DNA of 59,021 bases from Sulfuricurvum sp. 17-40-25 (lineage in GTDB: Bacteria; Campylobacterota; Campylobacteria; Campylobacterales; Sulfurimonadaceae), in contig NCIJ01000012.1 of the NCBI GenBank assembly GCA_002282015.1, forward strand, positions 1 to 59,021, given 5' to 3'. The notes beneath the pieces were generated by a model, which worked only from the letters and a program-made list of their open reading frames with translations, was not told the origin of the DNA and ran no database searches. The translations under genes and the position numbers were made by a program. Below, piece after piece: positions 1 through 59,021 of the stretch (its first letter is position 1; each line of letters opens with the position of its first letter).

Positions 1-1
1 T

Positions 2-550
2 AGTTCATCGGGACAGAATTTACAATCACAAATAGAAGCACTTACAAAAGCGGGATGTGAAAAAATATTCCAAGAAAAAATGAGTGGCACGCAAACTACG
101 AATAGGATTGAACTGCAAAACTGTTTGGATTTTTGCAGAGAGGGTGATGAGTTTTACGTTACCCGTCTTGATAGATGCTCTCGTTCAGTAAAAGATTTAC
201 ATGAAATCATAGATACACTCAATCGCAACGGTGTGGCATTTAAAGCAACTGAGCAAGATTTGGATACTTCAAGCAGTGCGGGTAGATTAATGATCGGGTT
301 GTTATCAATAGTATCTGCATTTGAAACTGATCTTCGGGCGGAAAGACAAGCCGAAGGTATAGCATCTGCGTTAAAGAGAGGTGTTAAATTTGGGAGAGAA
401 TCTAAGCTGAATAATGAAAAAGTCATTGAAGCCATCAGGATGCAAGAGGATGGCATGACCAACCAACAAATAGCAGATAAATTCGAGATTGGACGAAGCA
501 CTTTGTTGCGGTATATTTCTGAGTATAAGAAAAGCATACTGTTAAAATAA
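2..550 (+). CDS. Serine recombinase/resolvase (5' truncated by window edge)
   Basis: The reading frame is open from base 2, upstream of the first ATG at 80, and those codons read SSSGQNLQSQIEALTKAGC, the typical N-terminus of Tn3-type resolvases just after the YARV segment. The first Ser (bases 2-4) aligns with the catalytic serine, so only about nine residues are missing. The catalytic core continues with LDRCSRSVKDL and ends with the long E helix (FETDLRAERQAEGI, GVKFGR). A C-terminal helix-turn-helix follows (MTNQQIADKFEIGRSTLLRYI). Known role of the family: resolution or inversion of DNA at paired sites through a phosphoserine link. It probably serves the left island or a nested transposon; its site was not found. 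Confidence 0.9.
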   Translation, partial: SSSGQNLQSQIEALTKAGCEKIFQEKMSGTQTTNRIELQNCLDFCREGDEFYVTRLDRCSRSVKDLHEIIDTLNRNGVAFKATEQDLDTSSSAGRLMIGLLSIVSAFETDLRAERQAEGIASALKRGVKFGRESKLNNEKVIEAIRMQEDGMTNQQIADKFEIGRSTLLRYISEYKKSILLK

Positions 551-590
551 AGCTATAATATTTTTTAATTTATGTTTAGGGGTGAGATGA

Positions 591-1196
591 ATGGCAAAAA
601 AACCGCCAAATAGTGATGATGTAATAAAAGCGTATAATTTATGTAGCAAAGATATAAAAGATTATTATTGTGAGTTGCTTTCACTGCTCCAAAATGATAG
701 TATTTCCGATGAGACTGCTATTTCATATTGTTTTTTTAAACTAGAGCAAGCCTCGCACAGAATATTATATGGTGGTTTAGTTGGAGTGCATCATGCAGAA
801 AAAACGTTGGCGATGCAAGCGGTAGATGAACAACATTTAACTAGGCAGGGATTTATAGACTTTTGTATTAAGATTTTTAATGATGAAGATACTAAAAGTA
901 ATAATATCAACGACTCTATTTTGTCAATTATTAAATCTGCTGAAAAAGTTAGAGATAGAGTGATGCATGGTAAAAATATCAAACCCGCTGAAATAAGAAA
1001 AGAGATCACTGTTGTTTTAATGTATTCAACTAAATTAAATGATGAAATAAAACGAATTGCTGGATTTACTCCATTTGGTAGTATGAAGGGGTTTAAAGGA
1101 AGATCTAAATCACTCAATGAAAAGACCACGAAATGGCTTTTGAAGGGTCTTGGATTTACGAATACTAAGACGGTTAAAAATTCTCTCAGCATCTAG
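591..1196 (+). CDS. Hypothetical protein with HEPN-like RxxxxH motif
   Basis: 201 aa, 40 bp after the resolvase stop and on the same strand, with a GGGGTGAGATGA stretch before the ATG. No family is recognised with confidence. It is predicted to be largely helical and carries KVRDRVMHGKNIKP near residue 125, an R-x4-H arrangement in a helical setting as in HEPN ribonuclease-type domains. The C-terminus is basic (GSMKGFKGRSKSLNEKTTKW). No signal peptide or membrane segment is seen. The R-x4-H motif alone is weak evidence, so RNase or toxin activity is only inferred. Its position in an island with other toxin-like genes fits a defence or stabilisation role. Confidence 0.55.
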   Translation: MAKKPPNSDDVIKAYNLCSKDIKDYYCELLSLLQNDSISDETAISYCFFKLEQASHRILYGGLVGVHHAEKTLAMQAVDEQHLTRQGFIDFCIKIFNDEDTKSNNINDSILSIIKSAEKVRDRVMHGKNIKPAEIRKEITVVLMYSTKLNDEIKRIAGFTPFGSMKGFKGRSKSLNEKTTKWLLKGLGFTNTKTVKNSLSI

Positions 1197-1255
1197 CAAT
1201 TACTAAGCTGATGCGCAAGAATTTATTTCATCCGCTAGTTTTTGGAGTAGAGTGA

Positions 1256-1852
1256 TTATTTTATCAAATTTAAGATGAACATGAATTGTTTCAAAGGCTC
1301 ATAATTACCGTTATCTGCCTCTTTGAGTGAAGAAATATAATCAGCTCTTGCGGAAGATACTTCGGTAATATTTCCACCCCAAGAAAGTGATGGATACCCC
1401 ATTTTCAGCAACCATAAATCCGTCACAAGTCTTGCCCATCTGCCGTTACCATTAGGAAATGGATGGATTTTTACTAGTGTATGATGAAGCCGTGTAGCAG
1501 TATCACGGTAATCCCACTCTTTTTCCCAATATTTTAAATCATCTTGCAGTTGATAAAGTCGTTGATGAATCTGATTTGCTTCAGCGCCAATGGAAGTTTG
1601 AGTGGTTCGAAATTCACCTGCCCAACTCCATACATCACCCAACATCTCTTTATGCAGTTTACGAAAAAAGCTCAGATCAAAAGTTACCTTTTTGAGAGCC
1701 GATGGGTTGAGGGTGTATTTGATGTAAGCTTTGAGGATATTTTGGGCTTCGGCATCATCGAGTTGAGCACGAGTGGTAATCTTTTTGAGTTTTAGACCTG
1801 ATATATCATCGAGGGGAGTTTCCCCCTCTTTATCAAATGTGATCATGCCCAT
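1256..1852 (-). CDS. Fic-domain protein, 'mobile mystery protein B' type
   Basis: 198 aa. It carries the Fic core HPFPNGNGRWARL near residue 130, with the catalytic His and the GNGR phosphate-binding loop. The usual acidic residue (HPFxD/EGNGR) is Asn here, as is typical of the 'mobile mystery protein B' group. Upstream lies the usual LHKEMLGDVWSWAGEFR segment. Family knowledge: Fic enzymes attach AMP or other nucleotides to target proteins. The substrate is unknown. The start at 1852 overlaps the end of the XRE gene (1843) by 10 nt, so the two are translationally coupled, with the regulator first. This is the standard A/B pair found on mobile elements and probably acts as a toxin-antitoxin-like module. 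Confidence 0.85.
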   Translation of the reverse strand: MGMITFDKEGETPLDDISGLKLKKITTRAQLDDAEAQNILKAYIKYTLNPSALKKVTFDLSFFRKLHKEMLGDVWSWAGEFRTTQTSIGAEANQIHQRLYQLQDDLKYWEKEWDYRDTATRLHHTLVKIHPFPNGNGRWARLVTDLWLLKMGYPSLSWGGNITEVSSARADYISSLKEADNGNYEPLKQFMFILNLIK

Positions 1853-2217
1853 ACTTGCGATTTTGGCATTTTGGAGATCATTGCTTTGGCTTGGGTTAGC
1901 ATTTTACGTTGTGCATCATCTCTGGGAGACTGATTTTCAAGCGCAGAAGTTTGGATAACTCTATTTACAATCTCATGGGCTTTTTTATCAACTTGAGCTT
2001 GATAAAGAGCTTTTGGAGAGTGTTGCGGTTTGATAGTAATTTCGCAATCCAATGCAACGGCTATTTTATCGAGCGTATCAAGTGAGATATCGTGTCCTGC
2101 AAATGCTCGTTTTACTGTGGCTATTCCAACTCCTGCACGGGATGATATGGCTTCATAAGGAATAGACAGAGCCTCTTTTTGCTTCTTGAGTTCGGAGAGT
2201 ATAAGTGTTTTAAACAT
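1843..2217 (-). CDS. XRE-family regulator, 'mobile mystery protein A' type (putative antitoxin)
   Basis: 124 aa from the ATG at 2217. That start is chosen over the TTG at 2238 because an AAGAAG ribosome-binding sequence sits just before it and the TTG lies inside an operator palindrome. The helix-turn-helix is visible as IPYEAISSRAGVGIATVKRAFAGHDISLDTLDKIAVALDC (residues about 15-55). The C-terminal helix (ALYQAQVDKKAHEIVNRVIQTSALENQ) resembles mobile mystery protein A. It is the first gene of the pair with the Fic protein, and two palindromes lie directly upstream, suggesting autorepression. Whether it neutralises the Fic protein directly or acts only on transcription cannot be told. Confidence 0.75.
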   Translation of the reverse strand: MFKTLILSELKKQKEALSIPYEAISSRAGVGIATVKRAFAGHDISLDTLDKIAVALDCEITIKPQHSPKALYQAQVDKKAHEIVNRVIQTSALENQSPRDDAQRKMLTQAKAMISKMPKSQVWA

Positions 2218-2231
2218 CTTGACTTCTTTTG

Positions 2232-2280
2232 GTATCAATAATGATACTATATGTTTTTAGTATCGTATCATTTATGATAC
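2232..2280. promoter_or_regulatory. Twin palindromic operators upstream of the XRE/Fic pair
   Basis: Two inverted repeats share the arms GTATCA/TGATAC with 4-bp centres: GTATCAATAATGATAC at 2232-2247 and GTATCATTTATGATAC at 2265-2280. Between them GATACTA (2243-2249) and TAGTATC (2258-2264) form a third, overlapping dyad. Centres are 33 bp apart, about three helical turns. They lie 15-65 bp upstream of the regulator's ATG and between it and the integrase end, so binding by the XRE protein is the simplest reading. Confidence 0.7.
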
Positions 2281-2313
2281 TACTTGTCAAGTATATTTTC
2301 TAGATTTATTTCA

Positions 2314-3501
2314 TTAGATACTGTATTCGTTCACATCCTCAAGCTCTTTGAGTTGTTCTTCAACTGCCATTTGAGTAAAAGTTTTAGAATCCTTGGAACG
2401 TAGTTTTTCCCAGTAATCCTCATAAACCCTTATAATATCAACGAGTTCAATGTTGTGATAACGAGCATTCATATTTGATGTTCTATTACTATGGCTCAAA
2501 CAAGCTGCTCCCACAAAATCCATACCGTATTTTCTACTTTGAATACTGATGATAAAGTTTCTGTTATCGTGAGTACGGATGGGATAGTCTATAGCAAGAG
2601 CTTTTAAACTAAGTTTGCACTTGGTATCAATCATTTGTGCGTATTTATCCAGATAGATGCGACTGTTATACTTGAACACTTTACCGCTTCCTGTGCCAAT
2701 AGTATTAAGCACTTCTTTTGGTAATGGAAATCTTTCTGCAACTGCATCGGGGTGTAGTTTTGTATATGATTTAGTTGTTCCAGCTCTTACATTGACGATG
2801 CCATCAACAATGTCTTCATATTTAATTTCTAATATCTCCCCAATTCGACGAGCGCACATGATTGAGATAAGAAACGCCATTCTGTGATTGGCTTCTTCAT
2901 TTAATGCAGCATTGTAAATCTTTTTTATAGCATCAATTAGAGGTTCTGCGACTCTATCGACAAGAGCTGGTTTGGGTTGATCTTCGCCGAATTTAATCAG
3001 TTCTAAAATATTTCTACGAGTAACGTCATCGGAAAATGCTTCTTTAAAAACTGGGCTGAGAATAACTTTAGCTTTCTTGACGGTGTTTGGGGATAATTTC
3101 AATGCTTCCATATTTGTACGGATTTTAATTAGATGATCTTTGGTAACTTTATCAATTTTTAAATGTCCAATAATTGGCTTGATATGCTTATTGTAAGTAG
3201 CTGTAGAATTTTTTCTATACCCATCATTGCATCTACTTAAATACTCTGTCATTAGTGAATCAATTTTATCCGATTTTATGGAAAATACATCATTTCCCTT
3301 GGATAGTTCAATTTTTATTTCGGACAGTTTATTAAAAGCTTGCTGAGGATTTTTCACACCGTAAAGCTTAGTGAGATTTTTCTCTCCGTATCTAGTCCCA
3401 TTATGAGAAAATACAGCTATATAATTCACCGTACCATCAAGCATTTCAAGTTCTTTAATACCAGCGTATTTAGTGGGTTTTAATTGATTCTTGCGCGCCA
3501 T
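2314..3501 (-). CDS. Tyrosine recombinase (integrase of the left island)
   Basis: 395 aa, ATG at 3501. An N-terminal arm/SAM-like DNA-binding region (LMTEYLSRCNDGYRKNSTATYNKHIKPIIGHLKI, about 83-120) precedes the catalytic domain. Catalytic signature residues are recognisable: CARRIGEIL (first Arg, about residue 218), THDNRNF (HxxR form), CLSHSN (second His) and NARYHN (Tyr candidate near 348). Family role: integration and excision between att sites through a 3'-phosphotyrosine link. The start codon lies 147 bp from the att copy at 3648-3693, so it is the likely integrase of the left island. It points away from the att site, unlike the right-island integrase. Confidence 0.9.
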   Translation of the reverse strand: MARKNQLKPTKYAGIKELEMLDGTVNYIAVFSHNGTRYGEKNLTKLYGVKNPQQAFNKLSEIKIELSKGNDVFSIKSDKIDSLMTEYLSRCNDGYRKNSTATYNKHIKPIIGHLKIDKVTKDHLIKIRTNMEALKLSPNTVKKAKVILSPVFKEAFSDDVTRRNILELIKFGEDQPKPALVDRVAEPLIDAIKKIYNAALNEEANHRMAFLISIMCARRIGEILEIKYEDIVDGIVNVRAGTTKSYTKLHPDAVAERFPLPKEVLNTIGTGSGKVFKYNSRIYLDKYAQMIDTKCKLSLKALAIDYPIRTHDNRNFIISIQSRKYGMDFVGAACLSHSNRTSNMNARYHNIELVDIIRVYEDYWEKLRSKDSKTFTQMAVEEQLKELEDVNEYSI

Positions 3502-3587
3502 ACTTACCCTTATTCTGAGTTATGTAAAAAGTTATGTAGCTTGATTGTATCATTTTTATGGCTGGTAGAACTTTATAGATGTAGTAA

Positions 3588-3605
3588 ACCCCTATAATAA
3601 GGGGT
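3588..3605. repeat. Inverted repeat ACCCCT...AGGGGT between integrase and att
   Basis: ACCCCT (3588-3593) and AGGGGT (3600-3605) flank the 6-nt loop ATAATA. It lies 42 bp left of the att core and upstream of the minus-strand integrase, so it is not that gene's terminator. It may be a recombinase/excisionase binding site or a transcription barrier. Similar CCCTA/TAGGG hairpins follow the other two recombinase genes (6396-6421 and 12929-12942). Apart from this and the att core, the 3502-3834 gap shows nothing coding. Confidence 0.5.
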
Positions 3606-3647
3606 ATTGATTTCTAATTTATTGTATTATATCGTTGAGGGATAGTT

Positions 3648-3693
3648 TCGACAAGGTAGGGGTCACTGGTTCGAGTCCAGTTGGGACCACCAT
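3648..3693 (+). repeat. att site: 46-bp duplicate of a tRNA 3' end (left/middle copy)
   Basis: Identical over 46 bp to 12967-13012. The sequence folds as the 3' half of a tRNA: anticodon-loop GAC, 3' anticodon stem GGTAG, variable loop GGGTC, T-arm ACTGG-TTCGAGT-CCAGT, acceptor strand TGGGACC, discriminator A and CCA. The anticodon reading GAC and the GGGTC variable loop point to tRNA-Val(GAC). No 5' half (GGTCCCA...) is present upstream, so this is a fragment and not a tRNA gene. It marks the junction between the two islands. Confidence 0.9.
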
Positions 3694-3834
3694 CCATAAA
3701 CTTCGTATAATAAGGCTTTTAAGAGCTTTTTATCATTTCAAAAACAATCTCAATTTTTTCCAAAAAGTTGTCAAAAATAGCTACAAATTGACAAGCTAAT
3801 TACACAATAACTACACAACTTCATCGCTGTATTA

Positions 3835-4173
3835 TTATGAAATTCCCCATTGATATATTGACTTAATAGAATTTGAAACAAGATTGTCTGGTATAAAAAA
3901 TGAAAAAATTCCCCATTGAATAACAACCAGTCCTAAAGCATACCAGTGCTTGTCATTTTGATATAACCTATATAAAATAACTGATGCCACACTTCCAATT
4001 ATAAAAACTACAAACCACGTGAGAATATTGATTGCATTTAATGCTTTAAGTCCAATATATGTTCCATAGAGCACAGGGTAGATAGCAAAAATATAAAATA
4101 AGACCGCTGCCCAAAAATATTCCGCATTTTCACTATCAGTTGTAACCCTTATTGGTTCCTTATCTAAGCCCAT
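3835..4173 (-). CDS. Small membrane protein, unknown function
   Basis: 112 aa with a hydrophilic N-terminus (MGLDKEPIRVTTDSENAEY) and about three to four hydrophobic helices (FWAAVLFYIFAIYPVLYGTYIG, LTWFVVFIIGSVASVILY, YALGLVVIQWGIFSFF). The ATG at 4173 is preceded by AAAAAAGGACAATT, a fair ribosome-binding site. No family is recognised. It lies behind its own copy of a duplicated upstream sequence (4222-4266) that also precedes the neighbouring small membrane gene, so both are probably controlled alike. An accessory role on the plasmid-like element is likely; a function cannot be assigned. Confidence 0.6.
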   Translation of the reverse strand: MGLDKEPIRVTTDSENAEYFWAAVLFYIFAIYPVLYGTYIGLKALNAINILTWFVVFIIGSVASVILYRLYQNDKHWYALGLVVIQWGIFSFFIPDNLVSNSIKSIYQWGIS

Positions 4174-4221
4174 AATTGTCCTTTTTTATTATCAAATAAA
4201 ATTTTATCATAATAGAAAAAT

Positions 4222-4266
4222 AATCGCACGATTTTATTTTTTTGACCCTGCAACGTTGTATCATCC
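4222..4266. repeat. Duplicated promoter-region repeat, copy 1
   Basis: 45 bp matching 4535-4579 at 38 of 45 positions. It lies upstream (minus strand) of the gene at 3835-4173. It holds the dyad AATCG-CA-CGATT (4222-4233) and the 8-bp palindrome CAACGTTG, both imperfect in copy 2. Similarity continues loosely to the AAAAAAGG ribosome-binding region of each gene, so the copied unit is probably a promoter/operator. Confidence 0.65.
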
Positions 4267-4270
4267 TAAT

Positions 4271-4474
4271 TTAATTATTTTTATCTGTTTGATTTTTAGG
4301 TTTTAATGCGGAATGGATTAGTGCTGCACCAGAAAGTAAAACAAGTAGCACAAATACCCCAAAAACAAACCATTCATTTATTATATTCAATAGGTCAGGT
4401 TTCAATGATAGAACGTAAACGCTTATCATTACAAAAATTATGACACTTAAGATTTTTCCATATATGTAATACAT
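4271..4474 (-). CDS. Two-helix small membrane protein, unknown function
   Basis: 67 aa with two clear hydrophobic segments (ILSVIIFVMISVYVLSL and WFVFGVFVLLVLLSGAALIHSAL) and a charged tail (KPKNQTDKNN). The ATG at 4474 follows AAAAAAGGCGAATAA. No known family is recognised. Like the gene at 3835-4173 it reads leftward and has a copy of the 45-bp repeat upstream (4535-4579). Size and topology would suit a holin-like, immunity or small toxin protein, but nothing in the sequence decides this. Confidence 0.5.
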   Translation of the reverse strand: MYYIYGKILSVIIFVMISVYVLSLKPDLLNIINEWFVFGVFVLLVLLSGAALIHSALKPKNQTDKNN

Positions 4475-4534
4475 TTATTCGCCTTTTTTGTTATTGGTTT
4501 ATTTTATCTATATTCTTTCAATTTTTTTCAAAAA

Positions 4535-4579
4535 AATCGCACTATTTTATTTTTTGGACCCTATAACGTCATATCATTC
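4535..4579. repeat. Duplicated promoter-region repeat, copy 2
   Basis: Second copy of the 45-bp repeat (84% identical to 4222-4266), upstream of the leftward gene 4271-4474 and immediately left of the structured non-coding block that begins near 4580. The conserved cores are AATCGCAC, a T-rich run, GACCCT, AACGT and TATCAT. Confidence 0.65.
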
Positions 4580-4772
4580 GAATAGAATGTAAAAATTTTA
4601 TAGGAGTTCCATATGATTTACAAAGACTAAAACACAGACAACTCAGTTGTCTTGGATTTGTATAACTTTAACAATCAACATAGAAGAGTTTTTTTTATTG
4701 TTTAGCTGACAATGGAAAAAAGCAACGTTGGCACGTTGTTCTTTAAATGTTGATTTTTGACACGAAGGAGCT

Positions 4773-4813
4773 TTCCTATCTCTGTTGCGCTTTTCGCGCA
4801 ACAGAGATAGGAA
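4773..4813. repeat. Perfect 18-bp inverted repeat with 5-nt loop
   Basis: Arm TTCCTATCTCTGTTGCGC (4773-4790), loop TTTTC, complementary arm at 4796-4813. All 18 pairs match. No T-run follows directly, so it is not a standard terminator. The length suggests a selected RNA stem or a DNA cruciform such as a single-strand origin or a recombination site. Confidence 0.85.
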
Positions 4814-4856
4814 GCGATACACATCAAGCGGTCATTTTAATAATGTATCGGGAAAA

Positions 4857-4882
4857 AGGCACTTTGCTGGTGCCTATTTTTT
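4857..4882 (+). terminator. Intrinsic terminator
   Basis: AGGCAC (4857-4862) and GTGCCT (4870-4875) pair around a 7-nt loop, preceded by an A-run and followed by T-rich sequence (4877-4882). No gene ends just upstream, which is the main evidence for a non-coding + strand transcript. Confidence 0.75.
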
Positions 4883-5155
4883 GATAAAAACCGCTTAAAA
4901 ACAATCCAAATTCTACACATTTGACAAATCCTTGAAACACTTAACAACTGCCATAAAAAGCAAATGCTAATCACTGTTAATTCAAGGTCAAATTATTTCT
5001 ACTTTTTCTGCCTATGATGTAGCACGTCATACCGTTTGACATTTCGTAATGTTGTCGTTAAATAAATTACAGGTCTAACTTTCTGTCAAGAAATAAAAAC
5101 ACTCACATGCCCTTCCAGGATATCCACTTATCTACAATATACAGGAGGGAACATA
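4883..5155. other. Intergenic region before the rightward plasmid genes
   Basis: 273 bp, AT-rich, with no credible ORF. ACCGCTT (4890-4896) can pair with AAGCGGT (4826-4832) across the terminator. AGGAGGGAACATA directly precedes the ATG at 5156. No iteron series was found by eye. Confidence 0.4.
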
Positions 5156-5518
5156 ATGTTCACACAAAAGAAAAAAAACTATTACAGCACCATTCTGGGG
5201 TTTAAAAGTCCCAACGATTTTGACCTATTCGCCAAACGATATCTTGGGTTTTTAGAGCAGGACGACTTAACCAAAAATCGCATTATGAGCGGATTTTTTA
5301 TTCTGCTTGAAATCCAGAAAGAGACGTTTAAAAATAAAAATATGATTATCTATGATGGTATTAAAAACCAACACGTTAAAAAATACGCCTCTGAAATTCT
5401 TGACCTGCGAAAACAAGGCAATGGCAGTCAATCTATTGTCAGCTACTTATATGAAAACCATCGGGTTGAAGTTTCCCGTGGCACAGTTGAAAAATTCTAT
5501 AAAAATAATGGACTGTAA
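5156..5518 (+). CDS. Putative DNA-binding protein with C-terminal HTH-like region
   Basis: 120 aa with a strong AGGAGG ribosome-binding site. The N-terminal half is helical and basic (MFTQKKKNYYSTILGFKSPNDFDLFAKRYLG). The C-terminal part (ASEILDLRKQGNGSQSIVSYLYENHRVEVSRGTVEKFYKNNG, about 78-118) has the spacing of a resolvase/transposase-like helix-turn-helix with a recognition helix VSRGTVEKFYK. No catalytic motif is present. It is followed within a few bases by a tyrosine recombinase gene, so it may be that enzyme's accessory factor or a plasmid maintenance protein. No specific family is recognised. Confidence 0.6.
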   Translation: MFTQKKKNYYSTILGFKSPNDFDLFAKRYLGFLEQDDLTKNRIMSGFFILLEIQKETFKNKNMIIYDGIKNQHVKKYASEILDLRKQGNGSQSIVSYLYENHRVEVSRGTVEKFYKNNGL

Positions 5519-5522
5519 GACA

Positions 5523-6389
5523 ATGGCAAATCTAAAAGGGGGAACTTATCAAAAACAAGCAAAGGACGCTTTTCACAGACTTCAATCGTTTGGTGTTGGG
5601 AGATTAAATAAAGAAGACCACTTAACCCATTCAAGCAAACTTGCCGAAAAGCGTGAAATGTATTTAAGAGATATTAGCAGTTATTTAGAACGTAATGAAA
5701 TCGAAGGAAAGTTAAATGTTTTAATGAACCAAGAAAATCTCAATAGCTTCTTTATGGAACGATTGGAGGATTTGGCTATCAAGACACAGGAAGATTATTT
5801 GCGTGGGTTCTCGTCTATGCTACAAGGCTTACACGAGCAGAATATATTTATTCCCTTACATACTGAAAACAGTGATTATTTTAACGATTATGTATCACAG
5901 ATAAAACAAGACCAGCCAGACGAAATCATTGAAAACCGCTATATTGAGAATGCCCCAATGATGATTGAAGTTCTCTATGAGGACAGATACATCTCTGGGC
6001 TTATCGCCCAAACTCAATATGAACTTGGCCTCAGACAGGCAGAAGCGTTTGAATTGATTAAAAATCCTGAAAAATATATTGGCGATGGGATTGTCTCTAA
6101 TCTTATAGGCAAAGGCAATCACTCTTATGAACCAAAGGAAATTCCCTTCGAGTTGGAACAAAAAATATTAAATTATCAAGGAGACCTTATCGACAAAAGC
6201 ACCTATTACAGAGATTTACACAAATACGATCTATCGTCTCACGATTTTAGATTTACCCACGCCCGTGATAGTTATGAAGAAAAAATAGCATCTGGCATGA
6301 ACGAGCAGGATGCCAAGCTTTCTGTGAGTGAAGAGCTAAATCACAAACGGGAGGCGATAACGGATTACTATCTTATTCGCACCACTTAA
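5523..6389 (+). CDS. Tyrosine recombinase, small plasmid type
   Basis: 288 aa from ATG 5523, 4 nt after the preceding stop and after GTAAGA. The open frame extends upstream to 5352, but that part lies in another frame of the previous gene; an alternative ATG is at 5508. The catalytic set of tyrosine recombinases is recognisable though diverged: LGLRQAEAFEL (first Arg), SHDFRFTHAR (HxxR), EELNHKREAITDYYL (second His and Tyr). The N-terminal half (YLRDISSYLERN..., LEDLAIKTQEDYLRGFSSML) suits a core-binding domain. Probable role: dimer resolution or site-specific recombination of the plasmid-like element, distinct from the integrase at 11770-12885. Confidence 0.75.
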   Translation: MANLKGGTYQKQAKDAFHRLQSFGVGRLNKEDHLTHSSKLAEKREMYLRDISSYLERNEIEGKLNVLMNQENLNSFFMERLEDLAIKTQEDYLRGFSSMLQGLHEQNIFIPLHTENSDYFNDYVSQIKQDQPDEIIENRYIENAPMMIEVLYEDRYISGLIAQTQYELGLRQAEAFELIKNPEKYIGDGIVSNLIGKGNHSYEPKEIPFELEQKILNYQGDLIDKSTYYRDLHKYDLSSHDFRFTHARDSYEEKIASGMNEQDAKLSVSEELNHKREAITDYYLIRTT

Positions 6390-6395
6390 CACGCC

Positions 6396-6421
6396 TTAAA
6401 TCCCTAAACATAGGGGTTTAA
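6396..6421. repeat. Stem-loop after the recombinase gene
   Basis: TTAAATCCCTA (6396-6406) pairs with TAGGGGTTTAA (6411-6421), one G-U pair, loop AACA. It begins 6 bp after the recombinase stop. It lacks a clean T-run but may end that transcript. The CCCTA/TAGGG core recurs near the other two tyrosine recombinases. Confidence 0.55.
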
Positions 6422-6694
6422 AAGGAATTTTGCGGATTTTCTCTCTATATACCTCTACTCTCTCATTTATTTCTTCTTTCTCCTCTCTTTTATTTAATCC
6501 TTCCCCGTAAAACTTCCCACACAAAACCAGTAATACTGTTTAGAGCGTCAGAAATGTTCAGAAAAATGAAATTCTTTTGCCTAATGTTGATTTTTACAAA
6601 TCTCGCTCTTAGAACGTAGTATCAAAACAAATATGACCTAAATCTTTTCTTCCAATCCTTCAAGGGTTGCGTCCATCCAAAGGAGGCAACCAAA
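6422..6694 (+). promoter_or_regulatory. rep leader: pyrimidine tract and hairpin holding the ribosome-binding site
   Basis: The gap before rep (6390-6694, 305 bp) contains no ORF. A pyrimidine-rich tract covers about 6436-6500. At its end GGTTGC (6665-6670) and GCAACC (6686-6691) form a hairpin whose loop contains the AAGGAGG ribosome-binding site (6680-6686), 8 nt before the ATG at 6695. Upstream CCTTC (6656-6660) could also pair with AAGG. In ColE2-type plasmids Rep synthesis is limited by an antisense RNA against the rep leader; this leader could be handled similarly, which is inference. Confidence 0.5.
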
Positions 6695-7828
6695 ATGACA
6701 AAATTTCTAACAACTACAATTTCAAGTGATGATGAGCTAAAAGAGCTTTTAATAAAAAACCTGCCGAGAAAATTAAAGGCAGGTAATGAGAAAGAAACAT
6801 CCAATATAATAAATTATCCATCAGCAATAGCGTTGGACAATACCTATTTTATGAACTTCAATTCAAAAGAACAAATCTCTATTATGGTGTTTGATATTGA
6901 CAAGGTGGGCAATAAAACAGCATTGGACTATTTTAAAAATATAAACGGTCTATTGACCTTTATTGTAAAAACAATAGGATTTGAACCAAGTTATATTTTA
7001 CAGACGACAAAAGGGTTTCATTTCGGGTATCACCTGAAGAATCACGTATTTACAAACCAACCAAAAGCAGTTGAATATCTGCGTAATATAAAAAAGGCTT
7101 TGACGGAACTATTGGGATGTGACCCAAATGCCTCACATCGTCTTAATGGTGTTTGGAGAAATCCGCTTCTTCATCCCCATTATTATTCTGGGGCAATAAA
7201 CTATGAACTGAGTGATTTTAGAGAGTTCCTGCCACTACGTGTGAATGTCAAAAGAACCTATACAACAAAAGTGAAAATAGACGAAAGTCTTCTTATTGAA
7301 GGCAATCGCAATGAGGCACTGTTTCGATACGCTATGAAATTTGCGAAGGGTCAAGCATCATTAACAGTAGAACAAATTGTTGATTTTTTAGTAGGGGTTA
7401 ATGCACAATGCTCTCAACCATTAGAGGCGGATGAGTTGAATATAATCGCTTCATCCGTTTATGGTTATTGGTGTAAAGGAGACATAAGATTTGGAACACT
7501 CGCAGAAAGGGAACCAACCCCCAATGAGGGAATTATGGAGTTTCCAAAAATGGCAGGGTTATCACTTGAAGAATATCAAGCAGAGGTCAAACGCAGACAA
7601 AAACTTTCTGCTCAACGCACCAATCAAATAAAAGACAAAGAGAAGGCATTAAATTCTCTGGCCGCGGCCAGAGAATGTTCAGCACAAAAACGACGAGATG
7701 AGAATGAAAAAAAAGTTCTTGGAGCAATAGAGCAGTTAGAAAAGGAGGGTAAAAAGATTACTATTTCCGCAATAAGTAGAATTGCGGGGATTGATAGGAG
7801 GACTACAAGTAAGTTCCAACAGCAGTGA
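6695..7828 (+). CDS. ColE2-like plasmid replication initiator (Rep/primase)
   Basis: 377 aa. Region 55-200 resembles the replicase/AEP-type primase domain: VFDIDKVG (acidic pair, about 65-72), LQTTKGFHFGYHLKN, and NASHRLNGVWRNPLLHPH. A PriCT-1-like segment follows at about 203-260 (EGNRNEALFRYAMKFAKGQ...ELNIIASSVYGYW). The C-terminus is charged and ends in a helix-turn-helix (KKITISAISRIAGIDRRTTSKF). This order matches ColE2-type Rep, which binds the origin and makes its own primer. It is the main evidence that the island is plasmid-derived. A 24-bp perfect palindrome lies within its coding sequence. In ColE2 the origin lies just downstream of rep; here only 17 bp separate rep from the convergent next gene. 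Confidence 0.85.
   Translation: MTKFLTTTISSDDELKELLIKNLPRKLKAGNEKETSNIINYPSAIALDNTYFMNFNSKEQISIMVFDIDKVGNKTALDYFKNINGLLTFIVKTIGFEPSYILQTTKGFHFGYHLKNHVFTNQPKAVEYLRNIKKALTELLGCDPNASHRLNGVWRNPLLHPHYYSGAINYELSDFREFLPLRVNVKRTYTTKVKIDESLLIEGNRNEALFRYAMKFAKGQASLTVEQIVDFLVGVNAQCSQPLEADELNIIASSVYGYWCKGDIRFGTLAEREPTPNEGIMEFPKMAGLSLEEYQAEVKRRQKLSAQRTNQIKDKEKALNSLAAARECSAQKRRDENEKKVLGAIEQLEKEGKKITISAISRIAGIDRRTTSKFQQQ
7653..7676. repeat. 24-bp perfect GC-centred palindrome inside rep
   Basis: Half-site ATTCTCTGGCCG (7653-7664) is followed directly by its exact reverse complement (7665-7676) with no spacer. It codes for NSLAAARE in the linker between the PriCT-like part and the C-terminal helix-turn-helix. 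Its GGCCGCGGCC centre contrasts with the AT-rich gene around it. It could be a binding or resolution site, or a cruciform. Confidence 0.9.
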
Positions 7829-7847
7829 AGTACTGCTAGGGTTTTTT
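7821..7847 (+). terminator. Intrinsic terminator of rep
   Basis: AGCAGT (7821-7826) and ACTGCT (7832-7837) enclose GAAGT; AGGG and a six-T run (7842-7847) follow. The stem starts within the last codons of rep and the T-run touches the end of the convergent gene. Confidence 0.8.
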
Positions 7848-9213
7848 ATATGTATTGTTGAATGACATCATAAAGCGAATAGTTTTTAGTGTTGTAAATC
7901 GCTTTTTCAATATTCGTGTCATTTACTTTGTATTTGACAGCATAGCCGTAATTGATTTTTATTGCCTGTGCTTTACTTTTTGTTACTTTATCAAAATTAG
8001 ATTTTTCACTCATTGCAGAAGTAATTAAAGAATAGCGTGTTCCATTGTCTAAATCTCTTGCTTCAGGCGCAAGTTCTTTATCCATATTAGAAATATTAAA
8101 AACTAAATTTTGGTAATAGCTTGTCAAGGATTTCACAGTGATGAACGATTGGATTTTATTGGACATGATACCATTTACACTCAAGCCATTATCTGTTTTC
8201 ATAATCATATTGAAATTGGCATCTTGAAACGTATATTCTTTCGGAACCATTCCTTTAACGTTGGCATAATCAATCGTAATAGGGATATGAATAGTAATTT
8301 TTTTACCTGGAGCATAAGGGATTTCTTGCATTGGTGCTTTTATCGTTGCGTAGAATGAGACATTATTATTGTGTTGGATAATTTTACTGCTTCCTCCCGC
8401 AAGTTCATAACTTTTGAAATTTGAATCAAGATATTTTTTGTATTCAAGAATATCTTTTACATATTGCTCATCAATTTTTGTTTTTAGGCTCTCAACTTTA
8501 GATGAAGCATCTTCTTCGGACGATATTATCGAATGGTAGTCATAGTTTCTTTTTTCTGGGGCATGAAGAACAATGCTATATCCCCCATCTATGCTTTTAT
8601 TGCCAAAAAATCCACTCTTGTCGGTTGTTGAATATTTTAACTCAATTAAATTTTTATTATTTTGGTATTCAGTTAGCGATTGATCATACATCTTATCTAT
8701 AGATGTTTTCTTCACATCAGCATAATTGAAAATTTCAAGTAGTTTTTCTCGATATTTTTCAAGATTATTATTTTTTACTACTTCCATAAATGTTTCATTA
8801 TCAAATGATTTTCCATCCATGTAAATAGCTTTCTGTTGAACTAGTGCACCCAGAGGAGTCATTATTGAATTTATAAGGCCGGTTGCCACCATACCGACTA
8901 CGTGTCGCTTTGAAAAATTACTTTTACAAAAATTACTTTGCGAGTAATCTACATAGCTACCATTGACAAAAATTTTACCACAGTCTTGTGCATTCGTCGG
9001 TATTTGATAATCGGGGTAAAACCCATCTTTTGTTATTCGAATAATTTCCATGTCATTAGCTAGATTTTCTCTATTCATGGAAACTTTAGATAATGTTTTC
9101 CCCTGACTTAAGTAAGCATATCCAAGCGTTGTGGAATCAGATAATGAATTCCCAAAAGAACTTTCACATAATAATCCCGATGTAATCATTCCAATTAATA
9201 GTTGTTTTTTCAC
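7846..9213 (-). CDS. Exported protein of unknown function (last gene of envelope operon)
   Basis: 455 aa with a signal peptide (MKKQLLIGMITSGLLCESSFGNS, cleavage probably near residue 21). A hydrophobic segment HVVGMVATGLINSIMTPLGALV (about 104-125) could be a transmembrane or pore-like helix. The rest is soluble-looking and rich in Asn, Lys and Ser, with predicted beta-strand stretches such as ITIHIPITIDYANVKG. Cysteines at NAQDCGKIF and SNFCKSNF could form a disulfide. No family is recognised. It follows the lipoprotein gene by 76 bp on the same strand. A surface or periplasmic role is inferred, possibly entry exclusion, adhesion or an export accessory. Confidence 0.6.
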   Translation of the reverse strand: MKKQLLIGMITSGLLCESSFGNSLSDSTTLGYAYLSQGKTLSKVSMNRENLANDMEIIRITKDGFYPDYQIPTNAQDCGKIFVNGSYVDYSQSNFCKSNFSKRHVVGMVATGLINSIMTPLGALVQQKAIYMDGKSFDNETFMEVVKNNNLEKYREKLLEIFNYADVKKTSIDKMYDQSLTEYQNNKNLIELKYSTTDKSGFFGNKSIDGGYSIVLHAPEKRNYDYHSIISSEEDASSKVESLKTKIDEQYVKDILEYKKYLDSNFKSYELAGGSSKIIQHNNNVSFYATIKAPMQEIPYAPGKKITIHIPITIDYANVKGMVPKEYTFQDANFNMIMKTDNGLSVNGIMSNKIQSFITVKSLTSYYQNLVFNISNMDKELAPEARDLDNGTRYSLITSAMSEKSNFDKVTKSKAQAIKINYGYAVKYKVNDTNIEKAIYNTKNYSLYDVIQQYI

Positions 9214-9289
9214 ACTTTTCCTTTTTTATTTTAAAATCTATTTTTCTTTTGAAAAAGAATGACTTTTATTGACGGATGAATCATAATAA

Positions 9290-9805
9290 TTATTTCAACT
9301 CTGCCAATGTTTCTTTTGCATTCCAAAGAGGAATTTCTGTTGAGGTTTCTTTAAACATAACAATCTTTAATGTTGTCCCACTGTCAACCCTTGTGGCGAA
9401 GATTGAACAATGTCCACGTACTTTCTGCAGTCCAGGAGTATGACAATAATCCATTACGCCTTTGTAGGTTGTAAAAGGAAACCCTTCCATATTGTTTGTT
9501 CCATCGTTAATAACTGCAAAATATTGATTGCCAGTAAATAATGTTTCTTCTGCAGCACGCTTAAGTACTTCATGAAACTCGTAGGGCTTTACATACTGTT
9601 CTTCCCAATTTGCATATTTTGGAGGAACTCCTCGGGCAGACAATTCTACTTTAAGTTTTGGGTCACCAAAAATAGATACTTCGACTTCATAGACTCCACT
9701 GTCAAGTTTCGTTACAGCAGGCATTTTTGCAGGTCTTATAATGCTACATCCGTCGAATAGCAATACTCCTAATATCATTGAAAATACTAAATAACTTTTC
9801 TTCAT
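9290..9805 (-). CDS. Lipoprotein of unknown function
   Basis: 171 aa with a lipoprotein signal: MKKSYLVFSMILGVLLFDGCSI, lipobox LFDGC and Cys at residue 20. The mature part carries VYEVEVSIFGDPKLKVELSARGVPPKYANWEEQYVKPYEFHEVLKRAAEETL. The pattern of a short strand region followed by a helix with conserved-looking Trp/Tyr recalls small outer-membrane lipoproteins, but no family is assigned. It starts 4 bp after the stop of the gene at 9810-10427, so the two are tightly coupled. Two later cysteines (MDYCHTPG, RGHCSIF) may pair. It probably works with its two exported neighbours. Confidence 0.6.
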   Translation of the reverse strand: MKKSYLVFSMILGVLLFDGCSIIRPAKMPAVTKLDSGVYEVEVSIFGDPKLKVELSARGVPPKYANWEEQYVKPYEFHEVLKRAAEETLFTGNQYFAVINDGTNNMEGFPFTTYKGVMDYCHTPGLQKVRGHCSIFATRVDSGTTLKIVMFKETSTEIPLWNAKETLAELK

Positions 9806-9809
9806 CTAT

Positions 9810-10427
9810 TTACTCCTGCTCTTTCTTGGCCATAAATCCACGAATTTGAGATTCAGAATATCCTGCATCAGCATTACACACAAAAAATGTAATCATCTTT
9901 GAACTTGCCCCTTTTGTGTCTGTCAATTTCATAACTTTAACGTATTCATAGTCAGAATTCATATGATCTTTAATAGTAACTAGCCCTCCAAAAAAGAGTC
10001 CAATTCCTGCACCAGCTAAGCCTGCGCCCAATGCTTCAGAGCCTTTGCTTGCAATTGTCCCTGCGCTTTGTTGAAGACTTGATAGCGTGCCATTGGCTAC
10101 AGATGCAGAAAGATATTGAAGTGATGTTCGAGTGAGGGCATAGTAATCATTTGCCTTTCCGAAAAATATTTCTTCGCTCTTCGCTGACGTATTAACTTTT
10201 CCAAGCTTGAAAACATTAACTTTGTACATACTATAACCGTCAGATCTCTTCTCTGTTAGGACTGTTCCATAATTATGGTTCTTATCGTATGTTTTTGGGA
10301 AGTATTCATCTGATAATTTGGATGGGTTAAAATATTCAACTCCAAGCGGTCCAGTTCTTTTAACTCTTAAATCTTCTTCAGCAAGGAGGGAAGTAACAAT
10401 AAGAAGAGTAGTAATAATTATTTTCAT
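9810..10427 (-). CDS. Exported protein with glycine-zipper membrane segment (first gene of operon)
   Basis: 205 aa, ATG at 10427. The N-terminal signal (MKIIITTLLIVTSLLAEE) predicts cleavage around residue 16. Near 133-155 lies a glycine-rich hydrophobic helix, ALGAGLAGAGIGLFFGGLVTI, a typical glycine zipper as found in proteins that oligomerise in or span the envelope. The rest is polar with no recognised domain. It is the promoter-proximal gene of a three-gene leftward unit (this, the lipoprotein, the 455-aa protein). Signal peptide plus zipper suggests a periplasmic or inner-membrane assembly partner. No function is known. Confidence 0.6.
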   Translation of the reverse strand: MKIIITTLLIVTSLLAEEDLRVKRTGPLGVEYFNPSKLSDEYFPKTYDKNHNYGTVLTEKRSDGYSMYKVNVFKLGKVNTSAKSEEIFFGKANDYYALTRTSLQYLSASVANGTLSSLQQSAGTIASKGSEALGAGLAGAGIGLFFGGLVTIKDHMNSDYEYVKVMKLTDTKGASSKMITFFVCNADAGYSESQIRGFMAKKEQE

Positions 10428-10633
10428 AGGTTCCCTTATAGGTAAAAGTCATGTATTCTACATAAATATTAATAAAATTTATTAGATAAGAGCAGAAATA
10501 TTATTTGTAGAATAACGCTACAGTTTGTTTTAAGCAAATGTGTGTAATAATTCTTCAGTTGAGTTATTGGATAAATTACTCAACGGGTTATTTAAATTAG
10601 CATTGTTAATATATTTTGAGAAAGGGGTCAAAT
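10428..10633. promoter_or_regulatory. Divergent promoter region with two inverted repeats
   Basis: 206 bp between the leftward envelope operon and the rightward gene at 10634. It has long-range arms TATTCTAC (10454-10461) and GTAGAATA (10507-10514), and GTTGAGT (10558-10564) with ACTCAAC (10578-10584). These are plausible operators or back-to-back promoter parts; no regulator is identified. Confidence 0.4.
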
Positions 10634-11083
10634 ATGGATCTCGATTGTAAAATGATTTTTGATAGGAATATAACTTATATAGAAGATTGTATATTCACAT
10701 ATAAACTTAAGGCAACAAAAGACGAACTTTTAAAGCTATCTACAATTTATGTGAATAATCCAGTTGATTTAACTTTCCGAGTTTTTGGAGAATTGAAGCA
10801 CGAAGAACCTGTCGAAGTTTATGACAAGAAAACGGGTGAAGCAAAAGGATTAAAGCAGAAAGCTGTTTATAAAACGACTGCTATATATAACTTTTCAAAA
10901 AAGAAGGTTGATAGACATTCACTTGAAGAAATCAAAGAAGTCTATAGAGACTTTTTGAGATTATCTGACTATTTTGGTCAAATAAAGTTAATTGAAAAAA
11001 TCGAAGCAAAAGAGTTTAATACTACAGAGAATGACATCTTAGTCGAGAAATTTGTAGAAGTATATGAGGCGAGAGAAGTTTAG
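10634..11083 (+). CDS. Hypothetical protein
   Basis: 149 aa from ATG 10634, chosen because GAGAAAGGGG lies just upstream; the TTG at 10616 overlaps that ribosome-binding site. The protein is soluble, mixed charge, with no signal peptide or membrane helix. Visible features are a strand-rich middle (DLTFRVFGELKHEEPVEVYDKKTGEAKGLKQKAVYKTTAIYNF) and a helical end (SLEEIKEVYRDFLRLSDYFGQIKLIEKIE). No family is recognised. It is a single-gene unit closed by a strong terminator that begins in its last codons, and lies on the plasmid-like island divergent from the envelope operon. Confidence 0.6.
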   Translation: MDLDCKMIFDRNITYIEDCIFTYKLKATKDELLKLSTIYVNNPVDLTFRVFGELKHEEPVEVYDKKTGEAKGLKQKAVYKTTAIYNFSKKKVDRHSLEEIKEVYRDFLRLSDYFGQIKLIEKIEAKEFNTTENDILVEKFVEVYEAREV

Positions 11084-11099
11084 CAACTTCTCTTTTTTT
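11073..11099 (+). terminator. Intrinsic terminator of the 10634-11083 gene
   Basis: GAGAAGTT (11073-11080) and AACTTCTC (11085-11092) pair around TAGC (the stop region); seven T follow (11093-11099). Confidence 0.85.
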
Positions 11100-11157
11100 A
11101 AATCAAAAAAGTGTAGAATCATTCTTCAAAATTGATTTAGAGCTATTGAATGATTAG

Positions 11158-11183
11158 GGGAAGTGTAAAGACTTCCCTTTTTT
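11158..11183 (+). terminator. Second intrinsic terminator, 59 bp further on
   Basis: GGGAAGT (11158-11164) and ACTTCCC (11171-11177) with loop GTAAAG and six T (11178-11183). No gene ends here. It may act as an attenuator for the gene at 11231 or end a very short transcript starting after 11100. GGAAGTCCC at about 11201-11209 could compete for pairing. Confidence 0.75.
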
Positions 11184-11230
11184 CACATCAATTAAGTGTA
11201 GGAAGTCCCTGCAAATATAAAGGAAAAATT

Positions 11231-11470
11231 ATGAAACAAGTCGCAATACATATCGAAGATTCAAATAGCTGTGAAAAGGTTGTATTGAATGAAAAAGCGA
11301 AAACTCTTTTGTTTATTGACGAGGGTGAAAATATTGATGATGAACTAGAAAATTTGAAAAAAGAGCAAGTTAAGGTTGATAGATCAAGTCTTGAAGATGA
11401 AGATGAACATTTGCGTTCTTTAATAGAGATGGCGGAGAATGAATTTTATGGGCTACATTTGCCTTACTAA
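11231..11470 (+). CDS. Small acidic protein, unknown
   Basis: 79 aa from ATG 11231 preceded by AAAGGAAAAATT. The frame is open further upstream to 11150, but that part runs through a terminator hairpin, so the internal ATG is preferred. The sequence is acidic (FIDEGENIDDELENLKKEQ, SSLEDEDEHLRSLIEMAENEFYG) and helical in its second half. No domain is recognised. It may be an antitoxin-like or anti-restriction-like protein given size and charge, but this is a guess. It precedes the excisionase-like and integrase genes by 39 bp and may be co-transcribed with them. Confidence 0.6.
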   Translation: MKQVAIHIEDSNSCEKVVLNEKAKTLLFIDEGENIDDELENLKKEQVKVDRSSLEDEDEHLRSLIEMAENEFYGLHLPY

Positions 11471-11509
11471 TTTAAACCATAGATTAAATAAAAATTTTGG
11501 AGGTGAGTA

Positions 11510-11773
11510 ATGAGTATGAATCCTGCCCAGAGCAGTTTAGAATATTTGGAATTAAAGGCATTGTTGCTTCAGCAGCAGGCACTTTTTAAAATGTTTATTC
11601 CAGTGAAGGCAAGCATTGCGCATTTAGCCAATATGACTGGGAAAAGTCGTCAAGCAATACGTCAGTATCTAATAGCCCATTTTGAGCCTGAGGTTGATTT
11701 TTGGGTTGAAAATGGGAAAATTTACGCATCCAAAGAGACAGCAGCTCAAATCATTAGCAGAGGTGCGAGATGA
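11510..11773 (+). CDS. Excisionase-like/HTH small protein
   Basis: 87 aa, ATG 11510 after a strong GGAGGTGA. A helix-turn-helix is visible at about 35-58 (ASIAHLANMTGKSRQAIRQYLIAHFEPEVDF) followed by a short wing-like segment (WVENGKIYASKETAAQII), the general layout of excisionase/AlpA-type proteins. Its end overlaps the integrase start by 4 nt (ATGA), so it is translationally coupled to the recombinase. Role inferred: recombination directionality factor or regulator of integrase synthesis. Confidence 0.7.
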   Translation: MSMNPAQSSLEYLELKALLLQQQALFKMFIPVKASIAHLANMTGKSRQAIRQYLIAHFEPEVDFWVENGKIYASKETAAQIISRGAR

Positions 11774-12885
11774 AAAGCAGAGGAGACGGAAGTTTTTTTG
11801 TAAGAGGTGAAACTTTATGGGTTCAAGGTTCCATTGAAGGCAAGTTCTTTAGAAAATCCACAGGGAAAAAAGCGACTAAGATGAATCTTGCTTGGTCTGT
11901 TAAACAACGTCCTCTTGAAGTTCTTGGCAAAATTGTTAGTAAGGGTGTAAAGCAAAAAAGTGAATACACCATCAAAGAATTAGGATATTTAGCTATTGAA
12001 GATTCAGCAGGTAAGCGTAGCGAGGAAGTTCAAAAAGATTACACCTCAATTTTTGAAAGACTGATTGTTCCGTTTTTTGAAAAGTATGCCCTTGAAGACA
12101 TTGGTATCAAAGAAATAGAGAGCTGGGAAAAATTACATTCTAACTTATCAGCGGATAGACGACGACGTGTCAGAAGAATTTTAAAAGACATTCTAAAAAA
12201 AGCTGTCAGATATAAGCTTATTGGTGAGAACCCACTGAATGACGCTGAACCGATTACGGAAACTTTTTCTGAAGATGATGAGGCAATCATAAAAGCATAT
12301 ACAACCAGTGAAATACGCTTGATAATAGATAGTGCAGAAGGTTGGTTAAAAGTCTATTTTGCGTTGCTTTTCACAACAGGAATGAGAGTTGGTGAAGTTT
12401 TAGGACTTGAAGTTACAGATATAGACTTTGAAAGAAAAGTGATAAATTTGAAGCAATCATTGACGCAGGGGAAAATAAAAAAATCATCACGACAAAAGAA
12501 TCACAAGCGAGAAGTGCATCTTATGCCTGAAGCATTAACATTGCTTCAAGAATATATTGAAAATACAAAAAGTGATAGATGGATTTTTGTATCGAAAAAG
12601 AATACTCCTCATTATGATAATGCCAATATTATCAGTCGCCATGTAAAACCACTATTTAAAAAGATTGGGGTTGAGTATAAAACGGTCAAAGCAACACGAA
12701 AAAGTTATGTATCAATTATGTATGATAGCAATATCCCCGAGTCATACATTCAAACCAATATAGGTCATGTAGTAGGCTCAGCAGTAACGAAAAAGTTTTA
12801 TTATAAATCTATTCATAATAACAGTGAAATCGCCACTCTTGCGAGCCAAGAGCTTGAAAAAAAGCTCAATGGAAATGGAAATTAA
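11770..12885 (+). CDS. Tyrosine recombinase (integrase of the right island)
   Basis: 371 aa. An N-terminal arm-binding-like part (GSFFVRGETLWVQGSIEGKFFRKSTGKKATK), a core-binding helical domain (about 75-175) and a catalytic domain are visible. Catalytic positions: TTGMRVGEVLGLEV (first Arg, about 206), the KATRKSY box (Arg kept, usual His replaced), NIGHVVGSAVTKKFYYKS (His and Tyr). The gene ends 81 bp before the att copy at 12967-13012, so it is the likely integrase of this island at the tRNA site. It is translationally coupled to the excisionase-like gene. Confidence 0.92.
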   Translation: MKSRGDGSFFVRGETLWVQGSIEGKFFRKSTGKKATKMNLAWSVKQRPLEVLGKIVSKGVKQKSEYTIKELGYLAIEDSAGKRSEEVQKDYTSIFERLIVPFFEKYALEDIGIKEIESWEKLHSNLSADRRRRVRRILKDILKKAVRYKLIGENPLNDAEPITETFSEDDEAIIKAYTTSEIRLIIDSAEGWLKVYFALLFTTGMRVGEVLGLEVTDIDFERKVINLKQSLTQGKIKKSSRQKNHKREVHLMPEALTLLQEYIENTKSDRWIFVSKKNTPHYDNANIISRHVKPLFKKIGVEYKTVKATRKSYVSIMYDSNIPESYIQTNIGHVVGSAVTKKFYYKSIHNNSEIATLASQELEKKLNGNGN

Positions 12886-12928
12886 TTACACAATAAGAAC
12901 ACAAAAAATTATTTAATTTGCATCTTAT

Positions 12929-12942
12929 CCCTATTCTTAGGG
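12929..12942. repeat. Hairpin CCCTA...TAGGG between integrase and right att
   Basis: CCCTA (12929-12933), loop TTCT, TAGGG (12938-12942), then TTTTC. It may terminate the integrase transcript (a seven-T run follows at 12953-12959). It shares its arms with hairpins near the other two recombinases. The 12886-13188 gap otherwise holds only the att core and AT-rich sequence. Confidence 0.55.
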
Positions 12943-12966
12943 TTTTCAAGCATTTTTTTAGTCATC

Positions 12967-13012
12967 TCGACAAGGTAGGGGTCACTGGTTCGAGTCCAGT
13001 TGGGACCACCAT
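12967..13012 (+). repeat. att site: 46-bp tRNA 3' end duplicate (right copy)
   Basis: Identical to 3648-3693. It contains the anticodon-loop remainder, T-arm, acceptor strand and CCA of a tRNA, probably tRNA-Val(GAC), with no 5' half upstream. It marks the return to the chromosomal backbone, which continues with the respiratory cluster. Confidence 0.9.
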
Positions 13013-13188
13013 TCCTTCATTAAACTTATTAATTCAAACAAATAATTCTCACTAAACCCCATTTTTATTTTCATAACTGTTACGAATATACTAATATTTA
13101 TATACATATAGAAAAATATTATATTTTAAGAATTCTCAAATAGGTTAATAGATATTATAGTTTATTAATTTATATCTGAGGATTTGGT

Positions 13189-13710
13189 GTGAGAGATATT
13201 ATTTATTCGGTTATGCAAGATTACGGTTTGTTTGTGATTTTCTTTCATGTTCTTGGTGCGTCTGTATGGGTAGGAGGTATGATAACGTTATGGTTTTTAA
13301 CCAGGGACACTGGTGCTCCAATACCCATTGACCGTCGAGCAACAAGTCGAACAGAAATGTATAAAAAATTTTTTACATTTTTGTCTCCCTTTGTCCTACT
13401 TCTTCTAGTAACATCAATATTTATGGCACTTGGCTATAAGGATAATGCAATTGATTCAAATGGTTTCACATTGGACTTTAAGAATCTTGAAACCTATAAG
13501 CTGATTAATACAAAAGGCAGTATTTGGGCGATCATGGTCATGAATATGGTACTAATGATTTGGATTCTAACTAAAGCCAGCTGTAAGTTGTGCAAAACAA
13601 AAGTAAGAGCAGATTGTATGTGGTTGGTGAGCAAGTACCTCTTACCGATTAATATTTTATTAGGGCTCGTAGGCATATTTTTAGGGGTCTTTTTAAGAAG
13701 TTCTTTTTAA
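13189..13710 (+). CDS. CopD-like membrane protein, oxidase-cluster associated
   Basis: 173 aa, GTG start with TGAGGA 5 nt upstream. Four hydrophobic helices: LFVIFFHVLGASVWVGGMITLWFL, FVLLLLVTSIFMALGY, IWAIMVMNMVLMIWILTKA and LLPINILLGLVGIFLGVFL. The FFHVLGASVWVGGM segment, with a His facing a small-residue helix, recalls CopD-type copper/haem-associated membrane proteins. Two cysteines (CKLCKTK) may bind metal. It heads a same-strand run with SCO and oxidase genes, so a role in copper or haem handling during oxidase assembly is inferred. Confidence 0.65.
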   Translation: MRDIIYSVMQDYGLFVIFFHVLGASVWVGGMITLWFLTRDTGAPIPIDRRATSRTEMYKKFFTFLSPFVLLLLVTSIFMALGYKDNAIDSNGFTLDFKNLETYKLINTKGSIWAIMVMNMVLMIWILTKASCKLCKTKVRADCMWLVSKYLLPINILLGLVGIFLGVFLRSSF

Positions 13711-13713
13711 CCA

Positions 13714-14145
13714 ATGACAGAGGTCGTAGCCTACTTGCATAAACGTCGAATGATTATGATGGGAGCAGTCGTTTTATTAGCGGTTATCGCCGTCATTGTC
13801 AGCTATAACTTTCAAATGGTACCTGCCACCTATTTTGGTGGTAAATATAACCTGTTATTCATCTACGCACTTATTGTGTATAAGTTGATTGAACTTCCTA
13901 TTCTTTATTATTTATTAGTACATCGTAATCTCAAGAAATTGAAAAAAAACAGTAGTTACGAAGAGAGCCTTCTAAAGTTTAAAAAGCATGCAAAATTACT
14001 TTTATTTTTAATTCCACAAGGAAATACAGTTTTTGGAGTTATTGCGTATAAACTCAGTGGGAGTATCCTTTATTTTCTTTTTTTCTCTTGCATTGCCTTG
14101 ATAACACTTTATTTAATTAAACCTAATAAATTTAAACTTTACTAA
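13714..14145 (+). CDS. Membrane protein of oxidase cluster, unknown
   Basis: 143 aa, 3 bp after the preceding gene. About four hydrophobic helices (MIMMGAVVLLAVIAVIVSYNF, LLFIYALIVYKLIELPILYYLLV, LLLFLIPQGNTVFGVIAYKL, ILYFLFFSCIALITLYLI) with basic loops. No conserved metal or haem motif stands out. Tight spacing to the CopD-like gene suggests co-translation. Function not recognised; assembly of the oxidase is a guess from position only. Confidence 0.6.
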   Translation: MTEVVAYLHKRRMIMMGAVVLLAVIAVIVSYNFQMVPATYFGGKYNLLFIYALIVYKLIELPILYYLLVHRNLKKLKKNSSYEESLLKFKKHAKLLLFLIPQGNTVFGVIAYKLSGSILYFLFFSCIALITLYLIKPNKFKLY

Positions 14146-14221
14146 AAGTAACATCTAACATACAATTGTTAATTTTATGTTAATTTAGCACAATATCAAG
14201 CTTGTTTAAAGTTGATTTACT

Positions 14222-14227
14222 TATAAT
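14222..14227 (+). promoter_or_regulatory. -10 box upstream of the SCO-oxidase operon
   Basis: TATAAT at 14222-14227 in the 110-bp gap before the SCO gene, 28 bp from its TTG start. The -35 region is weak (TTGTTT at 14202 with 14-bp spacing), as is common in Campylobacterota, where upstream AT-rich periodicity replaces a -35 box. Confidence 0.45.
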
Positions 14228-14255
14228 TTAGGACTTTTCTACAGGGGGATTTATA

Positions 14256-15065
14256 TTGAGAAAAATTATAGTGCTTCTTTCTCTACTGATAACTTTTTTA
14301 AATGCCGCTCCACTGGGCATTGAAGAAAAGTTAGGACAGATGGTTCCTCTTGATTTGACATTCATTAACGAGAAGTCAGAACGAGTAACATTAAAACAAT
14401 TGATGGATGGGAAACCAACTATTTTAACGCTTAATTATTTTAGATGTTCAGGTATTTGTAGCCCACAACTGAATGATTTAGCAAAAACTCTTGGAAAGTT
14501 ACAGCTTGCCGAAAATACGGATTATAAAGTAATCACAGTGAGCTTTGCAGAAAATGAAACTGCAGAGTTAGCAACGGCAAAGCGTAAGAATCAACTTGAG
14601 TCAATCGGACGTGACTACGTTGCTGATGCTTGGCATTTTGTTATTGGAGAGAACAACAGTTCTGGACAATTAGCCGATAGCGTTGGCTTCAGATATGAAA
14701 AAACAGTTTCGATGACAGGACAAGTGGACTATATCCATTCAGCCTCATTGATTGTCTTATCGCCTGAGGGTAAAGTAACCCGATATTTATACGGTATTAC
14801 ACAAGCGCCGATTGATTTGAAAATGGCAATCTATGAAGCAGCTAATGGGACTGTACGTCCAACGATAGCAAAGCCATTGCTTTTTTGTTATTCGTATGAC
14901 CCGGAAGCTAAAAAATATATTTTCCAATGGGAAAAAATTGCCGGCGTAGTCATGCTTACAATAGTGTTTGGATTCTTTCTTTATTTAATCAAGATAGGAA
15001 GAAAAGAAGACGATCGTAACGTTAAAGAAGATAATCATCACACAAAAGGAGAGAATAATGAGTAA
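14256..15065 (+). CDS. SCO1/SenC family copper chaperone for cytochrome oxidase
   Basis: 269 aa from a TTG start preceded by CAGGGGGA. Signal-like N-terminus (MRKIIVLLSLLITFLNAAP). The thioredoxin-like SCO fold shows the copper site YFRCSGICSPQ (CxxxC, about 64-74) and the downstream His in VDYIHSASL. A C-terminal membrane helix (IAGVVMLTIVFGFFLYLIKI, about 228-247) anchors it, which is longer than minimal SCO proteins. Role: delivery of copper to the CuA site of subunit II. Its stop overlaps the oxidase subunit I start by 8 nt, supporting this assignment. Confidence 0.9.
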   Translation: MRKIIVLLSLLITFLNAAPLGIEEKLGQMVPLDLTFINEKSERVTLKQLMDGKPTILTLNYFRCSGICSPQLNDLAKTLGKLQLAENTDYKVITVSFAENETAELATAKRKNQLESIGRDYVADAWHFVIGENNSSGQLADSVGFRYEKTVSMTGQVDYIHSASLIVLSPEGKVTRYLYGITQAPIDLKMAIYEAANGTVRPTIAKPLLFCYSYDPEAKKYIFQWEKIAGVVMLTIVFGFFLYLIKIGRKEDDRNVKEDNHHTKGENNE

Positions 15066-16734
15066 AAGCTATTTCGATGAAACACACTGTGCTTTTGGTC
15101 ACCCAAAAAGTACTTTTATGCAATGGATGTTAACCGTTGACCACAAACGTATCGGTATTATGTATGCGGTGGTAATGTTCACATTCTTTTTTGTTGCAGT
15201 TGCTGCAGCATTAACAATGAGATTTGAGTTGTTTGCCCCAGGCCAACAGTTCATTGATGCGCATACGTTTAACCAAGCGTTTACGCTTCACGGGGTGGTA
15301 ATGGTCTTCCTGTTTATTATTCCAGGGATTCCAGCAGTATTTGGAAACATTGTAATGCCATTGATGATCGGGGCAAAAGATGTTTCTTTTCCTCGTCTTA
15401 ACTGGTTTACTTTTTGGCTTTACATCGTAGGGTGTATTGTTGCCTTGTCGTCTTTGTTTAATTTCAATATTGCTGATGGCAGTTTGGTATTTAACTTTGC
15501 GGATACAGGATGGACATTTTATGCTCCATATAGCTTAAATACAGATACAAATGTTGTTACAACACTTGTTGCAGCATTTATTCTTGGTATGGCGTCAATT
15601 TTGACGGGTCTTAACTTTTTGGTTACGATTCACCGCCTACGTGCTCCTGGTATGGATTTCTTTAAAATGCCGTTGTTTGTATGGGGTATCTATGCAACTG
15701 CATGGATTCAGCTTCTTGCTACACCTGTTATTGGTATTACGCTTGTTCTTGCATTGCTAGAAAAGTATTTTGGTATCGGTATTTTTGATCCGGCTAAAGG
15801 TGGAGATCCAGTATTGTTTCAACACTTGTTTTGGATCTATTCTCACCCAGCGGTTTATTTGATGATTCTTCCTGCATTCGGGATCATGTCTGAGATTATT
15901 CCGGCATTTTCACGCAGAGAGATCTTCGGTTACCGTACTATCGCTCTTTCATCAGCTGCTATTGCCGGTGTTGGTTACTTGGTATGGGGTCACCACTTGT
16001 TTACATCAGGTATGTCTGATCTTGCAAAAACAATGTTTTCATTCCTTACGTTCTTTGTTGCTATTCCTACAGGGATCAAGTTTTACGACTGGATCGCAAC
16101 AATGTACAAAGGTAAAATTATTCTTGATACACCTATGCTATGGGCATTGGGTACGATTATCACTTTTGCTATTGGCGGACTTTCGGGTGTCACTATTGCG
16201 ATGATTGGTGCTGATATTCACCTTCAAGACACGTATTACACTATCGCGCACTTTCACTATGCGATGCTAGGTGGGGTTGTATTCTTGTTCTTTGCAGGTA
16301 TCCATTACTGGTTCCCTTTAGTATTTGGAAAAATGTACTCAGAAGCAAAAGCAAAATTTGCGTTCTATACTTTGTTTATTGGATTTAACCTTCTTTGGTT
16401 CCCGATGTTTATCGCGGGTTACCTTGGTATGCCAAGACGTTATTTTGACTACTTGCCAGAGTTCCATATTTATCACCAAATCTCTTTTTGGGGTGCTATT
16501 ATCTTTGTTTCAGGTCTTATCTTTATGTTCTATACCTTGATCCAAGGTATGCGTAACGGGAAACCGACAACGCCAAACCCATGGAATGCAACTACTCTTG
16601 AGTGGCATTTACCAAGTTCACCGCCACCGTTGGAAAACCATACAAAAGTTCCATACGTTGACTTCAGACCATACGAATATCATCATGGTCAACCGGTAGT
16701 TAAGTTTGATGAAAACATGAAAAGGATTGATTGA
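15058..16734 (+). CDS. ctaD: Cytochrome c oxidase subunit I (haem-copper oxidase, A2 type)
   Basis: 558 aa with twelve or so membrane helices. Haem and CuB ligands are in place: FTLHGVVM, WIYSHPAVYLMILPAFG, WGHHLFTSGM and DTYYTIAHFHYAML. The YSHPAVY form, in place of GHPEVY, marks the A2 subfamily, in which the D-channel glutamate is replaced by a Tyr-Ser pair. GAKDVSFPRLN keeps the D-channel Asp and AIPTGIKFYDW keeps the K-channel Thr/Lys. It reduces O2 to water and pumps protons. Second gene of the SCO-I-III-IV-II-ctaB run. Confidence 0.97.
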   Translation: MSKSYFDETHCAFGHPKSTFMQWMLTVDHKRIGIMYAVVMFTFFFVAVAAALTMRFELFAPGQQFIDAHTFNQAFTLHGVVMVFLFIIPGIPAVFGNIVMPLMIGAKDVSFPRLNWFTFWLYIVGCIVALSSLFNFNIADGSLVFNFADTGWTFYAPYSLNTDTNVVTTLVAAFILGMASILTGLNFLVTIHRLRAPGMDFFKMPLFVWGIYATAWIQLLATPVIGITLVLALLEKYFGIGIFDPAKGGDPVLFQHLFWIYSHPAVYLMILPAFGIMSEIIPAFSRREIFGYRTIALSSAAIAGVGYLVWGHHLFTSGMSDLAKTMFSFLTFFVAIPTGIKFYDWIATMYKGKIILDTPMLWALGTIITFAIGGLSGVTIAMIGADIHLQDTYYTIAHFHYAMLGGVVFLFFAGIHYWFPLVFGKMYSEAKAKFAFYTLFIGFNLLWFPMFIAGYLGMPRRYFDYLPEFHIYHQISFWGAIIFVSGLIFMFYTLIQGMRNGKPTTPNPWNATTLEWHLPSSPPPLENHTKVPYVDFRPYEYHHGQPVVKFDENMKRID

Positions 16735-17417
16735 TGTCTCACGAATATGTACCAGAAATCGCGGTTGACCGCGAGGGTAAAGAGCATGTAGTTCAAGGCT
16801 GGCAAGGAGATTATGAAGGCGGTAAATTAGGTTTCTGGCTCTTCATGCTTACGGAAGTATTGATGTTTGGAGCTATGTTTATGACTCTGACATACTACTT
16901 TACATTACACCATGCTGATTTTATTAAAGCATCTTCAGAGCTGGATAGAACATTAGGCGGTGTTAATACTGTTGTTCTTCTATTTTCTGCATTGACAATG
17001 GGCCTTGGGCTATTGAAAATGCGTAGTGGCGATGTAAAAGGCGCTAAGTTGATGATTTGGTTAACCATTTTATTGGCAGCTGTTTTCTTGGGTGTTAAAG
17101 CACAAGAGTGGACCAATGACTACCATGAAGGTATCTTCTTGGGTCTAGATTCAATGCAAGCTGGTGGTGGAAAATCATTTGGTGAGATTTTATTTTTTGG
17201 TATGTATTTTACTATGACAGGTCTTCATGGTTTTCACATTATTATCGGTATTGGTCTTATGTTGTGGTTGCTTAAGCGCATTAACAGCGGTAAAGTATCA
17301 CCGGATCACCATATCTTACATTTCAATATCGCCCTTTATTGGGATCTAGTACACCTTATTTGGGTATTTGTTTTCCCATATTTTTATATGACAGGTGCAG
17401 GAGTAATACATGGCTAA
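16734..17417 (+). CDS. ctaE: Cytochrome c oxidase subunit III
   Basis: 227 aa from ATG 16734, whose A is the last base of the subunit I stop codon; the TTG at 16731 is less likely. Typical subunit III features: GKLGFWLFMLTEVLMFGAMF (helix with conserved Glu), FFGMYFTMTGLHGFHIIIGIGLML (GLHGxHxxxG signature) and HFNIALYWDLVHLIWVFVFPYFYM (YWhfVdxvWi signature). About five helices. It stabilises subunit I and its proton uptake. End overlaps the subunit IV gene by 8 nt. Confidence 0.95.
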   Translation: MSHEYVPEIAVDREGKEHVVQGWQGDYEGGKLGFWLFMLTEVLMFGAMFMTLTYYFTLHHADFIKASSELDRTLGGVNTVVLLFSALTMGLGLLKMRSGDVKGAKLMIWLTILLAAVFLGVKAQEWTNDYHEGIFLGLDSMQAGGGKSFGEILFFGMYFTMTGLHGFHIIIGIGLMLWLLKRINSGKVSPDHHILHFNIALYWDLVHLIWVFVFPYFYMTGAGVIHG

Positions 17418-17736
17418 TCATAAAACGGTAGATTATCAAGCAGAAAAAGGTATATATTATAAAGTACTTTTTGGACTATTAGCATTAACAGCATTGACAT
17501 TTATTCAGCCAGAAATGTTTTTGACTCAGTACACATTTGGAATGCAAATGTTGATTGGTACAGTTAAAGCATGGATTATCTTAATGTATTACATGCACTT
17601 AAAAGGCGAAGTCCTTATCGGATGGACAGTGATATTCGCTGTCTTTATTGTTGTGTTTTTCTTTTCTATCGTGATGATAGATGTTAGTAATTTCCAATAT
17701 GCTGATGTTAGTCATATAACATCGCCAGCGCAGTAA
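17410..17736 (+). CDS. ctaF: Cytochrome c oxidase subunit IV (CyoD/CtaF-like)
   Basis: 108 aa with three hydrophobic helices (ALTALTFIQPEMF, FGMQMLIGTVKAWIILMYYMHLKGE, IGWTVIFAVFIVVFFFSIVMIDV). The VKAWIILMYYMHLK segment is characteristic of prokaryotic oxidase subunit IV. It assists assembly of subunits I and III. Overlaps subunit III by 8 nt and precedes subunit II by 9 nt with GGAGG before the next ATG. Confidence 0.9.
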   Translation: MANHKTVDYQAEKGIYYKVLFGLLALTALTFIQPEMFLTQYTFGMQMLIGTVKAWIILMYYMHLKGEVLIGWTVIFAVFIVVFFFSIVMIDVSNFQYADVSHITSPAQ

Positions 17737-17745
17737 GGAGGCGGT

Positions 17746-18945
17746 ATGTTAGAAGGATTTGGTTCAAGTGCTGCAACTTTCGCAGCAGATATAGACAACA
17801 TGTTATACGTGAATCTAGTACTCTCAGTAGTATTGTTTTTATCGGTTGTCGCACCAATGTTTTACTTTGCATGGAAATACCGTGCAAGTAAAGTTAAAGA
17901 TGAAAATATTGAAAATATTACACACCATACATTATTAGAAATAACATGGACGGTTGTACCAACTATTATGTTGGGTGTTTTCTTCTGGTATGGTTATGCA
18001 ACAATGAAAACGTTGCGTACAATGCCAGATGCATCAGATGCAATTACTGTTCAAGTTGAAGGTAGTAAATGGAAATGGAGATATGAGTATCCTGCAAATT
18101 CAAATGGCTATGTTCACAAACTTGGTGGAGCATTTACTAAGCCTGTAGTAGATGAGAATGGAAGAGTGATCGAAAAAGGTTCAATGGGTAAATCGGCACT
18201 GTATGTACCGGTTGGTACAAATGTCATCCTAGAGATGACAGCACCATTGGGTGATGTCCTTCACTCATTCTTTGTTCCAGCATTCCGTATGAAAGAGGAT
18301 GTGGTTCCAGGTCGTATTACTAAGCAGTGGTTTAAAGCTGACAAAGTAGGTGAGTTTGATGTTGAGTGTGCTGAGTACTGTGGTACAGATCACTCATATA
18401 TGTACTCTAGAATTGTGGTACTTCCAAAAGCTGAATATGAAGCTTGGTTCAATAGCAATGATGATACACCAAAAGGTAACTATGCTAAAGGCGGTGATGC
18501 AGTATTACAACTTCATGGATGTAAAAGCTGTCACGCAGTTACAACAGATAAACAACTTATTGGTCCTGCTCTAAAAACTAGAACATTGACTAAAGATCAA
18601 GTATTAGATGTAATCAAAAATGGTCAAAATAAACTTGGTTATGATATGGGTGCAATGCCAGCTGGTTTGGCTACGGGTACTGATGCTCAAGAGATTGCAG
18701 CGTATGTTGCTGGTGGTCTTAAAGGTACAGCACCTGCTTCATTTGCAGCATGTAGTTCATGTCATGGTGAAGATGGTAAGGGTCAGTTCGGTACGGCTCC
18801 AAGCCTTGTATCCTATGATGCTACACTTTTAGCTCATGTATTGAAACATGGTAAAAAGGGTATGATCGGTACTATGCCAGCGTTCCCTTATGTATCTGAC
18901 GAAGAGGTTTCAGCTATGGCTGAATATCTAAACAGTACGAAATGA
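17746..18945 (+). CDS. ctaC: Cytochrome c oxidase subunit II fused to two cytochrome c domains
   Basis: 399 aa. Two N-terminal membrane helices (LVLSVVLFLSVVAPMFYFAW, TVVPTIMLGVFFWYGYA) precede the CuA cupredoxin domain with DVLHSFFVPAFRMKEDVVPGR and CAEYCGTDHSYM (two Cys, His and Met ligands). Beyond residue 240 lie two haem c sites: LHGCKSCHAVT (about 263) and FAACSSCHGEDG (about 336), each with a later Met candidate (GAMPAG, GTMPAF). Classical caa3 enzymes carry one such domain; two suggests a longer electron-entry wire accepting from a small cytochrome c. It overlaps ctaB by 4 nt. Confidence 0.95.
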   Translation: MLEGFGSSAATFAADIDNMLYVNLVLSVVLFLSVVAPMFYFAWKYRASKVKDENIENITHHTLLEITWTVVPTIMLGVFFWYGYATMKTLRTMPDASDAITVQVEGSKWKWRYEYPANSNGYVHKLGGAFTKPVVDENGRVIEKGSMGKSALYVPVGTNVILEMTAPLGDVLHSFFVPAFRMKEDVVPGRITKQWFKADKVGEFDVECAEYCGTDHSYMYSRIVVLPKAEYEAWFNSNDDTPKGNYAKGGDAVLQLHGCKSCHAVTTDKQLIGPALKTRTLTKDQVLDVIKNGQNKLGYDMGAMPAGLATGTDAQEIAAYVAGGLKGTAPASFAACSSCHGEDGKGQFGTAPSLVSYDATLLAHVLKHGKKGMIGTMPAFPYVSDEEVSAMAEYLNSTK

Positions 18946-19802
18946 TCAAAGACTTTATCGTTTTAACTAAATTTATCCTCTCTTTTGCCGTGAGCCTCTC
19001 GGCTCTCTTTGCCTATATCATGGCAAAGGGCGAAATTGGGGTGGATATGTTTATCGCGACTTTCGCTGTTCTTTTGGTTGCGATGGGTGTTTCAACACTT
19101 AATCAATACCAAGAGTATAAAGAAGATGCTCTCATGGAACGTACTAAACACCGCCCCGTAGCTTCTGGCAAATGGTCTCCTCGTACAGCGGTTATCATCG
19201 CGGCTATTTTGATTATTTCCTCGCTTGTTCTCATTTATGATTTGCTTGGATTTATTGGAGTAGATTTATTTCTTTTTTCTTTTCTTTGGTATAACTTTTT
19301 TTACACGCCACTGAAAAAGAAAAGCGCTTTAGCGGTTGTTCCTGGAGCAATATTAGGTGTTATACCGCCTGCTATTGGATGGCTTGCAGCTGGTGGTAGT
19401 CTTGCGGAACCGGAATTTTTTGCGCTTGGACTATTTTATTTCATATGGCAAATACCGCATTTTTGGTTATTAGTTATGCTGCATTATGGTGATTATGCAG
19501 GTGCTGGTTATCCTACAGCGATGCGTTTATTTGGAAAAATGAGTCTTCAACGTTTGACCTATTACTGGTTGATGTTGACGATTATGACGGGTTATTTTAT
19601 GGTAACTGTTTTTCAACCATCCAATAGTGTAATAATTGGGGTTCTTGCGTTAACTGCATTACTCGCTTTTATCAGTAGCTTGCAACTGTTAAGCAAAGAT
19701 TTTGATCTTAAACGAGCTCGTAAAGTATTTTGGCAGATTAACTTGGCCTTTTTGGGAACGGTTATTTTGATCAGTATTGATGAGTATTTAAAAGTTCACT
19801 AA
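18942..19802 (+). CDS. ctaB: Protoheme IX farnesyltransferase (haem O synthase)
   Basis: 286 aa UbiA-family membrane enzyme with about eight or nine helices. First prenyl-diphosphate motif NQYQEYKEDALMERTKHRP (about 47-65, N-xxx-D-xxx-D type) and second loop LVMLHYGDYAGAGYPTAM. It adds farnesyl to haem b to make haem O, the precursor of haem A. Subunit I is A2-type, so haem A or O is needed. No ctaA (haem A synthase) is seen nearby. ATGA overlap with subunit II indicates coupling. Confidence 0.93.
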   Translation: MIKDFIVLTKFILSFAVSLSALFAYIMAKGEIGVDMFIATFAVLLVAMGVSTLNQYQEYKEDALMERTKHRPVASGKWSPRTAVIIAAILIISSLVLIYDLLGFIGVDLFLFSFLWYNFFYTPLKKKSALAVVPGAILGVIPPAIGWLAAGGSLAEPEFFALGLFYFIWQIPHFWLLVMLHYGDYAGAGYPTAMRLFGKMSLQRLTYYWLMLTIMTGYFMVTVFQPSNSVIIGVLALTALLAFISSLQLLSKDFDLKRARKVFWQINLAFLGTVILISIDEYLKVH

Positions 19803-19816
19803 TCGTTCGACTAAGT

Positions 19817-19832
19817 GGGAGTTTAATCTCCC
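19817..19832 (+). terminator. Hairpin after ctaB (possible weak terminator)
   Basis: GGGAG (19817-19821) and CTCCC (19828-19832) around TTTAAT, 14 bp after the ctaB stop. No T-run follows, so it may only reduce read-through or protect the mRNA 3' end. Confidence 0.4.
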
Positions 19833-19864
19833 GCCATCTTCATTCACCACTTCAGGAATTACTT

Positions 19865-20374
19865 ATGAGCGCATATTCTTTAAAAGCCATTTTATTAACT
19901 TTTGCAAAAGAGGATGGTACAAAACGAACTGTCTTTAACTTAGGAGCCATTGGCGGTATTAGCAGTAATGCCGTTATATTGTTCTTTCTTGCGATGCCAT
20001 TTATAGAATATGCCCTTATTTTTAACCCTTATGTATTTAATCTATTGGGGATTGCGCAATGTATCGTTTTATACATTGTGCTATTGTCTATCGTGATGAT
20101 TGCTGTATTTTTAATTACGTGGCAAATAAAAAAAAGTGTTATTAAAAAGATAATGCCAAGTTGGAACCATTACTTTCCAAGCATTGATTTAACGATGCTT
20201 TTATCCTCTGCTAAAACACCGTACAGTCAATTTTTTGACTTCTATTCTAAAGGGCTTCTAGAAGAGAAAACTGAAGCGCAATTACATCAGTATTTATTGG
20301 ATTCATTTAAAGTAATGGAAGAAGAGAATAAAGATTTAATTGAAGCAATGACTAAAGATAATAAGTTCCATTAG
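19865..20374 (+). CDS. Membrane protein, unknown
   Basis: 169 aa with two or three hydrophobic helices (AVILFFLAMPFIEYALIF, FNLLGIAQCIVLYIVLLSIVMIAVFLITW) and a soluble C-terminal half (KTPYSQFFDFYSKGLLEEKTEAQLHQYLLDSFKVMEEENKDLIEAMTK) that is helical and acidic. ATG after AGGAATTACTT. Not recognised. It lies 62 bp after ctaB and 69 bp before thrS on the same strand, and could belong to either neighbour's transcript or neither. Confidence 0.6.
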   Translation: MSAYSLKAILLTFAKEDGTKRTVFNLGAIGGISSNAVILFFLAMPFIEYALIFNPYVFNLLGIAQCIVLYIVLLSIVMIAVFLITWQIKKSVIKKIMPSWNHYFPSIDLTMLLSSAKTPYSQFFDFYSKGLLEEKTEAQLHQYLLDSFKVMEEENKDLIEAMTKDNKFH

Positions 20375-20405
20375 TTTATTAATCTCTACACAATTAACAT
20401 TACCG

Positions 20406-20411
20406 TATAAT
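20406..20411 (+). promoter_or_regulatory. -10 box upstream of thrS
   Basis: TATAAT at 20406-20411, 32 bp before the thrS ATG, in the 69-bp gap after the membrane protein gene. No clear -35 element. Consistent with a start for the thrS-infC unit. Confidence 0.5.
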
Positions 20412-20443
20412 TCGCGATATTTTTTGATACAAGGCGTACCTTA

Positions 20444-22252
20444 ATGGACATTATCGCTATTAAACATAACGAGCAAATTTTTGATTTACAAACAGCGCAA
20501 AGTTTGGGAATAACCGGAGAAGAGATTTGTTTTGATAACTCTCCGGATTCACTTGAGATTATTCGTCATTCATGTGCTCACTTGCTAGCCGAAGCGATTA
20601 AATCACTTTACACCGATGCGAAGTTCTTTGTTGGGCCGGTTGTAAAAGAAGGTTTTTACTACGATTTCAAAGTAAATGAGCATCTTAGTGAAGAGGATCT
20701 CAAAAGCATCGAAAAAAAGATGCTTGATATTGCTAAGACAAAAGAAAAAATTGAACGTTATGAAATTACCAAAGAGGAAGCTCGCGGTAAGTTTGCAGAT
20801 GATCATCTAAAGCAAGCGGTTATGGACCGTATTCCCAGTGATGCGATCTCTATTTATAAGCAAGGCAATTTTGAAGACTTATGCCGTGGACCACATTTAC
20901 CGAATGTTGGTATGATCCGTTATTTTAAACTTACTAAAATCTCAGGTGCTTATTTGGGTGGCGATAGCAAGAACGAGATGCTTACACGTATTTATGGAAT
21001 CGCGTTTGCTGATAAAGAGTCGTTGAAACTGCATCTAGAACAAGTAGCAGAAGCAGAAAAACGTGATCACCGTAAAATCGGTGCAGAAATGAAGCTGTTT
21101 ACCTTTCGTGAAGAAGTAGGGGCCGGTTTTCCTATTTGGCTTCCTGCTGGGGCACGTATGCGTTCACGTCTAGAGCAACTTTTATTCAAAGCGCACCGTA
21201 AACGTGGGTATGAGCCAGTTCGTGGTCCTGAGATGCTTAGAAGTGATCTGTGGAAAGTAAGTGGGCACTACCAAAACTACGGCGAGAACATGTATTTCAC
21301 CAATATTGATGAGATCGAGTTTGGGGTTAAACCTATGAACTGTGTAGGACACATCAAAGTGTATGAGCATGACTTGCGTTCATACCGTGATTTACCGCTT
21401 AAATATTTTGAATACGGTATTGTTCATCGTCATGAGATGACGGGTGCACTTCATGGATTGTTCCGTGTACGTGAGTTTACGCAAGACGATGCGCACATTT
21501 TTTGTACCGCAGATCAAATCGAAGAGCAGATCATTGAAGTGGTTGATTTTGTTGATAAGATCATGAGTACGTTTGAGTTTAACTACAAGATGATGATTTC
21601 TACGAAGCCTGAAAAAGCGGTTGGTGATGATGCAGTGTGGGAAATCTCTACGAATGCACTTAAAAATGCTATGGATAAAAATAAACTGGCTTATGAGATT
21701 GATGAGGGCGGTGGAGCATTTTACGGTCCGAAGATCGACATCAAGATCACCGATGCTATTGGACGTGAATGGCAGTGTGGAACGATACAGCTGGATTTCA
21801 ATTTACCTGAGCGTTTTGAGCTTGAATATAACGGAGAAGAGAACGCTAAAATACAGCCGGTTATGATTCACCGTGCCATTTTAGGTTCCTTTGAGCGTTT
21901 TATTGGTATATTGACAGAGCATTACGCTGGAGAATTTCCAATGTTTATCGCACCTACGCAGGTTGCGATTGTCCCAATAGCTGAAACTCACGTTGAATAT
22001 GCTAAAGAATTGGGAAATAAGCTGATCGATATGGGCGCAGATTATGAGATTTTCGATAAAAACGACAGTCTCAATAAGCGAATCCGTACAGCGGAAAAAG
22101 GTCGTGTTCCGATGATCATCGTCTTAGGCGATGAAGAAGTGAACACCAAATGTGTTGCAGTACGTGATCGTAGAACACGTGAGCAATACAATCTTAGTGA
22201 GAATGAGTTTCTCGCTTTGATCAAAGAAAAGATCAATGAGGTAAATTTTTGA
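20444..22252 (+). CDS. thrS: Threonyl-tRNA synthetase
   Basis: 602 aa class II synthetase. The N-terminus is short: only about 40 residues of TGS-like sequence before the editing domain, as in other Campylobacterota. Editing-site residues [11 protein letters not shown] (HxxxH) and DLCRGPHLP are present. The core has [34 protein letters not shown] (zinc Cys and motif 2 context) and a motif 3 region [14 protein letters not shown]; an anticodon-binding domain ends the protein. It charges tRNA-Thr and clears Ser-tRNA-Thr. The stop overlaps the infC start region, matching the thrS-infC-rpmI-rplT order known in this phylum. Confidence 0.97.
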
Positions 22253-22782
22253 TTAAAAAACAAGACCGAGTCCAAATGAATGATGATATCAGAGTACCTG
22301 AGGTACGCTGTGTCGTTGACGGTGGTGAAGCATTAGGCATTATTTCGATTAAAGAAGCAATGGATAAAGCCAATGAGTTGGGACTTGATCTCGTACTAAT
22401 ATCTCCAGATGCAAAGCCGCCGGTGGCAAAAATCATGGACTATGGTAAGTTTTATTACCAAGAAGAGAAAAAGAAAAAAGAAGCGCGTAAAAAGCAAACG
22501 AAGATTGAAGTCAAAGAGATCAAGCTTTCAGTCAAGATTGCAGACAACGACATCGGTTATAAAGTCAAACATGCGCGTGAGTTTTTAGAAGAGGGCAAGC
22601 ATGTTCACTTCCGTGTTTTCCTACGTGGACGTGAGATGGCACATCCAGAGGCTGCTGCAGCTGTTTTACAGCGTGTTTGGCCTATGGTTGAAGATGTGGG
22701 AAGTATGTACAAAGCTCCTGCCATGGAAGGGCGTTATTGTAATATGATGATTCTTCCGAAAAAAGACGAAAAAAAAGTATAA
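22249..22782 (+). CDS. infC: Translation initiation factor IF-3
   Basis: 177 aa if started at TTG 22249, which overlaps the thrS stop. An in-frame ATT at 22252 is also possible; infC genes are known for rare AUU-type starts used in autoregulation. GAGG (22238-22241) lies 7 nt before the TTG and 10 nt before the ATT. The N-domain ([53 protein letters not shown]), lysine-rich linker and C-domain ([41 protein letters not shown]) are complete. It keeps 30S subunits free and proofreads initiator tRNA. Confidence 0.95.
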
Positions 22783-22789
22783 ACGTTTT

Positions 22790-22870
22790 CCGCTTATGGT
22801 GAGCTAGTCGAACCATGAACGGGCTTCTCTTTGAGAGACTGAGTGTCTCTAATGACTGAGCCATCCCCTC
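22790..22870 (+). promoter_or_regulatory. Structured infC-rpmI intergenic region (possible leader/attenuator)
   Basis: AGAGAC (22834-22839) and GTCTCT (22845-22850) form one hairpin; TCTCT (22826-22830) can instead pair with AGAGA (22834-22838). ATGGT/ACCAT (about 22796-22815) forms a further stem. The two central hairpins are mutually exclusive, as in attenuators. L20 represses this operon in other bacteria through an mRNA structure, so a link is plausible but not shown. A tRNA fold was tried on both strands and fails. Confidence 0.35.
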
Positions 22871-22910
22871 CTCTATATATGCTTAAATTTAATAAAAAGC
22901 TTTTCTATGG

Positions 22911-22916
22911 TATAAT
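22911..22916 (+). promoter_or_regulatory. -10 box upstream of rpmI
   Basis: TATAAT at 22911-22916, 41 bp before the rpmI ATG, in a strongly AT-rich stretch. It indicates that rpmI-rplT can be transcribed separately from thrS-infC, downstream of the structured region at 22790-22870. Confidence 0.6.
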
Positions 22917-22956
22917 CCGCGTCTCGTTTAGAGAATTTTAGCAAAGGATCAAGTCG

Positions 22957-23151
22957 ATGCCAAAAATGAAATCGGTTAAAGGGGCTGTAAAACGCTTCAA
23001 AATTAAGAAAAATGGCACTGTCAAACGTGGTACTGCATTTCGTAGTCACATTTTGACCAAACAAGATGCTGGAACTCGACGTGGACAAAACACTCCTAAA
23101 GTGGTTGCTGCAGTCGATGTTAAAAACATCAAAAAGATGATCGTAGGCTAA
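22957..23151 (+). CDS. rpmI: 50S ribosomal protein L35
   Basis: 64 aa, typical length and highly basic: [18 protein letters not shown], followed by [28 protein letters not shown] precedes the ATG. It is followed after 98 bp by rplT. Component of the large ribosomal subunit. Confidence 0.97.
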
Positions 23152-23171
23152 TTTAGCCCACCGTTAACCCT

Positions 23172-23202
23172 CCAGACTAGTCTGGGCAAGTCCGCATAGC
23201 GG
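23172..23202 (+). promoter_or_regulatory. Two hairpins between rpmI and rplT
   Basis: CCAGACTAGTCTGG (23172-23185) is a perfect palindrome and CCGCATAGCGG (23192-23202) a short hairpin directly after it. They lie 50-80 nt before the rplT start and could be part of an L20-responsive or processing element. Confidence 0.4.
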
Positions 23203-23249
23203 CACCCACTCATTAAATTTGAAATGAACCGGGTAAAGAAAGGAAAAAA

Positions 23250-23603
23250 ATGCCAAGAGTAAAAACAGGTGTCGTAAGACACAGACGTCATAAGAAAGTA
23301 TTGAAGCTTGCACGTGGTTTCTACAGTGGAAGACGTAAACATTTCCGTAAAGCGAAAGAGCAATTAGAGCGTAGTATGCAGTACGCGTTCCGCGATCGTA
23401 AACAGAAAAAACGCGAATTTCGTAAATTGTGGATTATCCGTATTAATGCGGCATGCCGTTTAAATGGTATGAACTACTCAAACTTCATGAATGGTCTTAA
23501 ACGTGCCAACATCGAACTTGATCGTAAAATTCTCGCTGACATGGCTATGAATGATGCTAAAGCATTTACTGCTTTAACCGCTCAATCACAAGCAGCACTC
23601 TAA
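23250..23603 (+). CDS. rplT: 50S ribosomal protein L20
   Basis: 117 aa, standard length, with the basic N-terminal tail [19 protein letters not shown] and the globular part [53 protein letters not shown] precedes the ATG. L20 is essential for early large-subunit assembly and in several bacteria represses its own operon. A terminator follows 7 bp later. Confidence 0.97.
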
Positions 23604-23609
23604 AGAAGA

Positions 23610-23625
23610 AAGACCTACGGGTCTT
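23610..23625. terminator. Terminator after rplT (bidirectional candidate)
   Basis: AAGACC (23610-23615), tetraloop TACG, GGTCTT (23620-23625), then ATTCTCT. It lies between the convergent rplT and the small lipoprotein gene that ends at 23637, and could serve both. Confidence 0.65.
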
Positions 23626-23636
23626 ATTCTCTACTC

Positions 23637-23894
23637 TTATTTAACTATCGTATACCCTTTTTTCTCTAAACACTCTTTACATTCAACTGTTATTGTTGCT
23701 GTTGATGCTTTATCTGCGTCTTTGAGATCATAATAACGACAAGCTGTAAAATCAGCTTTAGCACGTGCTTCACTGTGTCCTTCAGGACAAATCATTCCAT
23801 TTACCATTAGTTGTTTAGTGCTACCAGAACACCCGTAAAAAGCTACAGTAAGGTTAAGAGATGCAATAAGGGTATAAAGTATGGATTTAGTCAT
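23637..23894 (-). CDS. Small putative lipoprotein, cysteine-rich
   Basis: 85 aa from the ATG at 23894; a longer open frame back to 24137 lies inside thyX and is discarded. AAGGAAACCACCA precedes the start, which overlaps the thyX stop by 8 nt. N-terminus MTKSILYTLIASLNLTVAFYGCSGS resembles a lipoprotein signal with a poor lipobox (FYGC). The rest has four further cysteines (MICPEGH, FTACRYYD, VECKECLEKK), suggesting disulfides or metal binding. No family is recognised. Coupling with thyX may be only positional. Confidence 0.55.
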   Translation of the reverse strand: MTKSILYTLIASLNLTVAFYGCSGSTKQLMVNGMICPEGHSEARAKADFTACRYYDLKDADKASTATITVECKECLEKKGYTIVK

Positions 23895-24513
23895 TGGTGG
23901 TTTCCTTGAGAGAATTTTCGAATAAGTAGCGATGGTCAACTGGCAGTGTATCATAAACCATATTGGCAAGATCACGGATCTCCCATAAAGCGGCCTTATC
24001 ACTGCGAAGTGAAATAAAATTTTGCAGACTTCGCGCATTGATGGTCCAGGTGAGCTCTGTTTTGTAACTCTCTGGAAGACAATATTTAGCTCTGTCATTG
24101 CTGATTCCTGCAACCAATACGGTGCGAAGATTTTCAAGTGCGCGTATGCTCATCTCATCAACAATCTCAACGCCGGTCATTACTAAATACTTTTCGGCAC
24201 GGGCTATATCTTCTAAGGCAAAGGCTGCTTCATCTTTAAGCTCTTTGAGGGTGTATCGGGTGCTTTTAACGGAGAGACTTGCCATACGATGACGTGCAAG
24301 TTCTTGCAAAAGTGCACGACTGATGCCCTCTAGATAAAAGCTGTATACGAGATGCTCAAGGGTAGAGGCGTGTTTGAATTTATTACCGACACGATCGATG
24401 AGAGCACGATCTTTTTCTCCGCCATTATCGCTATTGTCAAAACTTTGCCAACATGTGCGAATTGCGTCGGAACAAACAACTAATGGAGTATAGTGATGAA
24501 GTGTTACTTTCAT
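23887..24513 (-). CDS. thyX: FAD-dependent thymidylate synthase
   Basis: 208 aa. The ThyX signature RHRMASLSVKSTRY (RHRxxS...SxR type, about 79-92) is clear, with HASTLEHLVYSFYLEGISRALLQELARHR before it and the later REIRDLANMVYDTLPVDH. It makes dTMP from dUMP using methylene-tetrahydrofolate and reduced FAD, replacing ThyA. ThyX in place of ThyA is common in Campylobacterota. It lies on the minus strand after rnj, separated by 67 bp. Confidence 0.95.
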   Translation of the reverse strand: MKVTLHHYTPLVVCSDAIRTCWQSFDNSDNGGEKDRALIDRVGNKFKHASTLEHLVYSFYLEGISRALLQELARHRMASLSVKSTRYTLKELKDEAAFALEDIARAEKYLVMTGVEIVDEMSIRALENLRTVLVAGISNDRAKYCLPESYKTELTWTINARSLQNFISLRSDKAALWEIRDLANMVYDTLPVDHRYLFENSLKETTND

Positions 24514-24580
24514 AATAAGTCTTTAAAAGTAGATAGGAGAGAGTATAGCAAAAAAAAGATAAGGGGTGCGAATGCACACC

Positions 24581-26704
24581 TTACATAATGAAAACGTGAG
24601 GAACGATAAGAGGGTATTTTTTCATTTTACGGTAAATATGTTTACGCACGACTTGACGTAAATCATTCTCAAGCGCTTTTGGATTTTCGATGAGTCCTGG
24701 CTTGAGGTTCAAGAGGAAGTGTTCAAGTACATCTTCCATCTCCGCTGCAAACGCTTTGTCGTTACGATCCGCTACAAGACCAAAACTTGTGACAAGAGGC
24801 TTGGAAAGAAGACGTGAATCAGCAGTACTGACTTGTGCCACGAGAACCACCATACCTTCGCTTGCCATTTTTTGACGGTCGATGACAATGTCATCTTCGA
24901 TTTGGTGATTGTTTTGGTTGTCGATATACGTTTTCCCTGTTTTAACAGTCTTGGACTTACGCATCATCTTACTGCTGACTTCCATACAATCGCCATCAGC
25001 CATAAGAAGGATATTACGCTCTGGAACACCACACGCGATCGCTGTTTCACGGTGTTTCATGATGTGGTTATATTCACCATGAATCGGTAAAAAGAACTTA
25101 GGGTTGGTGAGGCGAAGCATAAGCTTTTGCTCTTCCATACTTCCGTGTCCTGATACGTGAATATCACGATCGTTGGCAACACGAGCACCAGCACGCTGTA
25201 AGTAGTTCAACATACCGGAAATTGAGCCTTCATTACCCGGAATAGCACGAGCGGAGAGAACGATCAAGTCAGTAGGTTTAATCTTGATGTGACGGTGCTC
25301 GCCAATAGCCATACGGAAGAGGGCTGAACTAGGTTCACCCTGGCTTCCGGTGGTGATGATCAAGACGTCTTTATCGTTCATGCGGTTTGCTTCTTCTGCA
25401 TCCACAAAAATGTTTTTAGGCAATTTGATGTATTCATACTGCATTGCGATTTCGAGATTACGTTCCATAGAACGTCCGATAACACAAATCTTACGATTGC
25501 ATTTCATCCCGTATTGGATTGCTTGGTATACACGGTGTATATTCGAGCTGAACGTAGACATAATGATACGTCCCTCAGCCTTTGAGAAGATACGGTCAAA
25601 TCCAGGAGCGACTGCAAGTTCACTTGGAGTCCATTCTTTGTTGTATGAGTTTGTTGAGTCACTCATTAGACATAGAACCCCTTTTTCACCGTAGTGTGCA
25701 AGACGATGAATGTCTGCTGTATAACCATCTACTGGCGTGAAATCGATTTTGAAGTCACCGGTATGGATGATGGTTCCCGCTTTGGTTGTGATTGCCAATG
25801 AACTTGAATCAATGATCGAGTGGGTCATGTGCATCCACTCGATGTCAAAATCATTACCGATACGGTAGACTTCGCGTTTTACGATCGGGTTAAAATAGCG
25901 ACGGAAATCACGCATGTGGTGTTCTTCAAATTTATTACCGATCATGGCAAGTGGAAGCGGTGTTCCGTAAATTGGAAATTGCATCTCTTTAAAGAAATAC
26001 GGTACGGCACCAATATGGTCTTCGTGAGCGTGTGTGATGATGATTGCAACAATCTTTTTACGTATTTCACGTAAATACGTGAAGTCAGGAACCAAGATAT
26101 CAACACCGTGCATCTCTTCGTTAGGAAAACTCATTCCGATGTCAATGACAATCGCTTCGTTTTCAGTTTCGATAACTGTGATGTTTCCACCAATTTCACC
26201 TAATCCACCCAATGGAGTAATTTTAACTTTTTCGTTATTATCTAAATTGAGTTTAAGATGTGGGTTAAGACGATTTTTGTGTACTTCTTGATTTTTTAGT
26301 ACAAAATCACGTAAGTTCGTGTCAATTGGTGCGCTTGCTGAACCACGACGGCCGCCACGGCCGCCACCGCTGCGTTGTGGGCGTGCATTGTTTTCACTTT
26401 GCGTAGACAAATCAGTTGCCGTATCACTAGGTGCTGGGTTACGAATCAAATGATTCGTGCGAGGAGGCTGGTTCTCGTTGCGTGGTGGGCGGTTATCTTG
26501 ACGTGGAGGGCGATTGTCTTGTCTTGGAGGACGGTTGTCTTGACCTGTTCTCTGTGTGCCTTCTTCGTTATTTCCTTCTGAACGGTTGTTATTGTTTCTT
26601 GGTCTAAAAGGTCTTCGATTGTCGTTACGAGGAGGACGGTTTTCGCCCTGAGGACGGTTGTCAGCTTGCGCTTGCGGTTGAGATTCTGTAGTTTCGTCTG
26701 CCAT
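24581..26704 (-). CDS. rnj: Ribonuclease J with long disordered N-terminal extension
   Basis: 707 aa. The first about 135 residues are low complexity, rich in Arg, Pro, Asn, Gln and Asp with repeats of RPPRQDN and a GGGRGGRRG tail; the rest is a normal RNase J. Metallo-beta-lactamase motif HAHEDHIG (near 223) and further metal ligands (THSIIDS, HTGDFKID) are present, with the beta-CASP part and the C-terminal domain. It cuts and trims RNA from 5' ends. The N-terminal extension is also a feature of the Helicobacter enzyme, where RNase J works with an RNA helicase on ribosomes. It follows rsmA, as in Helicobacter. Confidence 0.95.
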   Translation of the reverse strand: MADETTESQPQAQADNRPQGENRPPRNDNRRPFRPRNNNNRSEGNNEEGTQRTGQDNRPPRQDNRPPRQDNRPPRNENQPPRTNHLIRNPAPSDTATDLSTQSENNARPQRSGGGRGGRRGSASAPIDTNLRDFVLKNQEVHKNRLNPHLKLNLDNNEKVKITPLGGLGEIGGNITVIETENEAIVIDIGMSFPNEEMHGVDILVPDFTYLREIRKKIVAIIITHAHEDHIGAVPYFFKEMQFPIYGTPLPLAMIGNKFEEHHMRDFRRYFNPIVKREVYRIGNDFDIEWMHMTHSIIDSSSLAITTKAGTIIHTGDFKIDFTPVDGYTADIHRLAHYGEKGVLCLMSDSTNSYNKEWTPSELAVAPGFDRIFSKAEGRIIMSTFSSNIHRVYQAIQYGMKCNRKICVIGRSMERNLEIAMQYEYIKLPKNIFVDAEEANRMNDKDVLIITTGSQGEPSSALFRMAIGEHRHIKIKPTDLIVLSARAIPGNEGSISGMLNYLQRAGARVANDRDIHVSGHGSMEEQKLMLRLTNPKFFLPIHGEYNHIMKHRETAIACGVPERNILLMADGDCMEVSSKMMRKSKTVKTGKTYIDNQNNHQIEDDIVIDRQKMASEGMVVLVAQVSTADSRLLSKPLVTSFGLVADRNDKAFAAEMEDVLEHFLLNLKPGLIENPKALENDLRQVVRKHIYRKMKKYPLIVPHVFIM

Positions 26705-26796
26705 TAATAATCCTTTTATTAAATTTATTTGTTACCTAGGTACGTTATTGATATATAGTTTACGATCGATACTAGCCGTTTTAAGTCAAAAAATGA

Positions 26797-27573
26797 CTAT
26801 TGTAATAAGGCGTAGAGTCGGTGAAAGTCAGAAGTGCTAAGCTGATGAGGTCGGATGGAGCGTTCAAGTTCCAGCGTTAAAAACGCTTGAACCAGGGCAT
26901 CTCCATCATAGCGTGCAGTGAGATTTTTGTGAAGTGTTTTACGAGGCTGTGTAAATGCTACTCGCAGCATTTCCTCGAATCCTTCATCATTACGATTTGC
27001 CGTTTTTCGAATGAGCAGTACGGCTGAATCGACTTTTGGAGCAGGTTCAAACGCGGTAGGGGGAACATGGAGGACAATTTCTACGTCTGCCACGCTCTGT
27101 GCTATCACGCTGAGAGCCCCAAAAGCTCTCTCATTGGGTGCAGCGGAAAATTTTTCCGCTACTTCACGCTGAATCATGACAAGCATATTTTTACACGCCG
27201 GATCAGCGAGGGCTTTGAGGATAATATTCGTAGCAATATAATAGGGCAAGTTCGCCACTAAATCATACGGTTCATCCAAAAGCTCACTCTTCCAAGTTTC
27301 CAACACATCTCCGCATCGGAGTGTGAGTTTATTGGTAGCGATGGCATCGGCAAAATGGTGCTGTAAATGCTTGCACAAGTCGGTATCGACCTCAAAAGCG
27401 GTGACACTTTTGACATCAACTAAATACTTAGTTAAATCACCTAATCCAGGCCCGATTTCCGCAACACGGTTGGAAGTTTGGGGCATCGATTGGATGATTT
27501 GTGAGACAACACTCTCGTCACGTAAAAAATTTTGACCAAATCTTTTCTTGGCTATCGTTGCACGGTTTTGCAT
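26797..27573 (-). CDS. rsmA: 16S rRNA dimethyladenosine transferase
   Basis: 258 aa, typical size. KKRFGQNFLRDESVV at the start, SAM-binding AEIGPGLGDLTKYL (about 38-51), and the catalytic NLPYYIATNIILK (NLPY motif, about 110-122) are all present. It dimethylates two adjacent adenines at the 3' end of 16S rRNA during 30S maturation. It is the first gene of the minus-strand run rsmA-rnj-thyX and is divergent from hisF. Confidence 0.96.
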   Translation of the reverse strand: MQNRATIAKKRFGQNFLRDESVVSQIIQSMPQTSNRVAEIGPGLGDLTKYLVDVKSVTAFEVDTDLCKHLQHHFADAIATNKLTLRCGDVLETWKSELLDEPYDLVANLPYYIATNIILKALADPACKNMLVMIQREVAEKFSAAPNERAFGALSVIAQSVADVEIVLHVPPTAFEPAPKVDSAVLLIRKTANRNDEGFEEMLRVAFTQPRKTLHKNLTARYDGDALVQAFLTLELERSIRPHQLSTSDFHRLYALLQ

Positions 27574-27649
27574 TCTATGGAGTTTATCTAATAAAGTGTT
27601 AATCTCTTATTAAGCTTTTTTGGTAATTAGGGGTTAAGTGAAGGGGAGC

Positions 27650-27655
27650 TATACT
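27650..27655 (+). promoter_or_regulatory. -10 box upstream of hisF
   Basis: TATACT at 27650-27655, 30 bp before the preferred hisF start at 27686. It lies inside the longer open frame beginning at GTG 27638, which argues that the upstream start is not used. Confidence 0.45.
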
Positions 27656-27685
27656 ATTACAATTACAGCATTGAAATGGAATGGT

Positions 27686-28444
27686 ATGGAATATTTTGCG
27701 AAACGGATTATCCCCTGTTTAGACGTTAAAGATGGACGTGTAGTAAAGGGTGTTAATTTTGTCGGGCTTAAAGACGCAGGTGATCCGGTTGAAGTTGCCA
27801 AACGCTATAACGATGAAGGGGCAGATGAGCTTACTTTTTTGGACATCACGGCCTCTCATGAACAGCGTGATACCATCGTACATATCGTGGAACAAGTAGC
27901 GCGAGAAGTATTTATCCCTCTAACCGTCGGCGGAGGTATCCGTGAACTTAACGATATCTATCGTCTTTTGAATGTGGGATGCGACAAAGTGAGTATCAAT
28001 TCTGCGGCGATCAAAAGACCGGAGTTTATTGATGAGGGTGCGAAGCGATTTGGTGCACAGTGCATTGTCGTGGCGATCGATGTAAAACGTACCGGAAATC
28101 AATGGAACGTCTATCTAAACGGCGGTCGTGTTGATACGGGCATTAATGCGCTTGAATGGGCCAAAGAAGTGGTTGACCGTGGTGCGGGCGAGATTTTGCT
28201 GACCTCGATGGATGCAGATGGCACCAAAGCCGGATTCGATCTCTCCATCACGCAAGAAATAAGTCGTGCTGTCAATGTTCCGGTTATTGCCAGTGGTGGA
28301 GCAGGGACAATGCAACATATCAAAGAAGCATTTGAGTCAGGTGCAGACGCAGCATTGGCTGCTAGTATATTTCACTACAAAGAGATTGATATTATGGATT
28401 TAAAACGATATTTACGTGATAACGGCATTGCGGTGCGGCTCTAA
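27686..28444 (+). CDS. hisF: Imidazole glycerol phosphate synthase subunit HisF
   Basis: 252 aa from ATG 27686, giving the standard N-terminus [29 protein letters not shown] at 27638 would add 16 atypical residues and sits upstream of a -10-like box. The (beta/alpha)8 barrel shows both catalytic aspartates (CLDVKDG and [14 protein letters not shown]) and phosphate loops LTVGGGIR and ASGGAG. With HisH it makes IGP and AICAR in histidine synthesis. No other his gene is nearby, which fits scattered his genes in this group. Confidence 0.95.
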
Positions 28445-28454
28445 GGCCCTAATG

Positions 28455-28463
28455 TGCTATAAT
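28455..28463 (+). promoter_or_regulatory. Extended -10 promoter of the mntA-hepT module
   Basis: TGCTATAAT at 28455-28463, an extended -10 with the TGn prefix, 42 bp before the mntA start. It gives the toxin-antitoxin pair its own promoter, separate from hisF. Confidence 0.6.
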
Positions 28464-28504
28464 AGAGTAAATAAAAGTTATGAAAAAAGAAGGAGATGTT
28501 GACA

Positions 28505-28798
28505 ATGAATATTAAAAAATCAGATATTTTAGACTACCTTTTACAACATTTCCAAGAGTTCAAAACCAAATATAATGTAGAACAAATAGGACTGTTTGGA
28601 AGTTACGCGCGTGACGAAGCCAAAGAGAGCAGCGACATCGATATTTTTGTCAAAATGAAACCCTCATTATTTAATATGGTCGCTATCAAAGAACAGATTG
28701 AAAATGATCTGCACAAAAAAGTGGACATTGTCCGTGAACATAAACACATTAAGCCGCTCTTTTTAGAGATGATTAAACGAGATGTGATCTATGCATAA
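28505..28798 (+). CDS. mntA: MntA-type nucleotidyltransferase antitoxin
   Basis: 97 aa from ATG 28505. An ATG at 28496 directly abuts the AAGGAG ribosome-binding site, so the later one (9-nt spacing) is preferred. The minimal nucleotidyltransferase motif is complete: GLFGSYARDEAKESSDIDIFV, i.e. G-S-x10-D-x-D, with a third acidic position at KKVDIV. Known role: MntA adds AMP groups to a tyrosine of HepT and so blocks its RNase activity. It overlaps hepT by 8 nt. Confidence 0.9.
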   Translation: MNIKKSDILDYLLQHFQEFKTKYNVEQIGLFGSYARDEAKESSDIDIFVKMKPSLFNMVAIKEQIENDLHKKVDIVREHKHIKPLFLEMIKRDVIYA

Positions 28799-29171
28799 TG
28801 ATCGGCTTTTGATTCTCCGATCTACTCTTGAAGATATTGCGACCTCGTTAAAACTTATCCAACAACGATTTCAAAGTATCAAAAGTGCGGATGATTTTCT
28901 TAAAGATGAACGGGGACTCGAAAAACTTGACAGCATTTCAATGCGTCTGATCGCAATCGGGGAGGGTTTTAAAAATGTTGATAAACTCACTGATTTTCAG
29001 CTTTTGGATAAATATCCCCAAATCCCTTGGAAACAGGTCAAAGGAATTAGAGATATTTTGTCGCATCACTATTTTGATCTTGATGCTGAAACGATTTATG
29101 AGATTTGCGCTAACGAGATAGATGGGTTATTGGGTGTAACAATAACAATACGTGATGCAGTGAAATTGTAA
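28791..29171 (+). CDS. hepT: HepT-like HEPN ribonuclease toxin (DUF86)
   Basis: 126 aa, helical, with the HEPN active-site motif GIRDILSHHYFDLD (R-x4-H-x-Y, about 95-103). The His and Arg are the catalytic pair in HepT and the Tyr is the residue modified by MntA in known systems. Gene order (mntA first, 8-nt overlap) is typical of one class of these modules. It sits between hisF and a nucleoside phosphorylase-like gene, so it is an insertion into a housekeeping region without visible mobility genes or repeats. Confidence 0.9.
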   Translation: MHNDRLLILRSTLEDIATSLKLIQQRFQSIKSADDFLKDERGLEKLDSISMRLIAIGEGFKNVDKLTDFQLLDKYPQIPWKQVKGIRDILSHHYFDLDAETIYEICANEIDGLLGVTITIRDAVKL

Positions 29172-29205
29172 TACAGATATTAGATATATTTAGGTGGATT
29201 GAAAA

Positions 29206-29742
29206 ATGATTTTATGTGCAGGCAATAACGAAACGTTTGATTTCGCGACCCCGATCGGGGTAGGTTTAGTAGACAGTGCGATGAGTTTAACACGCATTTG
29301 TTTGACGGATAAACCTGAGTTTATCCTTTTTGTCGGTAGTGCGGGCAGTTACGGGGCGCATAACATACATGACATTATTGAGTCTAAAACAGCGGCTAAC
29401 ATTGAGTTAGGCTTTTTGGATAAAAGTGCCTATACACCGATTGATAACGTCATATCCGCACAAACAGAAGATATCAAAGATGTTATTGTTAATTCCTCTA
29501 ACTACATCACGACGAGTCGCAGTGCAATGGAAAAAATGAGCGCACTGGATATAGGGATTGAAAACATGGAATTTTTCGCTGTTATGCGTGTAGCTCAAGT
29601 ATTTGGAATACCTGCTGGAGGTGTTTTTTGCGTTACTAATTTTTGTAATGATCGTGCACATCAGGATTTTATTGCTAACCATGGATTCGCAAAAGTCCTT
29701 TTAAAAGCGCATTTGGAAGAAAAGGGAATACTGCGTGGGTAA
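29206..29742 (+). CDS. Purine-nucleoside phosphorylase/nucleosidase family protein
   Basis: 178 aa, shorter than usual for the PNP/MTAN fold (about 230). [31 protein letters not shown] at the start, [12 protein letters not shown] (phosphate/base loop) and [31 protein letters not shown] (ribose-binding Met-Glu context) support the family. The usual catalytic Asp of the SD(K/A)AD loop is replaced by TNFCN, so activity may differ. It could belong to the futalosine menaquinone route or to nucleoside salvage; no neighbour decides this. AGGTGGA precedes the start and the end overlaps rlmN by 8 nt. Confidence 0.75.
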
Positions 29743-30808
29743 GTTATGTCTGCTGGACTATACAAAACAAGAACTAGCCGCTCTTGTGAAGCCTTCGTTT
29801 CGTGCCAAACAGATCTGGGGATGGGTCTATGAACAATATGCCACGAGTTTTGAACAGATGCAAAACCTCCCCAAGGCAATGCGCGAAGAACTGACCAATA
29901 CGTATGAAATCATGCCACTGAAAATCGCGCGCAAAGAGTGTTCAACCGATGGGACGATCAAATATCTCTTTGAATTGCACGATGGTAAAACGATTGAAAC
30001 CGTATGGCTCAAGATGAAAGACGAATCCATAGACGATGAGGGCAATATCGAGCATGAAGCTCGATTTACGGTGTGTGTTTCAACGCAAGTGGGCTGTAAA
30101 GTCGGCTGTACGTTTTGTTTGACAGCAAAAGGCGGATTTACCCGTGATCTCAGTGCCGGTGAGATCGTAGCGCAAGTATTAGCCGTTAAAATGGATAATG
30201 GACTCTCAGCACAACGTCGATTAAACATCGTCTATATGGGGATGGGTGAACCTCTGGATAACCTTGAAAATTTAGCGAAGGCAATCACGATTTTCAAAGA
30301 CGAAGATGGATTGAGTATCTCGGGCAAGCGACAGACGGTATCAACGAGTGGATTGAGTACGAAAATCGACAAACTCGGCGAGATGGATTTGGGTGTTCAT
30401 ATCGCGATTTCATTGCACGCAGTCGATGATGAGCTGCGCAGTGAGCTTATTCCGATGAACAAGGCCTATAATATTGCTTCGATTATCGATGCGGTTAAAC
30501 GGTTTCCGATCGATACACGTAAACGGGTGATGTTTGAGTATCTCGTGATCAAAAATAAAAACGATGATCTGGTGTCGGCGAAAAAGCTCGTGAAGTTGTT
30601 GCATGGGATAAAAGCTAAAGTGAATCTTATCTTTTTTAATCCGTATCCAGGAAGCGATTATGAGCGTCCCACTCGTGCAGACATGGTAAAGTTCAAAGAG
30701 TACCTAGAAACACACGGCGTACTCTGTACTATTCGTGATTCAAAAGGATTGGACATTAGTGCCGCATGCGGTCAGTTAAAAGAAAAAGAGCTTAGTGAGG
30801 TTGTGTAA
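29735..30808 (+). CDS. rlmN: Dual-specificity 23S rRNA/tRNA methyltransferase RlmN
   Basis: 357 aa from GTG 29735. Radical-SAM cluster motif [17 protein letters not shown] (CxxxCxxC, about 117-130), N-terminal segment [29 protein letters not shown] and the catalytic C-terminal Cys in [11 protein letters not shown]. It methylates C2 of A2503 in 23S rRNA and A37 in some tRNAs using two cysteines and a 4Fe-4S cluster. It overlaps the preceding gene by 8 nt and the next small ORF by 1 nt. Confidence 0.96.
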
Positions 30809-30891
30809 TGACGGCAGTGGATTGGTTTCAAGTGGGGTTTATAGTCGTTATCGTGATTGGATTTGGATGGGTGGCGTTAAAAAAAGATTAA
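30808..30891 (+). CDS. 27-aa single-helix membrane protein ORF
   Basis: ATG 30808 shares its A with the last base of the rlmN stop. The product is [20 protein letters not shown] then WVALKKD: a short acidic/aromatic start, one hydrophobic helix of about 17 residues and a basic end, a plausible inside-positive small membrane protein. The tight stop-start overlap argues for translation by re-initiation. No family is recognised and the ORF is very short. Confidence 0.5.
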   Translation: MTAVDWFQVGFIVVIVIGFGWVALKKD

Positions 30892-30906
30892 CACCTGTTA
30901 TTAGAT

Positions 30907-32472
30907 TCAATGTTGATTGGCAAGCGTGATTTTATTTCGCCCATCTTCTTTACTCTTATAGAGTGCATCGTCGGCCAGTTTAATCAGTTCGTCTTGTGTC
31001 TCATGATAGGTGATACACGATGATATTCCCCCTGAAATAGTAATTTTAATTTTCTTATTTTTATAGAGGGTTACTGTCTTTTCTATCTCTTTGCGACAGG
31101 TTTCCATTCGGTCATATGCCTGATCAGAAGGCATTCCTGGCATAATAATAATAAATTCTTCACCTCCAAAGCGGGCTATAAAATCATTTTGACGGATTGA
31201 ACTGACGAGACATTCGGAAATATTTTTCAGCACTGCATCACCCGCTGAATGACCATACGTATCGTTAATGACTTTAAAGTGATCGAGGTCAATCATGGCG
31301 ATGGAGAGTTGACTCAGCTCACGAGATGCCCTTGTGAGTTCTCTTGGGAGCATATCATCTAAGTAGTGACGATTGTAGACGCCTGTCAGCGGATCATGGA
31401 TCGCTTGCTCTTTAATAGTGCAGTTCAGCCGGTAGATGTAAGAAGCAATAGCTGCGATGATGGCAATGACTCCCAGTGCGATGAAAAGAGAATAATAAAG
31501 CCACTTCTTTTCGTTAGTAACATTGGAATCGTATATAAATCCTTTCGGAATAGTATCGGATTTGCTAAATCCCAATGAATGATAGGTTTGGGCAATCTTC
31601 TCCCATCGTGCAGGATTCATGTGGCCGATTTGAATTAGATCAGGTTCCATAAGATGATGGATAGCAGCGGCTTCAAAGCGGAGATGTTCGCGTGACTTGG
31701 CTTGTGAATATTCACGTACAATAACATCAATAGTCTCTTCGGGGTGTGCGAGTGCATAGGCCCATCCTCGCAAGCTTGCGTCTCTAAAAGCCTTGACACG
31801 TTGGGGGTGATCTTTTAGTTCCGTATCAGAGGTAAACAGGCAGTCACTGTAAAAATTTATACCGTATTCTCGCGGAGAGATGATGGTGTATTCGATCCCT
31901 TTAGCTTTGAGGTAATAGGGTTCATTGGTGGAATAGCCATTATAGGCTGCTACTTTTTTATTAATCAAATCGTCTGTAGTGAAACTGCTTTGAATGATAT
32001 TGAGTTTAGTAAGATCGATACCTTCCTTTTGGAAGAGGGCCATTAGTTCTGCATTTTCACTATTTTTGGTCATCATTAGGCGCTTTGACGCTAAATCGGT
32101 AATGCTGCTAATATTGGAGTCTTTTCGTACAATCCAGACATTGGGAGAGTTTTGAAACAGTGCGGCCAGTACTACGACAGGTTTGCCTTTTTGACGCTCA
32201 TTAATCAGTCCAGAATTACCTATACCATACTGCGCACGCCCAGAAACGACTTCCTCAACAGGAGATGAATGGATATCATCTACTTGTAAAATCCGGACAC
32301 GCAGGCCTGCATCACGGTAATATCCTTTATTGGCTGCCATATAATAACCGGCAAATTGGAATTGATGAAGCCATCGCAGCTGAAGATTGATCTCTTCTGG
32401 CGGCTTAGAAGAGAGGGCAGATGGGAGAAAAAAGATTCCTAGAAGAAGAAATAAAATGTGTCTTTTGTGCAT
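30907..32472 (-). CDS. NMT1/THI5-like periplasmic binding domain fused to diguanylate cyclase
   Basis: 521 aa. Signal peptide (1-22), an NMT1/THI5-type binding domain (about 26-310: EINLQLRWLHQFQFAGYYMAANKGYYRDAGL, GNSGLI), one membrane helix (about 326-350, WLYYSLFIALGVIAIIAAIASYIY) and a cytoplasmic GGDEF domain with DPLTGVYNRHYLDDML and FGGEEF. RQND five residues before GGEEF is a complete inhibitory I-site. So periplasmic ligand binding is likely to control c-di-GMP synthesis. The domain type binds pyrimidine/thiamine precursors or taurine-like ligands elsewhere; the ligand here is unknown. Stands alone on the minus strand, next to the M23 peptidase gene. Confidence 0.92.
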   Translation of the reverse strand: MHKRHILFLLLGIFFLPSALSSKPPEEINLQLRWLHQFQFAGYYMAANKGYYRDAGLRVRILQVDDIHSSPVEEVVSGRAQYGIGNSGLINERQKGKPVVVLAALFQNSPNVWIVRKDSNISSITDLASKRLMMTKNSENAELMALFQKEGIDLTKLNIIQSSFTTDDLINKKVAAYNGYSTNEPYYLKAKGIEYTIISPREYGINFYSDCLFTSDTELKDHPQRVKAFRDASLRGWAYALAHPEETIDVIVREYSQAKSREHLRFEAAAIHHLMEPDLIQIGHMNPARWEKIAQTYHSLGFSKSDTIPKGFIYDSNVTNEKKWLYYSLFIALGVIAIIAAIASYIYRLNCTIKEQAIHDPLTGVYNRHYLDDMLPRELTRASRELSQLSIAMIDLDHFKVINDTYGHSAGDAVLKNISECLVSSIRQNDFIARFGGEEFIIIMPGMPSDQAYDRMETCRKEIEKTVTLYKNKKIKITISGGISSCITYHETQDELIKLADDALYKSKEDGRNKITLANQH

Positions 32473-32540
32473 GATAGAGACCTACTATTAATGAATAAAA
32501 TGCTATTTCTACCGTCATGGTATCATATAATAATCAATTT

Positions 32541-33395
32541 TTATAATATAGGTGACTTTTTACTGTTGTATACCATGATCCGTGATTGCGTAAACAGAGT
32601 CTCAATTTGGGCCATAAATTCAATCGGATCGCTTTGAATTCCCTGCAGCATAAATCCAAAATGCAAATGGGGACCGGTAATTCTACCTGTCGCTCCACTA
32701 AGGGCAATGTTTTGTCCCTGAATAACGGGATCGCCTACTTTGACGTTAAATTGACTCAGGTGAAAATAACAGCTGTAGACACCTTCCCCGTGATCGATGA
32801 TAACTGTGCCTCCCGCATAGTAACGCTCTTTTACCAACACAACAACCCCATCATTACTTGCCAAAATAGGAAGAGGCGTTTTAGCACGAAAATCTACACC
32901 GCCGTGATAACTTTTTAAAACACCGTTATAGGTACGTGCTGAACCATATTGGCTGGTGGTAATAGAGTCTATTGGGCGAATAAAGGGTTTGTTCCAATAA
33001 CGCTTTGGGGTAATATGGTTATAAATCGCTTCGGCTTCCGCTTTTTCGAGAGCTATGCGTTCGAGTACCTCGGGAGGGGGAGAGACTTTGGCATGATCGA
33101 CGGTGATGACTTCTGTGGGGTAGGTGGCAGAGGTTACATTGAACTCCAGGGCTATAGTTTCATCAGGGGTAGTCCATTGCGCATTGATGAGGTGTGGATG
33201 TTCATGATAATCGATGGGAATGATCGCAATCCCTTTTTTGGGATAGAGGGGATGGGGCAAGACGGTAATATTACGGTCGTTGAGCTCTAAAACACCGTGT
33301 GAGTCATCAAGCGTTAGTATCAAGCTCTTACCGTTTCCTATCTCAAATGCGAATGCACAAAGGGCAGATAATAACAGCGTTAACATAATTTTCAT
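32541..33395 (-). CDS. M23-family metallopeptidase (peptidoglycan hydrolase)
   Basis: 284 aa from the ATG at 33395, which puts the signal peptide first (MKIMLTLLLSALCAFAFEIG); an upstream ATG at 33422 would add nine residues. The LytM/M23 domain has the zinc residues YHGGVDFR (His, Asp) and GPHLHFGF (HxH), with the intervening GGTVIIDHGEGVYSCYFHL. Acts on periplasmic peptidoglycan cross-bridges; such enzymes shape cells in Helicobacter and Campylobacter (Csd family), to which this one could be related. It is on the minus strand, divergent from the binding protein at 33480. Confidence 0.9.
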   Translation of the reverse strand: MKIMLTLLLSALCAFAFEIGNGKSLILTLDDSHGVLELNDRNITVLPHPLYPKKGIAIIPIDYHEHPHLINAQWTTPDETIALEFNVTSATYPTEVITVDHAKVSPPPEVLERIALEKAEAEAIYNHITPKRYWNKPFIRPIDSITTSQYGSARTYNGVLKSYHGGVDFRAKTPLPILASNDGVVVLVKERYYAGGTVIIDHGEGVYSCYFHLSQFNVKVGDPVIQGQNIALSGATGRITGPHLHFGFMLQGIQSDPIEFMAQIETLFTQSRIMVYNSKKSPIL

Positions 33396-33479
33396 GGGTA
33401 AAGTTTCTCTTTTTTTATGCATTATAGTATTTTTAGGTTAAAATAATTGCAGGACAAATAATTGAAAGCGTGATAAATT

Positions 33480-34376
33480 ATGAAAAAGATAACGTATGTT
33501 TTAGTATTTATATTGGTTCTTTTAGGAAGTGTATTGGGAATATGGAAGATAGTTCAGTATTCACACGAAGAGGAAATACGCATTACAAGTAATCCGTGGG
33601 TTGGATTTACCCCCTTTATGTATGCACAAGAAAAGGGATGGCTGGAGGATACACCGTTTAAATTTATATGGCTGGTGGATCTCTCTGACAATGCTAGATT
33701 ATTTGAAAAAGGATTTGCGGAAGGGTTTACCGCAACTCAGTTTGAGTATATGCATTTTAAACACAAAGAGGATCTTACTACTATTTTTCTAATCGATCAA
33801 TCGTACGGAGCCGATGCAATCCTCTCAAACCGTACATTGGAGGTATTGCGTAAAAGTGATGAGAAAATCAAAGTTTATTTAGAAAGGGGATCGTTTAATC
33901 AAGATATGTTTGATGCGTTTATAGCCGAAAACAAGCTAAATAAAAACAAATTTCTCCTCATCGACAGCTCCCAAAAAAGTCTGGAGACGAATAGTAAAAC
34001 GAAGAAACCTGCAATAATGATATCCTATGAGCCGTATATTTCGAAGATAAAAAAGAATGGATTTAATACGATAGCTTCGACGCGTACGCTCAAAACGTTT
34101 CATGCAATCGATGCGCTGTTTGCCAAAGAAAGCTCTTTTGAAAAACATCCTGAGGCATATCAGCAATTGAAGGATGTTTTTGATCGGGCACTCGCACAAA
34201 TGCGTAAGGACCCAAAAGAGTTTTACATAACGATTTCGGGATATTTAGAGGGAGAGTCGTATGAAGATTTTCTGCTAAGTACTCAGCAAATCATGTGGTT
34301 AGATAAGGATGTTCCAAGCTATATCACGCAGACACTAAAGCAACAGAACATACCTACGGATAAGTTGCTGCAATGA
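33480..34376 (+). CDS. NMT1-like periplasmic substrate-binding protein (partner of GAF-GGDEF-EAL protein)
   Basis: 298 aa. An N-terminal hydrophobic segment (YVLVFILVLLGSVLGIWKIV) is followed by a binding-protein fold with NPWVGFTPFMYAQEKGWLED and IDQSYGADAILSNRT. It is clearly paralogous to the protein at 50612-51511, sharing WVGxxP..YA...GWL and SYGxDxILSNRT. No ABC transporter permease or ATPase gene is present. Instead its stop overlaps (ATGA) the start of a membrane c-di-GMP enzyme, so it probably presents a ligand to that protein rather than to a transporter. Confidence 0.85.
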   Translation: MKKITYVLVFILVLLGSVLGIWKIVQYSHEEEIRITSNPWVGFTPFMYAQEKGWLEDTPFKFIWLVDLSDNARLFEKGFAEGFTATQFEYMHFKHKEDLTTIFLIDQSYGADAILSNRTLEVLRKSDEKIKVYLERGSFNQDMFDAFIAENKLNKNKFLLIDSSQKSLETNSKTKKPAIMISYEPYISKIKKNGFNTIASTRTLKTFHAIDALFAKESSFEKHPEAYQQLKDVFDRALAQMRKDPKEFYITISGYLEGESYEDFLLSTQQIMWLDKDVPSYITQTLKQQNIPTDKLLQ

Positions 34377-36838
34377 AAATTCACCAACTCATCATTACTT
34401 CAGTTTTCATTTTTTTGAGCACTGTAGGGGTATTGTCAGGGCTGTTTTACAAATATGAACGTGAAGCCGTGTTGGGGTATATGACCAGTGGCATAGAACA
34501 AAGTGTTTTTCGATTGGAGGAAGATACAAAGGGAATTTTAGAGGGCAATAAAGAAGCCTACCGTTTGCAAGCCGTATTAGATCGAGCATCTGCGATTGAT
34601 CCTGCGATTCGTGAGATCTCGATCTCATTGGATGGGAAGAACATCAACTATTCTTCGCAGCGGGCACAAGCCAATAAACCTATTTCCAAACATTATGAGC
34701 CATTAATGCAGATCAGAGAGATGACGGATCAACAGGTTGAGTATTATGAGAGTGAATTCAGATACTTTGATGGAGAAGCGGAACATCATGTCAAAGTGTT
34801 TATCGATGTTGATTATGAGTATGTGTATGGACAGCTTGAGCGGCTAGGGTTGATGTTTGGTATAGGCCTTTTTTTCTTTATGATGCTGATGGCCGCGTTT
34901 GTTTTCATAGCCGTAAAACGGTTGATTTTATACCCACTCAAACGAATTGCAGTGATGGTCACAAACAAAGATCAGCAACAAGACGATTATTTTATAGACG
35001 AGTTTTCAGGATTGAGCGAAACGATTGCACAGACGTTTCATACTATGGGTGCACAACAAAAACGATTACAGGAGCTACTAAATGAATCGCGATATCTTGA
35101 TAGGATATTACGGACTGTAGCAGATGTTAATGGGTACTTAATATCTTCGCAAGATGTCAATGAGCTAAGCCAAAAGTGTTGTGAGCGACTCAGTGTGCAT
35201 ACGCAATACGGTATTTGCTGGATAGGCATTATCGAAGGTGATGAGATGAGGGTTGTAGGCTGTACGGATGAGCCTAGTGGTTCATTGTACGTGGGGCAAA
35301 CAATACATCTGAACAACTCAGTAGAATTGTTTGCGTATGCACCAAGTATTCAGGCATATAAAGAGGACAGTGTTGTTACTATGAATCATTTGGATGAGAA
35401 TGAGTCTCTTGCTGTGTGGAGTTTTATTGCACATGAGGAAAAGGACGGTTCTTTTATTGGACTGCCGCTTCGTGCCCGAAAGGGTGAGCCGCCTTTTGGT
35501 GTGCTGAGCTTGTATGGGTCTATGAGCGAGGGATTCTTGCCTAAAGAGGCTCAAATGCTTGAAGAACTTGCGGGAGATATAGGATTTGCAATACATGCAT
35601 ATAGACAGCGAGAGCAACTCACGCACCATTTGCAAGTGGATGCTGTAACGGGACTTGCCAATCGTATGTCTCTTATCGATGCCCTTTCGGATCAAAGTAT
35701 TCGAGGATTGGCTATTTTAAATATTGATCGATTTAGTGATATAAATGATGTTTATGGAGTATCTATTGGAGATGAGGTGCTCGCTGGATATGGACATTGG
35801 TTGGCCAAAAAATTGGAAAAAGCACCTAAGGTAAGATTGTATAAATTGGGGAGTGATGAATACGCCTTGTTGTTTGATGCAAGTGAAGAGGCAGAAAATA
35901 GTATCGCTTTTTTGGAGTATGTGATCGATAAAACGGCGGAAGAGTCGTTCATGATAGAGGGGATTGAAATCATCTTGACCATCAGTGTGGGATTTGATCC
36001 TAGTTCAGATAAAGTATTAGAAAATGCGACAAGGGCACTTAAGCAAGCAAAGTTGGAGCACAAAAGTCTGTTCATCTTCACGCCTGCACTGGGTGCACAA
36101 AAAGAGCAGGAAAAAAATATAGAGTGGTATAAAGAGATTAAAGAAGCACTTCAAGAAGATCGGATTGTCCCTTACTTTCAGCCCATAGTAGATAATAAAA
36201 CTCAAAAAATAGTGAAATATGAGGCCCTGATCCGGTTGATTAAAAGTGATGGAACGGTGATATCACCTTTTTATTTTCTTGAGATTGCGCAAAAAATTCG
36301 TCTCTACTCTGCATTAACAAGAGTCATGGTCGATAAAGTTTTGGAACGCTTTGAGGGCTTAGAGACCACGGTCAGTATTAATCTATCCAATGAGGATATT
36401 ATTAATACCGAGCTTGCTGATTATATGGAAGCGCAAATCGTGGAGAAAAAAATGGGTCAGTTTATTGTTTTTGAGATTTTGGAAAGTGAAGGGATTACGA
36501 ACTATACCGAAGTCAGCACGTTCATTGAACGTTTTCGCGATTTAGGATGCTCATTTGCTATTGATGATTTTGGAGCGGGGTATTCCAACTTTGATCATAT
36601 CTTAAAACTCAATATTGACACGCTCAAAATCGATGCTTCTCTCATCAAAAATTTACCCCATGATCATAATTCCCAGATTATTGTACGACATATTTGCGAG
36701 TTTGCGCGCGAGATGGGAATGAAAACTGTAGCTGAATTTGTGGCCAATGAAGCTATTTACCAAAAAGTACTTGAGTTGGGAATTGAGGCTTCACAGGGGT
36801 ACTATTTTTATGAACCAAGCGAGACACTTCAAGAGTAA
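34373..36838 (+). CDS. Membrane GAF-GGDEF(degenerate)-EAL c-di-GMP phosphodiesterase
   Basis: 821 aa. N-terminal helix, periplasmic region to about 160, second helix (LMFGIGLFFFMMLMAAFVFIAV), a GAF-like domain (about 230-415), a GGDEF-like domain whose motif is GSDEY (LGSDEYALLF, near 498) and therefore probably not a cyclase, then an EAL domain with KYEALIRL, NLSNEDI, FAIDDFGAGYSNF and KIDASLIKNL, all needed for catalysis. Predicted to break down c-di-GMP under control of the co-encoded binding protein. Overlaps that gene by 4 nt. The GSDEY domain may still bind GTP as an allosteric input. Confidence 0.92.
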   Translation: MKIHQLIITSVFIFLSTVGVLSGLFYKYEREAVLGYMTSGIEQSVFRLEEDTKGILEGNKEAYRLQAVLDRASAIDPAIREISISLDGKNINYSSQRAQANKPISKHYEPLMQIREMTDQQVEYYESEFRYFDGEAEHHVKVFIDVDYEYVYGQLERLGLMFGIGLFFFMMLMAAFVFIAVKRLILYPLKRIAVMVTNKDQQQDDYFIDEFSGLSETIAQTFHTMGAQQKRLQELLNESRYLDRILRTVADVNGYLISSQDVNELSQKCCERLSVHTQYGICWIGIIEGDEMRVVGCTDEPSGSLYVGQTIHLNNSVELFAYAPSIQAYKEDSVVTMNHLDENESLAVWSFIAHEEKDGSFIGLPLRARKGEPPFGVLSLYGSMSEGFLPKEAQMLEELAGDIGFAIHAYRQREQLTHHLQVDAVTGLANRMSLIDALSDQSIRGLAILNIDRFSDINDVYGVSIGDEVLAGYGHWLAKKLEKAPKVRLYKLGSDEYALLFDASEEAENSIAFLEYVIDKTAEESFMIEGIEIILTISVGFDPSSDKVLENATRALKQAKLEHKSLFIFTPALGAQKEQEKNIEWYKEIKEALQEDRIVPYFQPIVDNKTQKIVKYEALIRLIKSDGTVISPFYFLEIAQKIRLYSALTRVMVDKVLERFEGLETTVSINLSNEDIINTELADYMEAQIVEKKMGQFIVFEILESEGITNYTEVSTFIERFRDLGCSFAIDDFGAGYSNFDHILKLNIDTLKIDASLIKNLPHDHNSQIIVRHICEFAREMGMKTVAEFVANEAIYQKVLELGIEASQGYYFYEPSETLQE

Positions 36839-36965
36839 AAAAGGCAAACTGAGCCATTTATGATCATTTTGAAACAATAAATAATTTTTTATCGAAGTAT
36901 AAGGTTTTCTTCAGAAAGTAACCGCTATGCTACATCCATTAAGGTTTTAACTGAAGGGGTAAACA

Positions 36966-37386
36966 ATGGCAAGAACGGATGATGCAGCCAATACAGATGG
37001 GCTTACATTTTTAGATGACGGTGAAATGCTTTATGATGATTTATATCTATTGTCAGAGACAGATGAAAAAGGAATTATTATGTATGTAAGTGATTCGTTT
37101 GCAAAAGTCGCAGGGTGGAAAGGTGCAGACCTCATAGGTCAGCCACATAACTGTGTTCGCCATCCTGATATGCCTCGTGCGGCATACCGATCCCTTTGGG
37201 ACGATGTTCAGGCAAAAGGTTTTTGGACAGGATACGTTAAAAATGCGCGTAAAGGCGGGGGACATTTACGCTACTGTTTTACGTTCTACGGATAAAAATG
37301 GGAATATTAAATATGTTTCTATCCGTATCAAACCATCACGTGAAGATATCAAAAAAGCAGAAGCGCTCTACGCGACACTGGACTAA
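36966..37386 (+). pseudogene. Aer/CetB-like PAS protein, frameshifted at a G-run
   Basis: The first frame (36966-37295) gives an Aer-type PAS start: SDSFAKVAGWKGADLIGQPHNCVRHPDMP...FWTGYVKNARKGG. It then loses sense after GCGGGGG at 37255-37261. Dropping one G restores DIYATVLRSTDKNGNIKYVSIRIKPSREDI and ends at 37386, giving an intact protein of about 139 aa. This is either a real frameshift or a base-call error. Such PAS proteins bind FAD and signal redox state to a separate MCP (CetB/CetA in Campylobacter); the next gene, 9 bp on, is a soluble MCP. GAAGGGGTAAACA precedes the start. Confidence 0.8.
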
Positions 37387-37395
37387 GGAGAAATT

Positions 37396-39279
37396 ATGGC
37401 ATTAGTAAGACGAACAGAACATGCACCTGCAGCAGTAGGAAGCGTTAGCCCGGATAAAAGACGTCAGCGTACGTTGGCAAAACAGCAACAAATTTCAGAG
37501 AGTATTGCCGGGGTGGCAACCACTATTTTGGGTAATGCGCAAGAGAGTGTCAGTGCAATTGAAGAGTTGAAAAGCTCAATGGAGCAAATCGCGACAGCAG
37601 CAGAAGAGAATAGTGGCGCAAGTGAACAAGCGCTCAAAAATGTACGCTCTATCCACTCTAATATCGGGCGTATGACTACGAGTATTGACACGGTTATCTC
37701 CTCGACTCTTGTTACGGGTGAGAATATTATGGGAGCAGTGGGGACTATTAATACTTCGGTTGCACGTATGTCTCAAGCGGTTAATGTTGCAAAAACTTCT
37801 TCAAAAAAATCAGAGGAGCTAAAAGTATCCTCCGAAAACATTGGAGAAGCGGTTGGATTCATCGCAAAGATTGCCGATCAGACAAACCTGTTGGCACTTA
37901 ATGCCGCTATCGAAGCCAGCCGTGCAAAAGAGCATGGAAAAGGGTTTGCCGTTGTCGCAGATGAAACCAGAGCACTTGCGGGTGAATCTGAGAAAAATGC
38001 CGATTTTATCTCTAATTTGGTCAATAAAATCCAAGAGAGTATTGATAATATCATCAAAAGTATCCTGAGTACTACGGGTATTATCGAGCAAACAGGTGGA
38101 CGCGGATCGGCGCTGAGCTTCAAAATGGAAGAACTTACTAAAATTGCGGTTTATTCGGTTGAAGCAGCTCGTAATATGAGCAGCTATACTCAAAGTCTCG
38201 GTCACTCTGTTGTGCAGATCAATGACGGGTCAAAAGAAATTGCAGACGCTTCAGGTGAAATTGCAAAATCAGTTGAAAAAACTCTTAACAGTATCGAGAT
38301 GCAAAGCAATTCATTGGTCCAGACCGAAGAAGATATCAAAGAGCTTAATAATCTTTCTGAAGAACTCAAATTCTCAACGGATACCATGAAATCAGCTGAA
38401 GAGATAGCGGCATCTGCTGATGCTATTAGCTCATCTATGGACGATATTCAAAACTCACTCAAAGAAGTAACGAGCGGATTGAATCAGATCGAAGCTTCTT
38501 CTCAAGCGACCAACCAAAGTGCACTCTTAAATAAAGAGCTATTTGAAAGCGGACTTGCTGCGTCTAAAGATATCAGCAAGCTAATCGAGATTGCGCGTCG
38601 TAACTTTGATCTTCTAAAAACATCGTTTGCAGAGGTCAAAGGACAAATGAACGGCATCAGTCAAGATTTTGTAAATTCTATAGCAGAGGGCGGAAGCGCA
38701 AGCAGTGAGTTGGATGTGATCGTCAAAGAGACACGCAACGTGGATAAGACTGTAGGCAGTATCTCTAACAGTATTATCCAGTTAAACATGCTTGCGATCA
38801 GTGGTTCGATTGAAGCGGCACGTGCAGGTGATTTTGGAAAAGGGTTTGCGGTTGTTAGTGCAGACATCCGTAATTTGGCGAAAGATTCTGAGTCCAATAC
38901 TGAAAAGATCAACGATACTATTGAATCTATGAATGCAGAGATTGATACGGTTCGTACCGATTGGCTTAAATTGTTGATCAACCAAGAGGCTGAAAAAGAG
39001 CAAATTGGTACTCTTATCCATGAGATCGACAAGATTACTACGATGCTTATCGACTTGCTGGATCGCTTTACGGGTCTCAAGACTATTAATGATCAAAATA
39101 TTGAAGGGCTTAACCAAGGGCTTATTGGGATTAGTGAGATTCAAAAAGCAGTTGAACTGTCAGCGCGTAATGCACAAGAGTCTCGTAAGGCGAGTGAGTT
39201 GATTATTGAAACGGTAAGTCATATTGGCGAGGGCGTTGAAGAACTTGCTGTCATGGCTGATGAACTTCAACAGGGGTAA
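37396..39279 (+). CDS. Soluble methyl-accepting chemotaxis protein with two signalling-tip regions
   Basis: 627 aa, no membrane helix, all-helical. The conserved MCP hairpin tip appears at about 158-200 (IADQTNLLALNAAIEASRAKEHGKGFAVVADETRALAGES), and a diverged second copy at about 455-500 (IIQLNMLAISGSIEAARAGDFGKGFAVVSADIRNLAKDS). One tip per MCP is normal. The first is close to consensus, the second has lost QTN. It probably receives redox input from the upstream PAS protein and feeds the CheA/CheW set encoded downstream. AAGGAGAA precedes the ATG. Confidence 0.88.
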   Translation: MALVRRTEHAPAAVGSVSPDKRRQRTLAKQQQISESIAGVATTILGNAQESVSAIEELKSSMEQIATAAEENSGASEQALKNVRSIHSNIGRMTTSIDTVISSTLVTGENIMGAVGTINTSVARMSQAVNVAKTSSKKSEELKVSSENIGEAVGFIAKIADQTNLLALNAAIEASRAKEHGKGFAVVADETRALAGESEKNADFISNLVNKIQESIDNIIKSILSTTGIIEQTGGRGSALSFKMEELTKIAVYSVEAARNMSSYTQSLGHSVVQINDGSKEIADASGEIAKSVEKTLNSIEMQSNSLVQTEEDIKELNNLSEELKFSTDTMKSAEEIAASADAISSSMDDIQNSLKEVTSGLNQIEASSQATNQSALLNKELFESGLAASKDISKLIEIARRNFDLLKTSFAEVKGQMNGISQDFVNSIAEGGSASSELDVIVKETRNVDKTVGSISNSIIQLNMLAISGSIEAARAGDFGKGFAVVSADIRNLAKDSESNTEKINDTIESMNAEIDTVRTDWLKLLINQEAEKEQIGTLIHEIDKITTMLIDLLDRFTGLKTINDQNIEGLNQGLIGISEIQKAVELSARNAQESRKASELIIETVSHIGEGVEELAVMADELQQG

Positions 39280-39283
39280 TTCC

Positions 39284-40660
39284 ATGCATATCGAAGAGAT
39301 TTTGATTATTCGCCATAATGAGGTTTCATTTGGTATTTCTACCGCGTTGATCGGTCAAATTCTTCGTGTTCCGGATATTACTAGTTTGGCATTGAGTCCT
39401 TATGAAGTACGCGGTTTATGTGCCGTGGGCGGTGGAATTGTTACGTTATTGGATTTTAACCTTTTGTTAGGGCTAAAACCCTGTAATGGGTCAGATCAAG
39501 GAAATCGGGTTATCACGTTGAACGACGAGATGAGCGCATTGGCACTGCTTGTGGACGAAGTTACGGTTTCTCTAACGATTGATCAAGACAAGATCGAGTA
39601 TTTGGATGTTGTGGATGAAGCGATTATTGCGATTGTTCATGATGAAGATACCCTCATCCAGGTGGTTAGTCTCGAGTACGTGATCGGGGCGATTCGTTCC
39701 GTGAAAGTTCCGGCTCAAGCAGTGTCAGAAAAAACCACTTCTGATACCCAAGCATCTACGCAAGCGGAAGATAAAAGCCGTTATCTTGTTTTTAAAATGG
39801 GTGCAGAAGAATATGCTTTGCCTATAGATGATTTGCGAGAGATTTTGAATGCGGATGTCACTATTACGGCGATGGCGGGTTCAAATGATGAGATTATCGG
39901 GATGATGTCGTTACGTGAGGAACTTGTTGTTATTGCAGATTTACGCCGTTTTTATGGATTCCAACCCAAGGCGGGAGAAAAAAATCGTATTATGATTGTC
40001 CAGATGCATAACAAAACATTGGGATTGATGATTGATGAGATTATAGATATCCATGAGTTTTCAAAAAACGATTTGGATTCTCTGGGTGTAAGTAATGATG
40101 ATAAACGTATTGCGGGAGTTATTCACAACGGAGACAAACTGATCTCCCTCATCTCAAACAGCGCGATTGAATCTCTGTTGGAGCGAAACAGTGACATTAT
40201 TGTTTCTAATGATGTCACTGTGATAAGCGAAAATGCGGTTGAGATGCTGGAAGTAGTGATTTTTAAACTCGGAAATGAAGAGTATGCCTTTAGTATCGAA
40301 GAGGTTGCAGAAATCATCGATATGACTCCTGTTACCCCTGTAGCAAATGCTGCTGACATGGTGGATGGGATTATCAATATACGAGGGCAGATTGTGACCA
40401 TTGGTTCTTTGCACAAACGTTTGGGAATAAGCATCCCTACGCACGGGGATCAAAAAATCATTATATGTCATGCACCAAAGGGACGTATTGGATTTTTTGT
40501 GAATACCGTGAGCGATGTTCTCTCTATTGATCCTGCACAGATGAGAGATGAAGAGAGTGACGATGGGCTTTTCTCGCAAGTGATTCATCTGGATGAGGGC
40601 AAACGGTTGGTTTTACTGTTTAATCGCAACATTTCACAACTGCTAGAAGGTGCTGCATGA
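39284..40660 (+). CDS. CheW protein with three CheW domains
   Basis: 458 aa from ATG 39284 with CAGGGG 7 nt before it; the open frame back to 39224 lies in the MCP gene. Three CheW-like units follow each other: about 1-140 (EILIIRHNEVSFGISTALIGQILRVPDI), about 165-300 (RYLVFKMGAEEYALPIDDLREILN) and about 320-455 (VVIFKLGNEEYAFSIEEVAEIID). CheW couples receptors to CheA; a triple protein could link several receptor or CheA contacts, or add stoichiometry. Units 2 and 3 are nearer consensus than unit 1. Overlaps cheB by 4 nt. Confidence 0.9.
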   Translation: MHIEEILIIRHNEVSFGISTALIGQILRVPDITSLALSPYEVRGLCAVGGGIVTLLDFNLLLGLKPCNGSDQGNRVITLNDEMSALALLVDEVTVSLTIDQDKIEYLDVVDEAIIAIVHDEDTLIQVVSLEYVIGAIRSVKVPAQAVSEKTTSDTQASTQAEDKSRYLVFKMGAEEYALPIDDLREILNADVTITAMAGSNDEIIGMMSLREELVVIADLRRFYGFQPKAGEKNRIMIVQMHNKTLGLMIDEIIDIHEFSKNDLDSLGVSNDDKRIAGVIHNGDKLISLISNSAIESLLERNSDIIVSNDVTVISENAVEMLEVVIFKLGNEEYAFSIEEVAEIIDMTPVTPVANAADMVDGIINIRGQIVTIGSLHKRLGISIPTHGDQKIIICHAPKGRIGFFVNTVSDVLSIDPAQMRDEESDDGLFSQVIHLDEGKRLVLLFNRNISQLLEGAA

Positions 40661-41715
40661 AAAGAATACTTATAGCAGATGATTCAGCATTGGTAAGAAA
40701 ACAAATAACAGAGATTGTTGCTGAGTTAGGATTTGAGATTGACACGGCGCGTAATGGTGCTGAAGCGGTTGAAAAAGCGCTTGCCAGTCAATACGATGTC
40801 ATTACAATGGATATCAATATGCCGATTATGGATGGTCTTACAGCCGTTCGTAAAATCATGGAGAGACAGCCAACCCCCATTTTGATGATTAGTTCTCTGA
40901 CGACTGAGAGTGCTCAAGTTACGATGGAAGCATTGGATGCAGGTGCTGTTGATTATATTGCTAAACCCGGAACGATGAATGTGGGACGTGATGAAAACTC
41001 AGCGGATATTGTTCAAAAAGTAAAGTCTCTCAGCCGTATTCCGCCACGAAGATTGAAAACGATGACACGTCGCAGCGTTGTGCGGGAACGTCCGCAAAGT
41101 GTTCGCGAAGCAACACGCATGGAAAATCAATCGACGGCAGATGTTACAAAACTGTTATTGATCGGTGCATCAACAGGTGGCCCCGGTCGTATCGAACAGA
41201 TTTGTACGGCATTGCCGGCTACTTTTGCTTATGCTGTGTGTATAGTGCAGCATATGCCTGAACAGTTTACGGCAGCATTCGCGACTCGATTGGATAAAAA
41301 CAGTAGCTTACCTGTAATCGAAGCCAAAGATCATATGGAACTTTATCCTGGCAATATTTATCTTGCACGCGGTGGAGTTCACATGCATTTTGGCAAAAAA
41401 GTGACAGGCAGAGTGGTTATCCGTGAGGAGAAAAACAAAGGGAGCCGTTTTTTTCAGCCCAGTGTTGATGAGATGTTTCTCAGTGCACTTAAAGTGTTCA
41501 GTGGTGATCAGATTGTAGGCGTTTTGTTGACAGGGATTGGTGATGATGGTGCGATGGGTATGGTTGCCCTCAAGCAAGCAGGGGGATTTACCATTGGTGA
41601 GAGCGAAGAGACGGCAACGGTTTATGGAATGCCAAAAGAAGCGTATGATCGAGGAGGAGTCTCTCAACAGCTTCCTTTTCCTAAGATTATAAGAGCGCTT
41701 CAAACACTACGTTAA
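40657..41715 (+). CDS. cheB: Chemotaxis response regulator methylesterase CheB
   Basis: 352 aa. Receiver domain (about 1-115) with ADDSALVRKQI, the phospho-Asp in DVITMDINMPIMDG and Lys in IAKPG. C-terminal methylesterase (about 160-350) with catalytic Ser in GASTGGPGRIEQI, His in QHMPEQFTAAF and Asp in GIGDDGAMGM. It removes methyl groups from MCP glutamates for adaptation. Overlaps the triple-CheW gene by 4 nt; followed after 10 bp by the HEAT-like gene. Confidence 0.95.
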   Translation: MKRILIADDSALVRKQITEIVAELGFEIDTARNGAEAVEKALASQYDVITMDINMPIMDGLTAVRKIMERQPTPILMISSLTTESAQVTMEALDAGAVDYIAKPGTMNVGRDENSADIVQKVKSLSRIPPRRLKTMTRRSVVRERPQSVREATRMENQSTADVTKLLLIGASTGGPGRIEQICTALPATFAYAVCIVQHMPEQFTAAFATRLDKNSSLPVIEAKDHMELYPGNIYLARGGVHMHFGKKVTGRVVIREEKNKGSRFFQPSVDEMFLSALKVFSGDQIVGVLLTGIGDDGAMGMVALKQAGGFTIGESEETATVYGMPKEAYDRGGVSQQLPFPKIIRALQTLR

Positions 41716-41725
41716 GGATTTAGGG

Positions 41726-42352
41726 ATGGCACTGGTAAAAAAACACATACAGCAGGTTGTCGAAGAGCTGCCACAATTCTCGACACTTGAAGAAGCAGTG
41801 AAATATTATCACGCTAATAATGAAAAATTTGATGAGCAAGGGTATGCCATAGAGCAAATCGAAATGTTTGAGGGCGGGGGAGAAGAGTTGGTTAAACTCT
41901 TGGTAGATAACCCATATGTGGATAAAGATACAGCAAGTAAGATTGCTTCGATTCTTGCTAAAATGGATGGAAGTCGTGCCCCTATCGAGTCGATTATGGG
42001 ATTGCTCAAAGTTCGCAATGCCTATATTCGTAATCTTGGGATCACGACACTTCAAAGTTATGGCGATGCGATCAAATACTATATCGTGAAATTTCTCATT
42101 GGAGACGATCGTGATCTGCGTATTTTTGCGATCAATGTTTTGGGCGATGTTAATTTTGCGCAATCGCGTGATATGCTCATCGAACTTCTTGAAAAAGAGG
42201 CAGATATCAATGTCGCGATGACAGCTGTGGATTATATGGCTGAGATTGGTGAAGTGCAGGATATCCCATTGCTCGAGACACTCAAAAGCAGATTCCAAGA
42301 TCCGTACGTTGAGTTTGCGATTGATACCGCCATTCGTAGTATTCGGGGGTAA
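41726..42352 (+). CDS. HEAT-repeat-like protein in chemosensory cluster
   Basis: 208 aa, helical, with repeated units of about 30 residues such as ASKIASILAKMDGSRAPIESIMGLLKVRNAYIRNLGITTLQSYG and LRIFAINVLGDVNFAQSRDMLIELLEKEADINVAMTAVDYMAEIG, the hallmark of HEAT/PBS-lyase-type repeats. No catalytic residues are seen. HEAT proteins in chemosensory clusters are thought to be scaffolds. It lies between cheB and cheR on the same strand. Confidence 0.75.
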   Translation: MALVKKHIQQVVEELPQFSTLEEAVKYYHANNEKFDEQGYAIEQIEMFEGGGEELVKLLVDNPYVDKDTASKIASILAKMDGSRAPIESIMGLLKVRNAYIRNLGITTLQSYGDAIKYYIVKFLIGDDRDLRIFAINVLGDVNFAQSRDMLIELLEKEADINVAMTAVDYMAEIGEVQDIPLLETLKSRFQDPYVEFAIDTAIRSIRG

Positions 42353-42355
42353 TAG

Positions 42356-43186
42356 GTGGAAGCTCTTTTATCAGAAGAAAATTTCTATAAGATGACCGAC
42401 TATATTTACCGTAAAACGGGGATTTATTTAGAATTAGATAAGCATTTTGACAAGCTTTCCAAGTACATAGAAGCACGATGTAAAGTAATTGGTGCTGATT
42501 CTTTTCGTAAATATTTTTACACGTTGCGTTTTGATGATAAAGACGGGGCAGAGTTTCAAGCACTGGTTAATGGAATGACGGTAAATGAAACCTACTTTTA
42601 TCGTGAGAAAGAGCAGTTTGAAGTGCTGGTAGATCGCATTTTGCCAGAACTGCATGAGATAAAGCCAAAAGGACAGCCTCTAAGGATTTTATCGGCTCCA
42701 AGTTCTACGGGAGAAGAACCCTACTCGATGATTTTGCATATTCTTGAAGAAGCGCGTATTGTCGATGTTCGTGATATTGAGATTGTCGGAATTGACATTG
42801 ACAGCACCGTGATTGAAAAAGCAAGGCTGGGTAAATATTCAGATCGTGCAGTTCATGCGATACCTCCTGGAACGTTGGCGAAGTATTTTAAAAAGCGTTC
42901 GTTAGGTTATGATCTGATTGATGATCTGATTGGAACGGTGGACTTTAAATTGGCCAACATCTTTGACAGGGGAGATATGCGAAAGTTGGGAAAATTTGAT
43001 GTTATTTTTTCACGTAATATGCTTATCTATTTTGATGATGCAAGCCGAAAAGAAGTTGCAATGAGCTTTTACGATATGCTTAATCCAGGTGGTTATGTCC
43101 TATTAGGGCATGCTGAATATATGAGCCGTATCACTTCGGTGTTCAAGGCAAAAAAAATTGACTCCACGTTGATTTATCAAAAATAA
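42356..43186 (+). CDS. cheR: Chemotaxis protein methyltransferase CheR
   Basis: 276 aa, GTG start 3 bp after the previous stop. N-terminal helical domain, then NGMTVNETYFYREKEQFE, SAM-binding LRILSAPSSTGEEPYSMI (usual form SAGCSTGEEPYS), VGIDIDSTVIEKAR and FDVIFSRNMLIYFDD (RNvLIYF motif). It methylates MCP glutamates and opposes CheB. Confidence 0.95.
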   Translation: MEALLSEENFYKMTDYIYRKTGIYLELDKHFDKLSKYIEARCKVIGADSFRKYFYTLRFDDKDGAEFQALVNGMTVNETYFYREKEQFEVLVDRILPELHEIKPKGQPLRILSAPSSTGEEPYSMILHILEEARIVDVRDIEIVGIDIDSTVIEKARLGKYSDRAVHAIPPGTLAKYFKKRSLGYDLIDDLIGTVDFKLANIFDRGDMRKLGKFDVIFSRNMLIYFDDASRKEVAMSFYDMLNPGGYVLLGHAEYMSRITSVFKAKKIDSTLIYQK

Positions 43187-43207
43187 CCAAATTATAGGAG
43201 AAACAAA

Positions 43208-43579
43208 ATGCCATTAGTAATATTTGTAGACGACAGTGAGACCGCTTTAGCATCCACACGGATGGTGACGGATTCAATGCCCATTGAGGTTAAGCAATAT
43301 CTATCCGCAGTGGATGCGTTAAACGAGATCAAAGGGGGGATGGTTCCTGATTTGATTATTACGGATATGAATATGCCCGTAATGAACGGCTTTGAGTTTT
43401 TACAGGGACTTCGTCAAGTACCAAGCACCGCACGTACTCCGGTATTGATGCTCACGACGGAAACACGTGATGAACTAAAGGTACAGGGAAAAGCGCTTGG
43501 ATTGACAGGTTGGGTGGTAAAGCCATTTAATCCGGCACAGTTGAAACAAGCTATTTCTCGAGTATTGCGTTTAGCATAA
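43208..43579 (+). CDS. CheY-like response regulator
   Basis: 123 aa single receiver domain: VDDSETALAS, phospho-Asp in LIITDMNMPVMNG, Thr in MLTTETRD and Lys in VVKPFNP. Complete active site and no output domain, so it signals by protein contact. One of two single-domain regulators in this cluster; it and the one at 43990 flank the CheZ-like gene. Either may be the flagellar/pilus regulator or a phosphate sink. Confidence 0.92.
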   Translation: MPLVIFVDDSETALASTRMVTDSMPIEVKQYLSAVDALNEIKGGMVPDLIITDMNMPVMNGFEFLQGLRQVPSTARTPVLMLTTETRDELKVQGKALGLTGWVVKPFNPAQLKQAISRVLRLA

Positions 43580-43589
43580 GAGCACTAGA

Positions 43590-43979
43590 ATGCAATTCTT
43601 AAATACTTTGAATGGACTGCTGGAACATGTCAAAACGGTTGAGCGTGAAACGATTGCTCTGACGCAAGAAGCGCAGTTACGGTTTGTCCGGTATTTGGAC
43701 AAAAATGGTTTAAGTGTAGACGATGAAACACTAGAAGCAATGCAGTATCAAGACATCATCGCTCAGCAGTTAAGTGCAACCATAGAAGCCATTGAAAGTG
43801 CGCAGGAACACATGCAGTATTTTATTCATGCTTTTGGCGAAGATGATGCGATTGCAGCTCAAAGTATTGAAAAAATGCACGTAAAATTAAATACTGCATT
43901 AGATAAAGCAAAAGAAAAATACAGTGCATTTAGCGGAAAAGTGAATAATGAAATCGATGATGGAATAGAATTTTTTTAG
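43590..43979 (+). CDS. cheZ: CheZ-like CheY phosphatase candidate
   Basis: 129 aa, helical hairpin-like. MQYQDIIAQQLSATIEAI carries the D-xxx-Q arrangement of CheZ's catalytic pair (compare FQDLTGQ in the enteric protein). The end NNEIDDGIEFF resembles CheZ's C-terminal CheY-binding peptide (acidic pair, hydrophobics and a terminal Phe). It is shorter than enteric CheZ (about 214 aa) but similar to reduced forms. Placed between two CheY-like genes, its likely substrates. The name is given by these motifs, not by overall similarity. Confidence 0.75.
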   Translation: MQFLNTLNGLLEHVKTVERETIALTQEAQLRFVRYLDKNGLSVDDETLEAMQYQDIIAQQLSATIEAIESAQEHMQYFIHAFGEDDAIAAQSIEKMHVKLNTALDKAKEKYSAFSGKVNNEIDDGIEFF

Positions 43980-43989
43980 GAGCATAGTC

Positions 43990-44355
43990 ATGGCAACAGT
44001 AATGGTAGTAGACGATTCTAAAACGGTACGGAGCTATCATGGCTCGATACTCAAAGATTTGGGTGTAGAAGTACTCGAAGCTGAAAATGGAATGGAAGCA
44101 CTCGAGAAGTCGTTGGATACTAATGTGGATTTGTATCTCGTGGATGTGAACATGCCGGTTATGGATGGCTATTCATTTGTGAGTGAACTACGTAAGCAAC
44201 CCGCACGCCGCTATACTCCCGTGATCATGATCACAACGCAAGAGGAATCGACGGACAAGCTTGAAGCATTCAAAGTAGGTGCCAATCTTTTTGAAACGAA
44301 ACCTATCAAACCTGATGCTCTAAAAGGGTATTTACAGCTCTTGTTAAAAGTTTAA
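43990..44355 (+). CDS. cheY: Chemotaxis response regulator CheY
   Basis: 121 aa receiver domain: VVDDSKTVRSYH, phospho-Asp in DLYLVDVNMPVMDG, Thr-Thr in MITTQEES and Lys in ETKPIKP. Begins 10 bp after the CheZ-like gene and lies 14 bp before cheA, so it is the more likely direct CheA target. GGAGCATAGTC precedes the ATG. Confidence 0.92.
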   Translation: MATVMVVDDSKTVRSYHGSILKDLGVEVLEAENGMEALEKSLDTNVDLYLVDVNMPVMDGYSFVSELRKQPARRYTPVIMITTQEESTDKLEAFKVGANLFETKPIKPDALKGYLQLLLKV

Positions 44356-44369
44356 ATCAAGGACAAACT

Positions 44370-47120
44370 ATGAATCCGCTACTCGAACAATTTTTATTAG
44401 AAGCCAGAGAAAACTTGGCGTTTATTGATCAAAATATTGAACATATCGGAGGGGATGACCCTGAGCTTTTAAATTCAGTTTTCCGCGCTGCACATACACT
44501 CAAGGGTGGCTCTGGAATCGTAGGGTTTGAAGCTGTAAAGCGTATCACTCATCATGCAGAAGATTTACTGGATATGCTGCGTTCAGGGAAACTTGAGTTC
44601 CAACCCAATATGATCGAGTCCCTTTTTAATGCATTTGATGAGGTGGTTAATCTGATTGAAGCTGCCGAAGAGTGCGGTGATATTGTAGAAGCGGATGAAG
44701 CACGTATTGATCAGATTTCTGAAGAACTAAGCGCATTGATGGGTAAAAAGATTGAAATTCAGACATGGACGTGTCCATATCGTCTTGCAAGTGACAGTGA
44801 ACGTGTGGTCAATCTTCCAATGCCATTTTTACGCCAATATTGGCAAACAATACCGTTCAAACTGGGCGAGATCGATGAAAGTTTCTGTGATAATGAGCAG
44901 TTGTATGCCATCATATTTGATTTGGATGAATCGTGCATGGTGTATGGTAATGATCCGCTTTATGCACTCTCTTTACTTGGAAACAAAGTTGTAGGTATAC
45001 ATTCGTGTATGGGTGAAAATTCTTCTAAAGCGCTATTGTCAGGATTTGATGATCCCGATGGATTGTTATTGCGGTTGAGCATGACGGCATTTGTGTATGC
45101 GACGTATGAAGAGATCAGCGATGCATTGTTTAACTTTGTCGATGAACTCACTTTTGTTCCCCTTGATATAGCGACGCTGTTAGGCATTAGCGAGGGTGAG
45201 TCTGGTCACGCTTTGGATGTACTTAAAGAACTTTCAACTGAGTGCAATGGCGTTATTGATGCTTTGGATCGTTTTAGAATTAGTGAAAAGATCAATAACA
45301 CATTGCCAATGATTGGACGAGACACCCTTCAAAGTAATCAGCTACGACGATTGGATGAGCTGCTCAATACGATTGCGGATGCAGATTTAAACTCATTAAA
45401 AGCGTTTTTTGCACAGCTGCCTCAGGGTAAGGTCTATGTGTATGATGGTTTAATCAATGATGCTTCGCCTGTAGAGGACGTAAGCACACCTGTTACAATG
45501 TGCAAACCAATAGAGATGAATGACTTGGAGCGCATACAGCTCAAGGCGATTTTAACACAACAGCTTCAAACATTGGAAATGTTAGACGATGAGGCGGCGC
45601 AAGAACGGGTGTTGTCCATTTTAGAAAATAATCTAAAACCGTATATTTGTGAGATGCCAAGTACCTTTGCTTCGAAAGAGGCCATGATGGAGTGGTTACG
45701 CAGTGAGATTAGGGGCGAGGAACACAAAAGTGTCCCAGAAGCGGCTCCGGTATTTGAAATTTCTGGAGTTGAAGCTCCGATTAGCATGCCTGCAGAACCT
45801 GCAGAGGTTAAGGTCTACAGTGAGCCAGCAACGGCAGTTCCTAAAGTGGTGCCTGTAGCCAGTACCGTAGAACGAGTTGAATCAGACAATCAAGTAGCCA
45901 GCAGTAAAAAAGGGGTGATCGGTAAAACGGTCAAAGTAGATCAAGAATCGATTGATCATTTGATGAATGTTGTCGGCGAGCTTTTGGTGGCTAAAAACTC
46001 TCTTCCGTATTTGGCAGATGGAGTCCATAAGATGACGGGGGAAGTGATCAAGCGTGCTATTATGGAAAAATACACCTTTATCAACCGTCTTGCAGAACAA
46101 TTGCAAGATTTGATCATGTCTATGCGGATGCTTCCGATTTCCTATGTGTTTGACCGCTATCCAAAACTGGTACGTGACATCTCAAAAGACATGAATAAAA
46201 AAGTTTCTTTGAGCATGGATGGAGGAGAGACGAAGCTTGATAAAAATATGATCGAGATGTTGGCTGATCCGATGATCCATATTATGCGTAATTCTTTGGA
46301 TCACGGGATTGAGATGCCCGATGTCCGTATCCAAAAAGGGAAAAATCCAGAAGGAAGCATAACGCTCAATGCGTATGCTCAATCGGATAAAATCATCATT
46401 GAAATACGCGATGACGGAGCTGGAATCAACATCGACCGTGTTGTTCAAAAGGTCTTGGAAAAAGAGTTGCTAACGCTTGAACAAGTAGAAGCGATGAGCG
46501 ATGATGAAAAAGCGGCGCTGGTCATGCTTCCCGGTCTTTCGACGGCAGATACTATCAGTGAATACAGCGGCCGCGGTGTCGGAATGGACGTCGTACGCAA
46601 ATCAATCGAAGGATTTGGCGGAAATATTCGGATCAAGACGATACCCAATCAAGGAACAACGATTTACCTTTCAATCCCGGTATCGCTTGCGGTTACTTCA
46701 TTGCTTCACGTGACTATGAGTGGGGTTCATTATGGGTTCCCAATGGATTCAGTGTCAGAGACGGTTAAAATCGAATCAAGTAAAATCGAGTATTTGCAAA
46801 ATGAACCATTTATTTACCTACGTGGTGAAGTCATTCCGTTACTGTTTGCAAAAAACATGCTGGATGAAGGGGCGCTTGAAAATAAAGCACTTCCTGTGGT
46901 GGTGTTAAATATCAAAGGAAACCTCCTTGCTGTCGTGGTTAATGAGTTGTTGGGACAATTGGATGTGGTACAAAAACCACTTGAGGGGATCATGGAGCAT
47001 CATCCTATCTTTAGCGGTACCGCATTACTGGGTAATGGGCAGATCATCATGGCGATCGATCCAATAGGCATTTTAGGAATATCGACGGTGCTCAAAAGCG
47101 ATCATAGAATCGCTAGCTAA
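44370..47120 (+). CDS. cheA: Chemotaxis histidine kinase CheA with large P2-like insert
   Basis: 916 aa. HPt domain with phospho-His in FRAAHTLKGGSG (His42). A long region (about 135-510) includes LYAIIFDLDESCMVYGNDPLYALSLLG, a P2-like/regulatory fold, and a Pro/Glu-rich linker. Then P3 from about 515 (VKVDQESIDHLMNVVGELLVAKNSL), kinase domain with MIHIMRNSLDHGIE, DDGAGI and GRGVGMDVV, and a CheW-like P5 domain to the end. No receiver domain. Larger than enteric CheA (654 aa), mostly because of the middle region. Core kinase for the receptors and CheW proteins of this cluster. Confidence 0.96.
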   Translation: MNPLLEQFLLEARENLAFIDQNIEHIGGDDPELLNSVFRAAHTLKGGSGIVGFEAVKRITHHAEDLLDMLRSGKLEFQPNMIESLFNAFDEVVNLIEAAEECGDIVEADEARIDQISEELSALMGKKIEIQTWTCPYRLASDSERVVNLPMPFLRQYWQTIPFKLGEIDESFCDNEQLYAIIFDLDESCMVYGNDPLYALSLLGNKVVGIHSCMGENSSKALLSGFDDPDGLLLRLSMTAFVYATYEEISDALFNFVDELTFVPLDIATLLGISEGESGHALDVLKELSTECNGVIDALDRFRISEKINNTLPMIGRDTLQSNQLRRLDELLNTIADADLNSLKAFFAQLPQGKVYVYDGLINDASPVEDVSTPVTMCKPIEMNDLERIQLKAILTQQLQTLEMLDDEAAQERVLSILENNLKPYICEMPSTFASKEAMMEWLRSEIRGEEHKSVPEAAPVFEISGVEAPISMPAEPAEVKVYSEPATAVPKVVPVASTVERVESDNQVASSKKGVIGKTVKVDQESIDHLMNVVGELLVAKNSLPYLADGVHKMTGEVIKRAIMEKYTFINRLAEQLQDLIMSMRMLPISYVFDRYPKLVRDISKDMNKKVSLSMDGGETKLDKNMIEMLADPMIHIMRNSLDHGIEMPDVRIQKGKNPEGSITLNAYAQSDKIIIEIRDDGAGINIDRVVQKVLEKELLTLEQVEAMSDDEKAALVMLPGLSTADTISEYSGRGVGMDVVRKSIEGFGGNIRIKTIPNQGTTIYLSIPVSLAVTSLLHVTMSGVHYGFPMDSVSETVKIESSKIEYLQNEPFIYLRGEVIPLLFAKNMLDEGALENKALPVVVLNIKGNLLAVVVNELLGQLDVVQKPLEGIMEHHPIFSGTALLGNGQIIMAIDPIGILGISTVLKSDHRIAS

Positions 47121-47134
47121 GTAAAGGAATTAAG

Positions 47135-47593
47135 ATGGAAGATTATATTATCTTTACTATAGGTGATAACTATTATGCTTTGAGTGTGGCATCCATACAG
47201 CGAATCATTCAAGTTCCCTCTGTTACGGCTATTCCTAATGCTCATCCTATGGTTGAGGGGATGATGTCCTATGAAGATCGCGTCATCAAAGTAGCGAATT
47301 TTCGTGCGATGATGGGGATGGAGAGTTTTGAAGAAAGTGCTACGGGTAAATCTCAGAAACTACTGATCTATCAAACAGAAAATGCATTTTTCGGTATAAA
47401 AGTGGATCAGATAGAAGATATTAAAAGTCTAGATTGTTCGACACTAAAGCATGTTGACAGGCTTGAAGCAAACGTAAGTTTTGTGGAGATGAACGGGGTT
47501 ATAGAGATTGATGATAAACTCGTAAATGTTATTAAATCGGTGACTTTGCCGATGAAGGAGAGAGAGTATAATGGCAACATTAATGGAGAATAA
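47135..47593 (+). CDS. cheW: CheW-like coupling protein (copy a)
   Basis: 152 aa single CheW domain: YIIFTIGDNYYALSVASIQRIIQVPSVTAIPNAHPMVEGMMSYEDRVIKVANFRAMMG. Paralogous to the protein at 47860-48288, with which it shares the (I/F)IIFTI..YAL.V..I.RI.QVPS.T.IPN core. It overlaps the STAS-like gene by 23 nt, suggesting strong coupling. It probably docks on CheA's P5 domain. Confidence 0.92.
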   Translation: MEDYIIFTIGDNYYALSVASIQRIIQVPSVTAIPNAHPMVEGMMSYEDRVIKVANFRAMMGMESFEESATGKSQKLLIYQTENAFFGIKVDQIEDIKSLDCSTLKHVDRLEANVSFVEMNGVIEIDDKLVNVIKSVTLPMKEREYNGNINGE

Positions 47594-47840
47594 TACAGTA
47601 ACATTTAGTGGAGTAGTGTATGAAGATGAAATCGTTGCTTTACGCGACTTTTTACAGATGGCTTCTCCTTCTGAACTAATGGTTGATTTTACAGCGTGCG
47701 ATGATATCCATCTGGGTGTTTTGCAACTCATATTAGGGTATAAAAAACTCTATAGCGCAAATTTTTTATACGGTTATGAGATTAAGATGTACCAAAAAGT
47801 GTGTGAAGGATTTGAAATAACCGAAATACATTGCGCATAA
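47571..47840 (+). CDS. STAS-like small protein
   Basis: 89 aa; ATG 47571 lies 10 nt after AAGGAG, inside the end of cheW. An in-frame ATG at 47583 is the alternative. Strand-helix pattern with ELMVDFTACDDIHLGVLQLILGYKKLY resembles the STAS phosphorylation-loop region, but the usual Ser/Thr is not obvious (DDIHLGVL). Between two cheW genes, it may regulate or localise the array; function not established. Confidence 0.6.
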   Translation: MATLMENNTVTFSGVVYEDEIVALRDFLQMASPSELMVDFTACDDIHLGVLQLILGYKKLYSANFLYGYEIKMYQKVCEGFEITEIHCA

Positions 47841-47859
47841 GCATTAAGGAAAAAAAGTT

Positions 47860-48288
47860 GTGAGTGATTTTATTATTTTTACTATTAACGAGGCGCAGTA
47901 TGCGCTTGATGTTAGCAATATAGAGCGTATTGATCAAGTTCCATCACTAACGCCTATACCAAATTCTCACGCTTTTTTGGATGGGATAATGATGTATCAG
48001 GGTAATACTCTCAAAGTACTCAATTTTAGAAAAATGACGAATGCACCTGGAGAAGAGCCAGTTGTGAGTACTCAGAAACTTTTAATTTATCGGGATAACA
48101 AGGGGTTGTTTGCTATCAAAGTAGATTCGATTAAAGACATTACGGCATTTGACCCCTCGAGTATTAAGCCGTATGCCCGTAGTGTTACTGTAGGAGAGTA
48201 TTTACTCACACGTGGTGTTGTTGAATACAAACAGTCGTTAGTGGTTGTTATAGATACGGTTGAGCTTCCAGGCGATGAGGCAGCATGA
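47860..48288 (+). CDS. cheW: CheW-like coupling protein (copy b)
   Basis: 142 aa from a GTG start. FIIFTINEAQYALDVSNIERIDQVPSLTPIPNSHAFLDGIMMYQGNTLKVLNFRKM marks a single CheW domain, clearly paralogous to copy a. Ends with a 4-nt overlap with the ParA gene (ATGA). It may couple another receptor or link ParA to the array. Confidence 0.9.
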   Translation: MSDFIIFTINEAQYALDVSNIERIDQVPSLTPIPNSHAFLDGIMMYQGNTLKVLNFRKMTNAPGEEPVVSTQKLLIYRDNKGLFAIKVDSIKDITAFDPSSIKPYARSVTVGEYLLTRGVVEYKQSLVVVIDTVELPGDEAA

Positions 48289-49028
48289 AAACAATCGTTG
48301 TTTCAAATCGTAAAGGGGGATCGGCTAAAACGACCACTGCGGTGAATCTCGCGTGCGAATTAGCGAAAATAGGATCAGTGTTATTAATTGATTTTGACAC
48401 CCAAGGGCATGCTTCTCTTGGAGTGGGTTCTGAGTCTTCTGAGCATAACGGTGCGCATTCGATTTTTGTGGGTAAAACACTCAGTGAGACGTTTGTTCAT
48501 ACGGTGCACGATCAGCTCACCCTTGCTCCTGCCCAAGAGTTTTTTGATGTCTATGAGTTTGGAGATTTACGTGGAGTGCTGAAAAACCGTTTTCGTCGTG
48601 AGATGATCCATGATTTTTTTGATTATGTGATTATTGATACGCCACCTACATTTGACGGATTGCTTAAAAATGCGCTCGAAGTTGCGGATGCTGTGGTCAT
48701 TCCCTTCGTCCCGCATCATCTGGGTGTAGTTGCTGTAGGTCAAATGGTACGTGCCATATACCAAAATGCATCACTGCACAATCAAAAAACGCCTGAAGTG
48801 GGAATTTTGCCCGTGATGGTCAATGCGCATATACCTGAGCATCGTGAAGCAATAGGCAAGATCAAAACGCAATTTGGTGCAGAAAAGCTTTTTTCAGGAA
48901 TTGGAATTGATATCAAGCTGGCAAAACAGTTTGAGGGAGGAAGTCCTGTTGTATTAGATGAAGAGCGTTCTCGTGGTGTAAAGGATTATCGTTATTTTGT
49001 GGAAGAGCTTTTAGCTCGGTTATCTTGA
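48285..49028 (+). CDS. ParA/MinD-like ATPase of chemosensory cluster
   Basis: 247 aa. Deviant Walker A KGGSAKTTTAVNLACELA (about 11-18), Walker A' and B regions LLIDFDTQGHASLGVG and YVIIDTPPTFDGLLKNAL. Such ParA homologues in che clusters position cytoplasmic or polar arrays and help divide them between daughter cells (ParC/ParP, PpfA systems). No ParB-like partner is obvious; CheW copy b or the MCP may serve. Not likely to be the chromosome-partition ParA. Confidence 0.9.
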   Translation: MKTIVVSNRKGGSAKTTTAVNLACELAKIGSVLLIDFDTQGHASLGVGSESSEHNGAHSIFVGKTLSETFVHTVHDQLTLAPAQEFFDVYEFGDLRGVLKNRFRREMIHDFFDYVIIDTPPTFDGLLKNALEVADAVVIPFVPHHLGVVAVGQMVRAIYQNASLHNQKTPEVGILPVMVNAHIPEHREAIGKIKTQFGAEKLFSGIGIDIKLAKQFEGGSPVVLDEERSRGVKDYRYFVEELLARLS

Positions 49029-49050
49029 TGAAGAGAAGTGGGTTTGTAGT

Positions 49051-50376
49051 ATGAAAAAAATATTGATAGTTGATGACAATGAAAATAATCGAGTGCTTTT
49101 ACGGGCACTATTAGAAGAATATGCCGACGAGAACAATATTGTGTTACACATTAGAGAAGCGGTTAATGGACTGGAAGCTTCGTTAATAGCAGAAAATGAG
49201 CATTTTAGTCTTATTTTAATGGATTTGATGATGCCACAAATGGATGGGATCGAGGCAACCAAACGTATTCGCTCATGTGATGCTAAAGTAATGATTGTGG
49301 CAGTATCTGGGGTGGACGATGCTGAGCGTCAGCAGCAGATACTGCAAAACGGTGCGGAGGACTATATCTCTAAACCCATCAATGCTGATATATTTTTGAC
49401 GCGCTTAGATAACTATTTGTCTTTGATTGAGTCACGAGAGAGTGTAAGCAAAAAATTTAATCCAAGCGCGGCCAATTTATTCACACAAGAAACTTTTAGT
49501 CGAAAGTTACTCTTTTATGTACAAAATGAGGATGATCTTGCTCAGTTTTGGGAATATTACCTGCTTGAGTCACGTGAACAATGTGAAAATTTAAGTGATG
49601 CCATACGCACGGTTTACGCCATAGCATCTATTGGACTAAAAGTAGGCGTAGACTTACAACTTATCGTCGAAGAGTCTATGAATAATATCTTCATCACGCT
49701 CATAGGAATTGACAGTATGGATACGAAGATCATTAAGATGATTATGGCAAAAAATCCGAGGGTCACTGATTACCAAATCGGAGATGGAAAAATCAGTATT
49801 CGATTGTTACGTCCACGTCTGATTAAACCGGTGGTACTTGCTGATACCTCTGTAGCCATAGCATCAACTAAGCCCATCCTTGCACCTGTAACAGTTCCGA
49901 TCTATGAAGCAGTTGAGGAGACCATACACGTCTATGATTATATGGATCCCGAAGATTTACTGGACCTAAAAGAGTATGTTGGAAAACTAAATTCACTTAT
50001 GTTGATCGTTGGTGGAGAGATTGAGGCTTACGAGGTTGATGAAATCGATAATAATCTTCAGCAGATCGGTCGAATCTCTAGTGGTTACACAGACAGCTAC
50101 TCAATCGGACGAGCATTGACCTCTATGGGATCCACCATTACGCATCACAGGGATATTTTTATAGAAAAATCCAGTGATCTTGCCCCTATGTGTGCCGCAT
50201 TCGGGCGTGATCTGAACAGCTGGATACAGTTAATCTTCATTGAGGGTGCTACGAGTGTTAATTATATGGACGATACGATTATCGCTAATGCGCAAATGAT
50301 TGAGAGCATTTTAACGATGGATGATACTACAGCAGATGATGGGATAGAAAATCTAGACGATATATTTGATTTTTAG
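49051..50376 (+). CDS. Response regulator with long C-terminal region of unknown type
   Basis: 441 aa. Receiver domain (about 1-125): LIVDDNENNRVLLRALLEEY, phospho-Asp in LILMDLMMPQMDG, Lys in ISKPIN. Region 145-265 has an anti-sigma/ATPase-like look (IGLKVGVDLQLIVEESMNNIFITLIGI) without clear nucleotide motifs. Region 290-430 is helical with no recognised family. The last residues ENLDDIFDF resemble the CheY-binding tail of CheZ, as in the CheZ-like protein at 43590. AAGAGAAGTGGG precedes the start. Possibly an adaptation or array regulator. Confidence 0.75.
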   Translation: MKKILIVDDNENNRVLLRALLEEYADENNIVLHIREAVNGLEASLIAENEHFSLILMDLMMPQMDGIEATKRIRSCDAKVMIVAVSGVDDAERQQQILQNGAEDYISKPINADIFLTRLDNYLSLIESRESVSKKFNPSAANLFTQETFSRKLLFYVQNEDDLAQFWEYYLLESREQCENLSDAIRTVYAIASIGLKVGVDLQLIVEESMNNIFITLIGIDSMDTKIIKMIMAKNPRVTDYQIGDGKISIRLLRPRLIKPVVLADTSVAIASTKPILAPVTVPIYEAVEETIHVYDYMDPEDLLDLKEYVGKLNSLMLIVGGEIEAYEVDEIDNNLQQIGRISSGYTDSYSIGRALTSMGSTITHHRDIFIEKSSDLAPMCAAFGRDLNSWIQLIFIEGATSVNYMDDTIIANAQMIESILTMDDTTADDGIENLDDIFDF

Positions 50377-50385
50377 GAGTTTATC

Positions 50386-50601
50386 ATGGGGTACAAATTA
50401 GAAGTAAAAAATGGATGCGGCTGTTTTAAACGCGATGGTGGAGTCGATATGCAAAGTTTTGAATCTGCACAAGATGCAAAAGAAGAAGCCGAAATACTCC
50501 ATGCTCGGATGGAAAAAAACTATTGTAAAAAACACAAGTTTACATTGACAAACATCGCAGGCAACTATACGATCACAATACAGCCTAGAGTCGTAGGATA
50601 G
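50386..50601 (+). CDS. Small conserved-looking protein, unknown
   Basis: 71 aa, start after TTAGGAGTTTATC. Features: GCGCFKRDGG near the start, an acidic helix (SFESAQDAKEEAEILHARMEKNYCKKH) and a strand-rich end (KFTLTNIAGNYTITIQPRVVG). Three cysteines may bind metal. It sits 9 bp after the long response regulator and 10 bp before the binding-protein gene, so it is co-transcribed with the signalling genes. No family recognised. Confidence 0.65.
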   Translation: MGYKLEVKNGCGCFKRDGGVDMQSFESAQDAKEEAEILHARMEKNYCKKHKFTLTNIAGNYTITIQPRVVG

Positions 50602-50611
50602 GGGCACGTCT

Positions 50612-51511
50612 ATGAAACTGTGGATTTTGGGAACACTGACTAGCGCGTTTATCTTCTGGGGTTGTTCTTCTGTAGAAGAAAAACCGCTGGTGATCTCAGT
50701 AGATACATGGGTCGGAGCTAGCCCTTTGTATTATGCCCATGCGATGGGATGGCTCAAAGAGGCCAATATGCAGATACTTCAAGCAGACTCGATTGATGAA
50801 AATTTGAATTTGTATGAGACCAATGCCTCTGATGTTGTTACAGGCACACAACACGAATATTTCCGACTCAAAGTAAATCACAAAGATTTGATCCCAATTA
50901 TCATCTATGATCGCTCCTATGGAGGGGATATTATCCTTTCGAACCGTACCATTCAACAGTTAACTCAACCGGATACAAAGATGAGAGTGTACGTTGAGCT
51001 TGATACAGTGGGAGAAGATATGCTCCATTATTTTATTGCTGAGCATAACCTTTCCAGGGAGAAAATGGATATTTTTAACCGAAGTCAAGAAGAAATCAAA
51101 CGTGTCAAAAATAATCAAAGCAATGAGTCATTGATAATGGTAACCTATAATCCACATGATTTGGTTTTGAAGAAACAAGGTTTTAAAGAGATTGCCAGCA
51201 GTAAAAGTGATCGCTATGTGGTAGTCGATGCGTTTATGACTTCCGCTCAGATCTCTATTGGGCATAAAGAACAGCTGCAAACACTTCAAATACTTATGAA
51301 TAAAGCGGTTGCTGCGTATCATGCTAATCCTAAACTTTTTTACACAACGGTTAAGCCCTATTTGAATGATCCTAGTTTTGAAGAGTTTGAACAGATGCTC
51401 GCCAATATACGATGGATCAACAATGAGACACTTACCCCAATTATGAAGAAAAATCTGAATGAACTCAAGTATCCTACTTCTGAATTGATCAATATTGGTG
51501 GAGCAATGTGA
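50612..51511 (+). CDS. NMT1-like periplasmic substrate-binding lipoprotein (partner of hybrid kinase)
   Basis: 299 aa. Lipoprotein signal MKLWILGTLTSAFIFWGCSSVEE with Cys at 18. The binding fold has VDTWVGASPLYYAHAMGWLKE and YDRSYGGDIILSNRT, paralogous to the protein at 33480-34376. Its stop overlaps the start of a 1449-aa sensor kinase; no transporter genes are near. It is likely to be a tethered periplasmic ligand sensor that signals through the kinase, comparable in concept to LuxP-LuxQ, but from a different binding-protein family. Confidence 0.87.
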   Translation: MKLWILGTLTSAFIFWGCSSVEEKPLVISVDTWVGASPLYYAHAMGWLKEANMQILQADSIDENLNLYETNASDVVTGTQHEYFRLKVNHKDLIPIIIYDRSYGGDIILSNRTIQQLTQPDTKMRVYVELDTVGEDMLHYFIAEHNLSREKMDIFNRSQEEIKRVKNNQSNESLIMVTYNPHDLVLKKQGFKEIASSKSDRYVVVDAFMTSAQISIGHKEQLQTLQILMNKAVAAYHANPKLFYTTVKPYLNDPSFEEFEQMLANIRWINNETLTPIMKKNLNELKYPTSELINIGGAM

Positions 51512-54500
51512 TGATCAAAGCCATAATAGTAAAGATTAATGGACTGTATAAAGGATTTTCCCAGTCTTTGAAAGTCACTTTAGTCTTTTGGTTTTTGACC
51601 TTGAGCATACTTCCTTTTATTGTGGTTGCCTGGTATGGATACATACATACGGTAACAAGTGTTGATGCGATGCAACGCAATAAGCTCTCCAGTGCGGCTG
51701 TATTAAATATTGAGGCACTCAAGAAAGATTTTCATGTGGCTTCAACAAATTTACGGCTCTGGTCGCAGCTTAGAACAGCTAGAGAGATCGTACTTCTCCT
51801 TAGCGAGAGTCATGCGCAAACTTCTCAGAGTCTTTTCTTATTCACTCACAGCAAAGAGTATGCGAAAATTATAGAAAGTCAGCCAAAGATCATTCTCGAT
51901 CTTCCCAAAGAGTATGACTATGTGTACGATCTTTTTTTGATCGATTTAAAAGGGGATATCCTCTATACGGTTAAAAAAGAGTCTGATCTAGGGACGAATC
52001 TTTTAAGCGGTCCGTATTCTAAAACACGCTTTGCCCAAACATATCGAAAGACTCTTTTAGATGGGAAAGCACACTTCTCGGATCTTGAACATTATGCTCC
52101 TTCAGCAAATGTATTGACAGGATTTATTACTCAGCCCATCGTAGACACTTCGGGAAAAACCATTGGGATTATAGGATTGCAGTTAAATATGGGAGTGCTT
52201 TTTAGCTCCTTAGAGATGAAGGAAAAAGGGGTGACTCAATATCTCGTAGGGGCGGACGGGTTACTGCGTACCTCGATTGGGAATAATGATGAAATCTTGA
52301 GTCGACGTATCAGTACGAAGGTTTTTTGGGACTGGTACAATGAATATGGGATACGTGGGCGATATTCTGATACGATGTATAAAGAGGCAAGTTTATATAG
52401 TGGGCCAAACGGTATAAAAGTTCTCGGGGAGTACCGATCAATAGACCTTCTGGGGGTACGATGGGTACATATCAGTGAAATGGATGAATCGGAAGTGTTG
52501 TCTATTCCTAATCATGTTCTTCAAATTCTCATCCTTTTTTCTTTGTTTATTATTGCTGTAGTCACTTTTGCAGGGATAATCATTGCCAGACGTATTGTTA
52601 AGCCGATCACATTGCCCTCAGAGGCCAGTGAACATTATCTGAGTGGGGTCAAAGGCGTTAATGTGATGGTACAGGCTGATAATGAGATCGGAGAGCTTGC
52701 CTCCGTATTTAATGCCTTAATCCAAAAGCAGGAATACGATGCGCAAAAGCTTGAGTATTTAGCACACAAAGCGCAGAAGACACTGGATGAACTTAGAGAG
52801 CAAAAATATGCCCTTGATGCTCACTCTATTGTTGCCATTACGGATATTAAAGGGACTATCACCTTCGTCAACAAAAAATTTGAAGAGATCAGCGGCTATA
52901 CGAGTGATGAACTAATTGGCAAGAATCACCGACTGCTCAACTCTGGAGTACACGGAATCAAGTTTTGGAAAGAGGTGTACCATCAAGTAAGTCATGGGGG
53001 TATATGGCATGGTGAAGTGTGTAATTTAGCCAAAGACGGTTCATACTATTGGGTAGACACCACGATTGTCCCTTTTATGGATGAAAATAAAAAACCGGTC
53101 AGTTATATCGCAATACGTACCGATATTACAGAGCGTAAAGTCATTCAAGACTCTTTGAACAAAGCGATGGAACTTCAAAAAGCGATCTTCGATAATGCCG
53201 GTGTAGGGATTATTACAACGGATACTGAAGGGATTATAACGGCGTTTAATGAAGCTTCAGAAAAGATGCTAGGGTATAAAGCCGAAGAGTTAGTAGGCAA
53301 ACAAAGTCCCGCTGTCCTTCACAAGTTAGAGGAAGTAGTTCAACGGGCCCAAGAGTTTTCACAAGAGCTAGGGGAGATTGTGGAACCCGGATTCAAGGTC
53401 TTTGTGATTAAAACGGATAAGCATTTGCCCAATGCCCACGAGTGGACCTATGTGTGCAAAGACGGCAGTGAAGTACCGGTGTATCTGAGCGTAACAGCAT
53501 TGTACGATATTGAGGGTCAAACGAGTGGTTATATAGGGATTGCAAGTGATGTTTCGCTGTTTAAAGAGGCTGAAGAACAGATGCTCATAGCCAAAGAAGC
53601 TGCGGAGTCGTCTGCCCAAATAAAATCAGAATTTTTGGCCACGATGAGTCATGAGATACGTACTCCGATGAACGGGGTATTGGGGATGTTGGGATTGTTA
53701 TCACACTCAACCTTGGATGAGACCCAGCGTCATCAAGTACGCGTTGCCTCTAACAGTGTGAACTCGCTGTTGGTGCTTATCAACGATATCCTCGATTTTT
53801 CAAAAGTAGAAGCGGGTAAGATGCAGCTTGAACGTATTGAGTTTAATCTTCGTGATGAGTTGGAAGAGTTTATTGAAGCCATCTCTTTTAGAGCGCAGGA
53901 AAAAGGGCTTGAACTGATTTTGGATACGACCCATCTATCCCGTACGTCTGTCATCACTGATCCGGGACGATTACGTCAGATATTGACCAATCTCATCGGA
54001 AATGCGGTGAAGTTTACCCATGCAGGGGAGATATTGCTCACGGTAATCTTAGAGGAAGTAGATGCCAATACGGGACGACTTCGTATCGATGTACGCGATA
54101 GCGGCATAGGAATTGCCCAGGATAAGATCGGTAGCCTTTTTGAGACCTTTGCGCAAGCGGATAACTCGACGACTCGTAAATACGGTGGTACAGGATTAGG
54201 TTTGGCAATCGTCAAAAAACTGTGTAAACTTATGGATGGAACGGTATGGATCACGAGTGTTGAGCATGAGGGCAGTACGTTTCATATTGATATTGCTGTG
54301 GGGCTAGGAGAAGTTTCAGCATTGTGTATCCCAAGCGTATCGATTCAGGGTAAGTCGATTTTTGTAGTAGATGACAATGAGACGAATCGAATGGTACTTC
54401 GTGCTCAGCTGGAACAATGGGGAATGGAAGTCTATGAGGCAGAAGATCCGATAATCGCTTATGATAATTGTCAGATTCGTATTTCGCAAGGGCATATTCC

Positions 54501-55860
54501 TCCATACGATATGGCGATATTGGACATGCAAATGCCGACTATGGATGGGGCGGATTTAGGCACAGAGATTCGTAAGCTTCACAAATGCGATGAGATGAAG
54601 TTGGTGATGATGACGTCGCTAGGATCACGAAATGATGCGCAACGGTTTGCTCAAATAGGATTTGACGCCTTTTTTGCGAAACCCACCACGACCAAAGACC
54701 TGCTCAAAGCGCTCAAAGTACTTTTTGATGAGGGTGAGGCATTCGAGGCAGCCAATCCTCTGGTGACCAAAGATTATCTTGGGAGACTTCAAGATGAGAT
54801 GGCGCAGATACAATGGCCAGCCGATACACGCATATTGTTAGTAGAAGATAATTCGACCAATCAGATCGTAGCACAAGGGATGTTGGAGATGATCGGTCTC
54901 TCAGCTGATGTTGCGAATAACGGGCTTGAAGCGCTTGAAGCGATGCAGGTGGCATTAGAGATTGCACCGTACACGCTTATCTTGATGGATTGTCAAATGC
55001 CGGAGATGGATGGATATGCAGCATCAACGGCAATTCGTGAGGGAAAAGCAGGGGAAGAGTATTTAAAGATTCCAATTGTGGCAATGACGGCTAATGCCAT
55101 GGCAGGTGATCGTGAAAAATGTCTCATATCCGGAATGAACGATTATGTGACTAAACCGATCAATCTTCCTACTCTTAGAACAGCGTTGATTAAATGGTTG
55201 GGCGGAAATATCGTTATAAATGAATCGAATGTTTCTATAGACAAGCCCAAAGCCTATGCGTTTGACGAAAAGACGACTGAGCTTAGAATTTGGGATGAAG
55301 CGGATGCTTTAAAGCGATTGGGCGGTAAAAAAGAGCTTTTATTGAAAGTGATGCAGTCGTTTGTCAATGAGAGTATTGAAATGATGAACGGGCTTGAAAC
55401 CGCAATCGCGCAGAATGATTTATCGAATGTAGAGTTACATGCACATTCTATCAAAGGATCGGCAGGAAACGTATCGGCACTGCAACTTCAGGCATTGGCA
55501 AAAACGATAGAGATTGCGGCAAAGAACGGAGATAAAAGTGTTTTAAGAGCAGGGGTTGTAAATCTAAAAAAAGCCCTGCATGAAGTGTGTGCAGTGTTTG
55601 AAAAAAAGTTTGCACAAGAAGTCAAACCTGTGATAGAAAAGAAATTATTAGATGTTTTGCACATGAGGAGTAAACTGCAAAATCTTGAAAAAGAGCTTGA
55701 ATCGGGTGCATTTATCGATACTCAAGCGCTTGATATTTTTAGTGATTATACTGATGAGGTATTTACGGCTCGTATGAACGTACTCAAAGGGCATATAGAT
55801 CGATTTGATACGTCTGAAGCAAGGACACTTTTAGCAATCATTATGGCAGGATTGGAGTAA
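51511..55860 (+). CDS. Hybrid sensor histidine kinase (periplasmic sensor, HAMP, 2 PAS, HisKA, HATPase, 2 REC, HPt)
   Basis: 1449 aa from ATG 51511 (its A is the last base of the preceding stop; GTG 51508 also possible). Order: helix at 25-45, periplasmic dCache-like region to about 325, helix (LQILILFSLFIIAVVTFAGII), HAMP, PAS at about 435-550 and 555-690, HisKA with MSHEIRTPMNG (His714), HATPase (NLIGNAVKFTHAG, DSGIGIAQ, GTGLGLAI), REC with LDMQMPTMDG (about 1003), REC with MDCQMPEMDG (about 1158) and HPt with HSIKGSAGN (His1312). A full phosphorelay in one chain. Controlled most likely by the upstream binding protein; output may pass to the REC-GGDEF protein that follows. Confidence 0.95.
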   Translation: MIKAIIVKINGLYKGFSQSLKVTLVFWFLTLSILPFIVVAWYGYIHTVTSVDAMQRNKLSSAAVLNIEALKKDFHVASTNLRLWSQLRTAREIVLLLSESHAQTSQSLFLFTHSKEYAKIIESQPKIILDLPKEYDYVYDLFLIDLKGDILYTVKKESDLGTNLLSGPYSKTRFAQTYRKTLLDGKAHFSDLEHYAPSANVLTGFITQPIVDTSGKTIGIIGLQLNMGVLFSSLEMKEKGVTQYLVGADGLLRTSIGNNDEILSRRISTKVFWDWYNEYGIRGRYSDTMYKEASLYSGPNGIKVLGEYRSIDLLGVRWVHISEMDESEVLSIPNHVLQILILFSLFIIAVVTFAGIIIARRIVKPITLPSEASEHYLSGVKGVNVMVQADNEIGELASVFNALIQKQEYDAQKLEYLAHKAQKTLDELREQKYALDAHSIVAITDIKGTITFVNKKFEEISGYTSDELIGKNHRLLNSGVHGIKFWKEVYHQVSHGGIWHGEVCNLAKDGSYYWVDTTIVPFMDENKKPVSYIAIRTDITERKVIQDSLNKAMELQKAIFDNAGVGIITTDTEGIITAFNEASEKMLGYKAEELVGKQSPAVLHKLEEVVQRAQEFSQELGEIVEPGFKVFVIKTDKHLPNAHEWTYVCKDGSEVPVYLSVTALYDIEGQTSGYIGIASDVSLFKEAEEQMLIAKEAAESSAQIKSEFLATMSHEIRTPMNGVLGMLGLLSHSTLDETQRHQVRVASNSVNSLLVLINDILDFSKVEAGKMQLERIEFNLRDELEEFIEAISFRAQEKGLELILDTTHLSRTSVITDPGRLRQILTNLIGNAVKFTHAGEILLTVILEEVDANTGRLRIDVRDSGIGIAQDKIGSLFETFAQADNSTTRKYGGTGLGLAIVKKLCKLMDGTVWITSVEHEGSTFHIDIAVGLGEVSALCIPSVSIQGKSIFVVDDNETNRMVLRAQLEQWGMEVYEAEDPIIAYDNCQIRISQGHIPPYDMAILDMQMPTMDGADLGTEIRKLHKCDEMKLVMMTSLGSRNDAQRFAQIGFDAFFAKPTTTKDLLKALKVLFDEGEAFEAANPLVTKDYLGRLQDEMAQIQWPADTRILLVEDNSTNQIVAQGMLEMIGLSADVANNGLEALEAMQVALEIAPYTLILMDCQMPEMDGYAASTAIREGKAGEEYLKIPIVAMTANAMAGDREKCLISGMNDYVTKPINLPTLRTALIKWLGGNIVINESNVSIDKPKAYAFDEKTTELRIWDEADALKRLGGKKELLLKVMQSFVNESIEMMNGLETAIAQNDLSNVELHAHSIKGSAGNVSALQLQALAKTIEIAAKNGDKSVLRAGVVNLKKALHEVCAVFEKKFAQEVKPVIEKKLLDVLHMRSKLQNLEKELESGAFIDTQALDIFSDYTDEVFTARMNVLKGHIDRFDTSEARTLLAIIMAGLE

Positions 55861-55863
55861 GAG

Positions 55864-56757
55864 ATGAATACTAAAGCGGTTATATTGATTGTGGATGATG
55901 TCCCCACTAACGTACAAGCGTTGGCCCATTTACTTCAAGAAGAGTACGCACTCAAAGTAGCTACAAGCGGGGTAAGAGCACTGGAACTCGCAGGGCAAGA
56001 CCCAATACCTGATTTGATATTACTAGACGTACAGATGCCAGAGATGAACGGCTATGATGTACTTAAATCACTCAAAGAAAACAGCGTTACTGCGCAAATA
56101 CCGATTATTTTTGTTACCGGGAAAGACACAGTCGAAGACGAAGAGTATGGATTGGAATTAGGGGCTATGGATTACATAACGAAACCTATACGCCCTTCAA
56201 TCGTCAAAGCACGAGTCAAAACCCATATCACACTTAAACAGCAACACAATTCGCTCTTAGAGATGGCAACGCACGATCAGCTGACAGGGTTGTATAACCG
56301 TCATTATTTGAGTGATGTTCTGGATAAAAAAGTATCTCAGATAAAACGTCACAGTGAGCCATTATCCGTGATTATTGTTGATATTGACCATTTTAAAAAA
56401 GTCAATGATACGTTTGGACACTTGATGGGTGATCAAGTCCTCCAGGCAGTCGCAAACGTTATGGATGCGAGTGCCCGAAAGGGAGATGTAGCGGCACGTT
56501 TTGGTGGTGAAGAATTTATTATCGTCTTGGATAACTGTACCGCCCAGGATGCGTTAGTAAAAGCAGAAAAGCTGCGAAGTACAATTGCGGCATTGCATCC
56601 GCAAGAGATTAGCGTAACAGCGAGCTTTGGAGTGGCGCAGCTTGAGGATGATACACAACGTTATGAAGATCTTTTGAAAAATGCAGATACAGCACTGTAT
56701 GTTGCTAAAGAAGAGGGACGCAACCGGGTGATTTTATATGAAAAGAAAGCCCTATGA
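55864..56757 (+). CDS. REC-GGDEF response regulator diguanylate cyclase
   Basis: 297 aa. Receiver (about 1-125): LIVDDVPTNVQAL, phospho-Asp in LILLDVQMPEMNG, Lys in ITKPIRP. GGDEF domain (about 135-295): DQLTGLYNRHYLSDVL, IIVDIDHFKKVNDTFGH, ARFGGEEF with I-site RKGD five residues before it. Predicted active and product-inhibited, like PleD/WspR-type enzymes. Starts 3 bp after the hybrid kinase and overlaps the next kinase by 4 nt, so phosphate from either kinase is likely to switch c-di-GMP production. Confidence 0.94.
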   Translation: MNTKAVILIVDDVPTNVQALAHLLQEEYALKVATSGVRALELAGQDPIPDLILLDVQMPEMNGYDVLKSLKENSVTAQIPIIFVTGKDTVEDEEYGLELGAMDYITKPIRPSIVKARVKTHITLKQQHNSLLEMATHDQLTGLYNRHYLSDVLDKKVSQIKRHSEPLSVIIVDIDHFKKVNDTFGHLMGDQVLQAVANVMDASARKGDVAARFGGEEFIIVLDNCTAQDALVKAEKLRSTIAALHPQEISVTASFGVAQLEDDTQRYEDLLKNADTALYVAKEEGRNRVILYEKKAL

Positions 56758-58946
56758 GACATTTATTTCAGCGTAAAGTCTTTTTGTATGCTGCATTGTA
56801 TATCACAGTAATGGGTGCCGTTTCTTCTTTACTCTATTCTCGTTATGAAATTTTGACAAATGCCTATATTCAAACCAATGTTAAAGAGTTTGATGATCGT
56901 ATAGAGAGCTATCAGTCGATGCAGCAGCGAATGATGGACAACTATTATGGGATGTTTTTGGACTCTCCTAGAGTTTCAAAAATCATGTATCAAGCCAGGC
57001 ACAGTGATGCCCAAGGACAGATGATTCTTCGTAAAGAATTGTATGATCGAATGGGAGTGGTCTATGACTCACTTCAGGAATTTGATGTTCGGGTATTATT
57101 TTTTCATTTTCCAAAACAGGTCGCATTTTTACGTGTGCACGAACCGCAAAGATTTGGGGATGAGCTCTCTGTTGCCCGTCAAAGTATTGTTCAAGCACAA
57201 CAAAAACAACAGAAAGTAGTCGTTTTTGAAACCGGAAAATATGTGAGCCATTTTCGCAGTATTTATCCGTTGTTTTATAAGGGGAACTTTACAGGTACCG
57301 CAGAAATAGCGTACCCTTTTTTGGCGCTAAAAAGACAAGCCATACTACAAGACAAGGGTGCTTATACTTTTTTGATAAAGCGTAGCATGTTAACTAAAAA
57401 GTCAAAAACTGTAGAAATTGACAAACATTTTCAAGATTCTCTTTTTGGCTCAGACTACATCGAAGATCAAGAAAGTGCTCTGCTCAAAGATGCAGAAGGA
57501 TTTGAAAAGGGTGAATTAGAAGAGTTGCTGAGTGAAAATAAGGCAAAAATTCACAAAGCACTAAAAAAGGAAAAACTGCAAGGGATACGACTCACGCATA
57601 GAGGTAAAGATGCGTTAATGGTTTTAAAACCGATTTACCAAATCGGCGGGGAACAAGCTGCTTATATGGTTGAAATCACCCCCAATCACACAATATTCGC
57701 AACACAATGGAATCAGTTTTTAGCACTTTTGAGTACGTTGGCAATCTTATTGGCATTCTTACTGTGGTACGTTTATCGTTATAATCGTTCGGTACTGTTT
57801 ACAGAGCAATACAAACATGCGATCGAAGATAGTATGATAGTGTCCCGAACGGATAAGCATGGAATTATTACGTATGTCAATCCTTTATTTATTAAAATCA
57901 GCGGATATACCGAAGAAGAACTATTAGGACAGCCACACAGTATCGTTCGCCATCCTGATACACCTGACACCGTTTTCAAAGGGATGTGGCATACTCTTCA
58001 ACGAGGAAGAAATTGGCATGGGATGCTCCAAAACAGTACAAAAAATGGAGGATCGTATTTTGTTAAAAACTTGATTTGTCCTATCGTGGATGAAAATGGA
58101 GAAATTTTAGAATATCTTGGATTGCGCGAAGATGTAACGGAAATCGAAACAAGCCGTTTGAGGGCACAGGAAGCAGAACGTATTAAATCCGCTTTCGTAG
58201 CTAACATGAGTCATGAGATACGAACACCTATTAATGGTATCGTAGGCTTCATTCACTTATTGTCTAGAACGGTATTGGATCCGACGCAGCGCCGTTATGT
58301 ATCGATAGTAGAGAGTTCTTTGGAGATGTTGTTGCACATCGTTAATGATGTATTGGACTTTTCCAAAATAGAAGAGGGAAAAATCGAGATTGAGTGGATT
58401 CCAAGTGATCCCAAAAGAGAATTGGCAAGTATCTATGAACTGTTTATCCCTCAAGCAGACATCAAAAGAATAGAGTATGATTTACTGATGGACGATAAGA
58501 TTGAGAGCTGTTTGATCCTTGATACGCTTCGGATTAAACAAGTACTAAGCAATCTTATTAGTAATGCGATTAAGTTTACCCCTGAAGAGGGATCGGTACA
58601 GGTCAAGATATCGGTGGTTGAAGATACACTAAACGCTCAAAAATTAGAGTTTAGTGTTAGGGACACGGGTATTGGTATTCCAAAAGAGAAGCAAGGTAAA
58701 ATATTTGAAAAGTTCACACAAGCAGATGCGTCTACTACACGTGAATTTGGAGGGACAGGATTAGGTCTTTCCATTGCTTATGCTATTGTAGATCTTATGG
58801 GTGGTGTGTTGCAAATTTACAGTGACGAGGGAAAAGGGGCCGCTTTTTATTTTTACATTGATGCTAAAAAGTGTGATGAGGTGCCTGATAACATTGTTCA
58901 TGCAGATGAATTTACAAGGCAGTCTGGAATGACCCCCGTTTTATAG
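56754..58946 (+). CDS. Membrane sensor histidine kinase with PAS domain
   Basis: 730 aa. N-terminal helix (VFLYAALYITVMGAVSSLLYS), periplasmic region to about 315 with a helical start (FDDRIESYQSMQQRMMDNYYGMF), second helix (FLALLSTLAILLAFLLWYVY), an Aer-like PAS (about 355-470: TYVNPLFIKISGYTEEELLGQPHSIVRHPDTP), HisKA with MSHEIRTPING (His487), HATPase with NLISNAIKFTPE, DTGIGIP and GTGLGLSIA. No receiver domain, so its partner is in trans, perhaps the REC-GGDEF protein whose gene overlaps it by 4 nt. Its PAS resembles the redox PAS of the frameshifted gene at 36966. Nothing coding is seen in the remaining 75 bp. Confidence 0.92.
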   Translation: MRHLFQRKVFLYAALYITVMGAVSSLLYSRYEILTNAYIQTNVKEFDDRIESYQSMQQRMMDNYYGMFLDSPRVSKIMYQARHSDAQGQMILRKELYDRMGVVYDSLQEFDVRVLFFHFPKQVAFLRVHEPQRFGDELSVARQSIVQAQQKQQKVVVFETGKYVSHFRSIYPLFYKGNFTGTAEIAYPFLALKRQAILQDKGAYTFLIKRSMLTKKSKTVEIDKHFQDSLFGSDYIEDQESALLKDAEGFEKGELEELLSENKAKIHKALKKEKLQGIRLTHRGKDALMVLKPIYQIGGEQAAYMVEITPNHTIFATQWNQFLALLSTLAILLAFLLWYVYRYNRSVLFTEQYKHAIEDSMIVSRTDKHGIITYVNPLFIKISGYTEEELLGQPHSIVRHPDTPDTVFKGMWHTLQRGRNWHGMLQNSTKNGGSYFVKNLICPIVDENGEILEYLGLREDVTEIETSRLRAQEAERIKSAFVANMSHEIRTPINGIVGFIHLLSRTVLDPTQRRYVSIVESSLEMLLHIVNDVLDFSKIEEGKIEIEWIPSDPKRELASIYELFIPQADIKRIEYDLLMDDKIESCLILDTLRIKQVLSNLISNAIKFTPEEGSVQVKISVVEDTLNAQKLEFSVRDTGIGIPKEKQGKIFEKFTQADASTTREFGGTGLGLSIAYAIVDLMGGVLQIYSDEGKGAAFYFYIDAKKCDEVPDNIVHADEFTRQSGMTPVL

Positions 58947-59021
58947 ACACATTAGTTTTCCGCTAACACCTCATTTTTCGTTGATTCCAAAAAGTATCTT
59001 ACCTCAAATTCGTTTGGAGAT

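Follow-up and report, generated by a model that had tools for sequence, protein, structure and literature searches.

TraT is the surface exclusion protein of IncF plasmids, with homologues on chromosomes (PMC11733297, PMC12658005). The protein forms a decameric outer-membrane ring that blocks redundant conjugation, and the chromosomal TraT proteins are of unknown function (PMC11733297). IncC plasmids encode a surface-exclusion lipoprotein, Sfx, beside traN, and Sfx is also found on mobilizable elements, which the authors of that study regard as possibly the first case of exclusion by mobilizable elements (PMC11493245). In the present study, we describe a locus of Sulfuricurvum sp. 17-40-25 in which an exported glycine-zipper protein (zip) and a lipoprotein (lipo) are encoded by adjacent genes, followed by a third gene for an exported protein of 455 residues (p455). 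We propose that zip and lipo might constitute a two-gene envelope module of Campylobacterota mobile elements, involved in surface exclusion of the TraT type or in closely related mating interference, and that p455 represents separate cargo; we consider the chances of this reading to be about even.

The window, i.e. the whole analysed stretch of 59,021 nucleotides, belongs to a draft genome of 50 contigs. The preliminary description placed the three genes on an island, and this island was confirmed as an integrated element of 9,273 bp (9.3 kb) between 46-bp perfect direct repeats (3648-3693 and 12967-13012, both on the plus strand), which correspond to the 3' half of a tRNA-Val(GAC) gene. The empty site was observed in a same-genus genome (G010, locus L041), in which the intact tRNA lies just upstream of a homologue of the first gene beyond the right end of the island. 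The G+C content is 33.8% in the element versus 40.7% in the chromosome on its right. A tyrosine integrase (11770-12885, plus strand; PF00589 E 8e-21, phrog_1 E 5e-40) is encoded beside the right repeat, and the start of this gene is overlapped by the reading frame of an 87-aa small protein (11510-11773, plus strand), which reads as HTH- or excisionase-like and gave sub-threshold matches only. The conserved core comprises genes for a Replicase/PriCT-type primase (6695-7828, plus strand, convergent with p455; PF03090 E 1e-5, PF08708 E 8e-4), a tyrosine-recombinase-like protein (5352-6389, plus strand, the conserved part starting near 5520) and a 120-aa protein (5156-5518, plus strand), whose gene accompanies that of the recombinase-like protein in related elements as well. 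These three genes recur together in two other loci (L037 and L038), and no homologue of the three-gene operon was found in either, the L037 contig ending right after the primase. Because the related core comes without the operon, the latter looks like cargo of the element. No capsid, mating or relaxase genes were found on the element, relaxases not having been specifically sought.

Two further observations concern the recombinases of this region. First, the recombinase-like protein retains the residues R..HDFR..LN-H-(K/S)R..YYL across distant elements (window 5352-6389, plus strand; L037 1582-2451 and L038 10541-11401, both minus strand), lies far from the att site and adjoins the 120-aa protein and the primase each time; with a sub-threshold PF00589 match (E 0.03), this protein might act as a second recombinase or, alternatively, as a relaxase of recombinase-like type. 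Second, another integrated stretch (1-3647) borders the left side of this tRNA repeat and carries, at the edge of the contig, a serine recombinase, and further a Fic-type "mobile mystery protein B" (1256-1852, E 3e-52), a weak mystery-protein-A match (1843-2238) and a tyrosine integrase assigned by sequence reading (2314-3501). Two stretches abutting one tRNA repeat suggest tandem accretion at a single tRNA gene.

The three open reading frames are all present on the minus strand, at the positions and with the general characters previously given to them. The first gene of the pair, zip (9810-10427), encodes a 205-aa protein with a signal peptide, a GxxxGxxxG motif at residues 139-147 and a hydrophobic stretch at residues 132-150; an N-terminal insertion of approximately 45 residues distinguishes this protein from its homologues. 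The second, lipo (9290-9805), encodes a 171-aa lipoprotein with the lipobox LFDG-C20 and the conserved motifs YFAxxN...NN and PLWxxxExL. The third, p455 (7846-9213), starts with GTG, and its product has a signal-peptide-like N-terminus, two conserved cysteines (78 and 96) and one internal hydrophobic stretch (105-123), which is also present in both full-length homologues. A purine-rich, ribosome-site-like stretch is located 5' of all three starts. Across the shared intergenic region from zip, a 155-aa divergent gene (about 10616-11083, plus strand) matched no family over the cut-off. The preliminary description regarded the three genes as one leftward unit, which is firm for zip and lipo, separated by 4 bp; for p455 this status is only possible, because a gap of 76 bp and a promoter-like site (TTGGCA-16-TATGAT, 9307-9280), of a kind that is about as frequent in shuffled DNA, lie ahead of this gene. 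The statement that no family is recognised also stands, as none of the three proteins matched a family above the curated cut-offs of Pfam, PHROGs, PADLOC or NCBIfam, and the sole lead is a sub-threshold match of lipo to NF047637, a CC0125-type lipoprotein family. Weak Pfam matches of p455 or zip to Phage_int_SAM_1, T4_Gp59_N and DUF202 were far below the cut-off and were dropped. The pattern of selection supports a coding status for all three genes, and zip and lipo are regarded as coding because homologues exist in distant genomes.

Several results bear on the relationship between zip and lipo. Each gene was searched separately in 298 Campylobacterota genomes, which cover only part of the phylum. 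The lipo search recovered G311 (E 3e-12), and the zip search recovered the same G311 neighbourhood (E 1.4e-8) together with G335 (E 3e-12) and G302 (E 8e-9). In all three loci (L060 in G311, L061 in G335 and L062 in G302), zip is directly followed by lipo on the same strand and in the same order. The homology of both proteins persisted after removal of the signal peptides, and none of 50 shuffled queries per gene gave any match. Judged from these comparisons, zip and lipo are a true conserved pair. A further zip homologue (L122, 5534-5974) with a TTG start, apparently without a signal peptide and with no lipo beside it, is possibly a decayed copy.

The neighbourhoods of the pair are those of mobile DNA. 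L060 and the G302 loci (L062/L115) contain related genes, at 37-38% identity, for a GPA-type Rep (PF05840), an FtsK-like protein and a 578-aa integrase. In L061, a TraG_N gene (PF07916 E 3e-53), apparently interrupted by an IS, lies a few kb from the pair, and a gene for a TrwB-type coupling protein is found further on. Both traG and the coupling-protein gene of G335 (L061, L113) are split by apparent IS insertions, so this element may no longer transfer. An additional lipoprotein family is encoded before zip in L060 (7374-7892) and L062 (1431-1931), at 31% identity, with a weak PRK11667 match (NCBIfam, E 0.0012) for one member; no copy of this gene was seen in the window element.

The lipoprotein family extends beyond the pair. 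A profile search with lipo revealed further members in G125, G112 and G131. In the first of these (L063), the gene directly follows a TraT gene (PF05818 E 3e-27), and in the second (L064), it directly follows the C-terminal portion of a TraT gene (E 1.5e-18). When plasmids were searched by tblastn and viral contigs were scanned for zip and lipo, nothing emerged but pSULKU01 of Sulfuricurvum kujiense, the one record recovered by plasmid tblastn with the L064 lipoprotein, in which the lipo-family gene starts 11 bp after TraT (E 6e-79). In G131 (L079), the lipo-family gene has a TraN-like gene (PF06986 E 5e-4, slightly below the cut-off) on one side and a VirD4 gene on the other. A location on a mobile element or near conjugation genes was observed in the window element, L060, L061, L062 and L079. 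At the level of sequence profiles, lipo was shown to be homologous to lipoproteins encoded directly after TraT: the mature zip-linked and TraT-linked profiles aligned at 96.4% in hhalign (E 1.2e-9) compared with 0.1% for a reversed control, and the window lipo alone matched the TraT-linked profile at E 4e-8, the best of about 900 controls reaching 0.36. The pSULKU01 lipoprotein connects to the window lipo only through L064. Among the strong TraT loci with flanks scanned, 1 of 19 had an adjacent lipoprotein (L101, the same gene as L063), which makes the TraT-lipoprotein pairing a minority arrangement. Weak profile matches in G270, G093, G284, G087 and G010 were rejected, since they look like signal-peptide matches, some of them to Pal-like proteins; those in G087 and G010 vanished when the profile without the signal peptide was used.

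The relationship between zip and TraT themselves is less clear-cut. Using hhalign, zip aligned with TraT at 54-63% over the glycine-rich stretch and the following D..(E)D..Y..V segment, versus 1-18% for reversed TraT; an earlier alignment, which used zip in full length and left pSULKU01 out, reached no more than 9%. When the zip profile was compared with 177,635 PDB sequences, TraT (9fsm) ranked second at a non-significant E of 0.23. A HMMER signal was dropped because reversed TraT equalled or outscored real TraT (22.3 bits for L090_rev, 15.8 bits for the best real TraT), suggesting that glycine-rich composition alone can yield such a signal. PF05818 gave no match at E<=1 for the window zip or three homologues, and zip has no lipobox, its sole cysteine being at position 184. 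The single-sequence AF2 model of zip (pLDDT 30) was unusable for comparison with the decameric cork or the beta-sandwich domain of TraT. Homology between zip and TraT is suggested, not established, and we stop short of calling zip a TraT because composition controls score as high, the lipobox is missing and PF05818 does not match. What we claim is that zip takes the position of TraT and might act in a similar way.

Herein, we propose a mechanism to describe how the pair might act, in which we infer membrane location, oligomerisation, the partnership between zip and lipo, and exclusion. First, zip, as an exported protein, would use its glycine-rich hairpin to form an oligomer located in or at the outer membrane. 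Second, lipo would be anchored by the lipidated Cys20 and would act together with zip. Third, by analogy, both proteins would act at the surface of a recipient and destabilise mating, so that the host cell would acquire competing conjugative elements poorly and the resident integrated element would be protected. It is probable that the pair contributes to blocking the entry of competing plasmids, a reading suggested by the gene neighbourhoods of the relatives, which include TraT, TraG, TraN-like and VirD4 genes. Of the functions offered in the preliminary description, exclusion is the one favoured by these neighbours, and nothing was found to back an export pore or a surface toxin.

Glycine-zipper proteins and small lipoproteins are common parts of the envelope, and the pair might instead be a general module for envelope stability or stress, carried for the fitness of the host rather than for plasmid exclusion. 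The weak resemblance of lipo to the CC0125/CC1285 lipoproteins and the existence of chromosomal TraT homologues of unknown role (PMC11733297) are consistent with such a function. However, where the context is readable, the pair or the lipoprotein family is located on mobile DNA, on DNA linked to conjugation or next to TraT, with no evident housekeeping loci, and zip and lipo are missing from nearly all genomes searched; we therefore regard a general envelope role as possible but unlikely.

Some prophage lipoproteins block phage adsorption or DNA entry. Superinfection exclusion, in which the exported pair would block these same steps, might be considered, since a lipoprotein and an exported membrane protein are carried here on an element with an integrase and a primase, a layout that, by inference, also occurs in phage satellites. 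However, the pair had no homologue in the IMG/VR contigs by the scans made, p455 had none in the phage records or viral contigs scanned, and the neighbours of the relatives are conjugation or integrative-element genes, with no recognised phage structural genes. A role against phages appears improbable by comparison with the proposed exclusion of plasmids.

The preliminary description also suggested that all three genes cooperate in one envelope assembly, and p455 might then be an effector, an adhesin or a surface component mounted by the pair. The three genes share one strand, are closely spaced and all encode exported proteins, but 76 bp separate p455 from lipo, and the distribution of p455 is at odds with such a unit. 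Homologues of p455 were found in three genomes (G009, G032 and G360), two of the same genus (55% and 52% identity) and one, frame-broken, from another family; none of them is accompanied by the pair, and their contexts are unrelated, which is the outcome that the preliminary description named as refuting a functional unit. By sequence reading of the neighbours, the homologue in Sulfuricurvum sp. STB_35 (L004) stands alone between SelO-like and MutS/HNH-like genes, that in L005 between caspase-like and beta-barrel genes, and that in L011 beside a LysE-like gene. No convincing lipo was found in these three genomes, in which the profile search gave weak, mostly N-terminal matches, and the relatives set containing G009 and G032 gave no match when searched with zip or lipo as single sequences. 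Conversely, the other loci of the pair have no p455 homologue. A search for the three-gene set on other mobile elements thus returned, in the genomes covered, zip and lipo together and p455 never with them; the notion that mobile elements carry a functional envelope set survives for the pair and fails for p455, and a joint assembly of all three proteins is decidedly improbable. Because its homologues stand without the pair in unrelated settings and the pair occurs without p455, p455 appears to be separate, independent cargo on the same island, belonging to a family of exported proteins whose C-terminal domain is strongly conserved. The exported proteins do include a glycine-rich membrane segment, but a secreted toxin or an export pore made by the set is most improbable, since no toxin, immunity or secretion family was detected in Pfam, PHROGs, PADLOC or NCBIfam, no enzymatic motif was seen and there was no conserved immunity partner.

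As judged from codon comparisons, p455 is under purifying selection, strongest at the C-terminus: the last 100 residues are 86-90% identical in amino-acid sequence to the L004 homologue, and the four-fold sites of this stretch match at only 9 of 27. Between pairs of homologues, the C-terminal codons (approximately 100) are about 72-90% conserved, far above the rest, and synonymous sites look saturated. The AF2 model of p455 was poor (mean pLDDT 50), and Foldseek with this model gave nothing at E<=0.001; profile matches in the PDB were at chance level and were dropped. In L005, the p455 homologue (1057-2514) and the adjoining beta-barrel-like gene (2616-3281) have near-identical N-terminal regions of about 38 residues (MKRSLFLGCLLVCSNVA...), which looks as though the beginning of either gene had been copied onto the other. 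The homologue in L011 (262-1775, G360) is frame-changed with stops, apparently a decaying copy.

Returning to plasmid exclusion by zip and lipo, we tentatively put forward a more specific hypothesis, held with less confidence than the general one: Campylobacterota may have a new two-component surface exclusion system, formed by a small TraT-like zip that is not lipidated (or by TraT itself) together with a lipoprotein dedicated to it. Small integrative elements that lack recognised conjugation genes would carry this system, and an element that is itself non-conjugative would thereby police conjugative entry. If the pair acts as proposed, the few surface-exclusion factors known to date would be joined by one made of two genes, and TraT might be expected to work with a partner protein in some lineages. 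Moreover, exclusion by non-conjugative elements, so far represented by Sfx-carrying elements in Gammaproteobacteria (PMC11493245), would extend to another phylum. The TraT-lipoprotein pair on pSULKU01 of S. kujiense DSM 16994 provides a named, cultured test case.

Compared with the described systems, the locus shows partial likeness to each. With the CC0125/CC1285 lipoproteins (NF047637), lipo shares a similar size and an alignable C-terminal half (E 0.008 for the window protein, 0.0018 for L063 and 1.4e-5 for L064), but scores 16.6 bits (25.6 for the best relative) against a curated cut-off of 40 bits. Like TraT, zip is exported, and its glycine-rich hydrophobic region with the D..(E)D..Y..V segment after it may correspond to that of TraT; TraT immediately precedes a lipo-family gene in three records, as zip precedes lipo; unlike TraT, zip has neither a lipobox nor a PF05818 match, nor a demonstrable N-terminal TraT domain. 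By description and gene context, lipo resembles Sfx in being a lipoprotein encoded on integrated mobile elements, and the lipo relative in L079 adjoins a TraN-like gene, as sfx adjoins traN. However, Sfx works as a single gene in reported assays (PMC11493245), whereas the system proposed here, known from sequence, would be a pair of genes.
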